A DNA stretch of 64,000 nucleotides, taken from contig NC_011899.1 of the NCBI RefSeq assembly GCF_000020485.1, forward strand, positions 2,016,501-2,080,500. Direction: 5' to 3'. The notes beneath the pieces are model-generated. The model was not told the DNA's origin and searched no databases. It saw nothing but the letters and a program-made list of their open reading frames with translations. Position numbers and translations under genes: made by a program. Of the stretch, positions 1-64,000 are shown piece by piece. Positions within the stretch are counted from its first letter, which is position 1; every line of letters starts with the position of its first letter. This stretch comes from Halothermothrix orenii H 168 (lineage in GTDB: Bacteria > Bacillota > Halanaerobiia > Halanaerobiales > Halothermotrichaceae).

Positions 1-358
1 TCCATCTACCGAGGAAATAATTTTTACGGGGAACCTGATAGGCCAAAAATGGGCCACTCTGCAGGGCACCATATATTTCCTCCTTCAACTCAGGAGTAAC
101 CCTCTCATCGGCATCAACCACCAGAACCCAGTCTGTTTTTAATTTACCCAGGCCAAAATTCCTCTGGGACGAGAAGTTATCAAACTTACGAGCGTAAACC
201 TTATCTGTATATTCCTTACATATGTCAATGGTATCATCATCACTATAGGAATCCACCACTACAATTTCATCTACCCACTTAATACTCTCCAGGCAGTCCT
301 TTATATTATCCTCTTCATTATAAGTTAAAACCAGGGCCCCAATGCTATTTTCTGCCAT
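1..358 (-). CDS. glycosyltransferase family 2, partial (C-terminus beyond window)
   Basis: The minus strand reads from an ATG at 358 to the window edge without a stop, giving about 119 residues. The N-terminus has the GT2 fold start (GALVLTYNEEDNIKDCLES), a VDSYSDDDT segment and a VVDADERVTPEL segment that supplies the DxD-type nucleotide-sugar/metal site. This resembles WaaE/KdtX-type LPS-core beta-glucosyltransferases. The ATG overlaps the stop of the upstream heptosyltransferase gene by one base (TAATG), so the two are probably translationally coupled. It is the last visible gene of the LPS operon. A core-sugar transferase is likely, but the sugar cannot be read from the sequence. Confidence 0.85.
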   Translation of the reverse strand, partial: MAENSIGALVLTYNEEDNIKDCLESIKWVDEIVVVDSYSDDDTIDICKEYTDKVYARKFDNFSSQRNFGLGKLKTDWVLVVDADERVTPELKEEIYGALQSGPFLAYQVPRKNYFLGRW

Positions 359-1404
359 TAAAACCACCCACTCTTCTTTATTTCCTCAAAAACTTCATCA
401 ACACTGATCTCCCTCAAGCACCGGTGGTGCCCTTCAGGACATTCCTGCTGTCCACAGGGCCGGCAATCAATATCCCTATATATTATCCGGTGTTCAGTTC
501 CGTAGGGTCTATACTTAACCTCATCAGAAGGACCGAACAATGTCAGGGTTGGTGTTCCCACCGCAGCCGAAACATGAACAGGCCCGGTATCACCACTTAT
601 AACAACATCACACAACCTTACCAGGGCTACCAGCTCGGGCAATGTAGTCTTCCCTGCAGCCACCACTGGCTCTGTTTCCATCTTTTTGATAATGGAGTAA
701 ACCCTGTCCACATCTCCCGGCCCTCCAGTAAATATAACCCTGACCCCTTCATATTCTTTCTGAAGCCTGTCGGCCAGGGCTGCAAACCTCTCCCCGGGCC
801 AGCGTTTAGCAGGCCAGGTTCCACCGGTATTAATTCCCACCAGATGCTCTTTACCCCTGACGCCATTTTTCCTTAAAAAGGCAATCATATTATCTTCAGC
901 GGTTTTATCAAGCCTCAGTTCTAAATCTTTATTCTTGATATTAAGCCCCAGTTCCTCTAAAAAATCGAGGTAAACTTCCACCATATGACAACCCCCGGCA
1001 GGTTTTAGCTTTTTATCCAAAAAGATACCCCGACCCCTGGTGGCAAATCCGGCAGTAGACCGGGGATTTATTAACTTTAATAACAGGGCTGTCCTCCAGT
1101 TCCCATGAATATTTAAACCCACATCATAATTGTTAGCCTTAAGTCCTCTGGCAAAAGCAAACGATTCCTTTAAATCCCATTTTTTATCATATGGATAGAT
1201 ATTATCCAGGTAGGGATTACCGGCTATTATATCATGAAAATTACTGTTAACCACCATATCAATTCTGGCGTCAGGATAATTATATCTTAAATTCCGTATA
1301 AAGGGGGTGGCAAAGATTAAATCACCCAGGTAGAGCAAATCTATGATAAGGATTCTTTTAGCTTTCTGGATATGGTCTGGTATCGATGGTTTCTGTCCGG
1401 TCAT
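358..1404 (-). CDS. waaF: ADP-heptose:LPS heptosyltransferase (GT9), WaaF-like
   Basis: GT9 family, 348 residues. It transfers heptose from ADP-heptose to the LPS inner core at the inner face of the cytoplasmic membrane. The N-terminal acceptor domain starts RILIIDLLYLGDLIFATPF. The C-terminal donor domain has GGTWPAKRWPGERFAALAD, IFTGGPGD and the GDTGPVHVSAAVGTPTLTLF signature. The C-terminus carries a four-cysteine cluster (CRPCGQQEC then HRC), common in this family. It starts three bases after the stop of the fused Kdo/heptosyltransferase gene, so it is in the same operon. As the second heptosyltransferase here it probably acts as heptosyltransferase II, but I vs II is inferred from order only. 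Confidence 0.87.
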   Translation of the reverse strand: MTGQKPSIPDHIQKAKRILIIDLLYLGDLIFATPFIRNLRYNYPDARIDMVVNSNFHDIIAGNPYLDNIYPYDKKWDLKESFAFARGLKANNYDVGLNIHGNWRTALLLKLINPRSTAGFATRGRGIFLDKKLKPAGGCHMVEVYLDFLEELGLNIKNKDLELRLDKTAEDNMIAFLRKNGVRGKEHLVGINTGGTWPAKRWPGERFAALADRLQKEYEGVRVIFTGGPGDVDRVYSIIKKMETEPVVAAGKTTLPELVALVRLCDVVISGDTGPVHVSAAVGTPTLTLFGPSDEVKYRPYGTEHRIIYRDIDCRPCGQQECPEGHHRCLREISVDEVFEEIKKSGWF

Positions 1405-1407
1405 TAT

Positions 1408-3747
1408 TCAGGTCACCCCCAGAATTCTTTCTGCTGCTGACAGAACTTCGTCCACCCTGATATTTTTCATACAACTATGACTGGCCGGGCATTCCCGTTT
1501 CCAGCATTTAATACAATCAAGGTCCTGGTGCTGGATTACAATATGGCCATCTCCGTAAGGACCATGAGTTACAGGATCAGTGGGCCCCATCAGGGCCACT
1601 ACCCTGCTACCTACCGCTGCTGCCAGATGCATGGGGCCTGTATCTCCACCGATAAAAAGGTGAGTCCGTTTATAAAGCTCTGCCAGTTCCTTTAAATTTG
1701 TCTGCCCGGCCAGGTTCAGGGCCTGTTCTTCCATTAAGGCCTGTATTCTTTCAATACCTTCTTTATCACCGGGACCACCGGTAAATATAACGATACAACC
1801 ATTTCTCTTTATAAGGAGGTCAGCCAGTCGGGCATACCTTTCCTCAAGCCAGTTCTTTGATTTCCAGGTGGTATAGGGATTGATACATACCATGAACTTA
1901 CCCTTACCATCAAATTGGCCTAAAAGCCTGTCGACTTTAGTGACTTCTTTTTCACCGGTGACAATCCCATACCTGATTTCCCCGGTCCTGGCGCCGATTC
2001 CCCGGGCCAGCTCCAGATTTCTATCAATCATATGAACGCGAGTAGACGGGGGAGTCAATTTGTCTGTATAAAAAAATTTGCTCCCCTCCCGTCCATCGCC
2101 AGGTCCATACCTTACTCTGGCCCCGCTCCATAGAGCGGTTATAGCACTTTTAAAAAGGCCATGAACATCAAGGGCCATATCAAAATTATATTTTTTTAAC
2201 TCCTTAACAAAAGACCTTACTTGCCCCAGGGCTTTTAATTTATCAGCTTTAAAAACTTCTTTCCATTTCTTTCTGGGCATAATAATAACCCGGTCCAGAT
2301 AAGGATTGTCCAGGACTAGATCACTGGCTTTATCCTCAACTATCCAGGTTATTTCAGCCTCAGGATAGCTTTGCCTGACAGCATAGGCTACCGGCAGGGC
2401 ATGAATAACATCCCCGATAGCACTGAGGCGTATAATAAGCATGTTGAGTCGTGACTTTTTCTGTAACAGTTCCGATACCAGTTTTAAATTTCTGATTGTC
2501 GCTCCCCGGTTTTCCGTAATTATCTGCCGGGCCCGCTCACTTTTTTCCCGGAGGCTGTCCTGATTTTTCAAATAATATAGGACCTTATCTCCCAATCCGT
2601 CGGTATTACCTACCTGTACTGCAGCCTCCTGTCCCAGGAGAAATTTAGTCTCTTCCTTAAAGTTAAACATATGGGGACCAAATAAAACCAGCTTTCCCTG
2701 GGCAGCCGGTTCAATAATGTTATGACCCCCCCTGGGGATTAAACTTCCACCCACAAAAACCAGAGAAGCCAGTTTATAAATCAGGGCCAGTTCCCCGAAG
2801 GTGTCAACCAGAATAACCTGCTCCCGCCGTTTATAACCCTCCAGTTCACTCCGCCTGATTGTTTTAATTCCCTTACTCGTAAATAGCTTTTCTACCTGTT
2901 CCACCCTCTCAATATAACGGGGGGCAATAATCATGACAAAGTCAGGAAGCTCTTTATTAACCCTTTCAAAAACAGTTATCAACTTCTCTTCCTCACCGGC
3001 ATGGGTACTTCCAGCTACCATCACCGGCTGGTTTTCATCAAGGTTAAACTCCTGTCTTAGTTTATTAACCTCCAGGGGAGAAACAGAATATTCTTTATCA
3101 AACTTAATGTTGCCATTCCGGTATACCCTGTCTTCCTTAGCCCCCAGAGCCACTATTCGCTGAACATCAAGGTCAGACTGCATACTGAAAACATCTACCC
3201 TTTTCAGCATATCTCTTAAAAGGGGACCCAGGTATCTAAAATTTTTGTATCCTTTATCACTGATACGGCCACTGGCGACCATAATTCTTGAACCAGATTT
3301 ATCAGCATAACGTATAAAATTGGGCCATAACTCGGTTTCAATCATAATAACGAGACGGGGATTAATCAGTTTTATAGCCCTTTTAATAATAAACCCTAAA
3401 TCTATCGGAAAATATATTATGGCATCAACCTCTTTTTTATAAAATTTACGGGCAGTCTGCCTTCCTGTACTGGAAACTGTCGAAAATATAAGCTTAACGT
3501 GGGGATACTGTTCCCTCAATTCTCTGACAAGGGGTTCTGCAGCCATAGTTTCCCCCACTGAAGCAGCATGGATCCAGATAACAGGATGTAGCTTAACCAT
3601 CTCTATAAAAGACTTTTGATAGAGAGCCAGTCTCTCCAGAAAACCCTCCCGGTATTTACCTTTTATAAAATTGTAGATCAAAAAAGGTAGATATAATATG
3701 AGTACAGTTATTAAGAGCAGATTATAGATTAAGTAAAATATAAACAT
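1408..3747 (-). CDS. waaA: fused Kdo transferase (WaaA, GT30) and heptosyltransferase (WaaC-like, GT9)
   Basis: One uninterrupted 779-residue frame holds two LPS-core enzymes. Residues 1-about 430 are a Kdo transferase: an N-terminal membrane anchor (FIFYLIYNLLLITVLILYL), WIHAASVGE, IMIETELWPN, PVMVAGSTHAGEE and GGHNIIEPAAQGK. From M436 (ATG at 2442) a complete GT9 heptosyltransferase begins, MLIIRLSAIGDVIHALPVAY, ending with GGDTGPMHLAAAVGS and a C-terminal Cys cluster. The linker is only a few residues (LLQKKSRLN). No Shine-Dalgarno sequence precedes the internal ATG, so translation as one fusion is favoured over two proteins. The product would add Kdo to lipid A precursor and then the first heptose. 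Both domains look intact. Confidence 0.9.
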   Translation of the reverse strand: MFIFYLIYNLLLITVLILYLPFLIYNFIKGKYREGFLERLALYQKSFIEMVKLHPVIWIHAASVGETMAAEPLVRELREQYPHVKLIFSTVSSTGRQTARKFYKKEVDAIIYFPIDLGFIIKRAIKLINPRLVIMIETELWPNFIRYADKSGSRIMVASGRISDKGYKNFRYLGPLLRDMLKRVDVFSMQSDLDVQRIVALGAKEDRVYRNGNIKFDKEYSVSPLEVNKLRQEFNLDENQPVMVAGSTHAGEEEKLITVFERVNKELPDFVMIIAPRYIERVEQVEKLFTSKGIKTIRRSELEGYKRREQVILVDTFGELALIYKLASLVFVGGSLIPRGGHNIIEPAAQGKLVLFGPHMFNFKEETKFLLGQEAAVQVGNTDGLGDKVLYYLKNQDSLREKSERARQIITENRGATIRNLKLVSELLQKKSRLNMLIIRLSAIGDVIHALPVAYAVRQSYPEAEITWIVEDKASDLVLDNPYLDRVIIMPRKKWKEVFKADKLKALGQVRSFVKELKKYNFDMALDVHGLFKSAITALWSGARVRYGPGDGREGSKFFYTDKLTPPSTRVHMIDRNLELARGIGARTGEIRYGIVTGEKEVTKVDRLLGQFDGKGKFMVCINPYTTWKSKNWLEERYARLADLLIKRNGCIVIFTGGPGDKEGIERIQALMEEQALNLAGQTNLKELAELYKRTHLFIGGDTGPMHLAAAVGSRVVALMGPTDPVTHGPYGDGHIVIQHQDLDCIKCWKRECPASHSCMKNIRVDEVLSAAERILGVT

Positions 3748-3808
3748 CTGGATCCAGCCCCCCTTTACTCATTTGATAAACCTTCAAATGATAAACACCT
3801 TCTAAAGC

Positions 3809-4684
3809 TTAATAAGTTTTCCAGCGACGGTGTAGCCATAGCCAGTGGTCGGGATATTTTTTTATAACCGATTCTGTAATATGATTTAACTCCTGTAAAA
3901 ACTCTTTCTGTTCTTCCATGGAAGCCTCAGCCCCTATTTCAATGGGCCGGTAAAACTTCAATCTGTGCTTCCCCCGGGATTTCCGGACCATAAAGGCAGG
4001 AACAATCAGGGCCCCTGTCCTTCTGGCCAGCTGTACAGCCCCGGGAAATGTAGAGGCCGTTTTCCCGAAAAATTTTAATCTCCAGCCCCGGCTCCTGGCA
4101 TCCTGGTCACCGAGGATAAGAAGACATTTACCCTCTTTCAGGGCCTTAAAGGCCTTCCGGACCGACATCCCTCTCTGTATGGTCTCAACTCCCTTTTGCT
4201 GTCTCATCTGGTTAATCCTTCTGTCAAAATAGGAGTTATTCTGTTCCTGGACAATGGCAGCCATGGGATACCCCATAAGGGAGATGGCAATCCCCATCCA
4301 TTCCCAGTTACCAAAATGGGCACCGTAGACAATAACACCTTTTCCCCGGTCAAAGGCCTTTTTCAGGTGCTCTTCCCCTTCCAGCTCAATATGTTTAGTC
4401 ATATTATCCTTATTAAGTCCCGGGGTCAGAGCATATTCGACCAGCATAAACCCCAGGTTTATATAAACCTTCCTGATGATTTCCTTTATCCTGTCATCTG
4501 ATAAATCATCGAAAGCCATTTTCAAATTATTATAAGCCACTTTTTTACGGTTTCCCGGTAGATAATAAAGAACCTTACCGAAAAAAAGACCCACCATCTG
4601 GCGTAAAAAACCGGGTAATATTCTGATAAATAGTAAAAAACCTTCAAAGACCAAATAGAGTATAATATTCTTCACCATATCCAC
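3809..4684 (-). CDS. lpxL: lipid A biosynthesis acyltransferase, LpxL/HtrB family
   Basis: LPLAT-superfamily late acyltransferase of lipid A synthesis, 291 residues, membrane-anchored by an N-terminal hydrophobic stretch (ILYLVFEGFLLFIRIL). The catalytic HX4(D/E) motif is HFGNWE in GAHFGNWEWMG. GDQDARSRGW and FPGAVQLARRTGALIVPAFM follow, as expected in the family, and it ends DHWLWLHRRWK. Two starts are possible: the GTG at 4684 or an ATG two codons later (4678), which is better spaced from the GGGG ribosome site. It sits between kdsD and waaA in the operon. Only one such enzyme is visible here, so whether it adds one or both secondary chains is unknown. Confidence 0.88.
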   Translation of the reverse strand: MDMVKNIILYLVFEGFLLFIRILPGFLRQMVGLFFGKVLYYLPGNRKKVAYNNLKMAFDDLSDDRIKEIIRKVYINLGFMLVEYALTPGLNKDNMTKHIELEGEEHLKKAFDRGKGVIVYGAHFGNWEWMGIAISLMGYPMAAIVQEQNNSYFDRRINQMRQQKGVETIQRGMSVRKAFKALKEGKCLLILGDQDARSRGWRLKFFGKTASTFPGAVQLARRTGALIVPAFMVRKSRGKHRLKFYRPIEIGAEASMEEQKEFLQELNHITESVIKKYPDHWLWLHRRWKTY

Positions 4685-4696
4685 CCCATCTTTTCC

Positions 4697-5692
4697 CTAA
4701 AAGACCCGGGCCCTTAACAGGTCCTGGAAGTTAAGCATTCCCACTGGCTTCCCATCTTCGACTACCGGCAGGTCATTAACTTCCTTATCCTCCATAATTT
4801 TCAGGGCTTCAGCGGCCAGCCGGTCTTTTTCAATGGTAATAGGGTCTTTTGTCATTACCTCTAATACCGGTTTCTGGAGAAAGTCGGTCGACTCCTCTAA
4901 AAGGCGCCTGATATCTCCATCAGTGATTATCCCGACCAGCCGCCCCCTTTCATCCACTACTGAAGTAGAACCCATTTTACTGGCAGTCATGGTAAAGAGG
5001 GCTTCTTTGACACTTGTCCCGGACTGAACAACCGGGTTTTGTTTTCTAACCTGGAGGACATCTTCTACCTTTGTCAATAACTTCCTTCCCAGGCTTCCAC
5101 CGGGGTGAAAGAGGGCAAAATCCTCGGGGGTAAAACCCTTTAGCTTTGATAAAGCAATAGCCAGGGCATCACCCAGGGCTAGAGTAGCCGTAGTACTGGC
5201 TGTCGGGGCCAGGCCATGGGGACAGGCCTCTTCCTCAATATTGACTAATAAGTGATTGTTGGCATAACGGGCCAGAGTAGAAGACCTATTCCCGGTAACA
5301 GCTATCAAAAAGGCTCCGATCCTCCTGATGGAGGGCACAAGACTTAAAACCTCTTCCGTCTCCCCGCTGTTGGAAATGGCAATTATTATATCATCTCCGG
5401 TTACCATTCCCAGGTCACCATGCAGGGCCTCACCGGCATGTACAAAAAAAGCAGGTGTCCCGGTACTGGAAAAGGTAGCGGCCAGTTTCTGTCCGATAAG
5501 GCCGGATTTTCCGATACCGGTAAAAATAACCCGACCCTTGCTCTCCAGAATAACCCTGACAATATCAGCAAATTCACTACCGATACTGTCTTTGAGTTTT
5601 AAAACCGAATAGGCCTCTATCTCAAGGACTTTACGGGCTTCCTGAAGACAGTCAATTATCATCTTTTCATCGAGGTTTACCGGTTCATTCAC
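4697..5692 (-). CDS. kdsD: D-arabinose 5-phosphate isomerase, KpsF/GutQ family
   Basis: Converts D-ribulose 5-phosphate to D-arabinose 5-phosphate, the first committed step towards Kdo. The 331-residue protein has an N-terminal SIS domain (FTGIGKSGLIGQKLAATFSS; ISNSGETEEVL; HGLAPTASTTATLALGDALA) and two C-terminal CBS domains (VKEALFTMTASKMGSTSVVD and the MTKDPITIEKD region), the standard layout and length for KdsD. The start is GTG, behind an AGGTGA site. It lies six bases from kdsA, directly before the enzyme that uses its product. Confidence 0.94.
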   Translation of the reverse strand: MNEPVNLDEKMIIDCLQEARKVLEIEAYSVLKLKDSIGSEFADIVRVILESKGRVIFTGIGKSGLIGQKLAATFSSTGTPAFFVHAGEALHGDLGMVTGDDIIIAISNSGETEEVLSLVPSIRRIGAFLIAVTGNRSSTLARYANNHLLVNIEEEACPHGLAPTASTTATLALGDALAIALSKLKGFTPEDFALFHPGGSLGRKLLTKVEDVLQVRKQNPVVQSGTSVKEALFTMTASKMGSTSVVDERGRLVGIITDGDIRRLLEESTDFLQKPVLEVMTKDPITIEKDRLAAEALKIMEDKEVNDLPVVEDGKPVGMLNFQDLLRARVF

Positions 5693-5698
5693 TTATCT

Positions 5699-6538
5699 TC
5701 ACCTGCCTTTAACAATTTCGTCAATGGCCAGGGCTTTTATCAGGATTCCCTCAAGCTGGTCAAGGGGAACCATGTTGGGACCATCACTTAAAGCTACATC
5801 GGGGTTATCATGTACTTCCATAAAGAGGGCATCAACGCCGGTCCCTACAGCAGCCCTGGTTAAATAGGGGACAAACTTCCTGTCCCCACCGGAGGTCTCA
5901 CCGGCACCCCCTGGCAGCTGGACACTATGGGTGGCATCAAAAACTACTGGATACCCGGTCTCCCTCATCCGGGGTAGAGAGCGCATATCGACTACCAGGT
6001 TATTATAACCGAAACTGACTCCCCGCTCTGTTAAAAGAATCTTTTCATTTCCGGTACTCTCAATCTTTTCCACTACCCTGTCGATATCCCAGGGAGCCAG
6101 GAATTGGCCTTTCTTGACATTGACAATCTTCCCGGTCCTTCCGGCAGCAACCACCAGATCGGTCTGGCGTGACAAAAAGGCCGGAATCTGGACTATATCA
6201 ACCACTTCAGCCGCCAGAGCAGCCTGGTCTGGCTCATGAACATCGGTTAGGAGTGGTACTCCAACTTCTCTTTTGACCCTCTCCAGCAACTTCAGGCCAT
6301 CTTCAAGACCCGGCCCCCGGAATGATTTTATAGAAGAACGGTTGGCCTTATCATATGATGATTTAAAAACATATGGAATTCCAAGCCTTGAAGTAATCTC
6401 CTTAACCGTCTCCGCTATTTTTAAAACCCGGTCTTCCTCTTCTAAAACACAGGGACCGGCGATGAGAACCAGTGGCCTGTTGCTATCACCAAAAACAATA
6501 TCTTGATTTAATTTAACCTTCTTTACTTTATCCAGCAC
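5699..6538 (-). CDS. kdsA: 3-deoxy-D-manno-octulosonate 8-phosphate synthase
   Basis: Condenses phosphoenolpyruvate with arabinose 5-phosphate to Kdo-8-phosphate. At 279 residues it is the normal length of the DAHP/KDOPS class I family. Diagnostic segments are [89 protein letters not shown] and FMEVHDNPD. The residue before the KANRSS stretch and the absence of an early Cys could place it in the metal-independent class, but I cannot decide this by eye. GTG start, two bases after the kdsB stop, within the Kdo operon. Confidence 0.95.
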
Positions 6539-6540
6539 TT

Positions 6541-7266
6541 TTAATTACACCCCTCCATAATTTTTTCCACCCTGGCTATATCTTCAGGAGTATCAACACC
6601 AATCGAGTCAAATTCAGTCTCCACAACTTTAATTTTATAACCATTTTCTAAAACCCTGAGCTGTTCCAGGGATTCAACCTTCTCCAGTTCTGTCTGCTCC
6701 ATCTGGGTCAGATTCATTAAAAATTTGCGTCTGTATATATATAATCCAATATGTTTATAATACCGGGCCCCACTGTTCCGGGGGTGGGGAATCGGTGACC
6801 GGGAAAAATACAGGGCATATCCATCCTTATCAACTACTACCTTAACCACATTGGGATTTTCTACCTCTCCGGGGTCCCCGATCTCTTTCATCAGGGTACT
6901 CATGTTAAGGTTTTTCTCCTCTGCAAAGGGTTTGAGAGCCTGCTCCACCATCAGTGGTTCCAGCAGGGGTTCATCACCCTGGACATTAACCACAATATCA
7001 CAGTCTAAATTAGCAACAACCTCAGCAACCCGGTCAGTCCCTGAACTACAAGCTTTTGAAGTCATAACTGCATTGCCCCCGAAATCCTTAACAGTATTGT
7101 AAATCCTGTCATCATCAGTGGCAACATAGACTTCTTTCAGACCTTTAACCCGGCAAACACGCCGGTATACATGTTCAATCATTGGTTTTCCTTTAATATC
7201 GGCCAGTGGTTTGCCGGGAAAACGGCTTGAATAAAAACGGGCTGGAATTACCGCTATAACATTCAT
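6541..7266 (-). CDS. kdsB: CMP-Kdo synthetase (3-deoxy-manno-octulosonate cytidylyltransferase)
   Basis: Activates Kdo with CTP to CMP-Kdo, the donor for WaaA. The N-terminus [20 protein letters not shown] is the nucleotidyltransferase loop of KdsB. Further signatures are [31 protein letters not shown] and [11 protein letters not shown]. About 241 residues, the normal length. The ATG at 7266 follows TTAGGTGA at good distance; a GTG three codons upstream (7275) is the alternative. Its neighbour kdsA makes the Kdo-8-P precursor. The phosphatase KdsC that should act between them is not in this cluster. Confidence 0.95.
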
Positions 7267-7316
7267 CCCTGTCACCTAACCTTTTTATAATTTAAGTTAT
7301 TTAGTTAACAGTTATT

Positions 7317-8459
7317 TTAATATTTATTGATTACCTGTGCCAGATCAACTGTCCCTTTTAATGAAATCTCGATTCCCAGGACATAAAGATTGATATTATG
7401 GTCAATAAATTTTTTAATATCGTCCCTGCTAAATTTAACAGCATCCTTTTCAGTGGTAATTACTATATCTATAGCCTTTTGTCGGGCCAGATTTATTATT
7501 TTATCAAAATCATCGGGCCTGTACTGGTGATGATCATTAAAGGAAAGGGTCTCAATGACCTCTGCCCCTGATATCTCCAGGTCACGGTAAAAAGACCGCG
7601 GATTACCCAGCCCACATACCGCTATAACTTTAGCTCCTTTTAACTCATCCAGTGGGCGTTTTTTATGGATAATAGACTTCATCTCAAGACTCGCTACCGA
7701 TAACTCCTTTAAATAAACAGAGCTGGTGGTAGCTTCATAGACCACAGCATTTTGGTTATACTGACATAAAGTATCTTTAATTTCCTGCAACTTTTCCCGG
7801 GAAATATGATGGGCACGTGATATCACAAAAAAATCAGCCCTTTTAAGACCTGACAGGGGTTCCCGCAAAAAACCCCGGGGTATTAGCCTGCCCTGGCCAA
7901 AGGGTTTCAACCCATCTATCATAACAATATCAACATCCCGCTTCAACTGCCAGTGCTGAAAACCATCATCCAGGATTATAATCTCAGCATTAAAACGGCG
8001 GCTGGCAAGGCGGGCTGCTTTATAACGGTTTGACCCGGTAATCAGGGGAACACCACCAAGTAAAGTGGCCATCATATAGACTTCATCCCCGGCTTCAGAA
8101 ACATCAGTCAAAATATTCCTGCCATCAGAAACCACTGACGGTTCTTCACCTTCTGATTGTGACTGATAACCCCGGCTTATAACAACAACCCTATTCTCTT
8201 CCGCCAGCTTTTTTGCCAGATAAATTACCAGGGGGGTCTTGCCTGTTCCCCCTGCCGTTATATTTCCAACACTGATTACCCGGGCTTCAACCTCTCCCGG
8301 TTTTACCAGATTCAGATTGTAAAGGAGTCTTCTCAATAATATCAGTAAATTATATATTTTTTCCAGTATTGATAAAATAAATAAGACTATTTTATCACAA
8401 ATGCTTCTGGGACCTGATTTTATTAAATTAATTAAATATGATTCCAGTTTTTTTCGCAT
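7317..8459 (-). CDS. lpxK: tetraacyldisaccharide 4'-kinase
   Basis: ATP-dependent kinase that phosphorylates the 4'-position of the lipid A disaccharide precursor. The family P-loop appears as SVGNITAGGTGKTPLVIYLA, followed by VVISRGYQ, GDEVYMMA, IILDDGFQHWQLKRDVDIV and FNDHHQYRPDD, all typical of LpxK. There is a hydrophobic N-terminal segment for membrane attachment. The chosen ATG (8459) lies one base after the stop of the DUF374 gene and behind GGTAGGTGG; a GTG four codons upstream is the alternative. About 380 residues, slightly longer than E. coli LpxK. Confidence 0.93.
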   Translation of the reverse strand: MRKKLESYLINLIKSGPRSICDKIVLFILSILEKIYNLLILLRRLLYNLNLVKPGEVEARVISVGNITAGGTGKTPLVIYLAKKLAEENRVVVISRGYQSQSEGEEPSVVSDGRNILTDVSEAGDEVYMMATLLGGVPLITGSNRYKAARLASRRFNAEIIILDDGFQHWQLKRDVDIVMIDGLKPFGQGRLIPRGFLREPLSGLKRADFFVISRAHHISREKLQEIKDTLCQYNQNAVVYEATTSSVYLKELSVASLEMKSIIHKKRPLDELKGAKVIAVCGLGNPRSFYRDLEISGAEVIETLSFNDHHQYRPDDFDKIINLARQKAIDIVITTEKDAVKFSRDDIKKFIDHNINLYVLGIEISLKGTVDLAQVINKY

Positions 8460-8460
8460 A

Positions 8461-9129
8461 TTAGCTACCACCTACCAGATCCCTGGCCCGGGCCTGAACT
8501 TCTCTGAGGTTTTCCTCTACCAGGTGGCATTTTTCCTCAACACTCTTGCCCTCAGGTAATTTAAGGGGTTTTCCATAATTTATAACAACCTTTGATCCGG
8601 GCAGGGGTATCGTAAACCTGTCCCAGCTATTAAATACCTTTTTTTTGCTGGCTGCAATTCCAACTGGGATTATAACTCCATCGCTTTTTTCCTGGAGCAA
8701 AATAGCTCCAGGCTTAACCCGGTAGATAGGCCCCCTGGGGCCATCGGGGGTTAACAGAACCGTTGCCCCTTTTTTTGCCTCTCTGAGTAAACGCAGAAGG
8801 GCCCTTCCCCCTCCCCTTGAAGAAGAACCCCTGACAACCCGATATCCATATTTCTCTAAAACCCGGGTAATGTATTCACCATCATTGCTTAAGCTGGCTA
8901 AAGTAACACAATCCCGTTTTCTAAAAAAATAGGCCGGTACCCATAACTTCCCATGCCAGAAAACCAGGATTACCGGGGTTTTTTCATCTATCCCGGTTAG
9001 ATTTTCTTCACCATATACTTTAATTCTGGTTAGTGAATTCGTTATATAATTTAATCCCAGAGCAAGCCCGGAAATTAGCCAGAATTTAAGCCTGTTTTTA
9101 AATGAATCCAGTTTACGGTGTACCACCAC
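8461..9129 (-). CDS. DUF374 lysophospholipid acyltransferase family protein
   Basis: A 222-residue LPLAT-fold protein of the DUF374 type. An N-terminal hydrophobic segment is followed by VFWHGKLWVPAYFF (the HX4-type active-site region), LASLSNDGEYITRVLEKYGY, RGSSSRGGGRALLRLLREAK and LTPDGPRGPIYRVKPGAI. Homologues are often found in lipid A operons and have been proposed as alternative late acyltransferases. Its place between the msbA-like and lpxK genes supports a lipid A role, but substrate and position of acylation are not known. GTG start immediately after the stop of the ABC gene, with AGGAGG in place. Confidence 0.85.
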   Translation of the reverse strand: MVVHRKLDSFKNRLKFWLISGLALGLNYITNSLTRIKVYGEENLTGIDEKTPVILVFWHGKLWVPAYFFRKRDCVTLASLSNDGEYITRVLEKYGYRVVRGSSSRGGGRALLRLLREAKKGATVLLTPDGPRGPIYRVKPGAILLQEKSDGVIIPVGIAASKKKVFNSWDRFTIPLPGSKVVINYGKPLKLPEGKSVEEKCHLVEENLREVQARARDLVGGS

Positions 9130-10872
9130 TTAATCCTCCTGGAAATTACCCTGATATAGATTATAATATAACCCCTTTTTAGCCATTAACTCTGAATGGG
9201 TACCCTGGTCAACAATTTCACCATCTGAAATAACTACAATCCGGTCTGCATTCTTGATAGTACTCAACCGGTGGGCAATAATAAAGGTTGTCCTGTTTTT
9301 CATCAATTTATTGAGGGCATCCTGAACCAGGGCCTCCGATTCGGCATCAAGGGCAGAAGTAGCCTCATCAAAAATAAGGATCCTGGGATTTTTCAATATA
9401 GCCCTAGCAATAGCTATCCTCTGACGCTGGCCGCCAGACAGGCCAACTCCTCTTTCACCAATTACAGTATGATAACCTTTTTTAAAGTTTATTATAAAGT
9501 CATGGGCATTGGCTGCTTTAGCCGCCCTGATAATTTCCTCTTCGGTGGCATCAAGATTACCATAGGCAATATTTTCATAAACCGTACCGCTGAAAAGTAC
9601 CGTCTCCTGGGGTACAATTCCAATATTCTCCCGTAACGAAGTCAAATTAATTTTCTTGATATCTATACCATCAAGCAGGACCTTCCCTTCAACCGGGTCA
9701 TAAAATCGGGGAATTAAATCAACCAGGGTTGTCTTTCCCGCCCCACTAGGCCCGACCAGAGCTATTGACTCTCCGGGATTGGCAGTTAAATTTATATTTT
9801 TAAGAACCGGTTCGTTTTCATTATAACCGAAGGTGACATTTTTAAATTCTATCTTTCCTTCAACTTCTGTTAAAGCCCTGGTTTTCTCTGTTTCCTTCTC
9901 AATATGGGTATCAATATCCATGGTCTCAAATATCCGCTCGGCCGCCGCCAGGGCCTGCTGAATGGTACTGCTCAATTTACTCAATGATTTTAACGGTGTT
10001 GTCAGATAAAGTAGAGTCAAAAAGAATGTAATCAGCTCTGAGGGGTCCATGCGTCCTTTAAGGACTTCATACCCTCCATACCATAAGATAGCGGTAAAGG
10101 CCATAGCCGCCAGAAATTCAATAGATGGGGTTAATATAGCCCCGTACTGGGCCGTCTTAACCTTGGCCCTGAAGTTGGCCTCATTTTCACTGCTAAAACG
10201 CTTAAACTCATAATCCTCACGACAGAAGGATTTAACAACCCTGATTGCTGAAAGGGTTTCCTGCAGAACATCAGAAACATCGGCAATCTTCATCTGGACA
10301 TTTTTACTGACCCGTCTTATCTTTTTATTAAACCGGCTTAATAGATAGGTCATAGCTGGTAAGACAATAATTAAAAACATGGTTAACCTCGGGTTCAGAA
10401 TAAAGAGGTATCCAATACCGAGGATAAAGACTACAACCTGGTAAAAAACACTGATGGTACCATTAACTATGGCACTCTGAAGCCTGTTAACATCATTGGT
10501 TACCCGGGAAATCATCTCCCCGGTCTTGTTCTTATTAAAAAAACTTAAAGAAAGATTCTGAAGATGGGCATAAAGGTCATTTCTGATATCCCTGATAGCC
10601 TTATGAGAAACATAAGAAACTAAATACCGCTGGCCATAATAGACTATCCCCTTCACAAAGAAAATAACAATCATGACTATAGCCAGTTTAGCAAGATCTG
10701 TTAAACCCTTCTCCCCTGCTCCAACCCCTGTAATCACAGTTTTAATAAAATTTTTGAATACATCGACAAAGAAAATAGTAATTCCGGCATGGAACAGCAT
10801 CGAAACTATCCCGCCTATCAGGCGCCCTTTATAGGGAACAAGATATTTCAACACCCTTTTTGCTAGCTGCAA
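9130..10872 (-). CDS. msbA: MsbA-like ABC exporter (lipid A flippase family)
   Basis: A 580-residue half-transporter with six predicted TM helices in residues 1-about 310 and a C-terminal nucleotide-binding domain. The NBD has Walker A GPSGAGKTT, the LSGGQRQRIAIARAI signature, Walker B LIFDEATSALD and the IAHRLST switch. It would act as a homodimer to move lipid-linked core from the inner to the outer leaflet. The assignment as lipid A exporter rests on operon position: it is the first gene of the LPS operon, directly upstream of the acyltransferase and lpxK. TTG start behind GGGAG. The 100 bases upstream should hold the operon promoter, but I see no convincing -35/-10 pair. Confidence 0.86.
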   Translation of the reverse strand: MQLAKRVLKYLVPYKGRLIGGIVSMLFHAGITIFFVDVFKNFIKTVITGVGAGEKGLTDLAKLAIVMIVIFFVKGIVYYGQRYLVSYVSHKAIRDIRNDLYAHLQNLSLSFFNKNKTGEMISRVTNDVNRLQSAIVNGTISVFYQVVVFILGIGYLFILNPRLTMFLIIVLPAMTYLLSRFNKKIRRVSKNVQMKIADVSDVLQETLSAIRVVKSFCREDYEFKRFSSENEANFRAKVKTAQYGAILTPSIEFLAAMAFTAILWYGGYEVLKGRMDPSELITFFLTLLYLTTPLKSLSKLSSTIQQALAAAERIFETMDIDTHIEKETEKTRALTEVEGKIEFKNVTFGYNENEPVLKNINLTANPGESIALVGPSGAGKTTLVDLIPRFYDPVEGKVLLDGIDIKKINLTSLRENIGIVPQETVLFSGTVYENIAYGNLDATEEEIIRAAKAANAHDFIINFKKGYHTVIGERGVGLSGGQRQRIAIARAILKNPRILIFDEATSALDAESEALVQDALNKLMKNRTTFIIAHRLSTIKNADRIVVISDGEIVDQGTHSELMAKKGLYYNLYQGNFQED

Positions 10873-10972
10873 TTTATTTCAACTCCCAATCTACATTTTT
10901 AGATGGCAATAAGTCCTTTATTTATTTTACCATATAAGTAAAATTTCTTCTAATGTAATGGTAACCAGATAT

Positions 10973-11449
10973 TTACTCATCCCTGTTCCCTGCTAAACCA
11001 TAATAATGTATGCCCATACCTGATATTTCATGGTCAACATCAAGGCCTGGAATTCCGAGCTTCCCATACAGGGCTACAGCCAGATGAGGGCCCTTACTGG
11101 CAATACCAATCTTGATTCCAGCTCCTGATATACTGAGCATTGGGGTATTAAAATCAACCATTGCCCTTTCAACACATCTGGTTAAAACCCTCTGGTCCTG
11201 AATGGATTCGGTTATAACACCACCCTTGATAGCAGCTCCAAGGCAGTTTCTTAATATTTTGTTCTTCAGTTCTTCACCTTTTCCACCGGCCCTGGTTATA
11301 ACAGCCTTGTAACCCTCCTTTTTGAGGCTTTCAATAATATCATCATCATACTGATCATCAACAATGGCCAATATAGTAGCTACTTTCCCCAGTGACTCTT
11401 CCCCTTCAATATTGATAAAGTCTTTAATTTTAAAATCAGATAAATCCAT
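10973..11449 (-). CDS. hutP: HutP family protein
   Basis: A 158-residue protein resembling HutP, the L-histidine- and Mg2+-dependent RNA-binding antiterminator of Bacillus hut operons. The match is clearest at the C-terminus (AVALYGKLGIPGLDVDHEISGMGIHYYG), where Bacillus HutP has a very similar stretch with metal/histidine-binding residues. It is slightly longer than the 148-residue Bacillus protein. A clean AGGAGGG site precedes the ATG. No histidine-utilisation genes are in the window. The neighbours are cobO and the LPS operon, so its RNA target and effector may differ. Confidence 0.8.
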   Translation of the reverse strand: MDLSDFKIKDFINIEGEESLGKVATILAIVDDQYDDDIIESLKKEGYKAVITRAGGKGEELKNKILRNCLGAAIKGGVITESIQDQRVLTRCVERAMVDFNTPMLSISGAGIKIGIASKGPHLAVALYGKLGIPGLDVDHEISGMGIHYYGLAGNRDE

Positions 11450-11545
11450 AATTCTTCCCTCCTAAAGCTTATAATCCTGATGAACTTGTAATTACAGACA
11501 ACCTTAATAAATATTCAACAAAAACAGCAATTTTCCTGCAAATAT

Positions 11546-12073
11546 TTAAAATTCTATTCCCTTCCTGGCAGGTATTTGACGGTTATAGGGATGTTTTATC
11601 ATCTTCATTTCAGTAACATAATCTGCCAGTTCAACCAGTTCTTCAGGAGCATCACGACCGGTTAAAATCAGTTCCAGGCTTTCATCCTTTATGGCAATTA
11701 ATTCCTTAACCTGGCCTGTCTGTACCAGGCCATTGGCAATGGCCTCCATAATTTCATCTAAAATAACTACTTCATATTCACCATCCCTGACAATATCCTT
11801 GAGCTTATCCCAGACCTTTTTTGTCTCTGCAAAAACCTTTTGTTTCTCCTCATCTGACATCTGGAAAAAAAATTTGGTAGATTTGTTGGCCCGCTCCAGA
11901 GTAATATCGGTTACCTTTTCAAAAAATTTCTTTTCCCCTGTTTTCCGCCCCTTTAAGAATTGTAATATATATATCTTTTTGCCATACCCTGCTGACCTTA
12001 CTGCTAAACCAACTGCAGCCGTAGTTTTCCCTTTACCGTCTCCGGTGTATATATGAACCAGTCCCTTTTTCAT
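11546..12073 (-). CDS. cobO: cob(I)alamin adenosyltransferase, CobO/BtuR/CobA type
   Basis: Transfers the adenosyl group of ATP to the corrinoid cobalt, giving adenosylcobalamin. At 175 residues it has the CobA-type P-loop GLVHIYTGDGKGKTTAAVGL, the YILQFLKGRKTGE segment, VVILDEIMEAIANG and LTGRDAPEELVELAD. The C-terminus KHPYNRQIPARKGIEF is also typical. It lies 138 bases downstream of btuF on the same strand, past a terminator-like hairpin, so it may be partly co-transcribed with the riboswitch-controlled transporter gene. Confidence 0.95.
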   Translation of the reverse strand: MKKGLVHIYTGDGKGKTTAAVGLAVRSAGYGKKIYILQFLKGRKTGEKKFFEKVTDITLERANKSTKFFFQMSDEEKQKVFAETKKVWDKLKDIVRDGEYEVVILDEIMEAIANGLVQTGQVKELIAIKDESLELILTGRDAPEELVELADYVTEMKMIKHPYNRQIPARKGIEF

Positions 12074-12160
12074 TTCAACTTCCTCCCTTAATTTATTTTA
12101 CCGACCCGGTTATTTAATTATTACATTCTTTATTTTACAGTAAAAACCTCTATTTAAACG

Positions 12161-12182
12161 AAAACCGCCCCCGGGGGGCGGT
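12161..12182 (-). terminator. intrinsic terminator after btuF
   Basis: A GC-only hairpin (CCGCCC arm at 12165-12170 pairing with GGGCGG at 12176-12181) is followed on the minus strand by TTTTCGTTT. It lies 30 bases past the btuF stop and upstream of cobO, so it would reduce or block read-through into cobO. Confidence 0.75.
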
Positions 12183-12211
12183 AGATAGTTAACTTTACCC
12201 AGAAAGTTAAC

Positions 12212-13168
12212 TTACATATCATTAATTTTATCCCTCAGTTCAGGAAAGAGAGCCTTTACAAATTCCTTTAACCCCTTTATTATCCGTGGTGAGGGCCGGC
12301 TTACTAAATTCTGGTCAACAATATAAACACGGTTATTCTTTACAGCCTTCAACGAACTATATCCCGTCCTTTTCTTAATCTTTTCAACCGTAACCTTACC
12401 TGGAGCACTGTGAAGGCTTGAAATATAGACATCAGGGTTTTCAATTAATAACTGTTCCAGGTTAAACTGGGGCCACTTACCCGGGGCTTTGGCTCCAATA
12501 TTAACCCCACCTGCCAGATTTATGACATCATCAATAAAGGTATTTTTTCCTGCCGTGTAAAGGGGATCACTCCAGATTTCATAAAAAACCCGGGGTCGGG
12601 GTCTATCTTTTAGAGCAGCATCAACCAGTTCCTGAATCTCTGCCATCTCAATATACATCGAAGTTACCATCGCCCGGGCCTCTTTACTCTTTCCCGTCAG
12701 TTTTCCAATCTTTTTAATGGTAACAAAAATATCATTAACCCTGGTCGGATTAAACCCTGCAACTTTAATTCCCAGTTTTTTAAGGGTAAAGACCGTTTCC
12801 AGTTTATTAATCCCGGCTGCAAAGACCAGGTCAGGTTTTAAAGAAATAATCTTTTCAATATTGGGCTCAACTATGGTTCCTATCTTTTCCTTTTCCAGGG
12901 CTGCTTCAGGGTAATCAGCATAAGTTGTCACCCCTACTATTTCTTCATCAAGTCCCAGGGCAAATAGAATTTCAGTAATGTTGGGAGACAGGGAAATAAT
13001 CCTCTCTGGCTTTTTTTCAAGACGAATTTCTCTATTAAGATCATCTACAACTGTAACCGTAAAACCGTCAGCTCTATCTTCCCCTGCTGCAAATACTCCT
13101 GAAAAACCTGCAAAAATCACCACCATAACAACTACAACCACTTTTTTAATAATACTTTTCTTTGTCAT
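12212..13168 (-). CDS. btuF: cobalamin ABC transporter periplasmic binding protein, BtuF-like
   Basis: A 318-residue class III periplasmic binding protein for vitamin B12 or a related corrinoid. Residues 1-about 28 are a signal peptide (KKVVVVVMVVIFAGFSGVFA) with no lipobox cysteine, so the product is probably free in the periplasm as in Gram-negatives. The two lobes show ERIISLSPNITEILFALGL, VGVTTYADYP, KIISLKPDLVFA and NPDVYISSL. The cobalamin riboswitch immediately upstream makes the substrate assignment firm despite the general similarity to siderophore-binding proteins. BtuC and BtuD partners are not in the window. Confidence 0.88.
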   Translation of the reverse strand: MTKKSIIKKVVVVVMVVIFAGFSGVFAAGEDRADGFTVTVVDDLNREIRLEKKPERIISLSPNITEILFALGLDEEIVGVTTYADYPEAALEKEKIGTIVEPNIEKIISLKPDLVFAAGINKLETVFTLKKLGIKVAGFNPTRVNDIFVTIKKIGKLTGKSKEARAMVTSMYIEMAEIQELVDAALKDRPRPRVFYEIWSDPLYTAGKNTFIDDVINLAGGVNIGAKAPGKWPQFNLEQLLIENPDVYISSLHSAPGKVTVEKIKKRTGYSSLKAVKNNRVYIVDQNLVSRPSPRIIKGLKEFVKALFPELRDKINDM

Positions 13169-13240
13169 TTAAAAACCTCCTGTTATTATAGTTTTTTAGT
13201 CCAGGATATAAATAAATTTAAGGATGGGTTTTCAGGCAAC

Positions 13241-13270
13241 AAAAAACCCTGGCCTCGGGAACGGCCAGGG
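13241..13270 (-). terminator. riboswitch expression-platform terminator
   Basis: An 8-bp perfect stem (CCCTGGCC at 13247-13254, GGCCAGGG at 13263-13270) with an 8-base loop is followed on the minus strand by TTTTTTG. It sits between the cobalamin aptamer and btuF, 70 bases before the start codon. It is the likely off-switch formed when cobalamin is bound. Confidence 0.85.
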
Positions 13271-13359
13271 TCAGGTATACTTATGTACCCAGTCAGGTAT
13301 AGTTATTTATACATAATTATCCCTACCCACACAGCTTGCTCCCGAAGCCTGCAGGTAAA

Positions 13360-13526
13360 ATAAACAGGCAGGTCTCCTGACTCTCAGATCATCATGGAAC
13401 TAAATCCTTCCCCTTTATGGGTGGATATAAACCTGGTTCCACTCCCTGATCACAGTGGCGGGCCCGTTCAGGATTTTCACCTGATTCCCTATTCTCCCCC
13501 GGCCTTGACCGGAGGCACCTGTTTAT
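13360..13526 (-). ncRNA. cobalamin (B12) riboswitch
   Basis: The minus strand carries the B12 box AGTCAGGAGACCTGCC (plus 13367-13382) and the core GCCACTG (plus 13453-13459). It also has the upstream AATCAGGTGAAAATCCTGA-like element typical of AdoCbl aptamers. The closing P1 stem is visible as ATAAACAGG at 13360-13368 pairing with CCTGTTTAT at 13518-13526. It lies upstream of btuF with a terminator in between, so adenosylcobalamin should repress btuF transcription. The intergenic stretch 13169-13622 is otherwise accounted for by the terminator and two TATACCTGAC copies on the minus strand at about 13270-13312. An ORF drawn across the aptamer is not a gene. Confidence 0.95.
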
Positions 13527-13622
13527 TTACCGTATTCTGTTGTATGTCTACTTGCCTGCACCTGCACTTAACTATTCTTATATATTAATTCGACAGACAG
13601 GGTTCTATTCCTCTATTAAATT

Positions 13623-15086
13623 TCAGATCATTTTTTTAAATTCCTTCCAGAGATTTTTAACTGTATTTAAAAGTGTTTTCGGCAAGGAATGGTTACTGTA
13701 GACAGCTTCTACATATAACCGGGTTATCTTATCAACTACTCCACCAAAACCCGGTTTTTCTTCAATAATTTTATCACTGTATTCAAAGGGGGTCTCCGCG
13801 GGCTCACGTCCCAGCCCCAGTTTTGAAAAATAACCCTGTATTAATGTAAATATTTTAATTATATTATCTTTAACCCGGCCCGAGAATGAAAAATCCTCAA
13901 TTGAGATGAGTTCATTCATCTGTTCCAGTTCAGTTTTCCGTGACCTATGACCCTCTAATCTGTGTCCTGGAAAACGGCTCCGTGTCAGGCGTCCCCTGGC
14001 AAATTTAAATAGCCTCTCAACCAGATTTCCAACAAAATGTTTGATAAAGAGATAAAAATTAAGGAAAAAAGTTGGAATCATTCCGGCCCTCTCTATTTCA
14101 CTTACAACCAGAGATAAAATAAACCCTATCAAAACAATTATAAAGAAGATAACAGGTATAAAATGAATAAAGGTGATTATTAAATACAAAACCGAGGGCT
14201 CTTCTTCACCAGGCTCGATATCATTCAGGATATTATTATCTGTTTGCTGTTGCTTCTCCTGCTGAAAAAATTCAATATCCAGGTCAGGATTATTACTATT
14301 TGTCAATACCCAGTCACTTATCCGGGAAATGGTTAAAGGAGAATAATCAACCGGTAATAAAAAGCTTACCGCCAGCAAACAGACCACAGTTATAATAATT
14401 GCTCTCTGCCAGCCACTATTAAGGTTTTTGTCAAATTTAAATTCCTCTAAAAGCCAGTCAAACCTTGCTTTTTCAAAATAGACCATGGTTAACAGTAATA
14501 ATTCCCCGATAGTAAAGAGGGAGGTTAAAATTACTGAGCTTAAACGAACCTGACGAACAAAAAGCCATATACCCCCCAGGGCAAAATTGAGGTAAAGGAT
14601 ACGTTTAAAGATATTCTTCCAGTATACAGGATAATCGACTACCATATGATCCTCAACCCGCCAGTCTGATTCCCAGTTATCATACGATTTTATTGCCCTG
14701 TAATCAAAGTTAAACCCGAAAAAAAGGGCCGCAGTACCCCGGGTACTGGCCCATAAAACGAGAAGACCACCACTTATTAATATATATAAAAGAATATCCT
14801 CTACCCCTGTAGTTAAGTAGTATAAAACCCAGGGCACCGCCAGTTCCAGTAAAATAAAAAATCTGGGCAGGTTGATTTTAAAATGGATAAAACCACTGAA
14901 TACCCCTTCTATTATGTAGATTAAACCTATTAAATAAATTAGTATACCTACCCCGACTTCTGAATTATAAGCCCTGATAACTTCTAATAAAAAAACAAAC
15001 AGGATATAATGTAATACCCCCCCAAGTAGCGGGTAAAATATGTTAAACTTAATATCAAATTCACCTGGTTTGTAACTATAATCCAT
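13623..15086 (-). CDS. membrane protein with C-terminal DUF4129 domain
   Basis: About 487 residues. The N-terminal part has several predicted TM helices. There is one more near residue 240 (IIITVVCLLAVSFLLPV) and one near 315 (FIHFIPVIFFIIVLIGFILSLV). The C-terminal domain has ETPFEYSDKI and a final DKITRLYVEAVYS, the pattern of DUF4129, which accompanies MoxR/DUF58/transglutaminase-like clusters. A transglutaminase core is not visible. The ATG at 15086 is chosen because AAGGAGA lies nine bases ahead; the ATG at 15095 would sit on top of the ribosome site. Overlaps the end of the DUF58 gene, so same operon. Biochemical role unknown. Confidence 0.75.
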   Translation of the reverse strand: MDYSYKPGEFDIKFNIFYPLLGGVLHYILFVFLLEVIRAYNSEVGVGILIYLIGLIYIIEGVFSGFIHFKINLPRFFILLELAVPWVLYYLTTGVEDILLYILISGGLLVLWASTRGTAALFFGFNFDYRAIKSYDNWESDWRVEDHMVVDYPVYWKNIFKRILYLNFALGGIWLFVRQVRLSSVILTSLFTIGELLLLTMVYFEKARFDWLLEEFKFDKNLNSGWQRAIIITVVCLLAVSFLLPVDYSPLTISRISDWVLTNSNNPDLDIEFFQQEKQQQTDNNILNDIEPGEEEPSVLYLIITFIHFIPVIFFIIVLIGFILSLVVSEIERAGMIPTFFLNFYLFIKHFVGNLVERLFKFARGRLTRSRFPGHRLEGHRSRKTELEQMNELISIEDFSFSGRVKDNIIKIFTLIQGYFSKLGLGREPAETPFEYSDKIIEEKPGFGGVVDKITRLYVEAVYSNHSLPKTLLNTVKNLWKEFKKMI

Positions 15087-16251
15087 GGAGATCATTCTCC
15101 TTCCCGACCCTGTAAATGGTCAATGGAGAGGTAAAGGGGCGGTTCAGAAATTGCCGGTGGATGACATAGTCACCGACCACAATTATCCTGACACTGTAAC
15201 CTGACTCATTCAACTTATAGGACCGCTTTATTAATTCTTCAGTATCGAGGGCTGTTATTATTATTACAGAGGAACCCCATTGTAAATCAGGCCTGGCATC
15301 TAGCAGAGTATGTATTCTATTATCATGGTTTATTTCAATCCGGGCCAACAACTCAAGAACTTTTTGAAAGTAATGCTCCCCCTGGCCCACGGGTATAGTA
15401 ATTATTCCTTTCCGGGGCACAAAGGGGTCTTTACCGTTAGTCAATAAACTAAAGGGTTGTTTCACACGGGCCAGATAATTACCGAGGGACGCAGCTGTAG
15501 TAATGGCCAGCTCTGTTCTGTAATCCAGTCTCTTCAAACCATAGTCCTCACTATTGAGATTAAGAATTATAGCAACCTCCAGGGCTACCGTAGACCTGTA
15601 TTTTTTCACCTGAAGATTACCGGTCCTGGCTGTAGCCTTCCAGTGGACCCTTTTTATACTGTCCCCCGGATTATAATCTCTAATGCCAACAACCTGGGTG
15701 GGATCCTGGTAGATGGGGCGGGGCCATGAGATTTCACCAAATGGTAACCGGGAAGGTAATCCCAGTTCTTCCAGAGTCTTAACCCTGGGGTAAACAATCA
15801 GGGGGTTTGTTGCCTCAACTTCACCCGAGTATTTCTCATAACCTATAATATCACCTGTCTCCCACCTGAGGGGGCCAACCCTGTAATATCCCCTCTTTAT
15901 ACCCTTTAGTTCAAGGTTCCATTCTTTGGTTTCGCCAGGTTTTAAGGAGAGAATTTCTTTCCTGAACTTATACCCGAGGCCCCGGGGCAAGATCTCTGTT
16001 ACCTTCAACCAGAAAACAGGTAATCTACCTTTATTCTGAAATTTGACCTGGCAGGAACCCTTCTCTGTTAAAAAAATCCGGTCATCCTGGATTTTATGAA
16101 AAACATGAATATTATTTAAAATGTATTTATTATAAAAAACTATTAAAAGATGTAAGCAGATAAATATGTAACCCGGATAATAGGCCTCGTGGAGTTCAAA
16201 TAACATTCCAGTAAATATTAAAAAGAGTCCGGGATAAATAAACTTGAACAA
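15076..16251 (-). CDS. DUF58 domain protein
   Basis: 391 residues. Two N-terminal hydrophobic helices (YPGLFLIFTGMLFELHEAYYPG and the following FICLHLLIVFY) are followed by a soluble region. It holds the DUF58 signature GDSIKRVHWKATARTGNLQVKKY and a von Willebrand-like C-terminal part. Such proteins are encoded with MoxR ATPases and are thought to present vWA-like surfaces to the AAA+ partner. TTG start behind GAGGTGA, overlapping the MoxR gene end region with no gap. The operon order MoxR, DUF58, DUF4129 is conserved in many bacteria. Confidence 0.88.
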   Translation of the reverse strand: MFKFIYPGLFLIFTGMLFELHEAYYPGYIFICLHLLIVFYNKYILNNIHVFHKIQDDRIFLTEKGSCQVKFQNKGRLPVFWLKVTEILPRGLGYKFRKEILSLKPGETKEWNLELKGIKRGYYRVGPLRWETGDIIGYEKYSGEVEATNPLIVYPRVKTLEELGLPSRLPFGEISWPRPIYQDPTQVVGIRDYNPGDSIKRVHWKATARTGNLQVKKYRSTVALEVAIILNLNSEDYGLKRLDYRTELAITTAASLGNYLARVKQPFSLLTNGKDPFVPRKGIITIPVGQGEHYFQKVLELLARIEINHDNRIHTLLDARPDLQWGSSVIIITALDTEELIKRSYKLNESGYSVRIIVVGDYVIHRQFLNRPFTSPLTIYRVGKENDLHGL

Positions 16252-16252
16252 C

Positions 16253-17194
16253 TTATTTCACCTCAACAGGAACTTCTATCCTTGACAGTATTTCTGAGAC
16301 TATGGATTCAGGTTCCCTACCCCTTAGCCTGTTTTCGGATTTCAGGACCATTCTATGTTTTAAAACATAGGGGGCTACCACCTTGACATCATCAGGGATA
16401 ACATAATCCCTCCCCTGGATAGCTGCCCAGGCCTGACTCAACTTAAATATTCCAAGACTACCCCGGGGACTTACCCCCAATTCCAGGGCCTGGTGTTCCC
16501 TGGTAGCCCTCACTATCTCCACAATATAATTCTTAATAGAATCGGTGACATGTATTTTTTTGACCTGTTCCTGAAGTTTTAGAAATTCACTATCACTGAC
16601 GACAGGTTCAATACTTTCAACCGGGTGTTTAAACTGCTGGCCTGTCAGGATATTGGCTTCATCCTCTTTACCGGGATAACCAATATTCAATTTTACTAAA
16701 AACCGGTCAAGCTGGGCCTCAGGTAAAGGAAAGGTTCCATCAAAATCAATGGGATTCTGGGTTGCCATAACAATAAAGGGTGAAGGTAATTGTCTGGTAA
16801 CACCATCCACCGTAACCTGCTTTTCGGCCATCCCTTCCAGCAGGCTTGACTGGGTCCGGGGGGTTCCCCGGTTTATTTCATCTGCCAGAACAACCTGGGA
16901 TAGAATGGGACCTTTCCTGAATTCAAATTCGTTTGTCTTCTGATTGTAAACCGAAACACCGGTTATATCAGAAGGTAATAGGTCAGGTGTAAACTGAACC
17001 CTTTTAAAACTACAACCAATACTCCGGGCCAGGGAACGGGCCAGAACAGTTTTACCAACCCCGGGCACATCTTCAAATAATATATGACCTTCACTCAACA
17101 TGGAAGCCAGGGCCAGTTTGATAACTTTACTTTTCCCCAGAATAACATTACTGACATTATTAATAATTAAGTTGATTTTTTCCCCAATATCCAC
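16253..17194 (-). CDS. MoxR family AAA+ ATPase
   Basis: A 313-residue AAA+ ATPase of the MoxR class, thought to act as a chaperone for vWA-domain partners. Walker A is in FEDVPGVGKTVLARSLA, Walker B in VVLADEINRGTPRTQSSLLE, sensor I in FIVMATQNPIDFDGTFPLPEAQLDRF, and sensor II near SPRGSLGIFKLSQAWA. GTG start behind AAGGAGG. It is the first gene of a three-gene operon. A palindromic GAAAACGTTTTC operator-like site lies immediately upstream of the ribosome site, suggesting control by a LacI/CcpA-type repressor. Confidence 0.93.
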   Translation of the reverse strand: MDIGEKINLIINNVSNVILGKSKVIKLALASMLSEGHILFEDVPGVGKTVLARSLARSIGCSFKRVQFTPDLLPSDITGVSVYNQKTNEFEFRKGPILSQVVLADEINRGTPRTQSSLLEGMAEKQVTVDGVTRQLPSPFIVMATQNPIDFDGTFPLPEAQLDRFLVKLNIGYPGKEDEANILTGQQFKHPVESIEPVVSDSEFLKLQEQVKKIHVTDSIKNYIVEIVRATREHQALELGVSPRGSLGIFKLSQAWAAIQGRDYVIPDDVKVVAPYVLKHRMVLKSENRLRGREPESIVSEILSRIEVPVEVK

Positions 17195-17210
17195 TTGACT
17201 TTTCCTCCTT

Positions 17211-17224
17211 CGAAAACGTTTTCA
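17211..17224 (-). promoter_or_regulatory. cre-like (LacI/CcpA family) operator upstream of moxR
   Basis: Read on the minus strand this is TGAAAACGTTTTCG. It matches 13 of 14 positions of the Bacillus cre consensus TGWAARCGYTWNCW, with a perfect GAAAACGTTTTC palindrome. It abuts the AAGGAGG of the MoxR gene, so binding would block elongation or initiation. Which regulator binds is unknown; the only LacI-family gene in the window is at 35470-36510. Confidence 0.5.
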
Positions 17225-17329
17225 TGTAATTTCAAGGACCAGTACCCTTTTACTTAATAAAACATCTTCTGGACAAATTTGCCTTAAGAATAATTATCTA
17301 GATGGTTAATTTGTTGAGTTTATTCCAAA

Positions 17330-18073
17330 TCATATTATAGACTCTCTTCCAGGGACAGGAAGGGGAGATACTTTATGTCTATTTTTGTTAATAAGGGTTT
17401 CAATTTTACTCCTGGTATCTCCAGTAGCCTTACCGGTCAGGATATACCTGTCCAGCTCTTCATAGGTAAAACCCATCTCCTTTTCATCTGATTGCCCTTC
17501 CCAGAGTCCAGCTGTCGGGGGACGTTGAATTATCCTTTCCGGTATACCCAGATATCTGGCCAGTTCCCGGACTTCAGTCTTGACAAGCCTTCCCAGTGGA
17601 GCAATATCCACTCCACCATCACCGTATTTGGTAAAATAACCAACTGTCAGCTCACTCCAGTTATCAGTCCCGACCACCAGATAATTATTGCGGGCAGCAT
17701 AATAATAAAGGGTGGTCATCCTGAGCCTTGGTTTTATGTTGGCCACCGCCATATCATCGCCGGTCTGACTATCGGCACCCAGAAGTTCGATGAAATTATC
17801 AAAAACAGGCCCCAGGTCCTTTACTATGTATTTAATATCAAAGGCATCAGCAACCAGCCTGGCATCTTCAAGGTCTTTATCACTGCTATGGCATGGCATT
17901 ATAATTCCCAGGGTATTTTCTTTGAAGGCCTTTTTACATAAAACTGAAGTTACAGCAGAATCAATACCCCCACTCATCCCGACAACAGCACCATTTGCTC
18001 CTGCTTCCGTAATTTTATCCCTTATCCAGTCAACTAATACTGCAGTTACATGTTTATAGTCTAATTCTGACAA
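17330..18073 (-). CDS. nadE: NH3-dependent NAD+ synthetase
   Basis: Last step of NAD+ synthesis: amidation of deamido-NAD+ using ATP and ammonia. The 247-residue protein has the PP-loop GMSGGIDSAVTSVL, IMPCHSSDKDLEDA, VVGTDNWSELTVGYFTKYGDGG (the NAD/ATP-binding TGNKSE-like region) and LGIPERIIQRPPTAGLWEGQSDE. No glutaminase domain is present, so ammonia is the likely nitrogen source. TTG start behind AGGAGGAA. It stands alone between the pseudokinase and MoxR genes. Confidence 0.95.
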   Translation of the reverse strand: MSELDYKHVTAVLVDWIRDKITEAGANGAVVGMSGGIDSAVTSVLCKKAFKENTLGIIMPCHSSDKDLEDARLVADAFDIKYIVKDLGPVFDNFIELLGADSQTGDDMAVANIKPRLRMTTLYYYAARNNYLVVGTDNWSELTVGYFTKYGDGGVDIAPLGRLVKTEVRELARYLGIPERIIQRPPTAGLWEGQSDEKEMGFTYEELDRYILTGKATGDTRSKIETLINKNRHKVSPLPVPGRESII

Positions 18074-18281
18074 GGTTTCATTCCTCCTGCTAAATATAAT
18101 ATGTTTTGCTAATGATATATTTTAATTTTACCATTATATGAAAACACCTTCAACAAATAACGAAAGTTTGAGAAAAGAGAGAACAGTTAATAATCTATAT
18201 TCAGTGAAACTAATAATCCTGGAAAATATAGTTAACCTAATAACTTAAAAACTCCTGATAACCAGGACCCAATAAAAGTTA

Positions 18282-18303
18282 AGGGCAGGATAACCCCTGC
18301 CCT
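18282..18303 (-). terminator. intrinsic terminator after the pseudokinase gene
   Basis: An 8-bp perfect stem (AGGGCAGG at 18282-18289, CCTGCCCT at 18296-18303) followed on the minus strand by TAACTTTTATT. It begins 14 bases after the stop of the gene at 18317-19891. Confidence 0.75.
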
Positions 18304-18316
18304 AAACTTGTTCTAC

Positions 18317-19891
18317 TTATTTTTTTCCTTCATAGAGAATCTTCTCTATCTGTCCGTCAATGATATAATTGATATCTCCTTTAAGACCAGTAATCTGCCA
18401 CTTCCGGTCAATTCTTTCCAGTTCCAGAGTATCTTCCATACTGGTTTCCTGTTTACCTTCGGGCAAATTAGCATAAAATACATATTCCGCCCGGTAAATG
18501 CAGTGATCTTTTCCCTCTTTAACAGGTAATATATTTAAATCCCTGATACCAAATATCTTCCCGTCATTATTTTCTAACTGCTGGTCTGAAGCCATACCCT
18601 CTTTTGGCACATTCTGATTACCCTTTCCTGACGAATTGCTTTTAACTTTATTTTTATCCGGGGTCTCTTTAAAACTACTACCCTTACCCGGTAAATCAGT
18701 CTCAGCCGTCCCGAATAGTTTTTCATCAGGCATTTTCTGGACAGAATAGATGCTCCGCATCGTTTCCATAACATGGCTCTCAGAAACGAGGGTGTCAAGC
18801 CTACCGAGGTCCAGATCAGTTGTATCCTCAAGTTTGATTATATTCTTTTCATCTATTGCCTGATAGAAATATTCTACCACCATGGGGGCAGGGGTTTTTT
18901 GGGTTACTACCGGGGTATGACCTCCAGTCAGCGAAAGCAATCCAAAACCTATTATTACGACAAGGGATACAGCCAGGGGTTTCCAGTATTTCCGGAAAAA
19001 TCTCCTGAAACTCTTCCTTCCCCCGGCAATTTTAATTACCCTTTCTGCTTTCTGACGGTTTATTTCCCTGTCCCTGGCTTCAGCTTTAACCCGGTTGTTA
19101 TCTATTAAGGACTTCACCTCAACCATGACCTTATGCCAGTCACCGGGACGATCGTTTTTATCCCGGGATAACAATTTTAAAATAAAGCTATTCAGTGATG
19201 GAGATAGATCATAATTGATAAACCGCGGCTCCAGCGGTTGAGTATTCATAATCTCATCAATAAGATCTGCCTTATCCGGGGCTGTATAAGGAGGTTGCCC
19301 GGTTAGAATGTAATACAGAATAGCCCCTGCCGAATAAATGCGGGCTGGTTCATTCCACTTTTCTTCTTTAAAAACTTCAGGTGGTATAAAGACTTCGAAT
19401 GGGGGTAGTTCTGACAACCCCCGATACTGGCTTATAACCTCAACTACTTCCGGGTCTATTAACCTTAATTCCCCTTCTTCATTTACCCACAGAGTATCGA
19501 GTCTGAAACCCGACCAGTTTAGATCAGATTCTTCAGCATTCTGGGCAATCTCGATCAGGGTAGCAAACCATAAAACCCTTTTTTCTGGAGAAGGATTCTG
19601 TTCTTTCAGATAGACAGTCAGGGGTACCAGTTCACTCTTATCCCGGATCAAGCAGTACTCGTCTTTTATTCTCTTGATTTCTTTGAACTTAATAAAAGCT
19701 GGATGGTTTAGCTTAGATATGTTTTTATTGATAATTTCTTCCAGGCTCTTAACTGTTTCCAGAATAATCCGGGACCGGGGCTGTCTGTTAACAAAAATAC
19801 TTTCAGCATAATATTCTTCCCCGTCTTCTTTCACGTAATAATACCTGTAACCCCATTTATTAATCGTGTTTAGTATATCCAATTTGTTCAC
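18317..19891 (-). CDS. membrane-anchored protein-kinase-like protein (probable pseudokinase)
   Basis: 524 residues. Residues about 60-265 follow the protein-kinase fold. A C-lobe is clear in FIPPEVFKEEKWNEPARIYSAGAILYYILTGQPPY and in FILKLLSRDKNDRPGDWHKV. Catalytic features are missing. The catalytic-loop position reads SDLNWSGFRLDTLWV instead of HRDxKxxN, DFG reads IDPEV, and no GxGxxG loop or VAxK lysine is evident. One TM helix follows (LAVSLVVIIGFGLLSLTGG, about residue 315). The extracytoplasmic domain of about 190 residues begins VVEYFYQAIDEKNI, NTF2/DUF4878-like in feel. GTG start; a TTG three codons in is equally placed. Probably a sensor or scaffold rather than an active kinase. Confidence 0.75.
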   Translation of the reverse strand: MNKLDILNTINKWGYRYYYVKEDGEEYYAESIFVNRQPRSRIILETVKSLEEIINKNISKLNHPAFIKFKEIKRIKDEYCLIRDKSELVPLTVYLKEQNPSPEKRVLWFATLIEIAQNAEESDLNWSGFRLDTLWVNEEGELRLIDPEVVEVISQYRGLSELPPFEVFIPPEVFKEEKWNEPARIYSAGAILYYILTGQPPYTAPDKADLIDEIMNTQPLEPRFINYDLSPSLNSFILKLLSRDKNDRPGDWHKVMVEVKSLIDNNRVKAEARDREINRQKAERVIKIAGGRKSFRRFFRKYWKPLAVSLVVIIGFGLLSLTGGHTPVVTQKTPAPMVVEYFYQAIDEKNIIKLEDTTDLDLGRLDTLVSESHVMETMRSIYSVQKMPDEKLFGTAETDLPGKGSSFKETPDKNKVKSNSSGKGNQNVPKEGMASDQQLENNDGKIFGIRDLNILPVKEGKDHCIYRAEYVFYANLPEGKQETSMEDTLELERIDRKWQITGLKGDINYIIDGQIEKILYEGKK

Positions 19892-20030
19892 CCCCTCATT
19901 AAAGTTAGTATTTCATAATCTTTAGATATCTGATTTAGTAGTAATTTAATATAATGATTTATATAAAGAACTTGTATGAAGGTTCCTTTACCATTATACC
20001 ATTTTTTTTTAAAAGTATTAAATGATATTA

Positions 20031-20061
20031 AAAAGTGTCCTGACTGACTGTCAGGACACTT
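20031..20061 (-). terminator. intrinsic terminator after the CoA-transferase gene
   Basis: A 12-bp perfect stem (20033-20044 with 20050-20061, arms AAGTGTCCTGAC / GTCAGGACACTT) with a 5-base loop and CTTTTTAATA following on the minus strand. It lies about 110 bases past the CoA-transferase stop. The stretch from here to 20170 contains no gene. Confidence 0.8.
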
Positions 20062-20170
20062 AAATTATCCTTTTTACATCCTTTTATATTTCTCTTTTTT
20101 ACAATTAACTATTTTCATGTTCAACGGCAGGGAATTTTGATTTTGGTGGCAGTGATGGTCAATATTAGAA

Positions 20171-21457
20171 CTAATACAAATATGGTGCTTTATTCCGTAA
20201 CTCATCCCTGAAATCAGGATGGGCTATCCTGATCAGGGCTTCTGCCCTTTCCCGGGCTGTTTTCCCGCGGAGATGAGCTATACCGTATTCAGTAACCACA
20301 TAGTCAACATCATTTTTACCGGTGGTAACTACAGCTCCCTCCCTAAGGGTGGGAACAATAGTAGAATACTTACCATTACCAGCCGTTGATGGCAGAGCAA
20401 TAATACTCTTGCCCCCGTTTGATTTAACTGCTCCCCTGACAAAGTCAAGCTGACCGCCGGTACCACTTATCTGTCTGGTTCCTACCGTCTCTGCAGCACA
20501 CTGACCAAGTAGATCAACTTCTATAGCTGAATTAACAGAAACCATTTTGTGGTTTTGACTGATTACCCAGGGATCATTGGTATAAGAAACAGGGTGCATC
20601 TCAACCATGGGGTTATCGTCAAGGAATTCATAAAGCCGGTTCGTCCCGGCGGCAAAAGATCCAATGATTTTACCGGGATGAAGGGTCTTCTTTCTATTGG
20701 TGACTACTCCCTTTTCAACCAGTTCAACCATGCCGTCGGTCAACATTTCACTGTGAATCCCGAGGTCCTTTTTATCAGTAAGGGCTGCTGTTACCGCATT
20801 TGGAATTCCACCAATTCCCAGTTGCAGAGTAGAACCATCTTCAATCAGGCTGGCCACATATTCCCCGATTTTAAGTTCAACCTCACTGGGAGTATTAACC
20901 GGTAGTTCCGGTAAAGGCCGATTATGCTCAACCAGAAAGTCAATCTCACTTATATGGATAAATGAATTTCCCAGGGTCCGGGGCATATTTTCATTAACTT
21001 CAACAATAACCATCCGGGCCTGTTCCGCCACCTCTTTGGTATAATCCACCGAAACCCCGAAACTAAAGTAACCATGTTTATCCATCGGGGAAACGGTAGC
21101 CAGTAGAATATCAACATCAATAAACTCCCTGTACAACCCGGGGGCCTCATGGAAAAAATTAGGGGTGAAATCGGCCCGCCCTTCGTTAACTATACCCCTT
21201 GACAGACTACTAATAAACCAGGCATTATGCCTGATGGAATCTTCCATACCTTTTTTAAAGTATGAATAATTATACAGGGGTAGCATCTGATCAACCATAA
21301 CACCCTCAAGCTCTGAAGCCCTATCGGCAAGGTTTTCCAGGATAGCCGGGGTTTCACCACACCCCAGGGCCACCACGATTCTATCTCCTGATTTAACCCT
21401 ACCAGCAGCATCTCTGGCTGTAACAAGCTTTTCTCTATATAATTTTTGAAAATCCAT
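20171..21457 (-). CDS. acetyl-CoA hydrolase/transferase family protein (4-hydroxybutyrate CoA-transferase-like)
   Basis: Class I-type CoA-transferase of 428 residues, moving CoA between acyl-CoA and a free acid. N-terminal part: GDRIVVALGCGETPAILENL. C-terminal part: LQLGIGGIPNAVTAAL, HSEMLTDGMVELVEKGVVTN (the Glu of HSEM is the expected catalytic glutamate), GTGGQLDFVRGAVKSNGGKSI and VVTEYGIAHLRGKT. Length and motifs fit 4-hydroxybutyrate/acetate CoA-transferases (Cat1/AbfT group), but substrate cannot be fixed. ATG behind GGGAGAAGAGG, 21 bases after the pgi stop, so probably co-transcribed with pgi. Confidence 0.87.
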   Translation of the reverse strand: MDFQKLYREKLVTARDAAGRVKSGDRIVVALGCGETPAILENLADRASELEGVMVDQMLPLYNYSYFKKGMEDSIRHNAWFISSLSRGIVNEGRADFTPNFFHEAPGLYREFIDVDILLATVSPMDKHGYFSFGVSVDYTKEVAEQARMVIVEVNENMPRTLGNSFIHISEIDFLVEHNRPLPELPVNTPSEVELKIGEYVASLIEDGSTLQLGIGGIPNAVTAALTDKKDLGIHSEMLTDGMVELVEKGVVTNRKKTLHPGKIIGSFAAGTNRLYEFLDDNPMVEMHPVSYTNDPWVISQNHKMVSVNSAIEVDLLGQCAAETVGTRQISGTGGQLDFVRGAVKSNGGKSIIALPSTAGNGKYSTIVPTLREGAVVTTGKNDVDYVVTEYGIAHLRGKTARERAEALIRIAHPDFRDELRNKAPYLY

Positions 21458-21478
21458 CCTCTTCTCCCTGCTCCCTTC

Positions 21479-22918
21479 TTAAATAATCAAATTATCATTC
21501 TTTTCCGGCCTATTAAAATACTCTTCCTTCTTATCTTCATAACCATTCCGTCCGAGAACACCATAGGTATAATGTTTGCCCAGCTCTACTCCAGGCTGGT
21601 TAAAGGCATTTATATTTAATAGCTCTCCAACCAGTGCGGTCTGGAGTTCAAACATATATAATAACTGACCCATGGTAAATTCATTTACTTCAGGCAGGGT
21701 AATAGTACAGTTTAACCGTCCATTTTTGGTTAACGCCAGTTCAGTTGCCCTCTTTTCGGTCTGGATTAGTTCGTTAAGGGTATGGCCACCGAGATATGAA
21801 ACCCCTTCAATATCTTTATAGGACCCGGGAATCTCAACCTCAGCACCATAATCCTTTACTTCCAGGAAGGTAATAACCTTGTCATAGGGACCTTCCATAT
21901 ATAGCTGGACCTGGGAATGCTGGTCAGTGGCTCCCAGGGCTTTTATCGGGGTTGGCCCTACATTAACAACATTTCCTTCACGGTCGACCTTCTTACCCAG
22001 AGACTCAGCCCATAACTGTCTATACCAGTCAGCAACATCCTTCAGGGCATGAACATATGGCATCATAACCGATAAAGGCTTACCCTTTTTATAGGCCAGG
22101 TACTGTAATACCCCATTTAAGTAAGCCGGGTTTTCCCAGACATTTTCGGTCCTGCATATTTCATCCATATAGGCAGCACCGGCCAGAAGTTCTTCAATAT
22201 CTATACCGCAGAAAGCAGCTGAAACAAGTCCTACCGGTGTTAACACAGAGAACCTGCCTCCAACATTTTCAGGGATATAGAATGTTTTAAACCCTTCCCG
22301 TTTCGCTATTTTAATCAAATAACCTGAATCCTGACTGGTTGTAGCAATAAAATGCCGGGAAACATTTTCCTCTCCCACTTCTTCAGCCACTGCTTTCCTG
22401 GCAATTAAAAACTGACTCATGGTCTCAGCGGTACTTCCAGATTTAGAAATTACATTAAAGATAGTCCTCTTCAGGTCAAGGGTTTCCAGTAAACTTTTAA
22501 ACCTTGCCGGGTCCACGTTATCAGGAACAAAAAGGCGGGGCCTGTTATCCCTTGCCTCTGACTTGTAGTTATAATAGGGATCATTCAGGGCAGTCTGTAG
22601 GGCTATATTACCCAGAGCTGAACCACCTATGCCCAGGACAACAAAGTTATCAAATTTACCTTTAAGTTCATTGGCCAGACTCCTGATCTCTTCAACAACT
22701 TCCTTCTGGGTAAATGGCAATTCCATAAAACCCATTTTGCCTTCATTTTTAGCCCTATGGATGTTTTCATGGGCCTTTTTGATCTCTTCTTTAAGGTCAT
22801 CGACTTCTTTCCTTAATAACCCATGTTCTTCACCCACCATTTCAGAAAACATATTATTTACATCCAGCCTTATTCTCATCCTCTGACACCAGTTCTTATC
22901 CTGAAACCTTTTAGACAT
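21479..22918 (-). CDS. pgi: glucose-6-phosphate isomerase
   Basis: Interconverts glucose 6-phosphate and fructose 6-phosphate. The 479-residue sequence has VVLGIGGSALGNIALQTAL, NVISKSGSTAETMSQFLIARK, GGRFSVLTPVGLVSAAFCGID, LGATDQHSQVQLYMEGPYDK and QPGVELGK, the expected phosphosugar-isomerase signatures. ATG behind GGGGGAA. The promoter at 22991-23019 contains an operator-like inverted repeat in its spacer, so catabolite-type control is plausible. Confidence 0.96.
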   Translation of the reverse strand: MSKRFQDKNWCQRMRIRLDVNNMFSEMVGEEHGLLRKEVDDLKEEIKKAHENIHRAKNEGKMGFMELPFTQKEVVEEIRSLANELKGKFDNFVVLGIGGSALGNIALQTALNDPYYNYKSEARDNRPRLFVPDNVDPARFKSLLETLDLKRTIFNVISKSGSTAETMSQFLIARKAVAEEVGEENVSRHFIATTSQDSGYLIKIAKREGFKTFYIPENVGGRFSVLTPVGLVSAAFCGIDIEELLAGAAYMDEICRTENVWENPAYLNGVLQYLAYKKGKPLSVMMPYVHALKDVADWYRQLWAESLGKKVDREGNVVNVGPTPIKALGATDQHSQVQLYMEGPYDKVITFLEVKDYGAEVEIPGSYKDIEGVSYLGGHTLNELIQTEKRATELALTKNGRLNCTITLPEVNEFTMGQLLYMFELQTALVGELLNINAFNQPGVELGKHYTYGVLGRNGYEDKKEEYFNRPEKNDNLII

Positions 22919-22990
22919 TTTTTTATTCCCCCTTACTATTTATTAACCTTTTGATAAAATTATGTATTATTTTCGTTAACTTTCCCTAAC

Positions 22991-23019
22991 AGTATACAAT
23001 TTGCGCAAACGTTTTTCAA
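22991..23019 (-). promoter_or_regulatory. pgi: pgi promoter with operator-like element in the spacer
   Basis: On the minus strand TTGAAA (plus 23014-23019) and TATACT (plus 22991-22996) are separated by 17 bases. The spacer and -35 region contain AAACGTTTGCGCAA, with an AAACGTTT core like LacI/CcpA operators. Binding there would occlude RNA polymerase. The match to cre is imperfect (one extra base in one arm). The remaining intergenic bases to 23190 are AT-rich with no gene seen. Confidence 0.6.
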
Positions 23020-23193
23020 GTACATAAATAAATATTTCATATTATAAAAATACACTACTATTCATAATTTTATTTTAAAAACCCTGTTAAATACTTTAAA
23101 CTAACCGGTCAAGAACAGTCTGGGGTGTTTTTATATCTTTAAATTTAATTATGATAAACTTTAAATTTATGATAGATCCTAAAATTAAGTAAA

Positions 23194-23219
23194 GCAGCAG
23201 GGGTAAAACCCCCTACTGC
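23194..23219 (-). terminator. intrinsic terminator overlapping the SASP gene end
   Basis: A 10-bp stem (23194-23203 with 23210-23219, one G-U wobble) with loop TAAAAC, followed on the minus strand by TTTACTTAATTTT. The 3' half overlaps the stop codon of the SASP gene. Confidence 0.75.
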
Positions 23220-23386
23220 CTGGTATTTTGGGCCATTAGTTCTTCAGCTTTAGCTATTGCTGCCTTAACCAATGACCCGGCTTCACGGGTGGTAATATTG
23301 CCCCAGTCTCCATCCTTCACTTTATGGGCGAATCCAAGTTCTTTGGCCAGCTCATATTTTGTCTTATCCGACATTATGCGGGCCAA
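23213..23386 (-). CDS. small acid-soluble spore protein, alpha/beta type
   Basis: A 57-residue protein in the alpha/beta SASP family, which coats and protects spore DNA. Visible family features are KTKYELAKELGF, KDGDWGNITTREAGSLV and KAAIAKAEELMAQ, close to clostridial SASPs. The start is a TTG (23386) reading M/LARIMSDKTKYEL, seven bases after GGAGGTG; ATG at M5 of this frame is an alternative. Monocistronic, with its own terminator. It implies a sporulation programme or its remnant in an organism with an outer membrane. Confidence 0.87.
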   Translation of the reverse strand: MARIMSDKTKYELAKELGFAHKVKDGDWGNITTREAGSLVKAAIAKAEELMAQNTRQ

Positions 23387-23451
23387 AACACCACCTCCAC
23401 TATTTAGTTTAAACATAAAAAGAAAATTTTAAGCAGGTTAAATATAACAAA

Positions 23452-23472
23452 ACCCGGTGGATAACCCACCGG
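23452..23472 (-). terminator. intrinsic terminator after rubrerythrin
   Basis: A 7-bp stem (CCGGTGG at 23454-23460, CCACCGG at 23466-23472), followed on the minus strand by GTTTTGTTAT, 50 bases past the rubrerythrin stop and before the SASP ribosome site. Confidence 0.65.
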
Positions 23473-23522
23473 TGTTAAGTCAGCGAAATCATTATGAAAA
23501 ACATGATATAAGTAATTATAAG

Positions 23523-24080
23523 TTATTTAGTAAACTCTTTAAATTTATCCCGGGGAGCCCCACAAATGGGACATTTATCGGGCATTCCGTCTGTTTCAGT
23601 ATATCCACAAATACTACAGATACTAACAGATTCTACCTGATAATCCTGACCCTGTTCAACAGATTCTCTGGCTTCCTCATATAATTTTGCATGTATTTTC
23701 TCCGCTTCCAGGGCATAATTGAAAGAACGAATGGCTTCCTTTTCCCCCTGGTCTTTAGCAACAAGTTTATAAGCAGGATACATTTGCTCAACTTCAAACC
23801 TCTCTCCAGCAATGGCCCCTTCCAGGTTTTCAGTGGTCTTCCCCAGGCCAAATTCACCACCGGAAGCTACCAGGTGACCGCCTTTGATATTTTCCAGGGC
23901 CTTAAAATGATTCCCGGCATGAACCTGTTCAGCATAAGCTATTGCCCTGAATAGCAAAGCTACCCCGGGAAAACCTTCGTCTTCAGCCTTATTACCCCAG
24001 ACAATATATCTCTGATAAGCCTGGCTCTCTCCACCAAAAGCAGACCTTAAATTCTGAGCAGTCATATCATTTTTTACCAC
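23523..24080 (-). CDS. rbr: rubrerythrin
   Basis: Peroxide-detoxifying non-haem iron protein of anaerobes, 185 residues. An N-terminal four-helix ferritin-like diiron domain (NLRSAFGGESQAYQRY, AEQVHAGNHFKAL, EGAIAGERFEVEQMYP, EAEKIHAKLYEEA) supplies the Glu/His ligands. It is followed by a C-terminal rubredoxin-like FeCys4 domain with CSICG and CPICGAPRDKF. GTG start behind GGAGAGGG; an internal ATG (NDMTAQNL) is possible. Own promoter (24137-24165) and terminator, so a single-gene unit. Confidence 0.95.
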   Translation of the reverse strand: MVKNDMTAQNLRSAFGGESQAYQRYIVWGNKAEDEGFPGVALLFRAIAYAEQVHAGNHFKALENIKGGHLVASGGEFGLGKTTENLEGAIAGERFEVEQMYPAYKLVAKDQGEKEAIRSFNYALEAEKIHAKLYEEARESVEQGQDYQVESVSICSICGYTETDGMPDKCPICGAPRDKFKEFTK

Positions 24081-24136
24081 TATACCCTCTCCTTTTTACA
24101 AAAATTTATTAATTTTTAATAGTAACTGTTATTAGT

Positions 24137-24165
24137 ATTAAATCATATACATTAATAAATGTCAA
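24137..24165 (-). promoter_or_regulatory. rbr: sigma-A-type promoter of rubrerythrin gene
   Basis: On the minus strand a consensus TTGACA (plus 24160-24165) and TTTAAT (plus 24137-24142) are separated by exactly 17 bases. Transcription would start near 24130, about 50 bases ahead of the coding start. Confidence 0.75.
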
Positions 24166-24283
24166 GAAATTATTTTTTTATATCAAAAATATATTAAAAA
24201 AAATAATATTTATTACTGAACTTATTACTTCCGGTCAATAGTTATTCTGTAAATAGGTCAGATCTCTCATGATTTTTTTAAAA

Positions 24284-24319
24284 AAACACCTGCCTGGCTA
24301 TTCAGCGAGGCAGGTGTTT
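24284..24319 (-). terminator. intrinsic terminator after the GH31 gene
   Basis: A 12-bp perfect stem (AAACACCTGCCT at 24284-24295, AGGCAGGTGTTT at 24308-24319) with a 12-base loop and TTTTTTTAAAAAAATC following on the minus strand. It lies 25 bases after the GH31 stop. Confidence 0.85.
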
Positions 24320-24344
24320 CCTTAACATTTTTCTTTTTTAATCT

Positions 24345-26750
24345 TTATAGATTAACCTTTATTTTCCTGGCTTTTTTATTGACCTTTAATCTTAACTCAC
24401 CTCTCTGATCATCATAAACATAGTCATTGAGTTCAGAACCATCTACCATAATACTGGAAGGTTCCCGGGTCAGGTTTTTAAAGTTCAGGATATAATCAGG
24501 ATAAGGGAGCTTATAACCGGTCTTGAAGGGATTTATGTTAAAGGTGAGGCCATTATCGCTATAATTGTATTTAAATTCTACCAGAGAGTACTTTCCATTC
24601 TGATAATCAAAGCTATACCCATCATCCTCATATAACTGGTAGCTATCTTCTTCAACTTCAGAACTGAGATATATATTTAATTCCAGGTCACTATTCTCCT
24701 TTTCTCCCACATAATTAACGGATTCAGTCAATGGTATAATACTCCCTGCCTTAATATAAACGGGCAGAGTATCAAGAGGGGCTTTTGCTATAATATTTTT
24801 TCCACCTTCATATTTCTCTCCGGTCCAGAAATCAAACCAGATACCTTCCGGTAAATAGACCAGCCGTTCTTTACGGTCTGGTTCGTAAACCGGGGCTATC
24901 ATAATACTGTCCCCATACAGATACTGATCGGAGATATTATAAGTTCTGGGGTCAAAAGGGTATTCCATAACCAGAGGCCTCATTACCGGTAAGCCTTCCT
25001 GACTGGCCCGGTAAAATAAACCGTAGGTATATGGTAATAAACGATAGCGCAGTTTAATATATTTCCTTATAATAGCCTCATATTTTTCACCAAAGGACCA
25101 GGGTTCCTGATCAAGGGCCCCGATAGTACAGTGATTTCTAAAAAGAGGCATAAAAGCTCCCAGCTGGGTCCACCTGGTCAAAAGCTCACCATTGGAATCA
25201 CCGGTAAAGCCACCAACATCAGTTCCGGCAAAGGTCACTCCCGACATCCCCAGGTTCATTAACATGGGGACTGCCAGTTTTAAATGTTCCCAAAAACTTC
25301 TGTTGTCCCCGGTCCAGACCGCTGCATACCTCTGAATGCCGGCAAATCCAGCCCTTGATAAAATAAATGGCCGCTCCTGAAGGTGTTTTTTAAGGCCCTG
25401 GTAGGTTGCTTTATTTTCAAGGAGACCATATACATTATGAAAACGTCTATGAGTCCCCATATCACCGTCATTTTCATGGACGACATTAAGGTCCATGGTT
25501 GAGGTTTCGTTAAATACAGAGGGCTCATTCATGTCATTCCATATCCCTTTAACTCCCTGATCAACATATTTTTTGTGCAAATCACCCCACCATTCCCTGA
25601 CTTTCTGGCAGGTAAAATCGGGAAATACTGTTTGACCCGGCCAGACTTTCCCGACAAAGGGTCTTCCATCAAGATACTTACAAAAATAGTCTTCTCTCAT
25701 TCCTTCCCGGTACACCTCATATTCGGGGTCTACTTTAACACCGGGGTCTATGATATTAACAATTTTAAAACCCTCTTCTGATAAATCAGATATCATTTCC
25801 CCAGGACAGGGAAACTCTTCTTCATTCCAGGTAAAAACCCGGTAGCCATCCATATAATGAATATCGAGGTGAATTACATCACAGGGAATATCCTTTTTCC
25901 TCAATGTTCTGGCAATTCTTTTAACTTCACTGTCAGGATGGTAACTATAACGGGACTGGTGATAACCCAGGGACCATTTAGGTGGTAACGGCATCCTTCC
26001 TGTTAGCAGGGTATATTTTGATATTACCTCTTTAAGGTCCGGACCGTAAATGAAATAATAATCCATTTTACCTCCTTCGGCCCAGAATGAATAATAATCT
26101 TTATTACCTGAAGCCAGATCGAAATGACTTTTATAGGTATTATCAAAGTAAATACCATAGGTCTTCCCTTTATTAAACCCAACTAAAAAGGGAATTGATT
26201 TATAGAGGGGATCAGTACTCTCAACATGGGCCTCAAAGACATCAGAATTCCACATTGTATACTTTTTACCCCTTTTATCGAGGAAACCTGTTTTTTCTCC
26301 AAGGCCGTAAAACCTTTCGCCGGGCTTAACTTCTTTCCAGGCCCGGACTTCATTACCACTCCATCCCAGGGCCCGTCTGGAGTAATCCCGGTTAATTAAA
26401 TTCCCCTCCTTATCATAAAAACCGAGGCCAAATTTATGTCGGTTAACCCTGACTATTAACCGATCGGTCTCAATGTTAAGGACCTTTTCTGTTTCATTAA
26501 TTGTAAAATCAGAGTAGGCCAGGTTGTGATCCACGACAGCACAGGTGGTCTCCAGGCTGGCTTTATCCCTTTTCCCCATAACCACCCTGACTATATCAGC
26601 AGTCAAAAACTCTAAAACAACTTCTCCTTTTTTCAGCTTAAAAGAAATCCTGTTATCTTTCCTGCAATAATCCAGAATTTCATTTAAGATAAAATAACTT
26701 TTTGAACCTGATTTTTCCGGGCCTTTGTCCATAATTACCTCACTGTTCAT
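24345..26750 (-). CDS. glycoside hydrolase family 31 alpha-glucosidase
   Basis: About 801 residues, cytoplasmic (no signal peptide), hydrolysing alpha-linked glucose or related sugars. GH31 landmarks are FYGLGEKTGFLDKRG, PPKWSLGYHQSRYSY, DVIHLDIHYMDGYRVFTW, the nucleophile motif GIWNDMNEPSVF, SRAGFAGIQRYAAVWTGDN (acid/base Asp) and GADVGGF-like FAGTDVGGFTGDSNGEL. A C-terminal beta-sandwich with APVYEPDRKERLVYLPEG follows. ATG at 26750 follows AGGGGTG at proper distance. It is the last gene of an fRMsr-Lrp-GH31 operon (gaps of about 16 and 24 bases). Confidence 0.93.
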   Translation of the reverse strand: MNSEVIMDKGPEKSGSKSYFILNEILDYCRKDNRISFKLKKGEVVLEFLTADIVRVVMGKRDKASLETTCAVVDHNLAYSDFTINETEKVLNIETDRLIVRVNRHKFGLGFYDKEGNLINRDYSRRALGWSGNEVRAWKEVKPGERFYGLGEKTGFLDKRGKKYTMWNSDVFEAHVESTDPLYKSIPFLVGFNKGKTYGIYFDNTYKSHFDLASGNKDYYSFWAEGGKMDYYFIYGPDLKEVISKYTLLTGRMPLPPKWSLGYHQSRYSYHPDSEVKRIARTLRKKDIPCDVIHLDIHYMDGYRVFTWNEEEFPCPGEMISDLSEEGFKIVNIIDPGVKVDPEYEVYREGMREDYFCKYLDGRPFVGKVWPGQTVFPDFTCQKVREWWGDLHKKYVDQGVKGIWNDMNEPSVFNETSTMDLNVVHENDGDMGTHRRFHNVYGLLENKATYQGLKKHLQERPFILSRAGFAGIQRYAAVWTGDNRSFWEHLKLAVPMLMNLGMSGVTFAGTDVGGFTGDSNGELLTRWTQLGAFMPLFRNHCTIGALDQEPWSFGEKYEAIIRKYIKLRYRLLPYTYGLFYRASQEGLPVMRPLVMEYPFDPRTYNISDQYLYGDSIMIAPVYEPDRKERLVYLPEGIWFDFWTGEKYEGGKNIIAKAPLDTLPVYIKAGSIIPLTESVNYVGEKENSDLELNIYLSSEVEEDSYQLYEDDGYSFDYQNGKYSLVEFKYNYSDNGLTFNINPFKTGYKLPYPDYILNFKNLTREPSSIMVDGSELNDYVYDDQRGELRLKVNKKARKIKVNL

Positions 26751-26774
26751 TACCATCACCCCTATCCAGTAACC

Positions 26775-27242
26775 TTAATCAGATTTCTCTTCACAGAGCT
26801 TACTTAAAATATTATTAGAACTTTTAAATTTTTTCAATATAATTTTGCAATCTACACCGATTATTTCTTCCCTGTTATATAATTTTTCCCTTAAAAAATC
26901 CTCGAGACTGCATTTATCCTTTAATACCACATACATATGAAGGGTAGCAGACCCGGTCATTAAAAAGATATGAACAACATCATCTTCTTCAGACAGCTCC
27001 CGGGCTACCTTATAGAGGTAGTTGGGCTTAACATCCAGTTCAAAAAAAGCCTCAAGCCTCATCCCCAGTTTTTCAGGATTAATATTAATTGTAAAATTTT
27101 CAATAACCCCTTCATCCACCAGATTATTAATCCTTTCCCTGATACAGACACGGCTTAAATTATATTTGCGTTCCAGTTCTGCATAACTTACTCGACTGTT
27201 TTTCGACAGGTCATCCAGCAATTTGTAATCCAGCTCATCCAA
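26775..27242 (-). CDS. Lrp/AsnC family transcriptional regulator
   Basis: 155 residues. N-terminal winged HTH: ELDYKLLDDLSKNSRVSYAE, then LERKYNLSRVCIRERINNLVDEG as the recognition part. The C-terminal RAM/ligand-binding domain has FFELDVKPNYLYKVAREL, VHIFLMTGSATLHMYVV and FLREKLYNREEI. TTG start behind GGGGTG. It lies between the methionine-sulfoxide reductase and alpha-glucosidase genes. The effector is unknown and an amino-acid ligand is only a family-level expectation. Confidence 0.88.
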   Translation of the reverse strand: MDELDYKLLDDLSKNSRVSYAELERKYNLSRVCIRERINNLVDEGVIENFTININPEKLGMRLEAFFELDVKPNYLYKVARELSEEDDVVHIFLMTGSATLHMYVVLKDKCSLEDFLREKLYNREEIIGVDCKIILKKFKSSNNILSKLCEEKSD

Positions 27243-27258
27243 TTTACTGCACCCCTTT

Positions 27259-27747
27259 CTATACTTTATCTATTTCCAGGTCAATAAAATCTGATAAGTT
27301 AATTATTTTTTTCACAAATTCTTCTAAATACCTCTTGTCGATTTCATCAAAACGATTTTTAACCGGGCTATCTATATCCAGAACCCCGATTATATCTCCA
27401 TCTACCTCAACAGGAATAACTATTTCTGACCTTGAAGCCTCGTCACAGGCAATATGGCCGGGAAATTTATGAACATCAGGTACTAGATATGTTTTTCTAT
27501 CCCTGACTGCTGAACCACAAACTCCCCTTCCTACTTTAATTCTAACACAGGCCGGTAGTCCCTGAAAAGGGCCCAGGACAAGTTCACCACCGCGCATTAG
27601 ATAAAACCCGGCCCAGTTTACTTCATCAAGCTCATTATATAAAAGGGCTGCTGCATTGGCCAGGTTGGCAAGCCAGTCCCTTTCATTACCAATTAAATAT
27701 TCCAGCTTCTCATTTATTTCCCTGAGTTTTTCTTCTTTCTGCTCCAC
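27259..27747 (-). CDS. GAF-domain free methionine-(R)-sulfoxide reductase
   Basis: Reduces free methionine-R-sulfoxide using a GAF-domain active site (fRMsr/MsrC/YtsP family), 162 residues. All three family cysteines are visible: one in LPACVRIKVGRG, one in GVCGSAVRD, one in HIACDEASRSEIVIP. NWAGFYLM and GVLDIDSP are also typical. The GTG at 27747 (protein starting M/VEQKEEKLREI) is preferred because AAGGGAG precedes it by eight bases; the frame remains open 17 codons upstream without a ribosome site. Confidence 0.9.
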   Translation of the reverse strand: MEQKEEKLREINEKLEYLIGNERDWLANLANAAALLYNELDEVNWAGFYLMRGGELVLGPFQGLPACVRIKVGRGVCGSAVRDRKTYLVPDVHKFPGHIACDEASRSEIVIPVEVDGDIIGVLDIDSPVKNRFDEIDKRYLEEFVKKIINLSDFIDLEIDKV

Positions 27748-27974
27748 TTCATTCACTCCCTTTCGTAATAATAAAATTCCTGTACAACAGATTATCAACC
27801 ACCATTATACCTATGCTTTATTATTCCCACATCTAGTAGAATCTGGTGTAAGTCCATATAATCCATCATTATACTTAACATTTAACCACATGTTTACTTT
27901 ATCATATCCTTTACCATTATACTAATGTTTACCTTTTATATAATTTTTCATGATGTAGAATGAAAGGTCCATAA

Positions 27975-28844
27975 TTAAACTAAATACCTGATATACATAT
28001 AAATTGTAGCAATAACAATAGATATTATCATAACCGGAAAACCTGTTTTAAAATATGATTTAAAGTCAATTCTATAATTATACTTTTCAGCAATACCGGC
28101 TACCACCAGATTGGCTGAAGCACCTACCAGAGAGCCATTCCCTCCCAGGCAGGCTCCAAGGGAGAGTGCCCACCAGAAGGGTTCGACCTGGATACCCGCT
28201 CCTGCCGCCTGGTCTATGGCCTTAATTATCGGTATCATGGTGGCTACAAAGGGTACATTATCTATAACAGTTGATACCAGAGCTGAAATCCAGAGCAAAA
28301 AGAGGGTAGTCATAATGTAATGTCCACGGGTAATATTTAAGGTAGCCCTGGCCATCCAGTCAATAATCCCCACCTTTTCCAGTCCTCCAACCAGGACAAA
28401 TAATCCGGCAAAGAAGAAGATAGTAGACCATTCAATTTCCCTGAATACCTGATCAGGCTGGGCCTCACTTATAAGAAGCAATAACCCGGCCCCTGCCAGG
28501 GCAACACTGGCCGTTCCCATACCGAGCTGATGATGAAATAGGAAGGCAATAATAACTATCCCCAGGACAATCAGAGACCTGTACATAAGTTTCCAGTCTT
28601 TTATTGCCTCCCTTTCATTAAACCTCCTGATTTTTACCCTGGTCCTTTTACTAACTTCCATTTCCTTTTTATAAAACAGGCGTAGCAGAATTAAAACTAC
28701 CATTATTATTATAATCACAACTGGACTGAGGTTTGTTATAAAACTTAAAAAGCTGAGGTCAGTCCTACTCCCAATCATAATATTGGGGGGATCACCAATC
28801 AAAGTTGCAGTTCCCCCTACATTGGCCAACATTATCTGGGCCAT
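27975..28844 (-). CDS. ion transporter (ArsB/NhaD/CitM-like), C-terminal part of frameshifted gene
   Basis: C-terminal about 289 residues of an IT-superfamily membrane transporter. It starts MAQIMLANVGGTATLIGDPPN, the signature loop of ArsB/NhaD/citrate-type carriers, followed by about eight TM helices. FDNVPF-like IDNVPFVATM and ACLGGNGSLVGASANLVV form the second repeat. Its frame is offset by one from the N-terminal part at 28844-29251. The junction on the minus strand reads CCC TTT TAA TGG. The stop of the first part overlaps this ATG by one base, and one extra T would restore a normal full-length protein. It could be a mutation, a sequencing error or a split gene translated by TAATG coupling. 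Confidence 0.75.
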   Translation of the reverse strand: MAQIMLANVGGTATLIGDPPNIMIGSRTDLSFLSFITNLSPVVIIIIMVVLILLRLFYKKEMEVSKRTRVKIRRFNEREAIKDWKLMYRSLIVLGIVIIAFLFHHQLGMGTASVALAGAGLLLLISEAQPDQVFREIEWSTIFFFAGLFVLVGGLEKVGIIDWMARATLNITRGHYIMTTLFLLWISALVSTVIDNVPFVATMIPIIKAIDQAAGAGIQVEPFWWALSLGACLGGNGSLVGASANLVVAGIAEKYNYRIDFKSYFKTGFPVMIISIVIATIYMYIRYLV

Positions 28845-29251
28845 TAAAAGGGTATCGGGTTTATTACCATGGTATCGCAAATAACCATGGTTACCGGGGT
28901 TAAAAGGAGAACTGTAGTGACATTATCAAGAAAAGCAGAAGATACTGCAGTGATTAACCCGAAGCCAACAAGTATTTTCCAGGGGTCACCACCGGCCCAT
29001 TTGGCCGCTTTAATGGCTGTATACTGAAAAAGGCCGGTCTGCCTGACTATAGCAACAATAATCATCATTCCCATGAGAAGACCAATTGTATTAAAATCTA
29101 TATACTTAAGTCCCTCTTCCTGGGAAATGATATGAAACAATACCAGAAACATGGCTCCACTGAAAGCTGCTGTAGCTTTAGGCATTTTCCCGCTTACGAT
29201 AAAATAATAGGTTAAGATAAAAATAAGTGCTGTTACAATTACCTGATACAT
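28844..29251 (-). CDS. ion transporter (ArsB/NhaD/CitM-like), N-terminal part of frameshifted gene
   Basis: N-terminal 135 residues of the same carrier. Three to four TM helices (VIVTALIFILTYYFIV, ATAAFSGAMFLVLFHII, IGLLMGMMIIVAIV) are followed by the conserved SSAFLDNVTTVLLLTPVTMVI loop region, ending NPIPF at a TAA. Normal family members continue after NPIPF directly into the sequence found at the start of the downstream ORF. So the break lies inside one ancestral gene, at the A4 run on the plus strand (28846-28849). Clear start at 29251 behind GGGAGATGACTG. Likely an Na+ or anion carrier, or a pseudogene if no frameshift correction occurs. Confidence 0.75.
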   Translation of the reverse strand: MYQVIVTALIFILTYYFIVSGKMPKATAAFSGAMFLVLFHIISQEEGLKYIDFNTIGLLMGMMIIVAIVRQTGLFQYTAIKAAKWAGGDPWKILVGFGLITAVSSAFLDNVTTVLLLTPVTMVICDTMVINPIPF

Positions 29252-29466
29252 TTACAGTCATCTCCCTGTTTTATCTTCATAATTTTTTATTTTACCATAA
29301 AACCACTCCCCTTTCAAAAAGGATTTTATAGTTAGTTGTAGAATAATGTATATATGGTATCATTGCATTTATACATTTTTTTCATAATTTTTGTTTAAGT
29401 TTTTACAAAATTTCAACTTCATTCACTGCCTGAAGTTATTTGCATCTGAGAGGAGGCCCAGATCAA

Positions 29467-29784
29467 ATGGAAAAATGTTTTGACATTGATAGCATAAAAA
29501 AAGATTTAAAGAATAACACCGAGAAGATTGTTCTGGAAACCATGGAAGAAGTCTTAAGTAAACCAGAATATAAGGATGTCTGCAAATGCCACCAGTGCCT
29601 GCTGGATATTGCTTCCTATGCCTTAAATAGATTACCTGCTAAATATATAGCCAGTTCCAAAGGAGATCTTCATACTAAAATAGCCGAATTCGAAAACCAG
29701 GTGAATGTTGACGCCCTATCAACAGTAGCCAAAGCAATAAAAGTTGTATCCAAAAATCCCCACCATGACCGGGAGAAAATATAA
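29467..29784 (+). CDS. comFB: ComFB family late competence protein
   Basis: 105-residue protein of the ComFB family (Bacillus comF operon; later linked to cyclic-dinucleotide binding in other bacteria). Family landmarks: ETMEEVLSKPEYKDVCKCHQCLLDIASYALN and RLPAKYIASSKGDLHTK, with a CxCxxC trio near residue 42, then FENQVNVDALSTVAKAIKVV and a final NPHH. The ATG at 29467 follows GAGAGGAGG by ten bases; an upstream TTG is less likely. It is one of few plus-strand genes and has its own terminator. No comFA or comFC is adjacent, so a competence role here is uncertain. Confidence 0.87.
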   Translation: MEKCFDIDSIKKDLKNNTEKIVLETMEEVLSKPEYKDVCKCHQCLLDIASYALNRLPAKYIASSKGDLHTKIAEFENQVNVDALSTVAKAIKVVSKNPHHDREKI

Positions 29785-29816
29785 TTTTTGTCAGAGGTTT
29801 TAAAAAATATTAATTT

Positions 29817-29846
29817 AAAAAGGCAGGGGTCCACCCCTGCCTTTTT
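29817..29846 (+). terminator. intrinsic terminator after comFB
   Basis: Stem GGCAGGGG (29822-29829) with CCCCTGCC (29834-29841), loop TCCA, followed by TTTTT and flanked by AAAAA. It lies 33 bases after the comFB stop. Confidence 0.85.
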
Positions 29847-29877
29847 AGTTAAATACACCTGTGTATAGGTATATTAT

Positions 29878-29931
29878 AGACTGTTTTGCGACTATTCCTG
29901 TGTCAGACTGTTTTACGACTATTCCTGTGTC
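29878..29931. repeat. tandem 27-bp direct repeat (two copies)
   Basis: Two head-to-tail copies of a 27-bp unit, 29878-29904 and 29905-29931. Each begins AGACTGTTTT and ends CGACTATTCCTGTGTC, and they differ at one base. The repeat lies between comFB and nhaC in non-coding DNA. No palindrome or promoter is evident in it. Confidence 0.85.
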
Positions 29932-29991
29932 TAACAACTAATTTTTCGATGCCAGAATTCAAAGATATTATCCTGATAACCTGCTAACCAT

Positions 29992-31557
29992 CTATTCTTC
30001 TAAAACAAGGTCCTCAATATCTTCTTCTTTAACACTCTTTCCGAAGAAATAAACGATAAGTATTAAAGCCACTACACCCAGCGGTAGAGATATATAGGCA
30101 GATACACCAAGGCCGGCTGGAATAAATCCAAACAATCCTGCCACTAAAGCCCCTGTCAGGGCGTAAGGAAGCTGGGTCTTAACATGGTCAAGATGGTCGG
30201 AGCCAGAAGCTGTTGAAGACATGATGGTAGTATCAGATATGGGAGAACAATGGTCTCCAACTACCGCCCCGGTTAATACAGCCCCGATGGTTGGCACAAA
30301 AGGAATACCAAGACTATAGGCCAGAGGTACGGCAAGGGGCATAACAACGGCGTTTGTACCCCAGGAAGTCCCGGTAGCAAAAGCAATAAAGGCTGAAACG
30401 ATAAAAACTATCAGGGGCACCAGGAATGGTGAAATAACTTCCCTGGTAATGCCCACCAGGTAATTGGCAGTACCCAGTCCATCAGTTACACTATTTAAAG
30501 ACCAGGCCAGAACCAGAATAAATGTAGCAAAAACCATGGATTTAGCACCTTCAACCCAGCCTTTAACTACTCCTGATATTGAAAGGCTTCCCCTCAATAA
30601 AGCGATTATCCCGGCAATGATACTACCACCAAAGGAGGCCCAGACCAGAGCCACACTGGCATCAGCATTACCAAAGGCCTGGCGAATTGTAAGTCCACTG
30701 GGTCCCCCACCGTTGTACCATAATCCAACCAGGGTAATAACAATAACACTAATAATGGGGAGAAAAGCATCAATAAACCAGTCCAGATCTTTATTTTCCG
30801 CAATCTCCATGTCAGTCAGTTCTTTTGCCACCATGGGAACAGCCCCATCCCTTAAAACTTTCCCGGTCTTCCGGGCCCTTACTTCAGCCTTAAACATGGG
30901 GCCAAAATCTTTCTGCATTAAGATTATAATTAATACCAAAACCAGGGCAAAAATACTGTAAAACCTGTAAGGAATACTCTTAATAAAAATAGTATAAACA
31001 TTTGTATCAAGATTAATCTTGTCAAGGGCATCTTTTATTAACCCCATTTCATAGGCAACCCAGGTGGAAACCAGAGCCATGCTGGTAATGGGTGCTGCTG
31101 TTGCATCAACGATATAGGCTAACTTTTCCCTGGAAATCTTCATCCGGTCAGTAATGGGCCTCATTGTATTACCAACAATCAGGGAGTTGGCATAATCATC
31201 AAAGAAAATTGCAATTCCCATTAACCATGTTGCAAACTGGGTGGTTTTAACAGACCGGGCCTTTCTGGCAATATAGTCACCAATAGCGGCAACGCCACCG
31301 GCGTTGGTAATTATTCCAATCATCCCTCCAATGGCAATCAGAAAAATTAAAACGGCAGCATTCCAGGAATCGGCGACCGAAGAAACTATATACTTATCGA
31401 AAGTCCGCAAAAAACCAATCAGGGGATTATTGTTTGCCAGAATGGTAGCCCCGGCAAATATACCGATTAACAATGAAAGAATAACTTCCTTTGTCCACCA
31501 GGCCAGGATTATAGCCAGCAATGGTGGCAAAAGTGATAAAAAACCATAACTATCCAT
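29992..31557 (-). CDS. nhaC: NhaC family Na+/H+ antiporter
   Basis: A 521-residue polytopic membrane protein of the NhaC/YheL family with about 11-12 predicted TM helices. Characteristic stretches are FFDDYANSLIVGNTMRPITD, ATAAPITSMALVSTWVAYE, FATGTSWGTNAVVMPLAVPLA, and GAVVGDHCSPISDTTIMSS with STASGSDHLDHVKTQLPYAL. It exchanges cytoplasmic Na+ for protons, which fits a halophile. ATG behind AGGAGGAAT. Monocistronic by position; the 240 bases upstream (31558-31797) contain no gene. Confidence 0.93.
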   Translation of the reverse strand: MDSYGFLSLLPPLLAIILAWWTKEVILSLLIGIFAGATILANNNPLIGFLRTFDKYIVSSVADSWNAAVLIFLIAIGGMIGIITNAGGVAAIGDYIARKARSVKTTQFATWLMGIAIFFDDYANSLIVGNTMRPITDRMKISREKLAYIVDATAAPITSMALVSTWVAYEMGLIKDALDKINLDTNVYTIFIKSIPYRFYSIFALVLVLIIILMQKDFGPMFKAEVRARKTGKVLRDGAVPMVAKELTDMEIAENKDLDWFIDAFLPIISVIVITLVGLWYNGGGPSGLTIRQAFGNADASVALVWASFGGSIIAGIIALLRGSLSISGVVKGWVEGAKSMVFATFILVLAWSLNSVTDGLGTANYLVGITREVISPFLVPLIVFIVSAFIAFATGTSWGTNAVVMPLAVPLAYSLGIPFVPTIGAVLTGAVVGDHCSPISDTTIMSSTASGSDHLDHVKTQLPYALTGALVAGLFGFIPAGLGVSAYISLPLGVVALILIVYFFGKSVKEEDIEDLVLEE

Positions 31558-31797
31558 TTAATATTCCTCCTTGAAAATTGTTATATAAATTGTTAAATAT
31601 AAAAAAAACATTGAATTAACAATTAGAGTTAATATTTTATAAATATTAACATACTTTTGTAAGTACTCATATAATTTTAATGCCATGTTTGCTATAATAC
31701 CTTACAGGACACTGCGCGCTGACCCTGCCCTTTATTCACCCTATAAATAATTATTCATGTGTTAATTATATAGTCTATCAAAAAATATTTCAAGTAT

Positions 31798-32871
31798 TTA
31801 ATCCCCGATATAATTTTTATAAACATAAGGTGAGGTCATGGCCCTGAGTATACCTCCATAATCAAGATTAAACTCAAGTTCATCCCCAACACTCAGGTCG
31901 TAACGGGCTTCAGTAATGTCAACAATTAAATGGTCACTGCTAGCCCCTATGACCTCAACCCCATCTAAAACCGGATCTAATCCTGATATTTTTACATCCT
32001 GCCTGCCTACAGCCAGAATCGCCCTCCGCCTGATCCCCCTGTCTTCAAAACGTGGTTTATTTCCAAATGCATCCCGCCCGATTCTTCCCCGGGGAACTGA
32101 AGGCTTATCTTTAACCTCTATTATACTAGCTGTCAGGGTAATACAATTCTGATTGACTCCTTCAATTATTTCGTTAAAGGTAGGGTAAACCCCCCTCAAT
32201 ATACCCTCACCGACCCTGAGGTTATTAACACCAGAAGGGAGTTCATTACGATCCAGCAAATAGGTAGTAGCTGAATTACCCCCTGAAATTACAGGCAAAT
32301 GGACACCATATTTTACCTCCATTTTTTCTTTTAATTCAATCAAAAGATTGGTATTCTTATAGGTGGGCAAAACCCCTCCATAACAACCGACATTGGTTCC
32401 CAGACCCTTTATATTAATCCCTGGAAGGTCTATAATTTTGCCAAAAAATTCAGAAATATCTTCCGGTAAAACGCCCTCCCTTAAATCACCGACATCAACC
32501 ATAACGATAATATCATGAGACCGGTTAACTTTAATGGCCTCCCGGGACAAAGCCTCAATAACGGTTACTTCACTATTTAAACTTATATCAGAGTATTTAA
32601 TAACATCAGATACTTCGTCAAGCCGGGGTAGTCTTAATAACATTAATTCTACTCCTATACCGGCTTCTCTTATTTTTTTTAAATTATAAAGCCGGGAATC
32701 ACCCAGGCTTGTAAGTCCGGCCTGAACAAAGGTTTTTATTACTTTTAAATCCCCGGCCATTACTTTGACAACACCGGTCAAAGAAATGCCTTGTTGTTGA
32801 CATTTCCTGTTAAATATAGAGGCATTTTCCCTGATCCTGGGCAAATTAATATTGACTCTTGGAGTTTTCAT
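31798..32871 (-). CDS. alanine/ornithine racemase family PLP enzyme
   Basis: 357 residues, fold type III PLP enzyme close to clostridial ornithine racemase (Orr). The N-terminal barrel has the PLP lysine in LTGVVKVMAGDLKVIKTFVQ and the family GLTSLGDSRLYNLKKI; phosphate-binding GGNSATTYLL and LRVGEGILRG follow. The C-terminal beta domain (GRDAFGNKPRF, SSDHLIVDITEARYDLSVGD) carries the second catalytic region. Its ATG overlaps the hydE stop by one base (TAATG), so it is translated from the hydE operon. A D-amino-acid-producing role is expected, but substrate (ornithine, lysine, alanine) is not readable. Confidence 0.85.
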   Translation of the reverse strand: MKTPRVNINLPRIRENASIFNRKCQQQGISLTGVVKVMAGDLKVIKTFVQAGLTSLGDSRLYNLKKIREAGIGVELMLLRLPRLDEVSDVIKYSDISLNSEVTVIEALSREAIKVNRSHDIIVMVDVGDLREGVLPEDISEFFGKIIDLPGINIKGLGTNVGCYGGVLPTYKNTNLLIELKEKMEVKYGVHLPVISGGNSATTYLLDRNELPSGVNNLRVGEGILRGVYPTFNEIIEGVNQNCITLTASIIEVKDKPSVPRGRIGRDAFGNKPRFEDRGIRRRAILAVGRQDVKISGLDPVLDGVEVIGASSDHLIVDITEARYDLSVGDELEFNLDYGGILRAMTSPYVYKNYIGD

Positions 32872-33923
32872 TATACCTCACCCTTTTCTATTCTGGGGCT
32901 ATGACCATAGTCAGTACCAACCACCCTCCCCAGTGATGTTATGATACTACCAATACACTGGCGACAATTTTCCGGCTCTTCATCAACACAGATTTTAGCA
33001 GGATAAAGCTCATAAAGAGGTCGATACTTCCCCCGGGTAACGTTGGGCATAACAACATTGGCCCCGGCCTTTAAGGCCTTCTGCCTTCCTTCAGGATCGA
33101 GACTCCCCAGGGCTGTGGTTCCCGGTATATGGGCAAGGGGCAGTAATAACCTGGTTATGGCAATAGTTTTTAAGGCCATCTCTACAGAACCGTTATGGTA
33201 ATCCTTTAAGGGGGTATCAGGATTAACAACCAGAGGTCCCAGTCCTACCATATGAAGATCCAGCTCTTTAAACAATAATATATCCCGGGAAATACTCTCT
33301 TCATCCTGGTCCGGTAACCCGATTAGATTACCGCTTCCCACCTGATAACCAAGTTCTTTTAACCATCGTAGTCTCTCAATCCTTTGCTCAAGGGACATAC
33401 CGGGATGAAGCCGGTGATATAGTCCGGGGTCAGCAGTCTCATGTCGGATGAGGTATCTATCTGCTCCCGCCTCTCTCCACACTTTATATTCTTCATATTC
33501 CCGTTCCCCTATACAGAGGGTTATAGCAGTATCCATCCTGTTTTTAATTTCTCTAATAATCCATTCCACCATATCGGTATCATAATAGTCATCCTCACCC
33601 GACTGGAGTACCACTGTTTTATACCCCAGTTTAGTGGCTTTCTCAGCCATGGATACAATCTCCTCAGGCTGTAACCGATAGCGCTCCAGCCGGTGGTTAT
33701 CCCTTCTTAAGCCACAGTATTTACAGTTTTGTTTGCAATAATTGGAGAATTCAATAATTCCCCTTAGATAAACTGTATCCCCCATGTATTTAGACCTGAC
33801 CCTGTCCGCGGCTTTGTATAGTTTTTTCAGGTCTTCACCCCTGGTTTTCAATAATTTAACAATTTCTCCTCTGGTTAAAGCATGTTCCCTTTCTGCCTTA
33901 AGTAGTATCTCATCCAGGTTCAT
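32871..33923 (-). CDS. hydE: [FeFe]-hydrogenase H-cluster maturation radical SAM enzyme HydE
   Basis: Radical SAM maturase needed to build the diiron subsite of [FeFe] hydrogenase. The SAM cluster motif is FSNYCKQNCKYCGLRRDN (CX3CX2C). It is followed by LERYRLQPEEIV, KTVVLQSGEDDYY, ADRYLIRHETADP, GSGNLIGLPDQ and NVVMPNVTRGKYRPLYELYP, matching Thermotoga HydE throughout. About 350 residues. The ATG at 33923 is preferred, nine bases after GGAGGAG and one base past the GNAT stop; an ATG eight codons upstream overlaps the ribosome site. HydF and HydG lie 17 kb away. PylB is the nearest alternative, but the C-terminal cysteines (CVDEEPENCRQC) fit HydE. Confidence 0.92.
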   Translation of the reverse strand: MNLDEILLKAEREHALTRGEIVKLLKTRGEDLKKLYKAADRVRSKYMGDTVYLRGIIEFSNYCKQNCKYCGLRRDNHRLERYRLQPEEIVSMAEKATKLGYKTVVLQSGEDDYYDTDMVEWIIREIKNRMDTAITLCIGEREYEEYKVWREAGADRYLIRHETADPGLYHRLHPGMSLEQRIERLRWLKELGYQVGSGNLIGLPDQDEESISRDILLFKELDLHMVGLGPLVVNPDTPLKDYHNGSVEMALKTIAITRLLLPLAHIPGTTALGSLDPEGRQKALKAGANVVMPNVTRGKYRPLYELYPAKICVDEEPENCRQCIGSIITSLGRVVGTDYGHSPRIEKGEV

Positions 33924-33924
33924 C

Positions 33925-34734
33925 TCAACCATCTCCTCCGGCATCAAATTGTACTATTTTCCATTGCCCTATCTCCCTGAAACCGAGCCTCCTGTAAATT
34001 CTACCGGCTTCTGGATTGTCATAAAAAAGACATGGTTTTTTGTTTTCATCTAATAAATCTTTACAGAGTTTATAAACACAGTGTGTGGCCAGTCCCTGTT
34101 TCCGGTAACCGGCCAGGGTAGCAACCCCGACAACCATTGCTGAAAAACTGTTTTCCGCTGATGTAGAGGCACTGGCAATAATCTTTCCCTGATCATTTTC
34201 AATAAAATATACCCGGCCACTACCCTGTTTCAACTTCTGGACCAGGGCATCTCTGTTAACCGGAATATCACTAAATTCCTTAATACTTTTACGGAAATCT
34301 ATTATCCGGTCAACATCATCAAGATTAGCCCTTTTAATATCATATTGTTTGTTGAGGTCCAGTCCTGTATTTACCTGGTCCATACTGGCAAAATACTGGT
34401 GTTTTTCATTTTTTATATCCCTGTCTATATATGTTAATACCCCATCGACAATATCCTTTTTGCCTGACAATATCTTTGCCCCCAGAGATATCAGGGGCGC
34501 AAACTTCTTTAACAGTTCCGGTCTGCGGGTATATGGTATAAAGGATGAATAAAACTTGAGTAAAACCCCGTGAACATGGTTATCCTCATCAATAACTCCC
34601 CAGAGTGTCTGAAAATCAGAATTATAGCCGAAGTTTTCTATATCACCTATTATAAACAAGTTAAACTCCGGTTCTTCAGACAGAAACTCCATAACATATT
34701 TATTATCTTTTGTATCCAGTTTTCTAAAAACCAT
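33925..34734 (-). CDS. GNAT family N-acetyltransferase
   Basis: About 269 residues with two GNAT-like halves. The C-terminal half carries the acetyl-CoA motif (MVVGVATLAGYRKQGLATHCVYKL, with the Q/RxxGxA loop as RKQGLAT) and ends with CLFYDNPEAGRIYRRLGFREIG. The N-terminal half (YVMEFLSEEPEFNLFIIGDI) resembles the degenerate first domain of FeeM/ZmaR-like tandem GNATs. Substrate unknown. It sits between a HAD phosphatase and hydE with short gaps, so it is in the same operon. ATG at 34734 behind GGGGGAGAG. Confidence 0.82.
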   Translation of the reverse strand: MVFRKLDTKDNKYVMEFLSEEPEFNLFIIGDIENFGYNSDFQTLWGVIDEDNHVHGVLLKFYSSFIPYTRRPELLKKFAPLISLGAKILSGKKDIVDGVLTYIDRDIKNEKHQYFASMDQVNTGLDLNKQYDIKRANLDDVDRIIDFRKSIKEFSDIPVNRDALVQKLKQGSGRVYFIENDQGKIIASASTSAENSFSAMVVGVATLAGYRKQGLATHCVYKLCKDLLDENKKPCLFYDNPEAGRIYRRLGFREIGQWKIVQFDAGGDG

Positions 34735-34745
34735 CAACTCTCCCC

Positions 34746-35402
34746 CTAAAGACTTGCAATTTTATCCCGGCAGCCCTCGACCAGTTCAATAACCTCCTCC
34801 AGATGATCAATTACATAATCAGGCTCAAGGGCTATCATATCTTCCATTTCATAGTAAGTATATGATACCAGAACTGTCTTCAGACCGGCATTTTTCCCTC
34901 CAATAATATCTGAAGGGCTATCACCAACCATTAACAATTCTTCCGGATTTAAATCAAACCTCTCCATTATTTTAACAAAACCTTCTGGATGAGGTTTGCT
35001 CCTGTTCACATCATCTTTACTGAGGTAAAAATCTATATCCTCGAGCATTCCAAACTCCTGCAGACCTTCTATCAGGCCCCGTTTCCCCTTATTGGTTAAA
35101 ATGGCCAGTTTATACCCCAGGTTATGGAGTTGCCTTACAGTTTTCAGGGCCCCGGGAAAGGTATCCATCATCCCGGTATGGTCATGATAAAACTTACGAT
35201 AGGTATCTACCAGATCAGACCACTTCTTTTTGTTAAAATATTTCATCTGGTCTTCCAGGGGTTCCCCCCAGATTTCCCTGAGCTCTCCTTCCTCAAGATC
35301 GCGGTTCAATACCTTTTTTAAGCTATAGGAAAAAGACTCTTTAATAAGGTCATTGGTATTAAAAAGAGTCCCGTCAAAATCAAAAATAATACCCTTTATC
35401 AT
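34746..35402 (-). CDS. HAD-superfamily hydrolase, phosphoglycolate phosphatase/PpaX-like
   Basis: 218-residue HAD phosphatase. Motif I FDFDGTLFNTND, motif II LAILTNKGKRG, motif III lysine in SKDDVNRSKPHPEGF, motif IV MVGDSPSDIIGGKNAGLKT. An alpha-helical cap lies between residues about 15 and 80, as in phosphoglycolate phosphatases and pyrophosphatase PpaX. First gene of the HAD-GNAT-hydE-racemase run, 67 bases downstream of the LacI regulator. It is not a KdsC homologue, as it has a C1 cap and is not in the Kdo operon. Confidence 0.85.
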   Translation of the reverse strand: MIKGIIFDFDGTLFNTNDLIKESFSYSLKKVLNRDLEEGELREIWGEPLEDQMKYFNKKKWSDLVDTYRKFYHDHTGMMDTFPGALKTVRQLHNLGYKLAILTNKGKRGLIEGLQEFGMLEDIDFYLSKDDVNRSKPHPEGFVKIMERFDLNPEELLMVGDSPSDIIGGKNAGLKTVLVSYTYYEMEDMIALEPDYVIDHLEEVIELVEGCRDKIASL

Positions 35403-35469
35403 TACCCACTCTCTCCTTTTAAATAACCTTATTCATATTAATTTGCTATTAAACTTAAAATTCCTCTAA

Positions 35470-36510
35470 TTACAGCTCCAGAATATTTTTGTGAACATTA
35501 TCCAGGCTCTCTTCCAGTAAAATATCATAGCCAACAAAATATTTATCCTTAGAAGGAGTCATGTTTTTAAAGATACAATCAAACATCTTTTTCCCGGCAA
35601 TATATCCCTGCATAAACGGCCTCTGGTAGACAATGGCCTGTACGTACCCTTTTTTAACACAATCTTCTATTTCTTCATTTAAATCATTGGCAATCACTAT
35701 TACTTCCCTATTTATTCCCATATCAACCAGAGCCTTAACGGCATATTCAGTTCCGAAAGTAGTATAGATACCTGTTATTTCCTTATCAAATTTCCTTCTG
35801 GTGATATCATATATTTTCTCAAGGCTATATTCGTAATAAGGCCCGGTAGTTTCTATGTGGGAATATTCCCCTATTTTATCGAGAAAACCTTTTAACCGTT
35901 CCCGGACTGAATAAAAATCATAACTTGAAGATATAACGAGTATTTTACCCTCTTTTTTTATAAACTTTGCCATAAGCTCAGCGGCTACCCGTCCCAGCTT
36001 ATAGTAATTGGGGCCAACGAAAAAATTGCGCTCTGAGCCCTTAATATCCATATCCAGGGTTGCTACCGGTATATTTTTATCTTTAAACCGTTTAATAACT
36101 TCCTTTACCTGTTCCATTAATGGAGTAAGGATTATTCCATCTATCTGTCTTTCATCTAAAAACCCTTCAATTTGATTAAATTGCCTTTCAGGCTCTTCAG
36201 CCCCGAGCTCAACAATCTTCAATTTTACACCATAGTTTTTAAACTCCCGGTAGGCTGCCTTTAAACCCCTGATTATTTCACTGTTGAATTTTTCATTATA
36301 TGACTTAACTACAAAAGCATAAATATACATCTTCTTTTTCATGGCCAGAGATTTAGCAATAGGGTTTACATTATACCCCAGTTCCCTGGCAACCTTCAAA
36401 ACCTTTTTGCGGGTCCCTTCATCTACTGGCCCACTATTATTTAAAACCCGGGCTACTGTAGTCCGGGAAATACCGAGTCTATCCGCAATATCCTTCTGAG
36501 TTACACCCAT
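35470..36510 (-). CDS. LacI family transcriptional regulator
   Basis: About 346 residues. N-terminal LacI HTH and hinge: VTQKDIADRLGISRTTVARV, then LNNSGPVDEGTRKKVLKVARELGYNVNPIAKSLA. The periplasmic-binding-like sugar domain follows (IYAFVVKSYNEKFNSEIIRGL, GIILTPLMEQVKEV, ITGIYTTFGTEYAVKALVD, YVQAIVYQRPFMQGYIAGKKM). The ATG at 36510 follows GAGGTGA by six bases; a GTG three codons upstream is less well placed. It lies between the hydE operon and the Mch operon and is a candidate binder of the palindromes near mch, pgi or moxR; this is inference. Confidence 0.92.
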   Translation of the reverse strand: MGVTQKDIADRLGISRTTVARVLNNSGPVDEGTRKKVLKVARELGYNVNPIAKSLAMKKKMYIYAFVVKSYNEKFNSEIIRGLKAAYREFKNYGVKLKIVELGAEEPERQFNQIEGFLDERQIDGIILTPLMEQVKEVIKRFKDKNIPVATLDMDIKGSERNFFVGPNYYKLGRVAAELMAKFIKKEGKILVISSSYDFYSVRERLKGFLDKIGEYSHIETTGPYYEYSLEKIYDITRRKFDKEITGIYTTFGTEYAVKALVDMGINREVIVIANDLNEEIEDCVKKGYVQAIVYQRPFMQGYIAGKKMFDCIFKNMTPSKDKYFVGYDILLEESLDNVHKNILEL

Positions 36511-36685
36511 GTACTTCACCTCTTTTTAACCTGCATTTAGTACTTAAAAATAAAAATAATATACTAAAATTATTTAATCCAGATATTGATTACCTCTATA
36601 ATAAATAATATATTATATTCAATCCTTAATCAATGTTTTTTCCTTTTCCTGCAAAGAACTAAAATTATTTTTTCCAGAATAAAGT

Positions 36686-36715
36686 AAAAAAGAAGCCGGC
36701 CCCGGCTTCTTTTTT
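36686..36715 (-). terminator. intrinsic terminator after the Mch operon
   Basis: Stem AGAAGCCGG (36691-36699) with CCGGCTTCT (36702-36710), flanked by A5 and T5 so it can work on both strands. It begins four bases after the stop of the RibD-like gene. Confidence 0.85.
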
Positions 36716-36718
36716 GCT

Positions 36719-37684
36719 TTATTCACCTTTTATTCCGTAAAGTAACTTATGCCTGAAGTAAAAGAAATGAGAACTGTGAGCGTGGATAGAAAGAACTTCA
36801 CTATGGGGATGGTCTTTTGAAGTAAAGGATTCTTCTCTGTTCCCCAGACACAGGGCCTTCCCTCCGATATAAATACAGGAGTAATTTAAAAACATCTCAT
36901 CAAGAAGTTTATTCTTGATCAGGTGATGGGTATAGGTAGGGGATTCCACAAGAAGTTTTTCAATCCCTGCCAGTCTTAAAACCTTCAAAAATACCTCTGA
37001 ATTGGTAGTCTGCTTACTGCCAGTGACAATGACCGGGACCTTTTCCCCCAGAGCTTTAAATCCCCGGGTAACCTCTTCTTTATCAATTTCTTCCAGAGAG
37101 TTATAGGGCCCGATAATCTCCACAGGTTCTTTAAAATTTTCTTTAACCCATTCCATCCCGGAAGGTGATGTAAAGATGGCAACAGGCACCTCAGGGGCCT
37201 TAAACAGCTTATGGTCAAAGGGTATATCCCGTCCATCCAGTGAGGCCACTATATTTAAAGGAACTTCATCTAGCCCCGCCTCTACTCTGGCATCTTCCAG
37301 TTCCTGGTCAAAAACATGGGCAGTCATATCGGCCTCTTCCTGCATGGTACCGGCTCCAACCAGAATACCATCACAATTAGCCCTTAGCATATTCAATACC
37401 CAGAAATCAGCTCCAGCTCCATCCGGGTCCAGAAAGTTTTTTTGGGCAATAAATGGCCCTTCTGGAGCATCTTCAAAGGCAATTTTACCATCCAGTGAGG
37501 TTACAAAAGAAGCCAGGGTCAGAGGCCTGTCGTCCGGAATCCTATCAAATTTAAGTTCTCCATAAACATAGTTTACTTTATCACTTGGCAATCCCTTAAC
37601 CTCAAATTCTTTGAGCGAATCACTTTCATATACCCTGGATAACTTTATTTTATCCCTGTCAAAAGGAATTTTTACTAATGACAT
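36719..37684 (-). CDS. RibD C-terminal / DHFR-like reductase domain protein
   Basis: 321 residues. Residues about 55-285 form a RibD_C reductase domain: PLTLASFVTSLDGKIA, NMLRANCDGILVGAGTM, VPLNIVASLDG, KVPVIVTGSKQTT and GIEKLLVESPTYTHHLIKNKLLDEMFLNY. An N-terminal extension of about 50 residues has no recognised domain, and no deaminase domain is present. RibD_C members reduce riboflavin intermediates or pterins (the bacterial dihydromethanopterin reductase DmrA is a relative). With mch at the head of this operon, a pterin reductase is an attractive but unproven reading. ATG behind GGGAGGGAG. Confidence 0.75.
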   Translation of the reverse strand: MSLVKIPFDRDKIKLSRVYESDSLKEFEVKGLPSDKVNYVYGELKFDRIPDDRPLTLASFVTSLDGKIAFEDAPEGPFIAQKNFLDPDGAGADFWVLNMLRANCDGILVGAGTMQEEADMTAHVFDQELEDARVEAGLDEVPLNIVASLDGRDIPFDHKLFKAPEVPVAIFTSPSGMEWVKENFKEPVEIIGPYNSLEEIDKEEVTRGFKALGEKVPVIVTGSKQTTNSEVFLKVLRLAGIEKLLVESPTYTHHLIKNKLLDEMFLNYSCIYIGGKALCLGNREESFTSKDHPHSEVLSIHAHSSHFFYFRHKLLYGIKGE

Positions 37685-37730
37685 TTATATTCTCCCTCCC
37701 TACTGTCTTACAGTTTTATTGAAATGAACC

Positions 37731-38462
37731 TTACAGCTGCCCTCCTCCACAGACAGCCAGCATATCTCCGGTAATAAAACCACTATCTTCAGTTGCTAAA
37801 AACAGGGCTGCATTGGCAATATCATCTACAGTACACATCCTTTTCAGGACATACATTTCAGCCATCTCTTTCCTGACCTGATCCGGGTCATCTGCTTTTT
37901 CAATTCTATCTTTAATCATTGGGGTTTCAGTTAAGCCCGGCATTATGGCATTTACCCTGATATCAGGTCCAAGGTCTAAAGCCATACATTTAGTAAACAT
38001 TACAACGGCTGCTTTGGAAGGACAGTAAGCAATCCGGTCAGGGATAGGTTTTACCCCCAGATCGGAAGCAATATTTATAATACTGGCCCCGGGGCGTTTT
38101 TTTAACTCCCCAACAGCCGCCTTACAGGTATTGAAGGTCCCGAATACATTTACTGCAAACTGCTTTTCAAATTCTGCAGGAGAGGTTGTCTCTATATTTC
38201 CTACCCCGGTAATCCCGGCACTATTAACGACTATATCAAGTTGGCCAAATTTGGCAATACCCTCTTCAACAACTTTCCGGGCCTGATTATAATCTGTTAA
38301 ATCTGCCTTTACATATAGAGTGTTTTCGCCCTTAAGGTTCATATCATCTTCAATTCCACAACCAATAATCCTGGCACCCTCATCAAGAAATTTCCTGGCT
38401 ATACCCTCTCCAATCCCTGAACTTGCTCCGGTGATTAAAGCAACTTTACCTTCAAGTTTCAT
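37731..38462 (-). CDS. short-chain dehydrogenase/reductase
   Basis: 243-residue classical SDR. Rossmann loop ALITGASSGIGEGIARKFL, NNAG-like VVNSAGITGVGN, catalytic Ser in INIASDLG, and YxxxK in AYCPSKAAVVMF. C-terminal IMPGLTETPMI and GFITGDMLAVCGGGQL complete the family pattern. The substrate is unknown. It is the middle gene of a three-gene minus-strand set (mch homologue, SDR, RibD-like), 46 bases upstream of the RibD-like gene and 132 bases after mch. GGGAGGGA ribosome site. Confidence 0.88.
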   Translation of the reverse strand: MKLEGKVALITGASSGIGEGIARKFLDEGARIIGCGIEDDMNLKGENTLYVKADLTDYNQARKVVEEGIAKFGQLDIVVNSAGITGVGNIETTSPAEFEKQFAVNVFGTFNTCKAAVGELKKRPGASIINIASDLGVKPIPDRIAYCPSKAAVVMFTKCMALDLGPDIRVNAIMPGLTETPMIKDRIEKADDPDQVRKEMAEMYVLKRMCTVDDIANAALFLATEDSGFITGDMLAVCGGGQL

Positions 38463-38578
38463 TAAATTCCCTCCCTGGACTTAGTTTAAACCTACCTGAA
38501 GTATACCCGAGACAGGCCTGATTAATATATTTTTCCATTAATCGTAATTAGAATATTTATAGTAATATTAAATACTAC

Positions 38579-38603
38579 TCAGGCTAAACATTATTTAGCC
38601 TGA
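38579..38603 (-). terminator. hairpin at the mch stop codon (possible attenuator)
   Basis: A 10-bp perfect stem (TCAGGCTAAA at 38579-38588, TTTAGCCTGA at 38594-38603) with a 5-base loop, overlapping the stop codon of mch. The minus-strand tail GTAGTATTTAATATT is only weakly T-rich. It may be an mRNA-end stabiliser or partial terminator before the SDR gene rather than a full stop. Confidence 0.5.
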
Positions 38604-39566
38604 AACAGTATCATTAAAAGACCTGGCTAAAATTTCAGTATTTATTTTACCGGCCTTATGTATCTTACCTGTCTTGGTATTAACAATGACTACACTGGCC
38701 GGAGAATACATTTCCATAGGAACTTGATAAAAATCACAACCGGCTTCCAGGTATATTTCTTTAAAAGGCTTACCATAAGTAGAAGCCTTATCTGAAGTAA
38801 TTTTATTAACTATATCAGCAATTTTATCGTCATCCCAGCAAACAGTATAGGTAGCCTGACCTCCATATATAAGAACATCATTTAACCTTCCCATGGCAAT
38901 TAATTCATTATCAATACAGGGGGGTATTACACAGAAACCCTGGGCCTGAATTATTGTGTCCAGATCAAACCCTTCTTCCATTAAGCGGTGCAGGGTCTGT
39001 TCTAAAATTCTGGCTGACACCTGAACGGAACAGGCCAGACTGGAACTGGGAGCTACCAGTAAATACAGATCTTCTGGCTGGACCCGGCAGGCCTCGGCCA
39101 GTTCACTGGCCTGTTCTACGCTAACAGGGTCTTTAGATTCGATAGTAATAATGGCCTGGTGATATTTATCTTCATAATCACTGTATTTCTCCATCCAGTC
39201 TCCGGGCTTTCTTCCCAGGGTCCGACCTGGTCCGGCAACAATTGGAGCAAATTTTCCAGGTTTTAATTCCCAGCCAGAAATATCACACCCGGCCAGGGAT
39301 AAAACGGCATGGTCAACACTTACATTAACTGCAGGATAGTACACTCCATCTATCATTTCCGGGAATGTTTCAAAAGAAACCTGCCCAATACCACCAAATA
39401 AAATCTCTGCCATCATTCTGGCAGCTTCCCAGCTGCCTCTGACCTCCTGTCCCAGGTCGATCACAGTAGTTCCATTTTCTAATGTTGACACTTCAATCTT
39501 CAATTCTTCTTTTCTTAAAATCATATCATTAACAATTTCCATTGCCTTTTCGTTTACACTGATCAT
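38595..39566 (-). CDS. mch: methenyltetrahydromethanopterin cyclohydrolase (Mch) family protein
   Basis: 323 residues, the length of archaeal Mch, which hydrolyses methenyl- to formyl-tetrahydromethanopterin. Collinear features: ISVNEKAMEIVNDMILRKEE, LENGTTVIDLGQEVRGSWEA, ILFGGIGQVSF, GPGRTLGRKPGDW, YLLVAPSSSLACSVQVSARI, CVIPPCIDNELIAMGRLND and a C-terminal GKPFKEIYLEAGCDFYQVP plus VIVNTKTGKIHKAGKIN. The ATG at 39566 is six bases after AGGAGGGA; an ATG-like start nine codons upstream lacks a site. In bacteria Mch is known mainly from methylotrophs and planctomycetes, so its presence here is unexpected. It may act on H4MPT or another pterin. No fae, mtd or fhc genes are in the window. Confidence 0.85.
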   Translation of the reverse strand: MISVNEKAMEIVNDMILRKEELKIEVSTLENGTTVIDLGQEVRGSWEAARMMAEILFGGIGQVSFETFPEMIDGVYYPAVNVSVDHAVLSLAGCDISGWELKPGKFAPIVAGPGRTLGRKPGDWMEKYSDYEDKYHQAIITIESKDPVSVEQASELAEACRVQPEDLYLLVAPSSSLACSVQVSARILEQTLHRLMEEGFDLDTIIQAQGFCVIPPCIDNELIAMGRLNDVLIYGGQATYTVCWDDDKIADIVNKITSDKASTYGKPFKEIYLEAGCDFYQVPMEMYSPASVVIVNTKTGKIHKAGKINTEILARSFNDTVSG

Positions 39567-39630
39567 ATTATCCCTCCTATTAATGACTAGCATTTCTACT
39601 AACTGACCGATTATGAAACTACATATCCTG

Positions 39631-39676
39631 AAATGTATCGATTTAAATTAACTAAATGTATTGATTTAAATTAGTA
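39631..39676. repeat. tandem 23-bp direct repeat in the mch leader
   Basis: Two adjacent 23-bp units (39631-39653, 39654-39676). Each carries AAATGTAT(C/T)GATTTAAATTA; 20 of the positions form the shared core with one difference. They lie between the mch promoter and its start codon, so they would be transcribed. The role could be a protein-binding array or RNA element. Confidence 0.75.
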
Positions 39677-39680
39677 TTTT

Positions 39681-39751
39681 AAAAAAAGGGGGGTAAAACT
39701 ACATTAAAAAAGGGGTAACCTAATAATAAATAATAGAAAAAAGGGGGTAAC
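39681..39751. repeat. three copies of A-run/G-run motif in the mch leader
   Basis: Three copies of an A6-7 G4-6 TAA(C/A) motif at 39681-39697, 39706-39719 and 39737-39751. In the mch transcript these read (G/T)TTACCCC(C)TTTTTT. Spacing is about 25-31 bases. They have no hairpin of their own, so they are not classic terminators. Confidence 0.6.
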
Positions 39752-39829
39752 TCATATAGAAATCAATTACTTTTTAAAAAATCTGATAGTTTAAAACAAT
39801 ACTAAAACCCTTGGCTGAAGATATATTAT

Positions 39830-39851
39830 TTTATGTTCGCGCGAACATAAA
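39830..39851. promoter_or_regulatory. 22-bp perfect palindrome, probable operator at the mch start site
   Basis: A perfect inverted repeat with 11-base arms TTTATGTTCGC / GCGAACATAAA, centred at 39840/39841. It begins a couple of bases downstream of the predicted mch transcription start, the classic place for repressor binding. The central GTTCGCGCGAAC is symmetric and GC-rich in a very AT-rich region. The binding protein is not known. Confidence 0.75.
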
Positions 39852-39859
39852 CTATATTA

Positions 39860-39888
39860 ATAATAACGCATTATTTTTTATATGTCAA
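39860..39888 (-). promoter_or_regulatory. mch: sigma-A-type promoter of the mch operon
   Basis: On the minus strand TTGACA (plus 39883-39888) and TATTAT (plus 39860-39865) are separated by exactly 17 bases. The start would be near 39853, leaving a leader of about 285 bases that contains the palindrome, the A/G-run motifs and a 23-bp tandem repeat. No other gene lies in the 473 bases between mch and the PHP gene. Confidence 0.75.
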
Positions 39889-39910
39889 CCATTTTTTATT
39901 ATTTTGTCTT

Positions 39911-39956
39911 ATTAAAATAAAATATATTAATAAATTAAAATAAAATATATTAATAA
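39911..39956. repeat. perfect 23-bp tandem repeat upstream of the mch promoter
   Basis: Two identical adjacent 23-bp copies (39911-39933 and 39934-39956) of an all-A/T unit, ATTAAAATAAAATATATT then AATAA. They lie just upstream of the mch -35 box and next to the terminator of the PHP gene. An UP-element-like or regulator-binding role is possible. Confidence 0.85.
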
Positions 39957-39998
39957 AAAAACCTTACCCGTAGTTATATTAAAACCCCAGGTAAGGTT
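39954..39998 (-). terminator. intrinsic terminator after the PHP gene
   Basis: A 9-bp stem (AACCTTACC at 39960-39968, GGTAAGGTT at 39990-39998) with a 21-base loop, followed on the minus strand by TTTTTT. It lies 42 bases after the stop at 40040. Confidence 0.7.
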
Positions 39999-40039
39999 AT
40001 ATTAATCACTAATAAATTTTATCCATGGCCCTATAAAAG

Positions 40040-40759
40040 TTATTTCCGGTTTAAAATAAAGGACTCAACTTTTCTGGCGTCTGTATTTAAAATATCTTCT
40101 TCAGTTAATTCTGCCTGTTCTATAACTGGTTTTAAACTTTTAATATTTCCAACCTGTGTAAAAAAATGGGCATCACTGTTCATGCTTAGTGGGGCACCAT
40201 ATTTTTTGGCAAGCCGGCATAATTGAATTGTTAGTTCATAACTCCCCCGTTTGCCCAGTCGGGGCTCTTCCAGAGAACTGGCATTAACCTCCAGGATAAC
40301 CTGATATTCAGCAGCTGCCTGAACCACAGCTTCCAGATCCAGGGGGAAATACAAATTGGCAGGGTGGGTTATCATGTCAACATAGGGATTTTTTATAGCT
40401 GTTATAGTAACCTCAGTATGTTCTAACCTGCTCTTTTTATTATAATCAACATCTCCATGAATGCCAGCCGCTACAAAATCAAGCTCTTCCAACCTCTCTA
40501 CAGAAAGATCGAGTTCACCTGTATTTAAAATATTGGCCTCAATACCTTTAAGGATCCTCACCCCATGGACCACATCGGGTATAGCCTTGAGGTTTCCAAA
40601 GTAATACTCATGGGGCCCTCCGGGCATACCCGGACCATGGTCAGTAATAGCAATAAGTTTCAACCCCTTATCCCGGGCACTTTTAGCAATTTCCCCAACT
40701 GAACTATAGGCATGTCCACTGGCTACAGTATGAGTATGTAGATCTGCCTCAATTTTCAT
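40040..40759 (-). CDS. PHP domain phosphoesterase, YcdX-like
   Basis: 239-residue PHP-family metal-dependent phosphatase. Metal ligands are visible in DLHTHTVASGHAYSS, LKLIAITDHGPGMPGGPH, GIEANILN, AAGIHGDV, MITHPANLYFP, EVNASSL and MNSDAHFF. This is the trinuclear-zinc arrangement of YcdX and histidinol-phosphatase-like PHP proteins. Substrate unknown. A lone gene with its own terminator. Ordinary AGGAGGAAT site. Confidence 0.88.
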   Translation of the reverse strand: MKIEADLHTHTVASGHAYSSVGEIAKSARDKGLKLIAITDHGPGMPGGPHEYYFGNLKAIPDVVHGVRILKGIEANILNTGELDLSVERLEELDFVAAGIHGDVDYNKKSRLEHTEVTITAIKNPYVDMITHPANLYFPLDLEAVVQAAAEYQVILEVNASSLEEPRLGKRGSYELTIQLCRLAKKYGAPLSMNSDAHFFTQVGNIKSLKPVIEQAELTEEDILNTDARKVESFILNRK

Positions 40760-40822
40760 TTATTATTCCTCCTTATAGACTTATAAGTATTATTCCCCCG
40801 TCTGACAGAAACCAATAAATAA

Positions 40823-40858
40823 ACCCCTGTCTACATTATATCAAAAAAAGACAGGGGT
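40823..40858 (-). terminator. intrinsic terminator after hsp20
   Basis: A 10-bp perfect stem (ACCCCTGTCT at 40823-40832, AGACAGGGGT at 40849-40858), with TTATTTATTGG following on the minus strand. It lies 70 bases past the hsp20 stop. The loop is 16 bases and the T-tract is modest. Confidence 0.6.
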
Positions 40859-40927
40859 AACAGTAGCAAACATAAATAATAACAATTTTTTTGCATAAAG
40901 ACCATACTTATTACATAAAGGTCTTAT

Positions 40928-41362
40928 TTAATCTATATCTATTATCCTCTTTTTCTTTTTACCGGGACTCTTTTTGGGGAGTTTAATTTCCAGAATACCG
41001 TTATTATACCGTGCCTGAATCTCATCTTCGTTTACATTGTCAATATAGAAGCTCCTCCTGTAACTACCTCTTCTCCTTTCACGTCTCAGATAATTATCTC
41101 TTTCTTCTTCAAGTATCTCATCATTACTTGCCTCAATGGTCAAATAATTATCAACTAGTTCAACATTTATATTTTCCTTGCTAAATCCCGGTAATTCAGC
41201 CTGAATTATATACTCATTATCCGTCTCTTTAACATCAGCTTTAAACGCAGTTCCCATCATTCCCAGGTCCTCAAAAATGCCTGAAACAAAACTATCAATG
41301 GAATCTCTTAAGTCCATTATTTCTCTCCGGCCCCTGCGCCTGAAAGGTATTAAATCAAACAT
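40928..41362 (-). CDS. Hsp20/alpha-crystallin family small heat-shock protein
   Basis: About 144 residues, ATP-independent holdase. The alpha-crystallin domain spans residues about 40-135: FKADVKETDNEYIIQAELPG, NINVELVDNYLTIEA, YRRSFYIDNVNEDEIQARYNNGILEIKLPK. There is a short basic N-terminal arm (PFRRRGRRE) and a lysine-rich tail. The ATG at 41362 is nine bases after GGAGGTG; a GTG four codons upstream overlaps that site. A CtsR operator sits inside its promoter, giving heat-inducible expression. Confidence 0.92.
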   Translation of the reverse strand: MFDLIPFRRRGRREIMDLRDSIDSFVSGIFEDLGMMGTAFKADVKETDNEYIIQAELPGFSKENINVELVDNYLTIEASNDEILEEERDNYLRRERRRGSYRRSFYIDNVNEDEIQARYNNGILEIKLPKKSPGKKKKRIIDID

Positions 41363-41407
41363 ATTATCTGTCACCTCCAGTCAATATGTTTAACCTTTTC
41401 TGTTAAT

Positions 41408-41437
41408 ATTATACCGTCAAAGTCAAAGAAGGTCAAA
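41408..41437 (-). promoter_or_regulatory. hsp20 promoter with overlapping CtsR operator
   Basis: On the minus strand TTGACC (plus 41431-41436) and TATAAT (plus 41408-41413) are 17 bases apart. Plus 41421-41437 reads AGTCAAAGAAGGTCAAA, a perfect match to the CtsR heptad consensus RGTCAAANANRGTCAAA. It covers the -35 box and spacer, so CtsR should repress the gene at normal temperature. Confidence 0.85.
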
Positions 41438-41519
41438 GTCAAATAAGTGTTGTAATCCAGTATTTTTTTAAAATATTTCCAGTTAATTTAAATTAGCTGT
41501 ATATAACATTATTTTACAT

Positions 41520-41536
41520 AGTCAAGGAAAGTCAAA
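41520..41536. promoter_or_regulatory. second CtsR-like box
   Basis: AGTCAAGGAAAGTCAAA matches the CtsR consensus with one difference. It lies about 100 bases upstream of the first box in the 420-base divergent region between hsp20 and the MFS gene. It could add cooperative repression of hsp20. The rest of this region, apart from the two promoters, is AT-rich and without a gene. Confidence 0.6.
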
Positions 41537-41685
41537 TTTAAAGTCCTGGTTATCATGACTACATATATTTAAAAAAAAACACGGGTAACATAGTCAAACA
41601 TATTTATATAAACAATTTATATTAATGTATAACCATTATCTTATTTTAAATGTTTAATATTTTTTAAAATTATTCTACTTTTTTA

Positions 41686-41714
41686 TTGACATAACTAAAT
41701 TAATTTCATATAAT
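41686..41714 (+). promoter_or_regulatory. consensus sigma-A promoter of the MFS gene
   Basis: TTGACA (41686-41691) and TATAAT (41709-41714) with a 17-base spacer, a full consensus match. The expected start near 41721 gives a leader of about 60 bases. Confidence 0.85.
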
Positions 41715-41782
41715 TTAATTAATAAATTAATTTTTTTAATGTTTATTATAAAATATTTAATTTTGAATTGGAGTTGATAAAA

Positions 41783-43117
41783 ATGGATGAAAAATCCACC
41801 CGGAGGAAGCTATTACATAACAAAGACTTTATTCTCCTCTTTCTGGGAGGATTTGTCTCCCGGATAGGTAGTAAAGTACACTATGTTGCTATGACCTGGT
41901 TTGTTTTAAAACTGACCGGAAGTGGTACCGCAGCCGGAACCGTGTTATTACTGGCAACTCTCCCCGGAGCTATTTTAGGGCCTGTTGGTGGAGTAATAGC
42001 AGACAGAATTAACCGTAAACTTATAATTGTCAGTATGGATACCGTCCGGGGGCTGATTGTAATCTGGCTTAGCTGGACCGTCTATAACGGAACCGCTGGC
42101 TTTTATCACATCTGTATTGCCACCTTTCTGGTCGCCCTGAGTGGCACCTTTTTCAATCCCGCAGTAACGGCATCTATACCCAATATAGTTGAAAAACATA
42201 ATTTACAGAAGGCAAATTCCCTCGAACACTTAAGCTTTCAGGGGACTTCCATTATCGGAGCTGCTACCGGAGGGATTCTTATTGCTATCTTTGGGGTAGC
42301 CGGGGTCTTCTTAATTGACGGGATAAGTTATTTAATCTCAGCCTTCTCCGAGTTATTTATTAATATTCCCCCTGTGAAGAGAGAAGAACAATCCGGGGAT
42401 AACGGGGAATTGAGTAAATTTACTATTCTGTACAATGATCTCAGGGAAGGAGCCCGATACCTTTACTCCAACAAACCCCTGTTTACCCTGTTCAGTATAT
42501 CTATTATTATTAACTTCCTTTTTGCCGGGGCTATGGCAGTCGGGATTCCCTATGTGTTTAAAGAAGTCCTACAGGTAAACAGTAAGTTATTCGGCCTGGC
42601 CCAGTCCTTCTTTCCAGCTGGGGCTATCCTGGGAGCAGTTATTATGAACTTTTTACCACCAGTTAAAAATTTTTTCAGGACCCTGTTTACAGGGATTACC
42701 TTTCAAACAATACTTCTGGCGGCAATCGGTTTACCTATTTCCCCTTTCATGGTAGATAAATACCCGGTTATAAGTTTATTCATACTCATGGCCGTTATTC
42801 TCATTCTTTTCGGGGCCTTCAATGCCTATACCAATATCCCCATTAATACTATGCTCCAGAGGTTAATAGATGACAGGGTAAGGGGTAGGGTTTTCGGCCT
42901 TCTGGCCACACTAAATATGGGGTTAGTACCGGTTTCCATGTGGGCAGCAGGGTGTCTTCTTGATGCCTTCCCGGCCTATCTCCTGTTTGTGGGAGCAGGG
43001 GGAATTATGGTCGGTGTACTTGCCTATAGTGTATCCCTCCCTACCCTCAAACCATTAAAAAATGAAGTCTATATTGATAAAAGAGAGAACCCGGCAGAAT
43101 ACTCTGCCGGGGTATAA
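41783..43117 (+). CDS. MFS transporter (MFS_3/EntS-like exporter)
   Basis: About 444 residues with 11-12 predicted TM helices and a central cytoplasmic loop (IPPVKREEQSGDNGELSKF). The first helices hold FLLLFLGGFVSRIGSKVHYVAM-like sequence and the loop motif GGVIADRINRKLIIVSMD, the signature of the MFS_3 subgroup (enterobactin/macrolide exporter-like). Substrate unknown; probably a drug or metabolite efflux pump. The ATG at 41783 is preferred, nine bases after GGAG; an upstream TTG is possible. Strong promoter at 41686-41714. Confidence 0.88.
   Translation: MDEKSTRRKLLHNKDFILLFLGGFVSRIGSKVHYVAMTWFVLKLTGSGTAAGTVLLLATLPGAILGPVGGVIADRINRKLIIVSMDTVRGLIVIWLSWTVYNGTAGFYHICIATFLVALSGTFFNPAVTASIPNIVEKHNLQKANSLEHLSFQGTSIIGAATGGILIAIFGVAGVFLIDGISYLISAFSELFINIPPVKREEQSGDNGELSKFTILYNDLREGARYLYSNKPLFTLFSISIIINFLFAGAMAVGIPYVFKEVLQVNSKLFGLAQSFFPAGAILGAVIMNFLPPVKNFFRTLFTGITFQTILLAAIGLPISPFMVDKYPVISLFILMAVILILFGAFNAYTNIPINTMLQRLIDDRVRGRVFGLLATLNMGLVPVSMWAAGCLLDAFPAYLLFVGAGGIMVGVLAYSVSLPTLKPLKNEVYIDKRENPAEYSAGV
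43090..43111. terminator. hairpin between convergent MFS and subtilase genes
   Basis: A 9-bp perfect stem (CCCGGCAGA at 43090-43098, TCTGCCGGG at 43103-43111), loop ATAC. It overlaps the last codons of the MFS gene and lies 24 bases from the subtilase stop. T-rich tails are weak on both strands (TTCTCTCTTTT on the minus), so it may serve the subtilase gene better. Confidence 0.55.
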
Positions 43118-43134
43118 GGAAGCTAAATTATTTT

Positions 43135-44466
43135 CTAGTATCCAGCTGCCTCCTCCAGGGCCGCATCTACATCTATCAAACCAGAACCTGTGGCATCACT
43201 ACCCCAGGTATAGGTCTGACCTCCGGCAGGATCGGGAACAAATATACTGGCCGGTGGGATGTAAGTGGCTGTTTCCTTCAGTATCTCTTCAACCTCCCGC
43301 TGGGTCAGGGCAGGGTTTTTCTCCAGTAACAGAGCCGCGGTCCCTGCTACATGAGGGGCCGCCATACTTGTTCCACTTAGATAATAATACTGGCCCATCT
43401 TATCCTGTTTAGCCCAGTAGGGGGGATGGGCTGCTCCATAAAGGGTATAAGGTCCGATTACCCAGACCCCCGGAGCCAGAATATCCAGATGCTGGCCCGG
43501 AAGTTCCCGGCTACTAAAATTAGCTACAAATACCCGGGATGCTATATCCTCTTCAGGAACATCACCGGTCCAACCTTTGACCCACATATTTTTCCAGCCT
43601 ACTGCCCCACATGAAATTACTTCATCATAACCTCCGGGGTATCCCATTCCGGCCTCGCCTTCATTCCCGGCTGAAGCCACAACAATAACCCCGTGGTCTA
43701 TAGCATACCTGATGGCCTTCAATTCCGGAGCACTGGGGACACTACTCCCGAGGCTCATGTTGATAACAACAGGCTCCACAATTTTACCACTGGCCTTTAA
43801 GCTGGCAACATACAGGATGCCGGCTGTAACCGCAGAATCATAGCCATAACCGTTATTATTGAGTACTTTAACGGGAATAATTTTCGCTCCCGGAGCCACA
43901 CCATCAACCGGTGTCCCGTATAGATAGTAACCAATAATGGTACTGGCTACATGGGTTCCATGGGCATGGGTCCCTGTCCAGGCCCCGGGATTACGATTAC
44001 CATTGGGATTGAGGAATCCTGCCGCATATTCAGATGCTATTTTTTCTTCCGGAAAATAATCCTTCCAGTTAGGTAAAAGACCGGTATCGAGAACAGCTAC
44101 ATAAACCCCAGAACCATCTGCTTCATTAATATGATCAGTATGCACCTTTTCAACATCAATTACATCGAGATTCCAGGAAACAAGTCCCCCATGAACTTTA
44201 ACCTGATTATCACGGTAAACTCCTTTGACACCGGGCAAAGACTTAATCTCAGGGATATCATTATCCTTTACCGTCAGGGCAACTACATTGATTTCCGGAA
44301 ACTTATAATTTACCTTAACTACATGTTTTTTTAACTCTGTCAGGTTGTCCTCATTGAGGTAGTTAAAGTCAACCATGACCCTGACCTTCCTGGCAGCCGA
44401 TACTCCCCCGGTTAAAAGAGCCACAGCCAGAAGGGTAACCAGAGTTAAAGTTAGAAATTTTTTCAT
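43135..44466 (-). CDS. subtilisin-like serine protease (S8 family), secreted
   Basis: About 443 residues. Signal peptide (KKFLTLTLVTLLAVALLTGGVSA), an I9-type propeptide (residues about 28-95, VRVMVDFNYL through IPEIKSLPGVKGVYRDNQV), then an S8 catalytic domain. The triad is Asp in VAVLDTGLL, His in GTHAHGTHVASTI and Ser in SGTSMAAPHVAGTAALL; the oxyanion Asn region is VVASAGNEGE. It would be active in the periplasm or outside the cell. The ATG at 44466 follows AAAGGAGT by eight bases. It lies downstream of the outer-membrane protein gene on the same strand, about 80 bases away. Confidence 0.94.
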   Translation of the reverse strand: MKKFLTLTLVTLLAVALLTGGVSAARKVRVMVDFNYLNEDNLTELKKHVVKVNYKFPEINVVALTVKDNDIPEIKSLPGVKGVYRDNQVKVHGGLVSWNLDVIDVEKVHTDHINEADGSGVYVAVLDTGLLPNWKDYFPEEKIASEYAAGFLNPNGNRNPGAWTGTHAHGTHVASTIIGYYLYGTPVDGVAPGAKIIPVKVLNNNGYGYDSAVTAGILYVASLKASGKIVEPVVINMSLGSSVPSAPELKAIRYAIDHGVIVVASAGNEGEAGMGYPGGYDEVISCGAVGWKNMWVKGWTGDVPEEDIASRVFVANFSSRELPGQHLDILAPGVWVIGPYTLYGAAHPPYWAKQDKMGQYYYLSGTSMAAPHVAGTAALLLEKNPALTQREVEEILKETATYIPPASIFVPDPAGGQTYTWGSDATGSGLIDVDAALEEAAGY

Positions 44467-44545
44467 GCTCACTACTCCTTTCTTTTTTTGATGAAGTTGT
44501 TATTCCATTAAAATAGTTATGCCTGACAGAACCAGGTTATAACCA

Positions 44546-46573
44546 CTAAATATCTAGAATTAATTCAAGTCTGATGACACTATCTTTAAAGTCGTTAACC
44601 GGCAGGGGGGATTCCAGTGAAAAGTTAAGCTTTATCGTATCATTAAACCTGATAACTGTTTTAAGAGAAGTACTATTATTATTTGGACCATTCTCCTTAA
44701 AAACCTTTCTGGTCAGCCCCTGCTGGTATTTAATTTTAGAAGTAATATCTATTTTACCTGTTATATTTTTTTCAATAAATTCACTATTTTCATTATAATT
44801 AAATGTAAGTTCCCCCTGTCCTTTTGTTAATTTAAGCCAGCCCCGCCTCTTTTTTCCGTTAAAATCTGATTCCAGCATAGTATTTACCATAACAGGTCCA
44901 TAATAAACAGCCATACCCCTGACCTTATTTTCAGGCCCACCATCCCCACCTGGGTATTCCTCCCTTTCCCGTTCCCACTTTAACCTGACAAGCCAATCAT
45001 CTTTAATATACTTTTTAAGGGATAGTTCCTGAAGATGAAGGGTATAATCGGGTTCTGATAATTCCATTCCCCCTATTGACACCCTGCCGCAGGAAAAAAG
45101 GTAGGCCAGGTCATATTTTATCGTATAATCCAGTCTGTCTGGAAAGGCTTCAGGCAATAGTGGTTCAACATATTTCAAATCGAGATTAAGCCCAGTTTCC
45201 ACCATGTCATGGGTCCAGTCGAGAGAAGATTCCAGCTCATTAAAATAATGGTTTAAAAACCGGGCTGACTGGCTTTTTTTCAAAAGTTTCCCCCTTTTAA
45301 TACTTAACACCCATGAATTATTGTTATGATAACTATAAGTAACAGAAAAGGTCTTAATATCCTCACCGGTTGGGAGATAAACCAAATCATCTCCTCTGTC
45401 CTTGTGCTGGAAATGAAGAATCACATAAGAAAAAGGACCCTGTTGCCAGTATCCTTTAAGACTTTTTAAACTTTCAAAACCGGTAATTTTCCCGGGGTCA
45501 TTACCGGGATTATCGTGGCTGTATTCAATCTCTCCTGTTATATATATCCTGGGATTAACCTGCCATCGACCCTCAAGGGATTGTAAAGAGAGTGGATCTG
45601 CTTCAAAACTTTCAAGGGAGTTTATAAAGTCAGGCCCCCTGTAAATCCGACCATACTCGAGGTAATTTAGGGGTGACCCTACTTTTATCCGGCCTTCATA
45701 GGCAATATCTTCAGAGTCTCTCTGCCCCCTGATCTTTGACATATCTATTTCATTAATAAACTCAAGGTAATCATTTTTATAATCAATATTTAATACCCCG
45801 GCCAGCTGGCTTCCTGGAATTAAATTTATTTCACCCGGGTTAGAAAGGGGTTGATCTTCAAACTGAAAAACATTTAATTTTGTCTCCCAGTTCTTATAAG
45901 TACCTGATAACAATAATCCTTTAAAAAATCTCTCAAAATACCCCCCGGTAGGCTGGTACATATAACTGACTTTGGCCTCTTCATACCGTTTAAGGGGTTC
46001 TTTAAAGGTTATTCTACCAGTCAGATAATCAAGCTCATATTCATCCTCCTTTAAAATAACCCCACCTCTTTCAACACTTTCACTCCCCGGGATAACGGGA
46101 GTATAACTTAAATAATAGGGGCCTGAAGTTCCATTACCTGTTAATGTCTCCTCTTCATTTATCCCTTCAATCCTGGCTGCAGCAGCCCCCATTTCAAATC
46201 TTCCGGGTATAGAAAATGAAAAGTAGCCTCCCCGCTGCTGCTGGTTAAACTGAATAAAACTGCCTCCAAATTTATCCAGTGTTATATCTCCCAGTTCACC
46301 CTTAAAATTACCGTTACTGTAACTGGAATATAGCCCGTCTATAATCTCTCCATTATTGTCAAGATAACCGGCCACATATAGACCTGTCACCGGGCATCCG
46401 TATACATATAACCTGTATTCGGGAAGGTAATCCCTGCTACCTTTGTCATAAACAACACCATATTTTATGGTACCAGAGTAATACATATTATATCCGGGAA
46501 TGGCCTGTCCGGAAACAGCTGCTGTAAAAAATAATATAGAGATCAGAATAAGCTTGATAAGAGAGCGAACCAT
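44546..46573 (-). CDS. predicted outer-membrane beta-barrel protein, unrecognised family
   Basis: 675 residues with a clear signal peptide (LIKLILISILFFTAAVSGQA). I do not recognise a named family. The mature part is almost entirely beta: alternating polar/aromatic strands such as NNSWVLSIKRGKL, DYTIKYDLAYLFSCGRVSIG, RGWLKLTKGQGELTFNYNEN and a final strand SVIRLELILDI. This suits a large barrel, perhaps 20 or more strands. Near residue 180 it has EYELDYLTGRITFKEPLKRYEEAKVSYMY, a beta-strand repeat seen in large surface proteins. Neighbours on the same strand are an ABC exporter upstream and a secreted protease downstream. GGAGG site 12 bases before the ATG. Confidence 0.7.
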   Translation of the reverse strand: MVRSLIKLILISILFFTAAVSGQAIPGYNMYYSGTIKYGVVYDKGSRDYLPEYRLYVYGCPVTGLYVAGYLDNNGEIIDGLYSSYSNGNFKGELGDITLDKFGGSFIQFNQQQRGGYFSFSIPGRFEMGAAAARIEGINEEETLTGNGTSGPYYLSYTPVIPGSESVERGGVILKEDEYELDYLTGRITFKEPLKRYEEAKVSYMYQPTGGYFERFFKGLLLSGTYKNWETKLNVFQFEDQPLSNPGEINLIPGSQLAGVLNIDYKNDYLEFINEIDMSKIRGQRDSEDIAYEGRIKVGSPLNYLEYGRIYRGPDFINSLESFEADPLSLQSLEGRWQVNPRIYITGEIEYSHDNPGNDPGKITGFESLKSLKGYWQQGPFSYVILHFQHKDRGDDLVYLPTGEDIKTFSVTYSYHNNNSWVLSIKRGKLLKKSQSARFLNHYFNELESSLDWTHDMVETGLNLDLKYVEPLLPEAFPDRLDYTIKYDLAYLFSCGRVSIGGMELSEPDYTLHLQELSLKKYIKDDWLVRLKWEREREEYPGGDGGPENKVRGMAVYYGPVMVNTMLESDFNGKKRRGWLKLTKGQGELTFNYNENSEFIEKNITGKIDITSKIKYQQGLTRKVFKENGPNNNSTSLKTVIRFNDTIKLNFSLESPLPVNDFKDSVIRLELILDI

Positions 46574-46988
46574 AGTTGCCGATATCCTCCCCCTGTTTCA
46601 TAATAAGATATTTTCCCAGGCCAACCCTTTATAATATATATAATGCAAGGCACCCCCTTTTTATACTGATAATATTCTGTGTTAAAAAAGAAACAAAATA
46701 ATCTTTATGTTTAGAATGGTTATATAGAAATAGAGGAAACAGAAATAATAATGTTAATACTTATCCTGTTCCCATTTCCAGAAATCCTGTAAAAGAACAA
46801 ATTGGCTTTACCATCATAAAACCTATAATATAAATTTGTTGATGAACGGAAATTTTCCACAGTTTTTTTAATGTATAATTTCCTGTACATCAAAAAAGTG
46901 AGGGTTAAAACCCTCACTTAGAAACGAAATTACGAAACTAAATTTATTTTCCTTTTAAATTTCATTTTGACATTTAAGATGGGGAACA
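46574..46988. other. 415-base intergenic region, no gene seen
   Basis: It holds the ABC-exporter terminator at 46892-46918 and otherwise AT-rich sequence ahead of the outer-membrane protein gene. A 65-codon open frame on the minus strand starts inside the terminator hairpin and has no ribosome site or recognisable product, so it is not called. No convincing -35/-10 pair was found. Confidence 0.6.
46892..46918 (-). terminator. intrinsic terminator after the ABC exporter operon
   Basis: An 8-bp perfect stem (AGTGAGGG at 46897-46904, CCCTCACT at 46911-46918), loop TTAAAA, and TTTTTTG following on the minus strand. It lies about 70 bases past the stop of the exporter subunit at 46989. Confidence 0.85.
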
Positions 46989-48818
46989 TTAGTTGGCTTG
47001 ACAGCACTCTGGTTTTTCCTCTTCAATAAACTGATTTGTATAGAGGCGGTAATAATAACCTTTGCGTTTTAGAAGCTGATTATGATTACCCTCTTCAATT
47101 ATTTTTCCATCCTTGATAACCAGAATACGGTCAGCAGACCTTACCGTTGATAGTCGGTGAGCTATAATAAAACTGGTGCGACCCTCAAGAAGTTTATCAA
47201 CAGCCTTTTGAATAATCTGCTCCATCTCGGTGTCAATAGAAGATGTAGCTTCATCAAGGACAAAGATCCTGGGGTTAGCCAGAATGGCCCGGGCAAAGGA
47301 AATCAACTGTTTTTCCCCGGTCGATAAGCCACTCCCACTCTCACCGACCACAGTATCATAACCGTCTTTTAAATTAATAATAAAGTCATGAGCGTTAACG
47401 ATTTTAGCAGCCTTAATTACCTCTTCATCACTGGCTTCCAGCCGACCATACCTGATATTTTCTTTAATGGTACCACTGAAAAGATGGGGGGTTTGAAGCA
47501 CATAACCCAGGTTACTCCGGAGCCAGAGTTGGGACTTTTTGCGGTAATCAACCCCATCTATGAGAATTTTGCCACCGGTCGGTTCATAAAACCGGCAAAT
47601 AAGGTTTACAATAGTACTTTTCCCGGACCCGGTTTCCCCGACCAGAGCTACTGTTTCCCCGGCTTTTACATCAAGATTAAAATCCTTTAATACCTTCTCT
47701 CCACCCTGATAACTGAAGGAAACATTTACAAAGGAAACATCTCCTTTAAGGGATGGCCAGTTTTCCTTCCTGGGGTTAAAGGTATCGCCGTATCGGGCAA
47801 TAACCCCGGGAGCATCCTCAATCTCCACTTGTGTTTCTATTAAAGATAATACCCTTTCAGCAGAGGCCTGGGCGGACTGGAGTTCAGCAAAGATGCGGGC
47901 CAGCTGCCTGACCGGCTCGAAAAACTGCACGGTATAGTTTAAAAAGGCTACCAGGGTTCCATAGGTAATTATCCCTTTAACTACCCCCTCACCCCCGTAC
48001 CACAGGGCAAGGGCTGTACCGACACTGCTAAGGGTTAATACCACCGGTAAAAATAGAGATGAAAATATAGCTGCCCGGATAGAATGGTGTCTCATTTTAC
48101 CGGTAATCCCTTTAAATTCCTCCAGGTTTTCCTTCTCCCTGACCAGGGTTTTGGTGGTTTTTGCCCCCATAATCCCTTCATTGAAAGCCCCTGTAATCTT
48201 TGAATTTATTTTCCTTACCTTACGGTAGGCAGTCAGTATTTTCTTCTGGAAATACAGACTGGCTACCACCAGGATAGGTACCACCGACAGGGTTATTAAA
48301 GCAAGTTTCCAGTTTAAAGCCAGCATAATTCCCATAATGGCAACCATCATGGAAAAACCCCAGACAAAATCAACCAGACCCCAGGCAATGGTCTCACCCA
48401 ACCGGCGGATATCCGAGGTCATCCTGGCCATCATCCAGCCGACCGGAGTTTTATCATAATAGGAAAAGGATAGCTCCTGGAGCCTTTTAAAGGCTCTTTT
48501 CCTGACATCGTAGGCAACCCCGGTTTCAATCTTTCCGGCAATGGCAATGAAAAAGAAAACATTGATGGCCTGGATAATAACCAGAATACCATATTTAACC
48601 CCGAAACTATATAATCCGTTAATATCGTCCTTAACTACATATTTATCAATGGCTATTTTATTCATAAAGGGAAAAATAGCATCGATTCCGGCAACTCCGA
48701 CCATAACCACTGCCAGCCATAATAAATACTTTTTATATGGCTTGATATACGAAAAAATCTTCTTCCAGAGGTCGAAATCAAACCGTTTATGATACTCCTG
48801 TTCTTCAAATTTATTCAT
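46989..48818 (-). CDS. ABC exporter subunit (permease-ATPase), second half of heterodimer
   Basis: 609 residues: six TM helices in residues about 1-330, then an NBD. Walker A GETGSGKST; signature LSTGEKQLISFARAI, a variant of LSGGQ; Walker B VFVLDEATSSID-type with catalytic Glu (RIFVLDEATSSIDTEME); IAHRLSTVRSADRI. It pairs with the gene just upstream (18-base gap), whose NBD lacks the catalytic Glu. This is the usual asymmetry of YheIH-type heterodimeric exporters. The substrate (drug, lipid or peptide) is not evident and there is no C39 peptidase domain. Confidence 0.9.
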   Translation of the reverse strand: MNKFEEQEYHKRFDFDLWKKIFSYIKPYKKYLLWLAVVMVGVAGIDAIFPFMNKIAIDKYVVKDDINGLYSFGVKYGILVIIQAINVFFFIAIAGKIETGVAYDVRKRAFKRLQELSFSYYDKTPVGWMMARMTSDIRRLGETIAWGLVDFVWGFSMMVAIMGIMLALNWKLALITLSVVPILVVASLYFQKKILTAYRKVRKINSKITGAFNEGIMGAKTTKTLVREKENLEEFKGITGKMRHHSIRAAIFSSLFLPVVLTLSSVGTALALWYGGEGVVKGIITYGTLVAFLNYTVQFFEPVRQLARIFAELQSAQASAERVLSLIETQVEIEDAPGVIARYGDTFNPRKENWPSLKGDVSFVNVSFSYQGGEKVLKDFNLDVKAGETVALVGETGSGKSTIVNLICRFYEPTGGKILIDGVDYRKKSQLWLRSNLGYVLQTPHLFSGTIKENIRYGRLEASDEEVIKAAKIVNAHDFIINLKDGYDTVVGESGSGLSTGEKQLISFARAILANPRIFVLDEATSSIDTEMEQIIQKAVDKLLEGRTSFIIAHRLSTVRSADRILVIKDGKIIEEGNHNQLLKRKGYYYRLYTNQFIEEEKPECCQAN

Positions 48819-48836
48819 AATAAAACCAACCTCACT

Positions 48837-49826
48837 TTACATATATTCTAAATCCCTTTCAAGTGAACTCTGAATGTTCCAGATTCGCCGATACAGCCCC
48901 GGTTGCCTGATAAGTTCTTCATGGGAACCTGACTGAACTATCCTGCCTTTATCAAGGACCAGAATCCTGTCAGCCCGGGCCAGGGTTGTAATCCGGTGTG
49001 AAATAATAATTGTCGTTGCATTATCCTTGCGTTCCCTTAATTCTTTCTGAATAGCAGCATCTGTCTCTGTATCAACAGCACTCAGTGAGTCATCAAAGAT
49101 TAGAATGGGACAGTCCCTGATTAAAGTCCTGGCAATAGCCACCCTCTGTTTTTGCCCCCCGGACAGGGAAACACCCCGTTCTCCAACCAGGGTATCATAA
49201 CCCTGATCAAAACTGGTTATTACATCATGGATGGCTGCCATATTGGCCGCTTCATACACTTTACTGTCATCGGCTTCCATATTGGCCAGTTTAATATTTT
49301 CCTTAATGGATCTGGCAAATAGAAAGGGTTCCTGGAGAATAAGTCCAACCTGGCGCCTTAACCATTTTTTATCAATGTCAGTTATTTCAATACCATCTAT
49401 TCTGATTGACCCCTTTGAATAATCATAGAGACGGGCCAGCAACTGAACCAGAGTACTTTTACCAGAACCTGTTGGCCCCAGAATAGCTACTGTTTCTCCG
49501 GCTTTTATCCTGAAGGAAATCCCGTTTAGAACCGGTTTATTATCATCATAGCTGAAATAAACATCTTCAAATTCAATATTTCCCTTTATTTCAGGCTTGA
49601 GTTTCCCATCATTCTCTTCCAGATCTTCTTTAAGAATTTCACCTATTCGTCCCAGGGAAACCTGGGTTTTACCCATATCACTCAAAATCCTGCCCATCTG
49701 GCGAATTGGCCAGAGCAGAAAACCTTCGTAGGTAATAAATACTACCAGGGTTCCCAGGCTAATCCTGCCGGTTGCTGCAAAATATACTCCTCCCACCAGG
49801 ACAATTCCCATCTGAAACATACACAT
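48837..49826 (-). CDS. ABC exporter subunit, C-terminal part of frameshifted gene
   Basis: 329 residues from the ATG shown. The same frame is open upstream to the junction near 49900, where conserved sequence (KYRDLTYRLIKLLAWYWSTS) continues it. It holds the last two TM helices and an NBD with Walker A GPTGSGKST, LSGGQKQRVAIARTL and a degenerate Walker B LIFDDSLSAVD (Asp instead of catalytic Glu). The N-terminal part is in another frame at 49877-50617. The junction is an A7 run on the minus strand (T7 at plus 49897-49903): one extra A, or a -1 slip, gives a normal protein of about 580 residues. Confidence 0.8.
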   Translation of the reverse strand: MCMFQMGIVLVGGVYFAATGRISLGTLVVFITYEGFLLWPIRQMGRILSDMGKTQVSLGRIGEILKEDLEENDGKLKPEIKGNIEFEDVYFSYDDNKPVLNGISFRIKAGETVAILGPTGSGKSTLVQLLARLYDYSKGSIRIDGIEITDIDKKWLRRQVGLILQEPFLFARSIKENIKLANMEADDSKVYEAANMAAIHDVITSFDQGYDTLVGERGVSLSGGQKQRVAIARTLIRDCPILIFDDSLSAVDTETDAAIQKELRERKDNATTIIISHRITTLARADRILVLDKGRIVQSGSHEELIRQPGLYRRIWNIQSSLERDLEYM

Positions 49827-49876
49827 TAAGTCTGAAGTTGACCAGTACCAGGCCAGTAATTTAATTAATCGATAAG

Positions 49877-50617
49877 TCAGATCACGATACTTCTTATTTT
49901 TTTATCAAACTTCTCGATCTCGAAAGATTCCCGGCCAAAGGCCCTGACAACCCTGACCCCTGTTAAATTCTCCTGGAGGACTGTTGACATCCGACCTTCC
50001 GCTTCATCGGCCTTTTTAAAAGCCGACTTTACTTTAACAAAGAAGACAACTGAAAAGACGAAAATAACCGGGACAATTAGCATAGCAATCAGAGTCATGG
50101 TTGTATCCAGGGCTATCATAGCCGGTAAAGCCAACCCCAGGATAAAAAGGGCCCGGCCGATCTCAACCAGCTGAACTGCCATAAATCGCCTTAATGTTTC
50201 CAGGTCAGAGGTACAACGTTGAATAAGATCTCCAGTTTCAGCCCTGACATGGTAACCATATGGTAAATGCTGCAAATGATCATAAATCGAGTTCCGGATA
50301 TTGCGGGCAGTATTTTCAGCAGCTACTGCTGACCATTTACCCTTTAGATAGAGGAAAAACCCGCGTAAAACTGTTATTATAAGAAGAGTTAATCCAGCCC
50401 CGACCAGTTTTTGGGTAAAACTAAAACCATCAATAAACCTCATTACCCAGAGGGGAAGCTCAGCTGGTTTATCCCCGATAACAGAATCAATTGTAACCCT
50501 CAATATCTGGGGGTTTAAAATGGTAAACAGGGTAGCCAACCCTGTGCTGAGGATAGCCCCTAAATAAGTTAACCTGTTCCCCTTCATAAACCGCCACAGT
50601 AATTTTACATTTTTCAT
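49877..50617 (-). CDS. ABC exporter subunit, N-terminal part of frameshifted gene
   Basis: 246 residues with the first four TM helices of a type IV (exporter) ABC permease: YLGAILSTGLATLFTIL, LTLLIITVLRGFFLYL, IGRALFILGLALPAMIAL, MLIVPVIFVFSVVFFV. The coupling-helix sequence VLQENLTGVRVVRAFGRESFEIEKF follows. It stops seven codons later, just past the A7 run, in the middle of a helix where the family continues. ATG 28-30 bases after a weak GAAGG. The gene is either translated by -1 frameshifting or transcriptional slippage, or it is damaged. Confidence 0.8.
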   Translation of the reverse strand: MKNVKLLWRFMKGNRLTYLGAILSTGLATLFTILNPQILRVTIDSVIGDKPAELPLWVMRFIDGFSFTQKLVGAGLTLLIITVLRGFFLYLKGKWSAVAAENTARNIRNSIYDHLQHLPYGYHVRAETGDLIQRCTSDLETLRRFMAVQLVEIGRALFILGLALPAMIALDTTMTLIAMLIVPVIFVFSVVFFVKVKSAFKKADEAEGRMSTVLQENLTGVRVVRAFGRESFEIEKFDKKIRSIVI

Positions 50618-50752
50618 AATATCACCTTCTATTAATTCTATTAATTGATAAGTACTTTATAATTACTTTATCTAAACATTTAGTTACCTGTGAGCTTTCC
50701 CAAAATTAGTTTGTAATAAATTTGTTAACCACTGGACAACCCATAATATAAA

Positions 50753-50777
50753 AAGCCACAGGTATCACCTGTGGCTT
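50753..50777 (-). terminator. intrinsic terminator
   Basis: An 11-bp perfect stem (AAGCCACAGGT at 50753-50763, ACCTGTGGCTT at 50767-50777), loop ATC, with TTTTTATATT following on the minus strand. It ends a minus-strand transcript originating between here and 51200, upstream of the ABC exporter gene. Confidence 0.85.
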
Positions 50778-50906
50778 AAATTACATAAGGTTAATGATGA
50801 CATTAACAGACCAATATCATATTTTACCCTGCCCGTTTAATCGGGGCAAAAACTCCTACCAACAATGGAGCATACAGTAACCCCCGGCAACGGGTTAAAA
50901 TAAAAT

Positions 50907-50939
50907 AAGCCACAGGTTATGGCGCACAACCCATGGCTT
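50907..50939 (-). terminator. imperfect terminator-like hairpin
   Basis: Arms 50907-50918 and 50928-50939 pair at 10 of 12 positions, and the minus-strand tail is TATTTTATTTT. Its left arm repeats the AAGCCACAGGT of the terminator 154 bases away, suggesting duplication. It lies about 64 bases after the small ORF. Confidence 0.6.
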
Positions 50940-51002
50940 TCATGTCCTGAATCCAGATGTAGTTGAATTGCATTATTAAATCTACTTCAACAGACTAATG
51001 GA

Positions 51003-51146
51003 TTAGCAGTATGTACCCACGGGCCGTGCTTTTATGTGAAAAATAACACTTTTATTCACTATATCTTCTGTAGATATAGCAGATACTTTTGTTGACATAA
51101 CAAGCACTTTTGCACTCGACATAACAAGTTGTTTTAACCTGATCAT
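51003..51146 (-). CDS. small ORF (47 residues) with cysteine-rich overlapping frame
   Basis: An AAGGAGG site (plus 51155-51161) stands eight bases before an ATG at 51146, giving a 47-residue frame of no known family: it begins MIRLKQLVMSSAKVLVMSTK and ends ARPVGTYC. The -1 frame over the same DNA (51052-51150) encodes a five-cysteine peptide, CYDQVKTTCYVECKSACYV continuing to NKSICYIYRRYSE. Its last four Cys have spacing C-x3-C-x3-C-x6-C. A single slip or missing base at the A4 run after the fourth codon would join the ATG to that frame (MIRLKTTCYVE...). Which frame is real cannot be decided from sequence alone. Confidence 0.4.
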   Translation of the reverse strand: MIRLKQLVMSSAKVLVMSTKVSAISTEDIVNKSVIFHIKARPVGTYC

Positions 51147-51259
51147 AGCACGACCCTCCTTTTAGAATAAAATTTAATTTACTATTTTTTAATTTATATT
51201 TAGTATAACAGCAATTATTCATTTATGCAAGGAATTTTTAAATAAAAATTAAAATTAAA

Positions 51260-52495
51260 TCACTTTCTATAACCCTTCCACGTCTGATAGGCTTCACCAA
51301 AAGGTTTTAAAGCCCTGTCCAGAATACCATGGAGATAAGCAATAGCCATACCATAGTTTACAACAGGTACCCCAGATGTATTTGCTTCTTTCAACCTGGA
51401 TAAAACCTCTTTTCTATTGAGCATACATCCCGCACAGTGTAATACCAGATCATACTGTTCGAGGTTATCGGGATATTCCCGTCCCGAAACAAGGTCAAAT
51501 TTAACCTCATTACAAATCCTTGACCTGATCCATCCCGGAAGTTTAACAGTTCCGATGTCATCTGGCTGACGGCGATGGGTACAGGCCTCTGCTATTAGAA
51601 TCTTATCCCCGGGCCTGAGATTCTCCAGTTTCGCAACCCCTTCCAGATATTTCATTAAATCCCCTTTATAACGGGCAAAGAGAATAGAAAAACCGGTTAA
51701 ATAGATGTCTTCAGGCACAATCTTACTTACCAGGCCAAAGACCTGGGAATCGGTAACCACCAATCTAGGTTTTTCCCTGAGTGTTTTTAAAGCCCCCTCT
51801 AACTCTGTTTCTTTAACAACCAGGCCCATCCCATGATTATCGAGAATATCCCTCAGGGTCTGGACCTGGGGCAGGATTAACCTTCCCTTCGGAGCAGCAC
51901 TGTCAATAGGGGTAACCAGGATTACGGTATCACCTTCATCTATCAAATCACCGATAATATGGGGCTGTTCATGGTCTCTGGGAACCCTGTTTACAAGGAC
52001 CTCCCGGAGTTCTTCTATTCCTGTCCCTGAGTGGGCACTGACCTTAATGGGGGTTACACCGAATAATAACTTTACCTTATCTAATAAATCCTGTTTTATA
52101 CCCTTCACCCGGTCAATCTTATTTATGACTACTACAACCGGAATATTATTATCCTGCAATTTATTATATAAATCCTTCTCGTAATTGCCTGCTCCATGGA
52201 ACGGATCTATAACCAGAATGGCCAGGTCAGTTCTCCTGATAACTTCCCTGGTTTTTTTTATCCTTAATTTCCCCAGGGAACCGACATCATCAATCCCGGC
52301 TGTATCTATCATAACAACGGGGCCCAGGGGCAGTAACTCCATAGATTTATAAACCGGGTCAGTTGTTGTTCCCGGCACATCAGATACTAAAGCCAGTTCC
52401 TGATTGGTCAGGGTATTAATCAGGGTTGATTTCCCCACATTACGGCGGCCGAAGACTGCTATATGAGGACGATTGGCCCTGGGTGTCTGCTGCAT
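51260..52495 (-). CDS. hydF: [FeFe]-hydrogenase H-cluster maturation GTPase HydF
   Basis: 411 residues. The N-terminal GTPase domain has P-loop FGRRNVGKSTLIN, SDVPGTTTDPVYKS, DTAGIDD and NKID (VVINKIDRVKG). A dimerisation domain follows, then a C-terminal [4Fe-4S] domain with EACTHRR and a downstream HCAGCM (CxH...HCxxC ligands). HydF is the scaffold on which the diiron subcluster made by HydE and HydG is assembled and handed to HydA. AGAGAGGAG site. It lies 228 bases downstream of hydG. No hydrogenase structural gene is in the window. Confidence 0.95.
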   Translation of the reverse strand: MQQTPRANRPHIAVFGRRNVGKSTLINTLTNQELALVSDVPGTTTDPVYKSMELLPLGPVVMIDTAGIDDVGSLGKLRIKKTREVIRRTDLAILVIDPFHGAGNYEKDLYNKLQDNNIPVVVVINKIDRVKGIKQDLLDKVKLLFGVTPIKVSAHSGTGIEELREVLVNRVPRDHEQPHIIGDLIDEGDTVILVTPIDSAAPKGRLILPQVQTLRDILDNHGMGLVVKETELEGALKTLREKPRLVVTDSQVFGLVSKIVPEDIYLTGFSILFARYKGDLMKYLEGVAKLENLRPGDKILIAEACTHRRQPDDIGTVKLPGWIRSRICNEVKFDLVSGREYPDNLEQYDLVLHCAGCMLNRKEVLSRLKEANTSGVPVVNYGMAIAYLHGILDRALKPFGEAYQTWKGYRK

Positions 52496-52723
52496 ATCTA
52501 ACCTAACACTCCTCTCTTTAAAAATAATAAATTACTGATACACGCTTAAATTCTCCAACCAACATTGCGTTTAAAAAATTAAAGATTTCATTAAAATAGT
52601 ATATAATTAGGTACAACAGCTTGATGCTTAATCCCCAATCCATCGTAAATAAATTGAAGTGATATTGAAAGAAAGTCATAAGCCAACTTTGTTAACAGAA
52701 AATCATTTATAAAAGCCCCTGGA

Positions 52724-54169
52724 TTAAAAGTACAGGTCATGTTCACCATTTTCTATTTTAGTAAGATTTGTCTTCACTTTTTGAGCCAGCATGGGATTTA
52801 GATCTTTAATTTCTTTTAAATGAGCCTGTAAACACTCCTCACCCAGTTTGCGTGTTTCAGGACTGGCGTAGTCAACCAGGTATTCTTTAAAGGTAAACAT
52901 GGCATTGGGTTTACAAAATTCCTGAATCTTACCCGGTTTAGCAAGGTCCATAAAATCCTGACCGGTCCGCCCCAGGCGGTAACAGGCAGTACAGAAACTC
53001 GGTATATACCCCTGTTTGCTAATTTCAGCTATAATTTCATCCATGGGCCTGATGTCATGGAGAGAAAATTGCTCCAGATCATGCTCCCGTTCCCGGGCCT
53101 CTCTATACCCCCCTGGAGTAGTCCGGGATCCGGCACTTATCTGGGAAACTCCGTGCAAAAACAATTCATTACGCATGTCAATACTCTCCCTGGTTGATAA
53201 AATTATCCCTGTATAGGGAACAGCCAGCCTCAAGATTGCTACAAGTTTCCTGAAATCCTCATCAGACACAGGATATGGTGGCTCCTGGACAGGTGCCCCC
53301 AGGGCGGGGTTTAAACGGGGAACCGATATTGTATGGGGGCCAACACCATAGGTCTTATCCAGGTATTCAGAATGTAGTAACAGGGCAATAACCTCAAATT
53401 TATAGTCATACAGTCCAAAGAGAGCCCCGATACCTATATCATCAATACCGGCCTGCTGGGCCCGGTCCATAACTGACAACCGCCAGTCATAATCGGCTTT
53501 GGGGCCAGATGGATGCATTTTCTTATAGGTAGGACGGTGATATGTCTCCTGAAAACAGGTATAGGTTCCAATTTTAGCTTCCTTGAGTTTTTTGAAATCT
53601 TCTGTGGTCAGGGGGGCAATCTCTACATTTATCCTCCTGATCTCACCACCATGTTCAGTCCTGGTTTCATAAGCTGCTTTAATACCTTCAACCACATAAT
53701 CAAGGTCCGTTTCGGGGGTTTCCCCGGTCAAAACAAGCAGGCGTTTATGTCCTTCTCTTTCCAGGGCTCTGACTTCTTCCTTAATCTCTTCTATACTGAG
53801 TTTTTTTCTTTTAACTTTATTGTTATTATGCCTGAAGCTACAGTAAAGACAGCTATTAGTACATAGATTCGAAAAATACAGGGGAGCAAAAAGAACAAGC
53901 CTTTTCCCGTAAATCTTTTCTTTCACCTTTCTGGCTGCTTCCAGGAATTTATTGATTAATTCCTGGTCCTCTACCTGGAGCAATACAGCTGCTTCTTCTA
54001 CTGATAGTCCCTTGAGCTCCAGGGACTTTTTTATAATGTGGTTAACTTCCTCTTCTGAAGGATTACTGGCCTCCTCCAGAATGGCCTCGATTTTATCCCC
54101 ATTAATGTATTCACAGACTTTACTCCTCGACTCCCCTCTGCGATGATCTGGAAATGATAAACTGCCCAT
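52724..54169 (-). CDS. hydG: [FeFe]-hydrogenase maturation radical SAM tyrosine lyase HydG
   Basis: Cleaves tyrosine to p-cresol and supplies CO and CN- as an Fe(CO)(CN) synthon. About 481 residues. N-terminal SAM cluster: SNLCTNSCLYCSFRHNN (CX3CX2C). Core: EGHKRLLVLTGETPETDLDY, CFQETYHRPTYKKMHPSGPKADYDWRL in part, and SAGSRTTPGGY. C-terminal auxiliary cluster: FCTACYRLGRTGQDFMDLAK with a third Cys in IQEFCKPN. The ATG at 54169 is preferred over a TTG seven codons upstream. Downstream of the TM1266-family gene and co-transcribed from the promoter at 54779-54807. Confidence 0.95.
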   Translation of the reverse strand: MGSLSFPDHRRGESRSKVCEYINGDKIEAILEEASNPSEEEVNHIIKKSLELKGLSVEEAAVLLQVEDQELINKFLEAARKVKEKIYGKRLVLFAPLYFSNLCTNSCLYCSFRHNNNKVKRKKLSIEEIKEEVRALEREGHKRLLVLTGETPETDLDYVVEGIKAAYETRTEHGGEIRRINVEIAPLTTEDFKKLKEAKIGTYTCFQETYHRPTYKKMHPSGPKADYDWRLSVMDRAQQAGIDDIGIGALFGLYDYKFEVIALLLHSEYLDKTYGVGPHTISVPRLNPALGAPVQEPPYPVSDEDFRKLVAILRLAVPYTGIILSTRESIDMRNELFLHGVSQISAGSRTTPGGYREAREREHDLEQFSLHDIRPMDEIIAEISKQGYIPSFCTACYRLGRTGQDFMDLAKPGKIQEFCKPNAMFTFKEYLVDYASPETRKLGEECLQAHLKEIKDLNPMLAQKVKTNLTKIENGEHDLYF

Positions 54170-54270
54170 AGATAAACAATCCCCCTTCAAATTTTTTAAT
54201 TTCCCTTTACCTTAAACACAAACCTCACCTGGTGATTACTGGCCTTAATGACTATCCTTACCCTGAGTTA

Positions 54271-54525
54271 TTAAACCTCTTTTGATGTTAAAGCAGATTT
54301 TAAGGTAACTCCATTAAGATTACCCAGCTTTCCCGTCAGTGAACCCAGCTCATCGGGGGTTCCTTCAACGATTAATGATATAACGGATATATTATATTCC
54401 CGGGATGGAATCCCCATTCTCCCCAGGATAATATCGCCATGCTGGCTTAAAATGCTATTAACCTTCCCGGCCACCTTCTGACGGTCATCAATAACGATAC
54501 CAACTACTCCGATTCTTTTGTTAAT
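54271..54525 (-). CDS. TM1266 family putative iron-only hydrogenase system regulator
   Basis: About 84 residues, an ACT-like small protein usually encoded beside hydE/F/G. Family features are RIGVVGIVIDDRQKVAGKVN, the GDIILGRMGIPSREYNISVI stretch and LGSLTGKLGNLNGVTLKSAL. The start is unusual. A strong AAGGAGGG is followed eight bases later by ATT AAC AAA AGA (54525), while the nearest in-frame conventional start is a TTG at 54564 that has no ribosome site and would add 13 residues foreign to the family. Translation from AUU is suggested. First gene of the hydG transcript. Confidence 0.8.
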   Translation of the reverse strand: MNKRIGVVGIVIDDRQKVAGKVNSILSQHGDIILGRMGIPSREYNISVISLIVEGTPDELGSLTGKLGNLNGVTLKSALTSKEV

Positions 54526-54618
54526 TTTTAATCCCTCCTTAAACTCAATGATGATAAACCTCAAATTTAATAATTCTAACTTACTGTTCAGGGGGATACA
54601 GGGGAGTAATAAACAAAA

Positions 54619-54772
54619 ATACCCTACCTGAATACAGATAGGGTATAGTTATCCTCTCACCCTTCCCCTGTCTCAGGTTCTACCCTTAACTCAGGAAGTA
54701 TCTTAAAATTATTAAATTATGTAACCCTTGTAACCGGATATATTTTTATCCCGCTACTCAGGTTATAATTCT
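54619..54772 (-). promoter_or_regulatory. structured leader with attenuator ahead of the TM1266-hydG operon
   Basis: Between the promoter and the first gene the leader can form TAACC/GGTTA around GGATA/TATCC, then CTTCC/GGAAG around CCTGAGACAGG. It ends with a 12-bp terminator stem (54619-54630 with 54635-54646) followed by TTTTTG. An upstream AGGGT (plus 54659-54663) could pair with the ACCCT of the terminator 5' arm, giving mutually exclusive folds. CCTGAG occurs three times. I cannot assign it to a known riboswitch class. The region 54526-55032 otherwise holds only the promoter and the phoU terminator. Confidence 0.6.
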
Positions 54773-54778
54773 GATTTA

Positions 54779-54807
54779 AGTATAGCATAAGGTGATTATT
54801 TGTGCAA
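54779..54807 (-). promoter_or_regulatory. sigma-A-type promoter of the TM1266-hydG operon
   Basis: On the minus strand TTGCAC (plus 54802-54807) and TATACT (plus 54779-54784) with a 17-base spacer and TATG just before the -10. Transcription should start near 54772. Confidence 0.7.
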
Positions 54808-54936
54808 GTATTCACAAAAATTGTCTAAAACCATCCTGTCACAGGACTACAGGTTAACAAACACTCCCCAGTTATAACTCTTGACCATCACTATAACTAG
54901 TAATAACCCTGATAATGTATATCAATAAATTTAAAA

Positions 54937-54961
54937 AAGCCAGCTATTTCCCAGCTGGCTT
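54937..54961 (-). terminator. intrinsic terminator after phoU
   Basis: A 9-bp perfect stem (AAGCCAGCT at 54937-54945, AGCTGGCTT at 54953-54961), with TTTTTTAAA following on the minus strand, 72 bases after the phoU stop. Confidence 0.85.
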
Positions 54962-55032
54962 AATTGGACATAAGTATTGCTCAATTATATGTTTTCAAAC
55001 TTAATCTTCTACTCAAATATCAATTACTCTTT

Positions 55033-55686
55033 CTAGTATTTAACCCGTTTACCGGTTACAATAAAGATGGTCTCCTCCCCAATATTGGTGGCATGATCTC
55101 CTATTCTCTCCAGGGATTTAGCTATATTCAAAAACTGAATAACCTGGTTAATATTCCGGGTACCCTCACTTTCATTAATAAGCTTAATACTATGACCATA
55201 AATCTTGTCATAAATATTATCAGCAACTTCATCCTTGCGGCAGACTGCCTCAGCCAGATCAGCATTCCTGGTAACAAAGGCCTCTAAAACGGTATCAAGC
55301 ATATCAGAAACAGTATTCGCAAGCTCCGGAATCATAACCAGGGGTTCTAAATATTCTTCATTTTTTAACTCAAGGACAGTATCGGCAATATCGGTAGCCA
55401 GATCACCAACCCGTTCTAGATCACCAGCAATTTTAACCAGGGCAACATTATTATATACATCACTGGTCAATGGCTTATCAAGGGATAGAAGCCTGGATAC
55501 TTCTTCTTCAATGGTAACCTGGTAATTATCAAGAACATCATCCCTGTTGATAACATCTTTGGCCAGCGAAACATCTTTCTCATCCAGGGCCTTAATGGCA
55601 TTTTGTAACATTTCCTCAGCAATTTCACTCATATTGCTGAGGTCATCAAGAAGCTGTTTTTTCCTGTTTTCATATGTCTGCTCCAT
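55033..55686 (-). CDS. phoU: phosphate transport system regulator PhoU
   Basis: 217 residues, two PhoU repeats, each a three-helix bundle with an E/DxxxD metal motif: VINRDDVLDNYQVTIEEE and VCRKDEVADNIYDKIYG. AGDLERVGDLATDIAD and AKSLERIGDHATNIGEE are the diagnostic helices. It links the Pst transporter to the PhoR kinase and affects metal/phosphate homeostasis. No pst genes are in the window, and it has its own terminator, so it appears to stand alone here. Confidence 0.95.
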   Translation of the reverse strand: MEQTYENRKKQLLDDLSNMSEIAEEMLQNAIKALDEKDVSLAKDVINRDDVLDNYQVTIEEEVSRLLSLDKPLTSDVYNNVALVKIAGDLERVGDLATDIADTVLELKNEEYLEPLVMIPELANTVSDMLDTVLEAFVTRNADLAEAVCRKDEVADNIYDKIYGHSIKLINESEGTRNINQVIQFLNIAKSLERIGDHATNIGEETIFIVTGKRVKY

Positions 55687-55809
55687 AGTAAACTATTCAC
55701 TCTCCCCCCGCTTTATTTTTTCCTATATTAAAGTATTCTTTATTTATAAAAAAATTCCTTCTTAACCGTTAAAAACATCTGAATTTAATTGATTTGTAAA
55801 TTTAAACCT

Positions 55810-57435
55810 TTACTGGTATAAAAGGTTGTAATAATCCCCTAACATCCGCCGGGCTGAATACCGGTCATAAGTGGAATCAATGCTCCGCTCCATCATTTTT
55901 AGCCACTCTTCCCGGTTATTATAATAAGTCGGTAAGACCCGGGTATAAAGGACATCATAGAGGGCAGTTAAATCATTTCGGTCCTGTTTAATAACCCTGG
56001 CCTCTAAATCGCCGGTAAAATCATCAGCTGACATCCCATCCCCAAACTGCCAGCCATTTTTGCCATCCCGGCAGGCCTCGGCCCACCAGCCGTCAAGGAC
56101 ACTTAAATTTAAAACCCCATTCATGGCGGCCTTCATACCCGAAGTCCCACAGGCCTCCATGGGTTTCCTTGGATTATTTAACCAGACATCACATCCCCTG
56201 GTCATGTAACGGGCTATCTCCATATCGTAATCCTCCAGGAAGACAACCTGCCCAGGGTATTTTCGGGCCAGCCCCACCTGGCTGGCTATTATTTCTTTCC
56301 CCTCATCATCAAGGGGGTGGGCTTTTCCGGAAAAAATAATCTGGATTTTCCCCTCTTTTAATAATGGTTCTATTCTATCATTATTCTTAAATATTAAATT
56401 TCCCCGTTTATAGGGAACAGCCCTCCGGGCAAAACCAATTAATAACTTATTAATATCCAATTTCTGACCTGTTCTTTTGTGGATAAAATCTATTAATTCC
56501 TGTTTTAACCCTTTATGGACTTCCCACAACCCCCCGGGGTTGGAGGTATTTTGCACTATTTTATCAGAAACCCAGGTAGGGCGGTGGACTCCATTTGTAA
56601 TACCGATAATTTCAGCCCGGTTGTCAATATGGGCCCACATATTATTTGCTGTAATATTATGCAAAGAACTTACAGCATTGGCTTTGCCCGCCAGCCTGAG
56701 GCCGGCTACCGTCATATTGAAGGGAATTCCCCCGATCTCCCCCATCTGTTCGGGGGTGAAAAAGTCAAAAGCCCCCATATAATCAAGGCGGCGGTATGTA
56801 TGCTCTTCATTTCCCTGTTTTACCGGTGTATGGGTGGTGAAAACAACCTTTTCTTTTACGAGCTCCCGGGCTTCAGCAAAGGATAGTCCCTTCTGCATCT
56901 GTTCTTTTATTAATTCCAGTGCTGCAAAAACAGCATGACCCTCATTCAGGTGATAAACATCGACTTCAATGCCAAGGGCCTTCAGGGCTTTTATTCCTCC
57001 TATTCCCAGGACCATCTCCTGGGCTACCCTTTCTTCCTCGAAATACCCATAAAGTTGACCGGTAATCCATCTATCTTCGTTTTCATCTAAATCGGTATCA
57101 AGCAAATAAAGGGGAGCATTGTCAAAATTATCAACCTTCCAGACACGACAGTAAACATCCCGGTTACGTATCTTCACTCTGATTTTAATTCCGGTATCCT
57201 CAAGAAAATCATATTTATAATTAGGATAAGTATCGACTGGATAGTCCTTTTCATTGAGAACCTGCCTGGTATAACCCTGTTTCCATAACAGTCCAATACC
57301 TACAATAGGCAGTCCCATATCCCGGGCTGCCTTCAAATAATCCCCGGCCAGAATCCCCAGACCACCTGCATATATTTTGAAGTCACTCTCGAGACCGTAT
57401 TCCATACAGAAAAAAGCTATCCGCGGCATTTGCAA
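55810..57435 (-). CDS. glgP: alpha-glucan (glycogen/maltodextrin) phosphorylase, short type
   Basis: 541 residues, GT35 of the short archaeal/thermophile type that lacks the long N-terminal allosteric region. It releases glucose 1-phosphate from alpha-1,4-glucans. Signatures are FCMEYGLESDFKIYAGGLGILAGDYLKAA, YHLNEGHAVFAALELI, NGVHRPTWVS, RAVPYKRGNLIF, IFSGKAHPLDDEGK and the PLP-region WLNNPRKPMEACGTSGMKAAMNG. TTG start behind AAGGAGATG, with an ATG two codons in as an alternative. Works with GH31 and pgi products in the same window, though not in one operon. Confidence 0.93.
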   Translation of the reverse strand: MQMPRIAFFCMEYGLESDFKIYAGGLGILAGDYLKAARDMGLPIVGIGLLWKQGYTRQVLNEKDYPVDTYPNYKYDFLEDTGIKIRVKIRNRDVYCRVWKVDNFDNAPLYLLDTDLDENEDRWITGQLYGYFEEERVAQEMVLGIGGIKALKALGIEVDVYHLNEGHAVFAALELIKEQMQKGLSFAEARELVKEKVVFTTHTPVKQGNEEHTYRRLDYMGAFDFFTPEQMGEIGGIPFNMTVAGLRLAGKANAVSSLHNITANNMWAHIDNRAEIIGITNGVHRPTWVSDKIVQNTSNPGGLWEVHKGLKQELIDFIHKRTGQKLDINKLLIGFARRAVPYKRGNLIFKNNDRIEPLLKEGKIQIIFSGKAHPLDDEGKEIIASQVGLARKYPGQVVFLEDYDMEIARYMTRGCDVWLNNPRKPMEACGTSGMKAAMNGVLNLSVLDGWWAEACRDGKNGWQFGDGMSADDFTGDLEARVIKQDRNDLTALYDVLYTRVLPTYYNNREEWLKMMERSIDSTYDRYSARRMLGDYYNLLYQ

Positions 57436-57692
57436 CTTTCATCATCTCCTTGATATGTAAATACTTTATATTCTTAAAATTAATATACCCATAGACCGGT
57501 AAAATTATATAGTAAAAGTTATTTAGCTTTTCACTTTAACCAACCGGCTTATATCTGAATATGATATTTTAACAACCACATAAGAGCAGGTTATCATTTT
57601 TACGGTTGCCTCATCTAAATATGGTAGGTTAAGTAAGTTGGGAAGTGTTAACATTAAAGCTACTGGTATTTAATAAGAAAGGGGTAAAAATC

Positions 57693-58652
57693 ATGCTTAC
57701 TGTCCTCTATCCTCCCACCATCGACTGGGATTTTCTAATGCAGAGGCCCCAGCATCTAATGAAGCAATTTGCCAAACACGGCTGGAAAGTACTGTATGCC
57801 AACAAAACACAGGGGAAACCCGATGTTAAAGAGGTTACCCCGAACCTATATGTTTATAGTAATTTTAATTATCTACTGGAGAACCTGACTGATGAAGTAG
57901 ATATATTATATATTAGCTGGGCCCGGCACCATAGACTTCCCGGGCAAATTCCCCACAGGATAACCATCTACGACTGTATTGATGATTTTCTGGAGTGGGA
58001 AGACCAGGAGAAAATAATGTTAAAAAGGGCCGATTTAGTTTTTACATCTTCCCGGGTCTTATATGACAAAAAAAGAAAAGAACATGACAGGGTTTACCTC
58101 ATCAGAAATGGTTGTGACTTAGACCATATCCGTTCCAGTACTTTTATGCCGACAGTACTTAAGCACCTTAAAAGACCGATTATAGGTTTTGTCGGGGCTC
58201 TGGGCAAATGGGTAGATACTGAAGCCCTGGGTCAGGTAGCACAGCATTTTACCACTATTACCATCGGACCCGAGTTTGGCCAGAAAAAGCCTGACGGTAT
58301 AATTGACCTGGGGGTCATTAATTATAATAATCTACCACCGTATTACAATAATATCGATATCGGAATTATTCCTTTTCTTAATACCAGAACAGCCCGGGCT
58401 GCCAATCCTATTAAAATGTATGAATACCTGGCAGCGGGAAAACCGGTGGTCGCTTCCAATCTTCCTGAATTAAAGCAATTCCCCGGCCATGTCTATACAG
58501 TAGATAATAACCGGTCCTTTATCGATATGATAAAATTTGCCCTGAAAAATAATTCTCCATCCCGGGAGAAAAAAAGGATAGAGTTGGCCCGTAAAAATTC
58601 ATGGAAGGTCAGGTTTTCAAAAATAAAATCAATAGTGGAGGACTATTTATGA
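57693..58652 (+). CDS. glycosyltransferase (GT4-like, TuaH-type)
   Basis: About 319 residues. It begins MLTVLYPPTIDWDFLMQRPQ (the ATG at 57693 follows AAAGGGG). A GT-B-type C-terminal domain holds RPIIGFVGALGKWVDTEAL, NNIDIGIIPFLNTRTARAANPIKMYEYLAAGKPVVASN-type donor-binding sequence (E of MYEYLAAGKPV), and the FPGHVYTV region. Similar proteins act in cell-surface polysaccharide synthesis such as teichuronic acid. It overlaps the next gene by four bases (ATGA), so the two form an operon. Donor and acceptor unknown. Confidence 0.85.
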   Translation: MLTVLYPPTIDWDFLMQRPQHLMKQFAKHGWKVLYANKTQGKPDVKEVTPNLYVYSNFNYLLENLTDEVDILYISWARHHRLPGQIPHRITIYDCIDDFLEWEDQEKIMLKRADLVFTSSRVLYDKKRKEHDRVYLIRNGCDLDHIRSSTFMPTVLKHLKRPIIGFVGALGKWVDTEALGQVAQHFTTITIGPEFGQKKPDGIIDLGVINYNNLPPYYNNIDIGIIPFLNTRTARAANPIKMYEYLAAGKPVVASNLPELKQFPGHVYTVDNNRSFIDMIKFALKNNSPSREKKRIELARKNSWKVRFSKIKSIVEDYL

Positions 58653-59626
58653 GAATTGGTGTTTCCGGTTACTTTGGGTACCAGAATTATGGTGATGAAA
58701 TATTTTTAAAGACATGGCAGCAGGTCTTTGCCGGCCATGATGTCTTTCCCTTAAATGGTTATGAAAATTTAAATACTATAGACAGGATTATAATCGGGGG
58801 AGGAGATTTAATAATCCCCCATACTTTTACCAGTGCTTACTGGCGTCCCCCGTTTTTGCAAAAGCCAATCTGGGTTTACGGGGTAGGGGTTCCAACCAGG
58901 CTTAAAGCTAAAAAAACAGCCTGCCAGAAATATGCAGCCTTTTTAAAGAAATGTAAAGGGGTCTATACCAGGGATAGGCATAGCAGGGAATGGCTTATAA
59001 AAAACAATGTCTATCCCGATTCTGTTGTTGTTAATGATGTAGCCTGGTCCTATAAAATTCCGATGGTAAAATTTAAAAAACTTTATAACAAAACCCTTGG
59101 TATCAGTATCAGGCATCAGAGCATTTTTAATCAGGAAAATATCGTAAAGCTGGTAACCACTTTAAGCCAATCCTATGAAATATTAATGATCCCCCTGCAG
59201 CCAGCCCCGGTTGCCCAGTGGAATGACCGAAAACTACATGAAAAGTTAAGAAAAAAAGTTAAACAAAATAATCCCGGGGCCACCATCAACATTATACCCC
59301 CTTATTCCAGTATTGACCATATGACCGCGTTTATTGACCTGGTTGATTTATATATCACCGAGAGGATGCATGGACTTTTAATGAGTTTAAGGACTAAAAC
59401 CCCGGTAATGCCGATTGCAGTTGGCAACAAATTTTACGCCCTCCTGGAACAGTTTAATATGGAAGATATTATCGTAAATTCCCATAACTATAGTAAAATG
59501 GTGGATACAATAAACAGGTTAATGGATATGAATTTTGAGGAAAGGGTCAAAGAAAAGATAAAGGCTACTGAAAGGATTGCCCGGAAAGAGATATTTAACT
59601 TCAAAAAACTGGTCCTCAAAGATTAA
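58649..59626 (+). CDS. csaB: polysaccharide pyruvyl transferase family protein (CsaB-like)
   Basis: About 325 residues. Family features are ISGYFGYQNYGDEIF-like VSGYFGYQNYGDEIFLKTW at the N-terminus, the glycine-rich IIGGGDLIIP, YTRDRHSREWL and, near the C-terminus, ITERMHGLLMSLRTKTPVMPIA. CsaB adds pyruvate ketals to cell-wall polysaccharide, creating the ligand for SLH domains; in diderm Firmicutes this can tether the outer membrane via OmpM-like proteins (family knowledge, not shown here). The ATG at 58649 follows GGAGG. Overlaps the glycosyltransferase stop. Confidence 0.85.
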   Translation: MRIGVSGYFGYQNYGDEIFLKTWQQVFAGHDVFPLNGYENLNTIDRIIIGGGDLIIPHTFTSAYWRPPFLQKPIWVYGVGVPTRLKAKKTACQKYAAFLKKCKGVYTRDRHSREWLIKNNVYPDSVVVNDVAWSYKIPMVKFKKLYNKTLGISIRHQSIFNQENIVKLVTTLSQSYEILMIPLQPAPVAQWNDRKLHEKLRKKVKQNNPGATINIIPPYSSIDHMTAFIDLVDLYITERMHGLLMSLRTKTPVMPIAVGNKFYALLEQFNMEDIIVNSHNYSKMVDTINRLMDMNFEERVKEKIKATERIARKEIFNFKKLVLKD

Positions 59627-59644
59627 TTAATAAAACAGGATATA

Positions 59645-59678
59645 AAAAGGTCCTATTCCAGGCGAATAGGACCTTTTT
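59645..59678. terminator. bidirectional terminator between csaB and V-ATPase operon
   Basis: A 14-bp perfect stem (59645-59658 with 59664-59677), loop CAGGC, flanked by A-run and T-run so that both converging transcripts can end here. Its minus-strand side abuts the subunit D stop codon at 59679. Confidence 0.9.
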
Positions 59679-60305
59679 TCAGGTTTCTTTCTTCTTTTTA
59701 ACGAGTTTGATACGGAAAAAGTCTTCCCTTTCTTTCTCTTCAAGGGTATCTTCAATAAATTTAACAGTATTTTCATACCTGGGGATAAGGATATTATCAA
59801 GGGCATTGGCCCTCTTCTGGGTCTGCTTTATGGCAGTTGCCAGGCGGTAAACCGAGGTCTCTATTTCGGCCAACCTGGTAATAAGGGAAACAACCCTTGT
59901 AAAGTTTTTAAAGGCCCGGTCCAGGGCCAGATTGGTCCTGAAAAAACTGTACCTGGGTTCAATCTTCTCTGAGACCGGCTCTACTTCAGGGATCTCAACC
60001 CCCATAACACTGTAGCACTTTATTTTAACATCATCAATAAAATCAATACCGGTAGCAATCTCTTCAACTGTACCTATCCCCATGGTAATATCAACCACCT
60101 GGAGAGCCTGATAAGCCTCATAGAAATATTCATTTATCTCAGACTGAATCTTTTTAGCCTCATCGATTTTGGCCATCATTTCCCTGATTAAAACATTTCT
60201 CTTTTGATCCAGGAGCTCATAACCCTCTTTAGCCAGTTCAAGGGAGTTTTTGGCCTGAATAAGATTACTTTTGGTCGGGGATATATTAAGCCTATCCATT
60301 GTCAT
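59679..60305 (-). CDS. ntpD: V-type ATPase subunit D (central stalk)
   Basis: 208 residues, the coiled-coil rotor axle of the V1 sector. It starts [20 protein letters not shown], then [26 protein letters not shown], and ends with the matching C-terminal helix ([51 protein letters not shown]). The ATG at 60305 follows GGGGGAG and overlaps the end of subunit B by 14 bases. Last gene of the operon, directly before the terminator. Confidence 0.95.
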
Positions 60306-61683
60306 TGACACTCCCCCGGTAGTATTTTTCCAGTTCTTCACCCGAAATCCTGTCAAGCTCGGTCGGGGGCAGTTCACTCAACACCTCCCAGGCCAGATCA
60401 AGGGTCTGTTCAATGGTCCTGTTTTCTTCCCGGCCCTGACTTAAAAAGCGTTTTTCAAAAACACGCCCAAATTTAAGATAAGTCTGATCCAGGCTTGAGA
60501 GTTCATCCTCACCAATTACCGAAGCCAGTGATTTAACCTCCTGAACCCGCGAATAGGCTGCATAAAGCTGACTGGACACATTAGGGTGATCCTCTCTGGT
60601 AAAGCCTTCCCCGATTCCATCCTTCATTAACCGGGACAGGGAAGGTAAAATGTTTATCGGAGGATAAACACCCCTCTGATAGAGGTCCCGTTTCAGGACA
60701 ATCTGTCCTTCCGTAATATAACCGGTTAAATCCGGTACCGGATGGGTAATATCATCATTGGGCATGGTTAAGATGGGTAGCTGGGTTATAGAACCCCTCT
60801 CCCCTTTTATCATCCCGGCCCTTTCATATAAACTGGCCAGGTCACTGTATAAATATCCGGGATAGCCCTTACGGCTTGGAACCTCTTCACGTCTTGAGGA
60901 AAGTTCCCTCAGAGCCTCACAGTAGTTGGTCATATCGGTCATAATAACGAGGATATGCATCCCTTCTTCAAAGGCCAGGTATTCTGCCGCTGTTAACCCG
61001 ATCCTGGGGGCGATAATCCTCTCTACAGCCGGATCATCGGCCAGATTTAGAAAGACCACTACATTCTGCAGGACACCACTTTTCTCAAAGCTATTGATAA
61101 AGAAATTGGCATCATCATGTTTTATGCCCATGGCCACAAAAACTACAGCAAAGTCTTCATTATCATCCCCCAGCCTGGCCTGTCGGGCAATCTGGGCTGC
61201 AAGCTGGTTATGGGGAAGACCATTACCCGAAAAAATGGGGAGTTTCTGCCCCCTGATGAGGGTTATCAGGCCATCAATGGCCGACACCCCTGTTTGAATA
61301 TAATTACGGGGATATTGACGGGAATAGGGATTTATGGCATTTCCATTAATATTATATTTTTTATTTGAATAAACCTCTCCCCCACCATCAATGGGCTCTC
61401 CAACACCGTTAAAGACCCGTCCCAGTATATCCCGGGACAGGGCTATTTCCATGGGGTGCCTTAGAAACTTAACCCGGGTAGTCTCAGTAGCCAGACCACT
61501 GGTCCCTTCAAAGACCTGGATTACAGCCCGGTTTTTACTGACCTGTAAGACCCGGCCCCTCCTTTTGTGTTTATCCGGTGTTATTACTTCAACCATTTCG
61601 TCAAACCCTACATCGGTAACACCATCAACTACCACCAGAGGTCCATTTATTGATGCTACTCCACGGTACTCTTTTGTTAACAT
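60292..61683 (-). CDS. ntpB: V-type ATPase subunit B (regulatory)
   Basis: About 463 residues. Non-catalytic nucleotide-binding subunit of the V1 head. Features are [57 protein letters not shown]-type loop, [18 protein letters not shown] in place of a classical P-loop, [20 protein letters not shown] and [21 protein letters not shown]. The ATG at 61683 is nine bases after GAGG; an upstream start would overlap subunit A. Order A-B-D matches Na+-type V-ATPases of Enterococcus and Clostridia. Confidence 0.95.
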
Positions 61684-61697
61684 GGCTATCAACCTCA

Positions 61698-63470
61698 CTA
61701 CTCCTGATAATTTTCCCATAGTCTGTTGTAATATTCTTCAATCCTGGCCATTAAATCCTTGAATTTATCTAAATCACCATTGGGAATATTCTCTTTCATT
61801 TTTATAACTTCACTGAATAGTTCATTATTCTTAACCCGGCTTATCGGAATATTGTTTTTAATTAAAGGTCTGGCCTTTTCATATAGGAACATAATAATTT
61901 TTAACATCCAGTACTGCTTTTCCGGAGTGGCGAACCGGTCTACTTTACTGAAGGCATTCTGCTGGAGAAAACCAATCTTAATCAATCTGGCAACCTCAAG
62001 AATAAGGCGCTGGTTATCGGGCAGGACATCTTCACCAACCAGTTTGACAATCTCCTGGAGCCGGTCTTCTTCCTTCAAAAGCTCCATGGCCATATTCCTT
62101 AATTTAATCCAGTCCTCGTTTATATTTTCCTTCAACCAGCCTGAAAGATCCTCCAGGTATTCACTATAGCTTTCCAGCCAGTTAACAGCCGGGAAATGCC
62201 GGGCACTGGCCAGACTCTTATCCAGAGCCCAGAAACAGCGAACATAACGTTTGGTATTCTGGGTAACCGGTTCTGAAAAATCACCACCAGGTGGAGAAAC
62301 AGCCCCGATCAGTGAGATAGAACCCTCCCTGTCCTGCCCCAGGGTTTTTACGTAACCGGCCCTTTCATAAAACTCGGCTAACCGGCTTGGAAGATAGGCT
62401 GGAAAACCTTCTTCAGCAGGCATTTCTTCCAGACGTCCGGATATTTCCCTTAAAGCTTCGGCCCAGCGTGATGTCGAATCTGCCATCAGGGCCACATTAT
62501 AGCCCATATCCCGGTAGAACTCGGCTATAGTAATGCCGGTATAAATACTGGCCTCCCTTGCCGCAACCGGCATATTGGAAGTGTTGGCAATTAAAACCGT
62601 TCTCTCCATCATCGATTTCCCGGTTGAAGGGTCTTCCAGTTTGGGGAACTCCTCCAGAACATCCGTCATCTCATTACCGCGTTCCCCACACCCCACATAA
62701 ACAATTATATCGGCACTGGACCATTTGGCCAGCTGGTGCTGGGTCATGGTTTTTCCGGCCCCGAATCCTCCGGGGATAGCAGCTGTTCCCCCCATCCCCA
62801 GGGGGAAGAAGGTATCAAATACCCTCTGACCGGTAAGGAGGGGTTTTTTGATCGGTAAGCGCTCTCCACAGGGCCTTGGCCGCCTGACCGGCCATTTCTG
62901 ATGGAGTCGAATCTGGTGGTTATTCCCCTTATCATCTTTTACAGTTACAATTTCCTGATCCACAGTATATTTACCATTGGGAACAACCTCAACCACCTCT
63001 CCTGACAGATGAGGGGGAACCATAACCCGGTGAGTAACAATACTGGTTTCCGGTACTTCAGCAACTACCTGGCCAGGTTTAACCCTGTCACCAAGTTTTA
63101 CCTTAACAGATACTGTCCATTCCCGGTCCCGATCCAGGGGGTTAACCTCAATCCCTCTTTTTATAAAGGAACCTGTTTTTTCGGCAATAACCGGTAAAGG
63201 CCTTTGAATACCATCAAATATATTTCCGATTATCCCCGGTCCCAGTTCCACCGATAACGGGCTGCCTGTAGAAAAAACCGGCTCACCCGGTTGCATCTCT
63301 GTTGTCTCTTCATAAACCTGAATTGTGGCCAGGTCACCCTCAAGTTCAATTATCTCTCCAATGAGCCTTTCTTTTCCGACATAAACAAGCTCATTCATGA
63401 TAAAACCATTCATCTTATCGGCCTTTACTACAGGCCCATTGACAAATACTATTTCACCCTTTTTATCCAC
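61698..63470 (-). CDS. ntpA: V-type ATPase subunit A (catalytic)
   Basis: About 590 residues. Catalytic ATPase of V1: P-loop [17 protein letters not shown], the V-type non-homologous insert around residues 110-185 ([20 protein letters not shown] through the [10 protein letters not shown] segment), [40 protein letters not shown] and [14 protein letters not shown] start (63470) behind GCAGGTGATG; an in-frame TTG seven codons earlier lacks a site. In a halophile the coupled ion could be Na+, but the membrane subunits are outside the window. Confidence 0.95.
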
Positions 63471-63491
63471 TATATCATCACCTGCCTTCAA

Positions 63492-64000
63492 TCATAATAC
63501 CTTGGAATGTAATTCTACGGCAATGTCTTCTTTAACTTCCTCAAGACAAGTCTCAAAAGTATTTTCAACTATTTCTTTTCCATCTCTATCCTCTACAATA
63601 ACACCACCACTGATATTTAAAGGGTTATTGGCAACCTCTATCTCTATATTATCAATTTCATTCCGGAGTTCATCCTGAATTTCATTAAAGATCTTTAAAT
63701 CATGGGAATTAAGTTTTATAATAACATGACTCGATTCCATTACATTTAAAGAGTCTTTAACAAGCCGTTTTAAAAAATCCCTGTAACCGGTGTCATTACG
63801 GTATTCATGGAGTTTTTCTTCCAGTTCTTTAAGTATCTGGTGTAAATACTCATCCATCTTCTGTCTTTTTTCCGTTTTCTTTTTAAGGACGGCCCGGGAC
63901 ACAATCTGTTCCTTTTTCATTCTGGCTTCCTGACGGTATAATTCTATAATTTCCTTCTCTTTGTTATCCAGCTTCTGTTTAAAGTCTTCATACTCTTTTT
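63492..64000 (-). CDS. ntpE: V-type ATPase subunit E, partial (N-terminus beyond window)
   Basis: Peripheral stalk subunit. The frame stays open to the window edge, upstream of the methionine at 63920, reading KEYEDFKQKLDNKEKEIIEL and then YRQEARMKKEQIVSRA, so the real start lies outside. About 169 residues are visible. The N-terminal half is a long charged helix and the C-terminal domain has NNPLNISGGVIVEDRDGKEIVENTFET, the E-subunit signature (GGV...D.....NT). It is 21 bases upstream of subunit A. Confidence 0.9.
   Translation of the reverse strand, partial: KEYEDFKQKLDNKEKEIIELYRQEARMKKEQIVSRAVLKKKTEKRQKMDEYLHQILKELEEKLHEYRNDTGYRDFLKRLVKDSLNVMESSHVIIKLNSHDLKIFNEIQDELRNEIDNIEIEVANNPLNISGGVIVEDRDGKEIVENTFETCLEEVKEDIAVELHSKVL

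Follow-up and report, generated by a model that had tools for sequence, protein, structure and literature searches.

The closest described relatives of the protein considered here are the canonical methenyl-H4MPT cyclohydrolases (Mch; NCBIfam TIGR03120), represented by the structures 1qlm and 4gvq of the M. kandleri and A. fulgidus enzymes, respectively. Within Mch a catalytic role is reportedly played by Arg183 and Glu186, as set out in a 2012 study of the A. fulgidus enzyme. Beta-RFAP synthase catalyses the committed step towards methanopterin. Genes for H4MPT in Firmicutes, including Halanaerobium, have been noted before (PMC5020050), and these bacterial H4MPT/MFR clusters, like those of G011 and its relatives, carry Mch together with MtdB, Fhc, Ftr, MptA and Mfn genes and beta-RFAP synthase. 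Where such a cluster is complete, in Halanaerobiales and elsewhere (L012-L016, L019, L055), its first gene encodes what by eye resembles an MttB-family methyltransferase, hinting at methylamine-type substrates. A different kind of precedent is offered by the haloarchaeal Mch (HVO_2573), which is assumed to use tetrahydrofolate (PMC8305020). This is a case of an Mch without the classic H4MPT pathway, and hence a precedent for a shift of cofactor, although in the tree described below a haloarchaeal MAG sequence groups with the canonical archaeal Mch. To our knowledge no SDR or RibD_C partners of a haloarchaeal Mch have been recognised.

Halothermothrix orenii H 168 is a salt-loving fermenting bacterium, belonging to the same order as Halanaerobium, whose genome is a single contig of 2,578,146 bases with one Mch; the window discussed here is a stretch of 64,000 nucleotides of that genome. 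An earlier note on this DNA had described genes for an Mch homologue, an SDR and a RibD_C-family reductase, and all three open reading frames are found on the minus strand at the places it gave (Table 1). The mch frame starts with the ATG at 39566, with AGGAGG immediately upstream. Along the minus strand the order is promoter/operator, mch, SDR, RibD_C, terminator hairpin and lacI. The LacI gene and the operator and promoter upstream of mch belong to the same unit as the three genes. The promoter-like element comes from a scan that was overall no richer than shuffles, and the weaker hairpin between mch and SDR may serve as an attenuator. Downstream of the LacI region lies HydE, the FeFe-hydrogenase maturase (window 32871-33947; 376.7 bits against a cut-off of 254.6). 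A GH31 alpha-glucosidase (window 24345-26759), about 10 kb from the Mch operon and with no operator copy found nearby, is probably unrelated to it.

Table 1. Features of the mch-B operon of H. orenii, in window coordinates.
Feature	Coordinates	Strand	Basis or remark
mch-B, methenyl-H4MPT cyclohydrolase homologue, 323 aa	38595..39566	-	ORF, profile, fold, tree
SDR oxidoreductase, 243 aa, TGASSGIG and YCPSK motifs	37731..38462	-	ORF, profile, L075 homologue
RibD_C-family reductase, 321 aa, family-specific C-terminal motif HPH(S/A)...H..F...R	36719..37684	-	
LacI-family regulator	35470..36519	-	profile; 50% to LacI after RibD_C in L075
Predicted LacI-type operator, perfect palindrome TTATGTTCGCGCGAACATAA, upstream of mch	39831..39850	.	
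Promoter-like TTGACA-17-TATTAT, 11/12	39860..39888	-	operator just downstream
Intrinsic terminator-like hairpin 3' of the RibD_C gene	36686..36715	-	
Weaker hairpin with T-rich tail, between mch and SDR	38578..38604	-	

The LacI-family protein probably controls the mch-SDR-RibD_C operon. Searched for across the whole H. orenii genome with at most one mismatch, the core of the palindrome TTATGTTCGCGCGAACATAA gave four sites, whereas its reversed form, used as a control, gave none. The three sites outside the mch operon are at genome positions 375671, 1017890 and 1390602; of these, in no stated order, one stands before a permease-GH31-permease run, one before an MFS-GH13-GH31 run that itself lies 3' of its own LacI paralogue, and one 17 bases before a URO-D methyltransferase-like gene. 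A second LacI in the genome (L129_6), 42% identical to that of the operon, may own some of the operators. The second permease of the operator-linked operon (L128:10554-11999) has an in-frame TGA after residue 101, reflecting a pseudogene, a sequencing error or readthrough.

In a scan of named genomes the exact three-gene linkage was found in one other genome only, a Caloramator MAG (L075), where the run reads GH13-permease-Mch-SDR-RibD_C-LacI and is headed by two palindromes, TGTTCGCGAGAACA, similar to the H. orenii operator. The shared genes stand in the same order, with identities of 78% for Mch, 74% for the SDR, 61% for RibD_C and 50% for LacI. The linked permease has no Pfam, NCBIfam or PDB match, although by eye alone it gives the impression of being NCS2-like; its family also includes both permeases in the operator-linked operon of H. 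orenii (35-41%), and in G414 (L117) a permease of this family adjoins a RibD_C gene. Further three-gene operons were sought near G414, and no Mch was found in 24 genomes of its order. In a sample of 398 Bacillota genomes, 26 have Mch and 14 the RibD_C family, with both present in 11 (Fisher p=3e-12), and in the same sample the RibD_C family is found in none of the nine Mch-bearing genomes that have beta-RFAP synthase. The earlier proposal that the three genes form a unit is thereby upheld, and the lack of conserved linkage that would have spoken against it did not materialise, the neighbourhood being kept in L075.

That the first gene encodes a homologue of Mch is clear from its profile and fold. 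The protein covers the whole Pfam MCH model (E=1.4e-113), scores 309.1 bits against a cut-off of 228.8 for TIGR03120 and is matched by sequence to 1qlm (E=2.5e-71), while its predicted structure (pLDDT 92) aligns with 4gvq over its whole length, at a Z of 44.2 and an rmsd of 2.4 across 312 residues with 35% identity. Both R183 and E186 (A. fulgidus numbering) are present within the aligned stretch VSARILEQ, as they are in the alignment of every full-length group of Mch-B, the name coined here for the clade to which the protein belongs. The homology claimed in the earlier note therefore stands, and the loss of active-site residues that it had named as fatal to its idea has not occurred. The segment at 93-95, however, is D-I-S in H. 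orenii in place of the canonical Q-K/Y-A, the archaeal form being Q-K-A and that of most bacterial H4MPT clusters Q-Y-A. Other Mch-B proteins have Q-I-A/S, Q-F-S or H-V-A, and position 94 is I, F or V throughout the clade, the canonical Lys/Tyr having been lost. The residue following E186 is mostly Q or A in Mch-B, with Q in H. orenii, against T in canonical Mch. Retention of R183 and E186 together with an altered 93-95 segment fits an enzyme that may have kept cyclohydrolase chemistry and applied it to a different substrate. Short Mch-like proteins of 240-271 aa directly adjoin full Mch-B in a number of loci (L051_10 at L051:9397-10203, L056_14, L064_9, L065_6 and L066_7); because Glu186 is gone from all five in the alignment, these may be non-catalytic partner subunits.

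In a maximum-likelihood tree built from 22 canonical sequences, archaeal ones included, plus Mch-B, canonical Mch is split from all Mch-B with a UFBoot of 100. The H. orenii protein groups with the Mch of L075 and with the second Mch of two Halanaerobiales MAGs (bootstrap 100). On these sequences Mch-B is a distinct bacterial subfamily, and the phylogeny with archaeal and bacterial members that the earlier note had called for thus rules out the archaeal-type origin that the same note had suggested, since the protein falls in a separate bacterial clade (bootstrap 100). In a plasmid collection 36 records carry Mch, all below 60% identity; two copies retrieved from it could be placed and both fall among canonical Mch, and the neighbouring genes are those of H4MPT clusters.

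The two clades also differ in the capacity of their genomes to make the cofactor. Among the genomes in the tree, 12 of the 14 that carry canonical Mch exceed the cut-off for beta-RFAP synthase, as against one of 16 with Mch-B, and this sole exception carries both kinds of Mch. A search of the H. orenii genome for H4MPT-biosynthesis genes, as the earlier note had advised, gave 19.6 bits for beta-RFAP synthase (TIGR00144) against a cut-off of 113.5 and no match for Ftr (PF01913), which rules out an H4MPT pathway dispersed elsewhere in the genome. With neither of these in H. orenii, and no beta-RFAP synthase in 15 of the 16 Mch-B genomes, canonical H4MPT chemistry in H. orenii is unlikely, in agreement with the caution of the earlier note that the classic pathway is not implied. 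Distant Ftr-like genes (82-96 bits), along with some closer Ftr genes, are seen in other genomes without beta-RFAP synthase (L118, L119, L120, L123, L121 and L122), where they adjoin amidohydrolases, an FGGY kinase, an aldolase, zinc alcohol dehydrogenases and ECF or BMP importers, suggestive of a repurposing parallel to that of Mch-B.

The neighbourhoods of Mch in Bacillota likewise form two sets. In canonical loci, on labels given by homology and by eye, the neighbours are MtdB, Fhc subunits, Ftr, MptA and Mfn-type genes. Those of Mch-B are E1a/E1b/E2 genes of the 2-oxoacid-dehydrogenase type, lipoate enzymes, PF01979 amidohydrolases, FMN_red and BMP or ECF importers, with some loci adding an M20 peptidase or FAD oxidase, and Mch-B itself is often duplicated beside the E1/E2 complex. 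Among 21 Mch-B and 15 canonical loci, E1/E2, AmidoH1 and BMP/FMN_red are found with Mch-B only, and a co-directional SDR is present in 11 of the former and none of the latter. Some Mch-B clusters also include FolB and a methyl-H4folate:corrinoid methyltransferase (MeTr), both above cut-off, which point to pterins. From their gene content, Mch-B clusters look like an undescribed way of using pterin-like ring compounds. Elsewhere in the H. orenii genome the search for an E1/E2 complex returned only transketolase-like matches; without this complex, and with amidohydrolases that may not be orthologues of those in the clusters, H. orenii would have a short version only.

The RibD_C protein lies above the gathering cut-off of PF01872 (48.9 against 24.1 bits) and far below every NCBIfam equivalog cut-off, including those of the riboflavin-pathway DAROPP/RibD reductases (TIGR01508, 41.4 against 186; TIGR00227, 39 against 150). 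Its model has the RibD_C fold of the Rib7/RibD reductases and Rv2671 (Z 22-25), with the nearest structures being the M. mazei Rib7 (Z 24.6) and a dihydropteridine-bound form of Rv2671 (Z 23.8). It differs from these in having ESP(S/T)Y for EGG, an extra N-terminal part and the HPH C-terminal motif, which is invariant in its family. The protein is most naturally read as reducing a compound that resembles a pterin or a pyrimidine; dihydromethanopterin reductase (DmrA), to which the earlier note had linked its wider family, is a putative role only. The family is multiplied, a single genome having as many as five copies, and its genes frequently adjoin a PF01979 amidohydrolase and a BMP importer and are sometimes near corrinoid proteins (L105, L109, L110, L112); none was found in viral contigs. 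The SDR matches adh_short_C2 (E=5e-57) and has the YX3K motif, with TGASSGIG in place of the TGX3RXG that marks the SDR pteridine reductases PTR1/PruA (PMC13259868), and so is without the pteridine-reductase arginine.

What, then, is the operon for? The reading favoured here, to which we give a little short of an even chance, is that of a LacI-controlled salvage or catabolic module and not an H4MPT C1 pathway. At its best this reading has the Mch-like cyclohydrolase acting on a pterin-like heterocycle, possibly glucosylated, within a sugar-regulated module. A sugar-conjugated heterocycle of this type would be imported by a permease and freed by an alpha-glucosidase, the genes for both lying at other loci that share the operator. 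There would follow two consecutive steps in the manner of Mtd and Mch: the SDR would form or remove a C-N double bond of the ring, and Mch-B, in a reversible hydrolysis, would convert a cyclic amidinium into a product that is N-formylated or has its ring opened. RibD_C, drawing on NAD(P)H, would reduce an intermediate of the dihydropteridine or pyrimidine type, and LacI would sense the substrate and let go of its operator. As a guess, the most concrete candidate substrates are the biopterin alpha-glucosides of cyanobacteria, in which alpha-glucosylated tetrahydrobiopterin is abundant (PMC3546692). A more specific and rather doubtful version is that Mch-B, SDR and RibD_C belong to an undescribed anaerobic pathway that takes up pterins such as these glucosides and degrades or recycles them with recruited C1-cofactor enzymes, namely Mch, Ftr, FolB and the RibD-like reductase, the lipoyl E1/E2 complex serving, where the set is fuller, to cleave the side chain. 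As for the undescribed pterin or C1 module of the earlier note, the context favours a heterocycle being salvaged or broken down under sugar-type (LacI) control over a biosynthetic or C1-carrier function.

A role in folate metabolism is nonetheless conceivable, since the H. orenii genome has FolD and no FolA (DHFR, PF00186) was found in it. In such a C1 module Mch-B would hydrolyse methenyl-tetrahydrofolate, the SDR would be a methylene-tetrahydrofolate dehydrogenase and RibD_C would replace the missing dihydrofolate reductase, in keeping with the resemblance of its model to Rv2671, whose structures hold dihydro- and tetrahydropteridine, and with the shift to folate supposed for haloarchaeal Mch (PMC8305020). 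Yet FolD does both steps, LacI-type control by an operator common to an alpha-glucosidase/permease operon ill suits housekeeping, RibD_C rises to five copies per genome beside deaminases and importers, and the duplication of Mch-B beside the E1/E2 complex is hard to place in this scheme, which is on balance unlikely. There is likewise a low probability that the genes serve in purine, pyrimidine or flavin catabolism, with Mch-B opening an imidazole-like ring to a formamide, as in FAPy formation, Ftr-like proteins moving the formyl group, and AmidoH1 and RibD_C behaving as do the deaminase and reductase of RibD. The presence in Mch-B clusters of BMP-type importers and of amidohydrolases resembling 8-oxoguanine/SAH deaminases, the adjacency of RibD_C and AmidoH1 in several loci, xanthine-dehydrogenase-like genes seen by eye in L062 and L078, and the closeness of RibD_C to Rib7, a diaminopyrimidine reductase, are consistent with this, but the linked permease family, lacking a Pfam or PDB match, shows no nucleobase transporter, no purine-degradation genes were shown in the H. 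orenii genome, and FolB and MeTr direct attention to pterins.

Use or degradation by Mch, SDR and RibD_C of methanopterin imported from archaea could explain why several Mch-B genomes that lack beta-RFAP synthase have Mch and distant Ftr homologues (82-96 bits), but is very improbable given that H. orenii has no Ftr, that the canonical Lys/Tyr at position 94 is lost and that no link to methanogens was seen. Scarcely credible is a relic, horizontally acquired and without present function, for although the spread is patchy (any Mch in 26 of 398 Bacillota genomes), the catalytic residues are kept, the frames are intact, the operator palindrome is perfect and the 78/74/61% identity is to a distant lineage, L075, with the same order.

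In the open papers searched, neither the Mch-B clade nor its clusters were found to be described, nor was an orphan Mch with such partners. Automatic annotation names Mch-B proteins as methenyl-H4MPT cyclohydrolases, implying a C1 metabolism like that of methanogens in organisms that do not make the cofactor, and matches to PF02289 without beta-RFAP synthase should not be taken in that sense. If the salvage or catabolic reading is true, anaerobes would own a dedicated route, of which the literature searched held no description, for pterin-like compounds, built from the enzymes of C1 metabolism.
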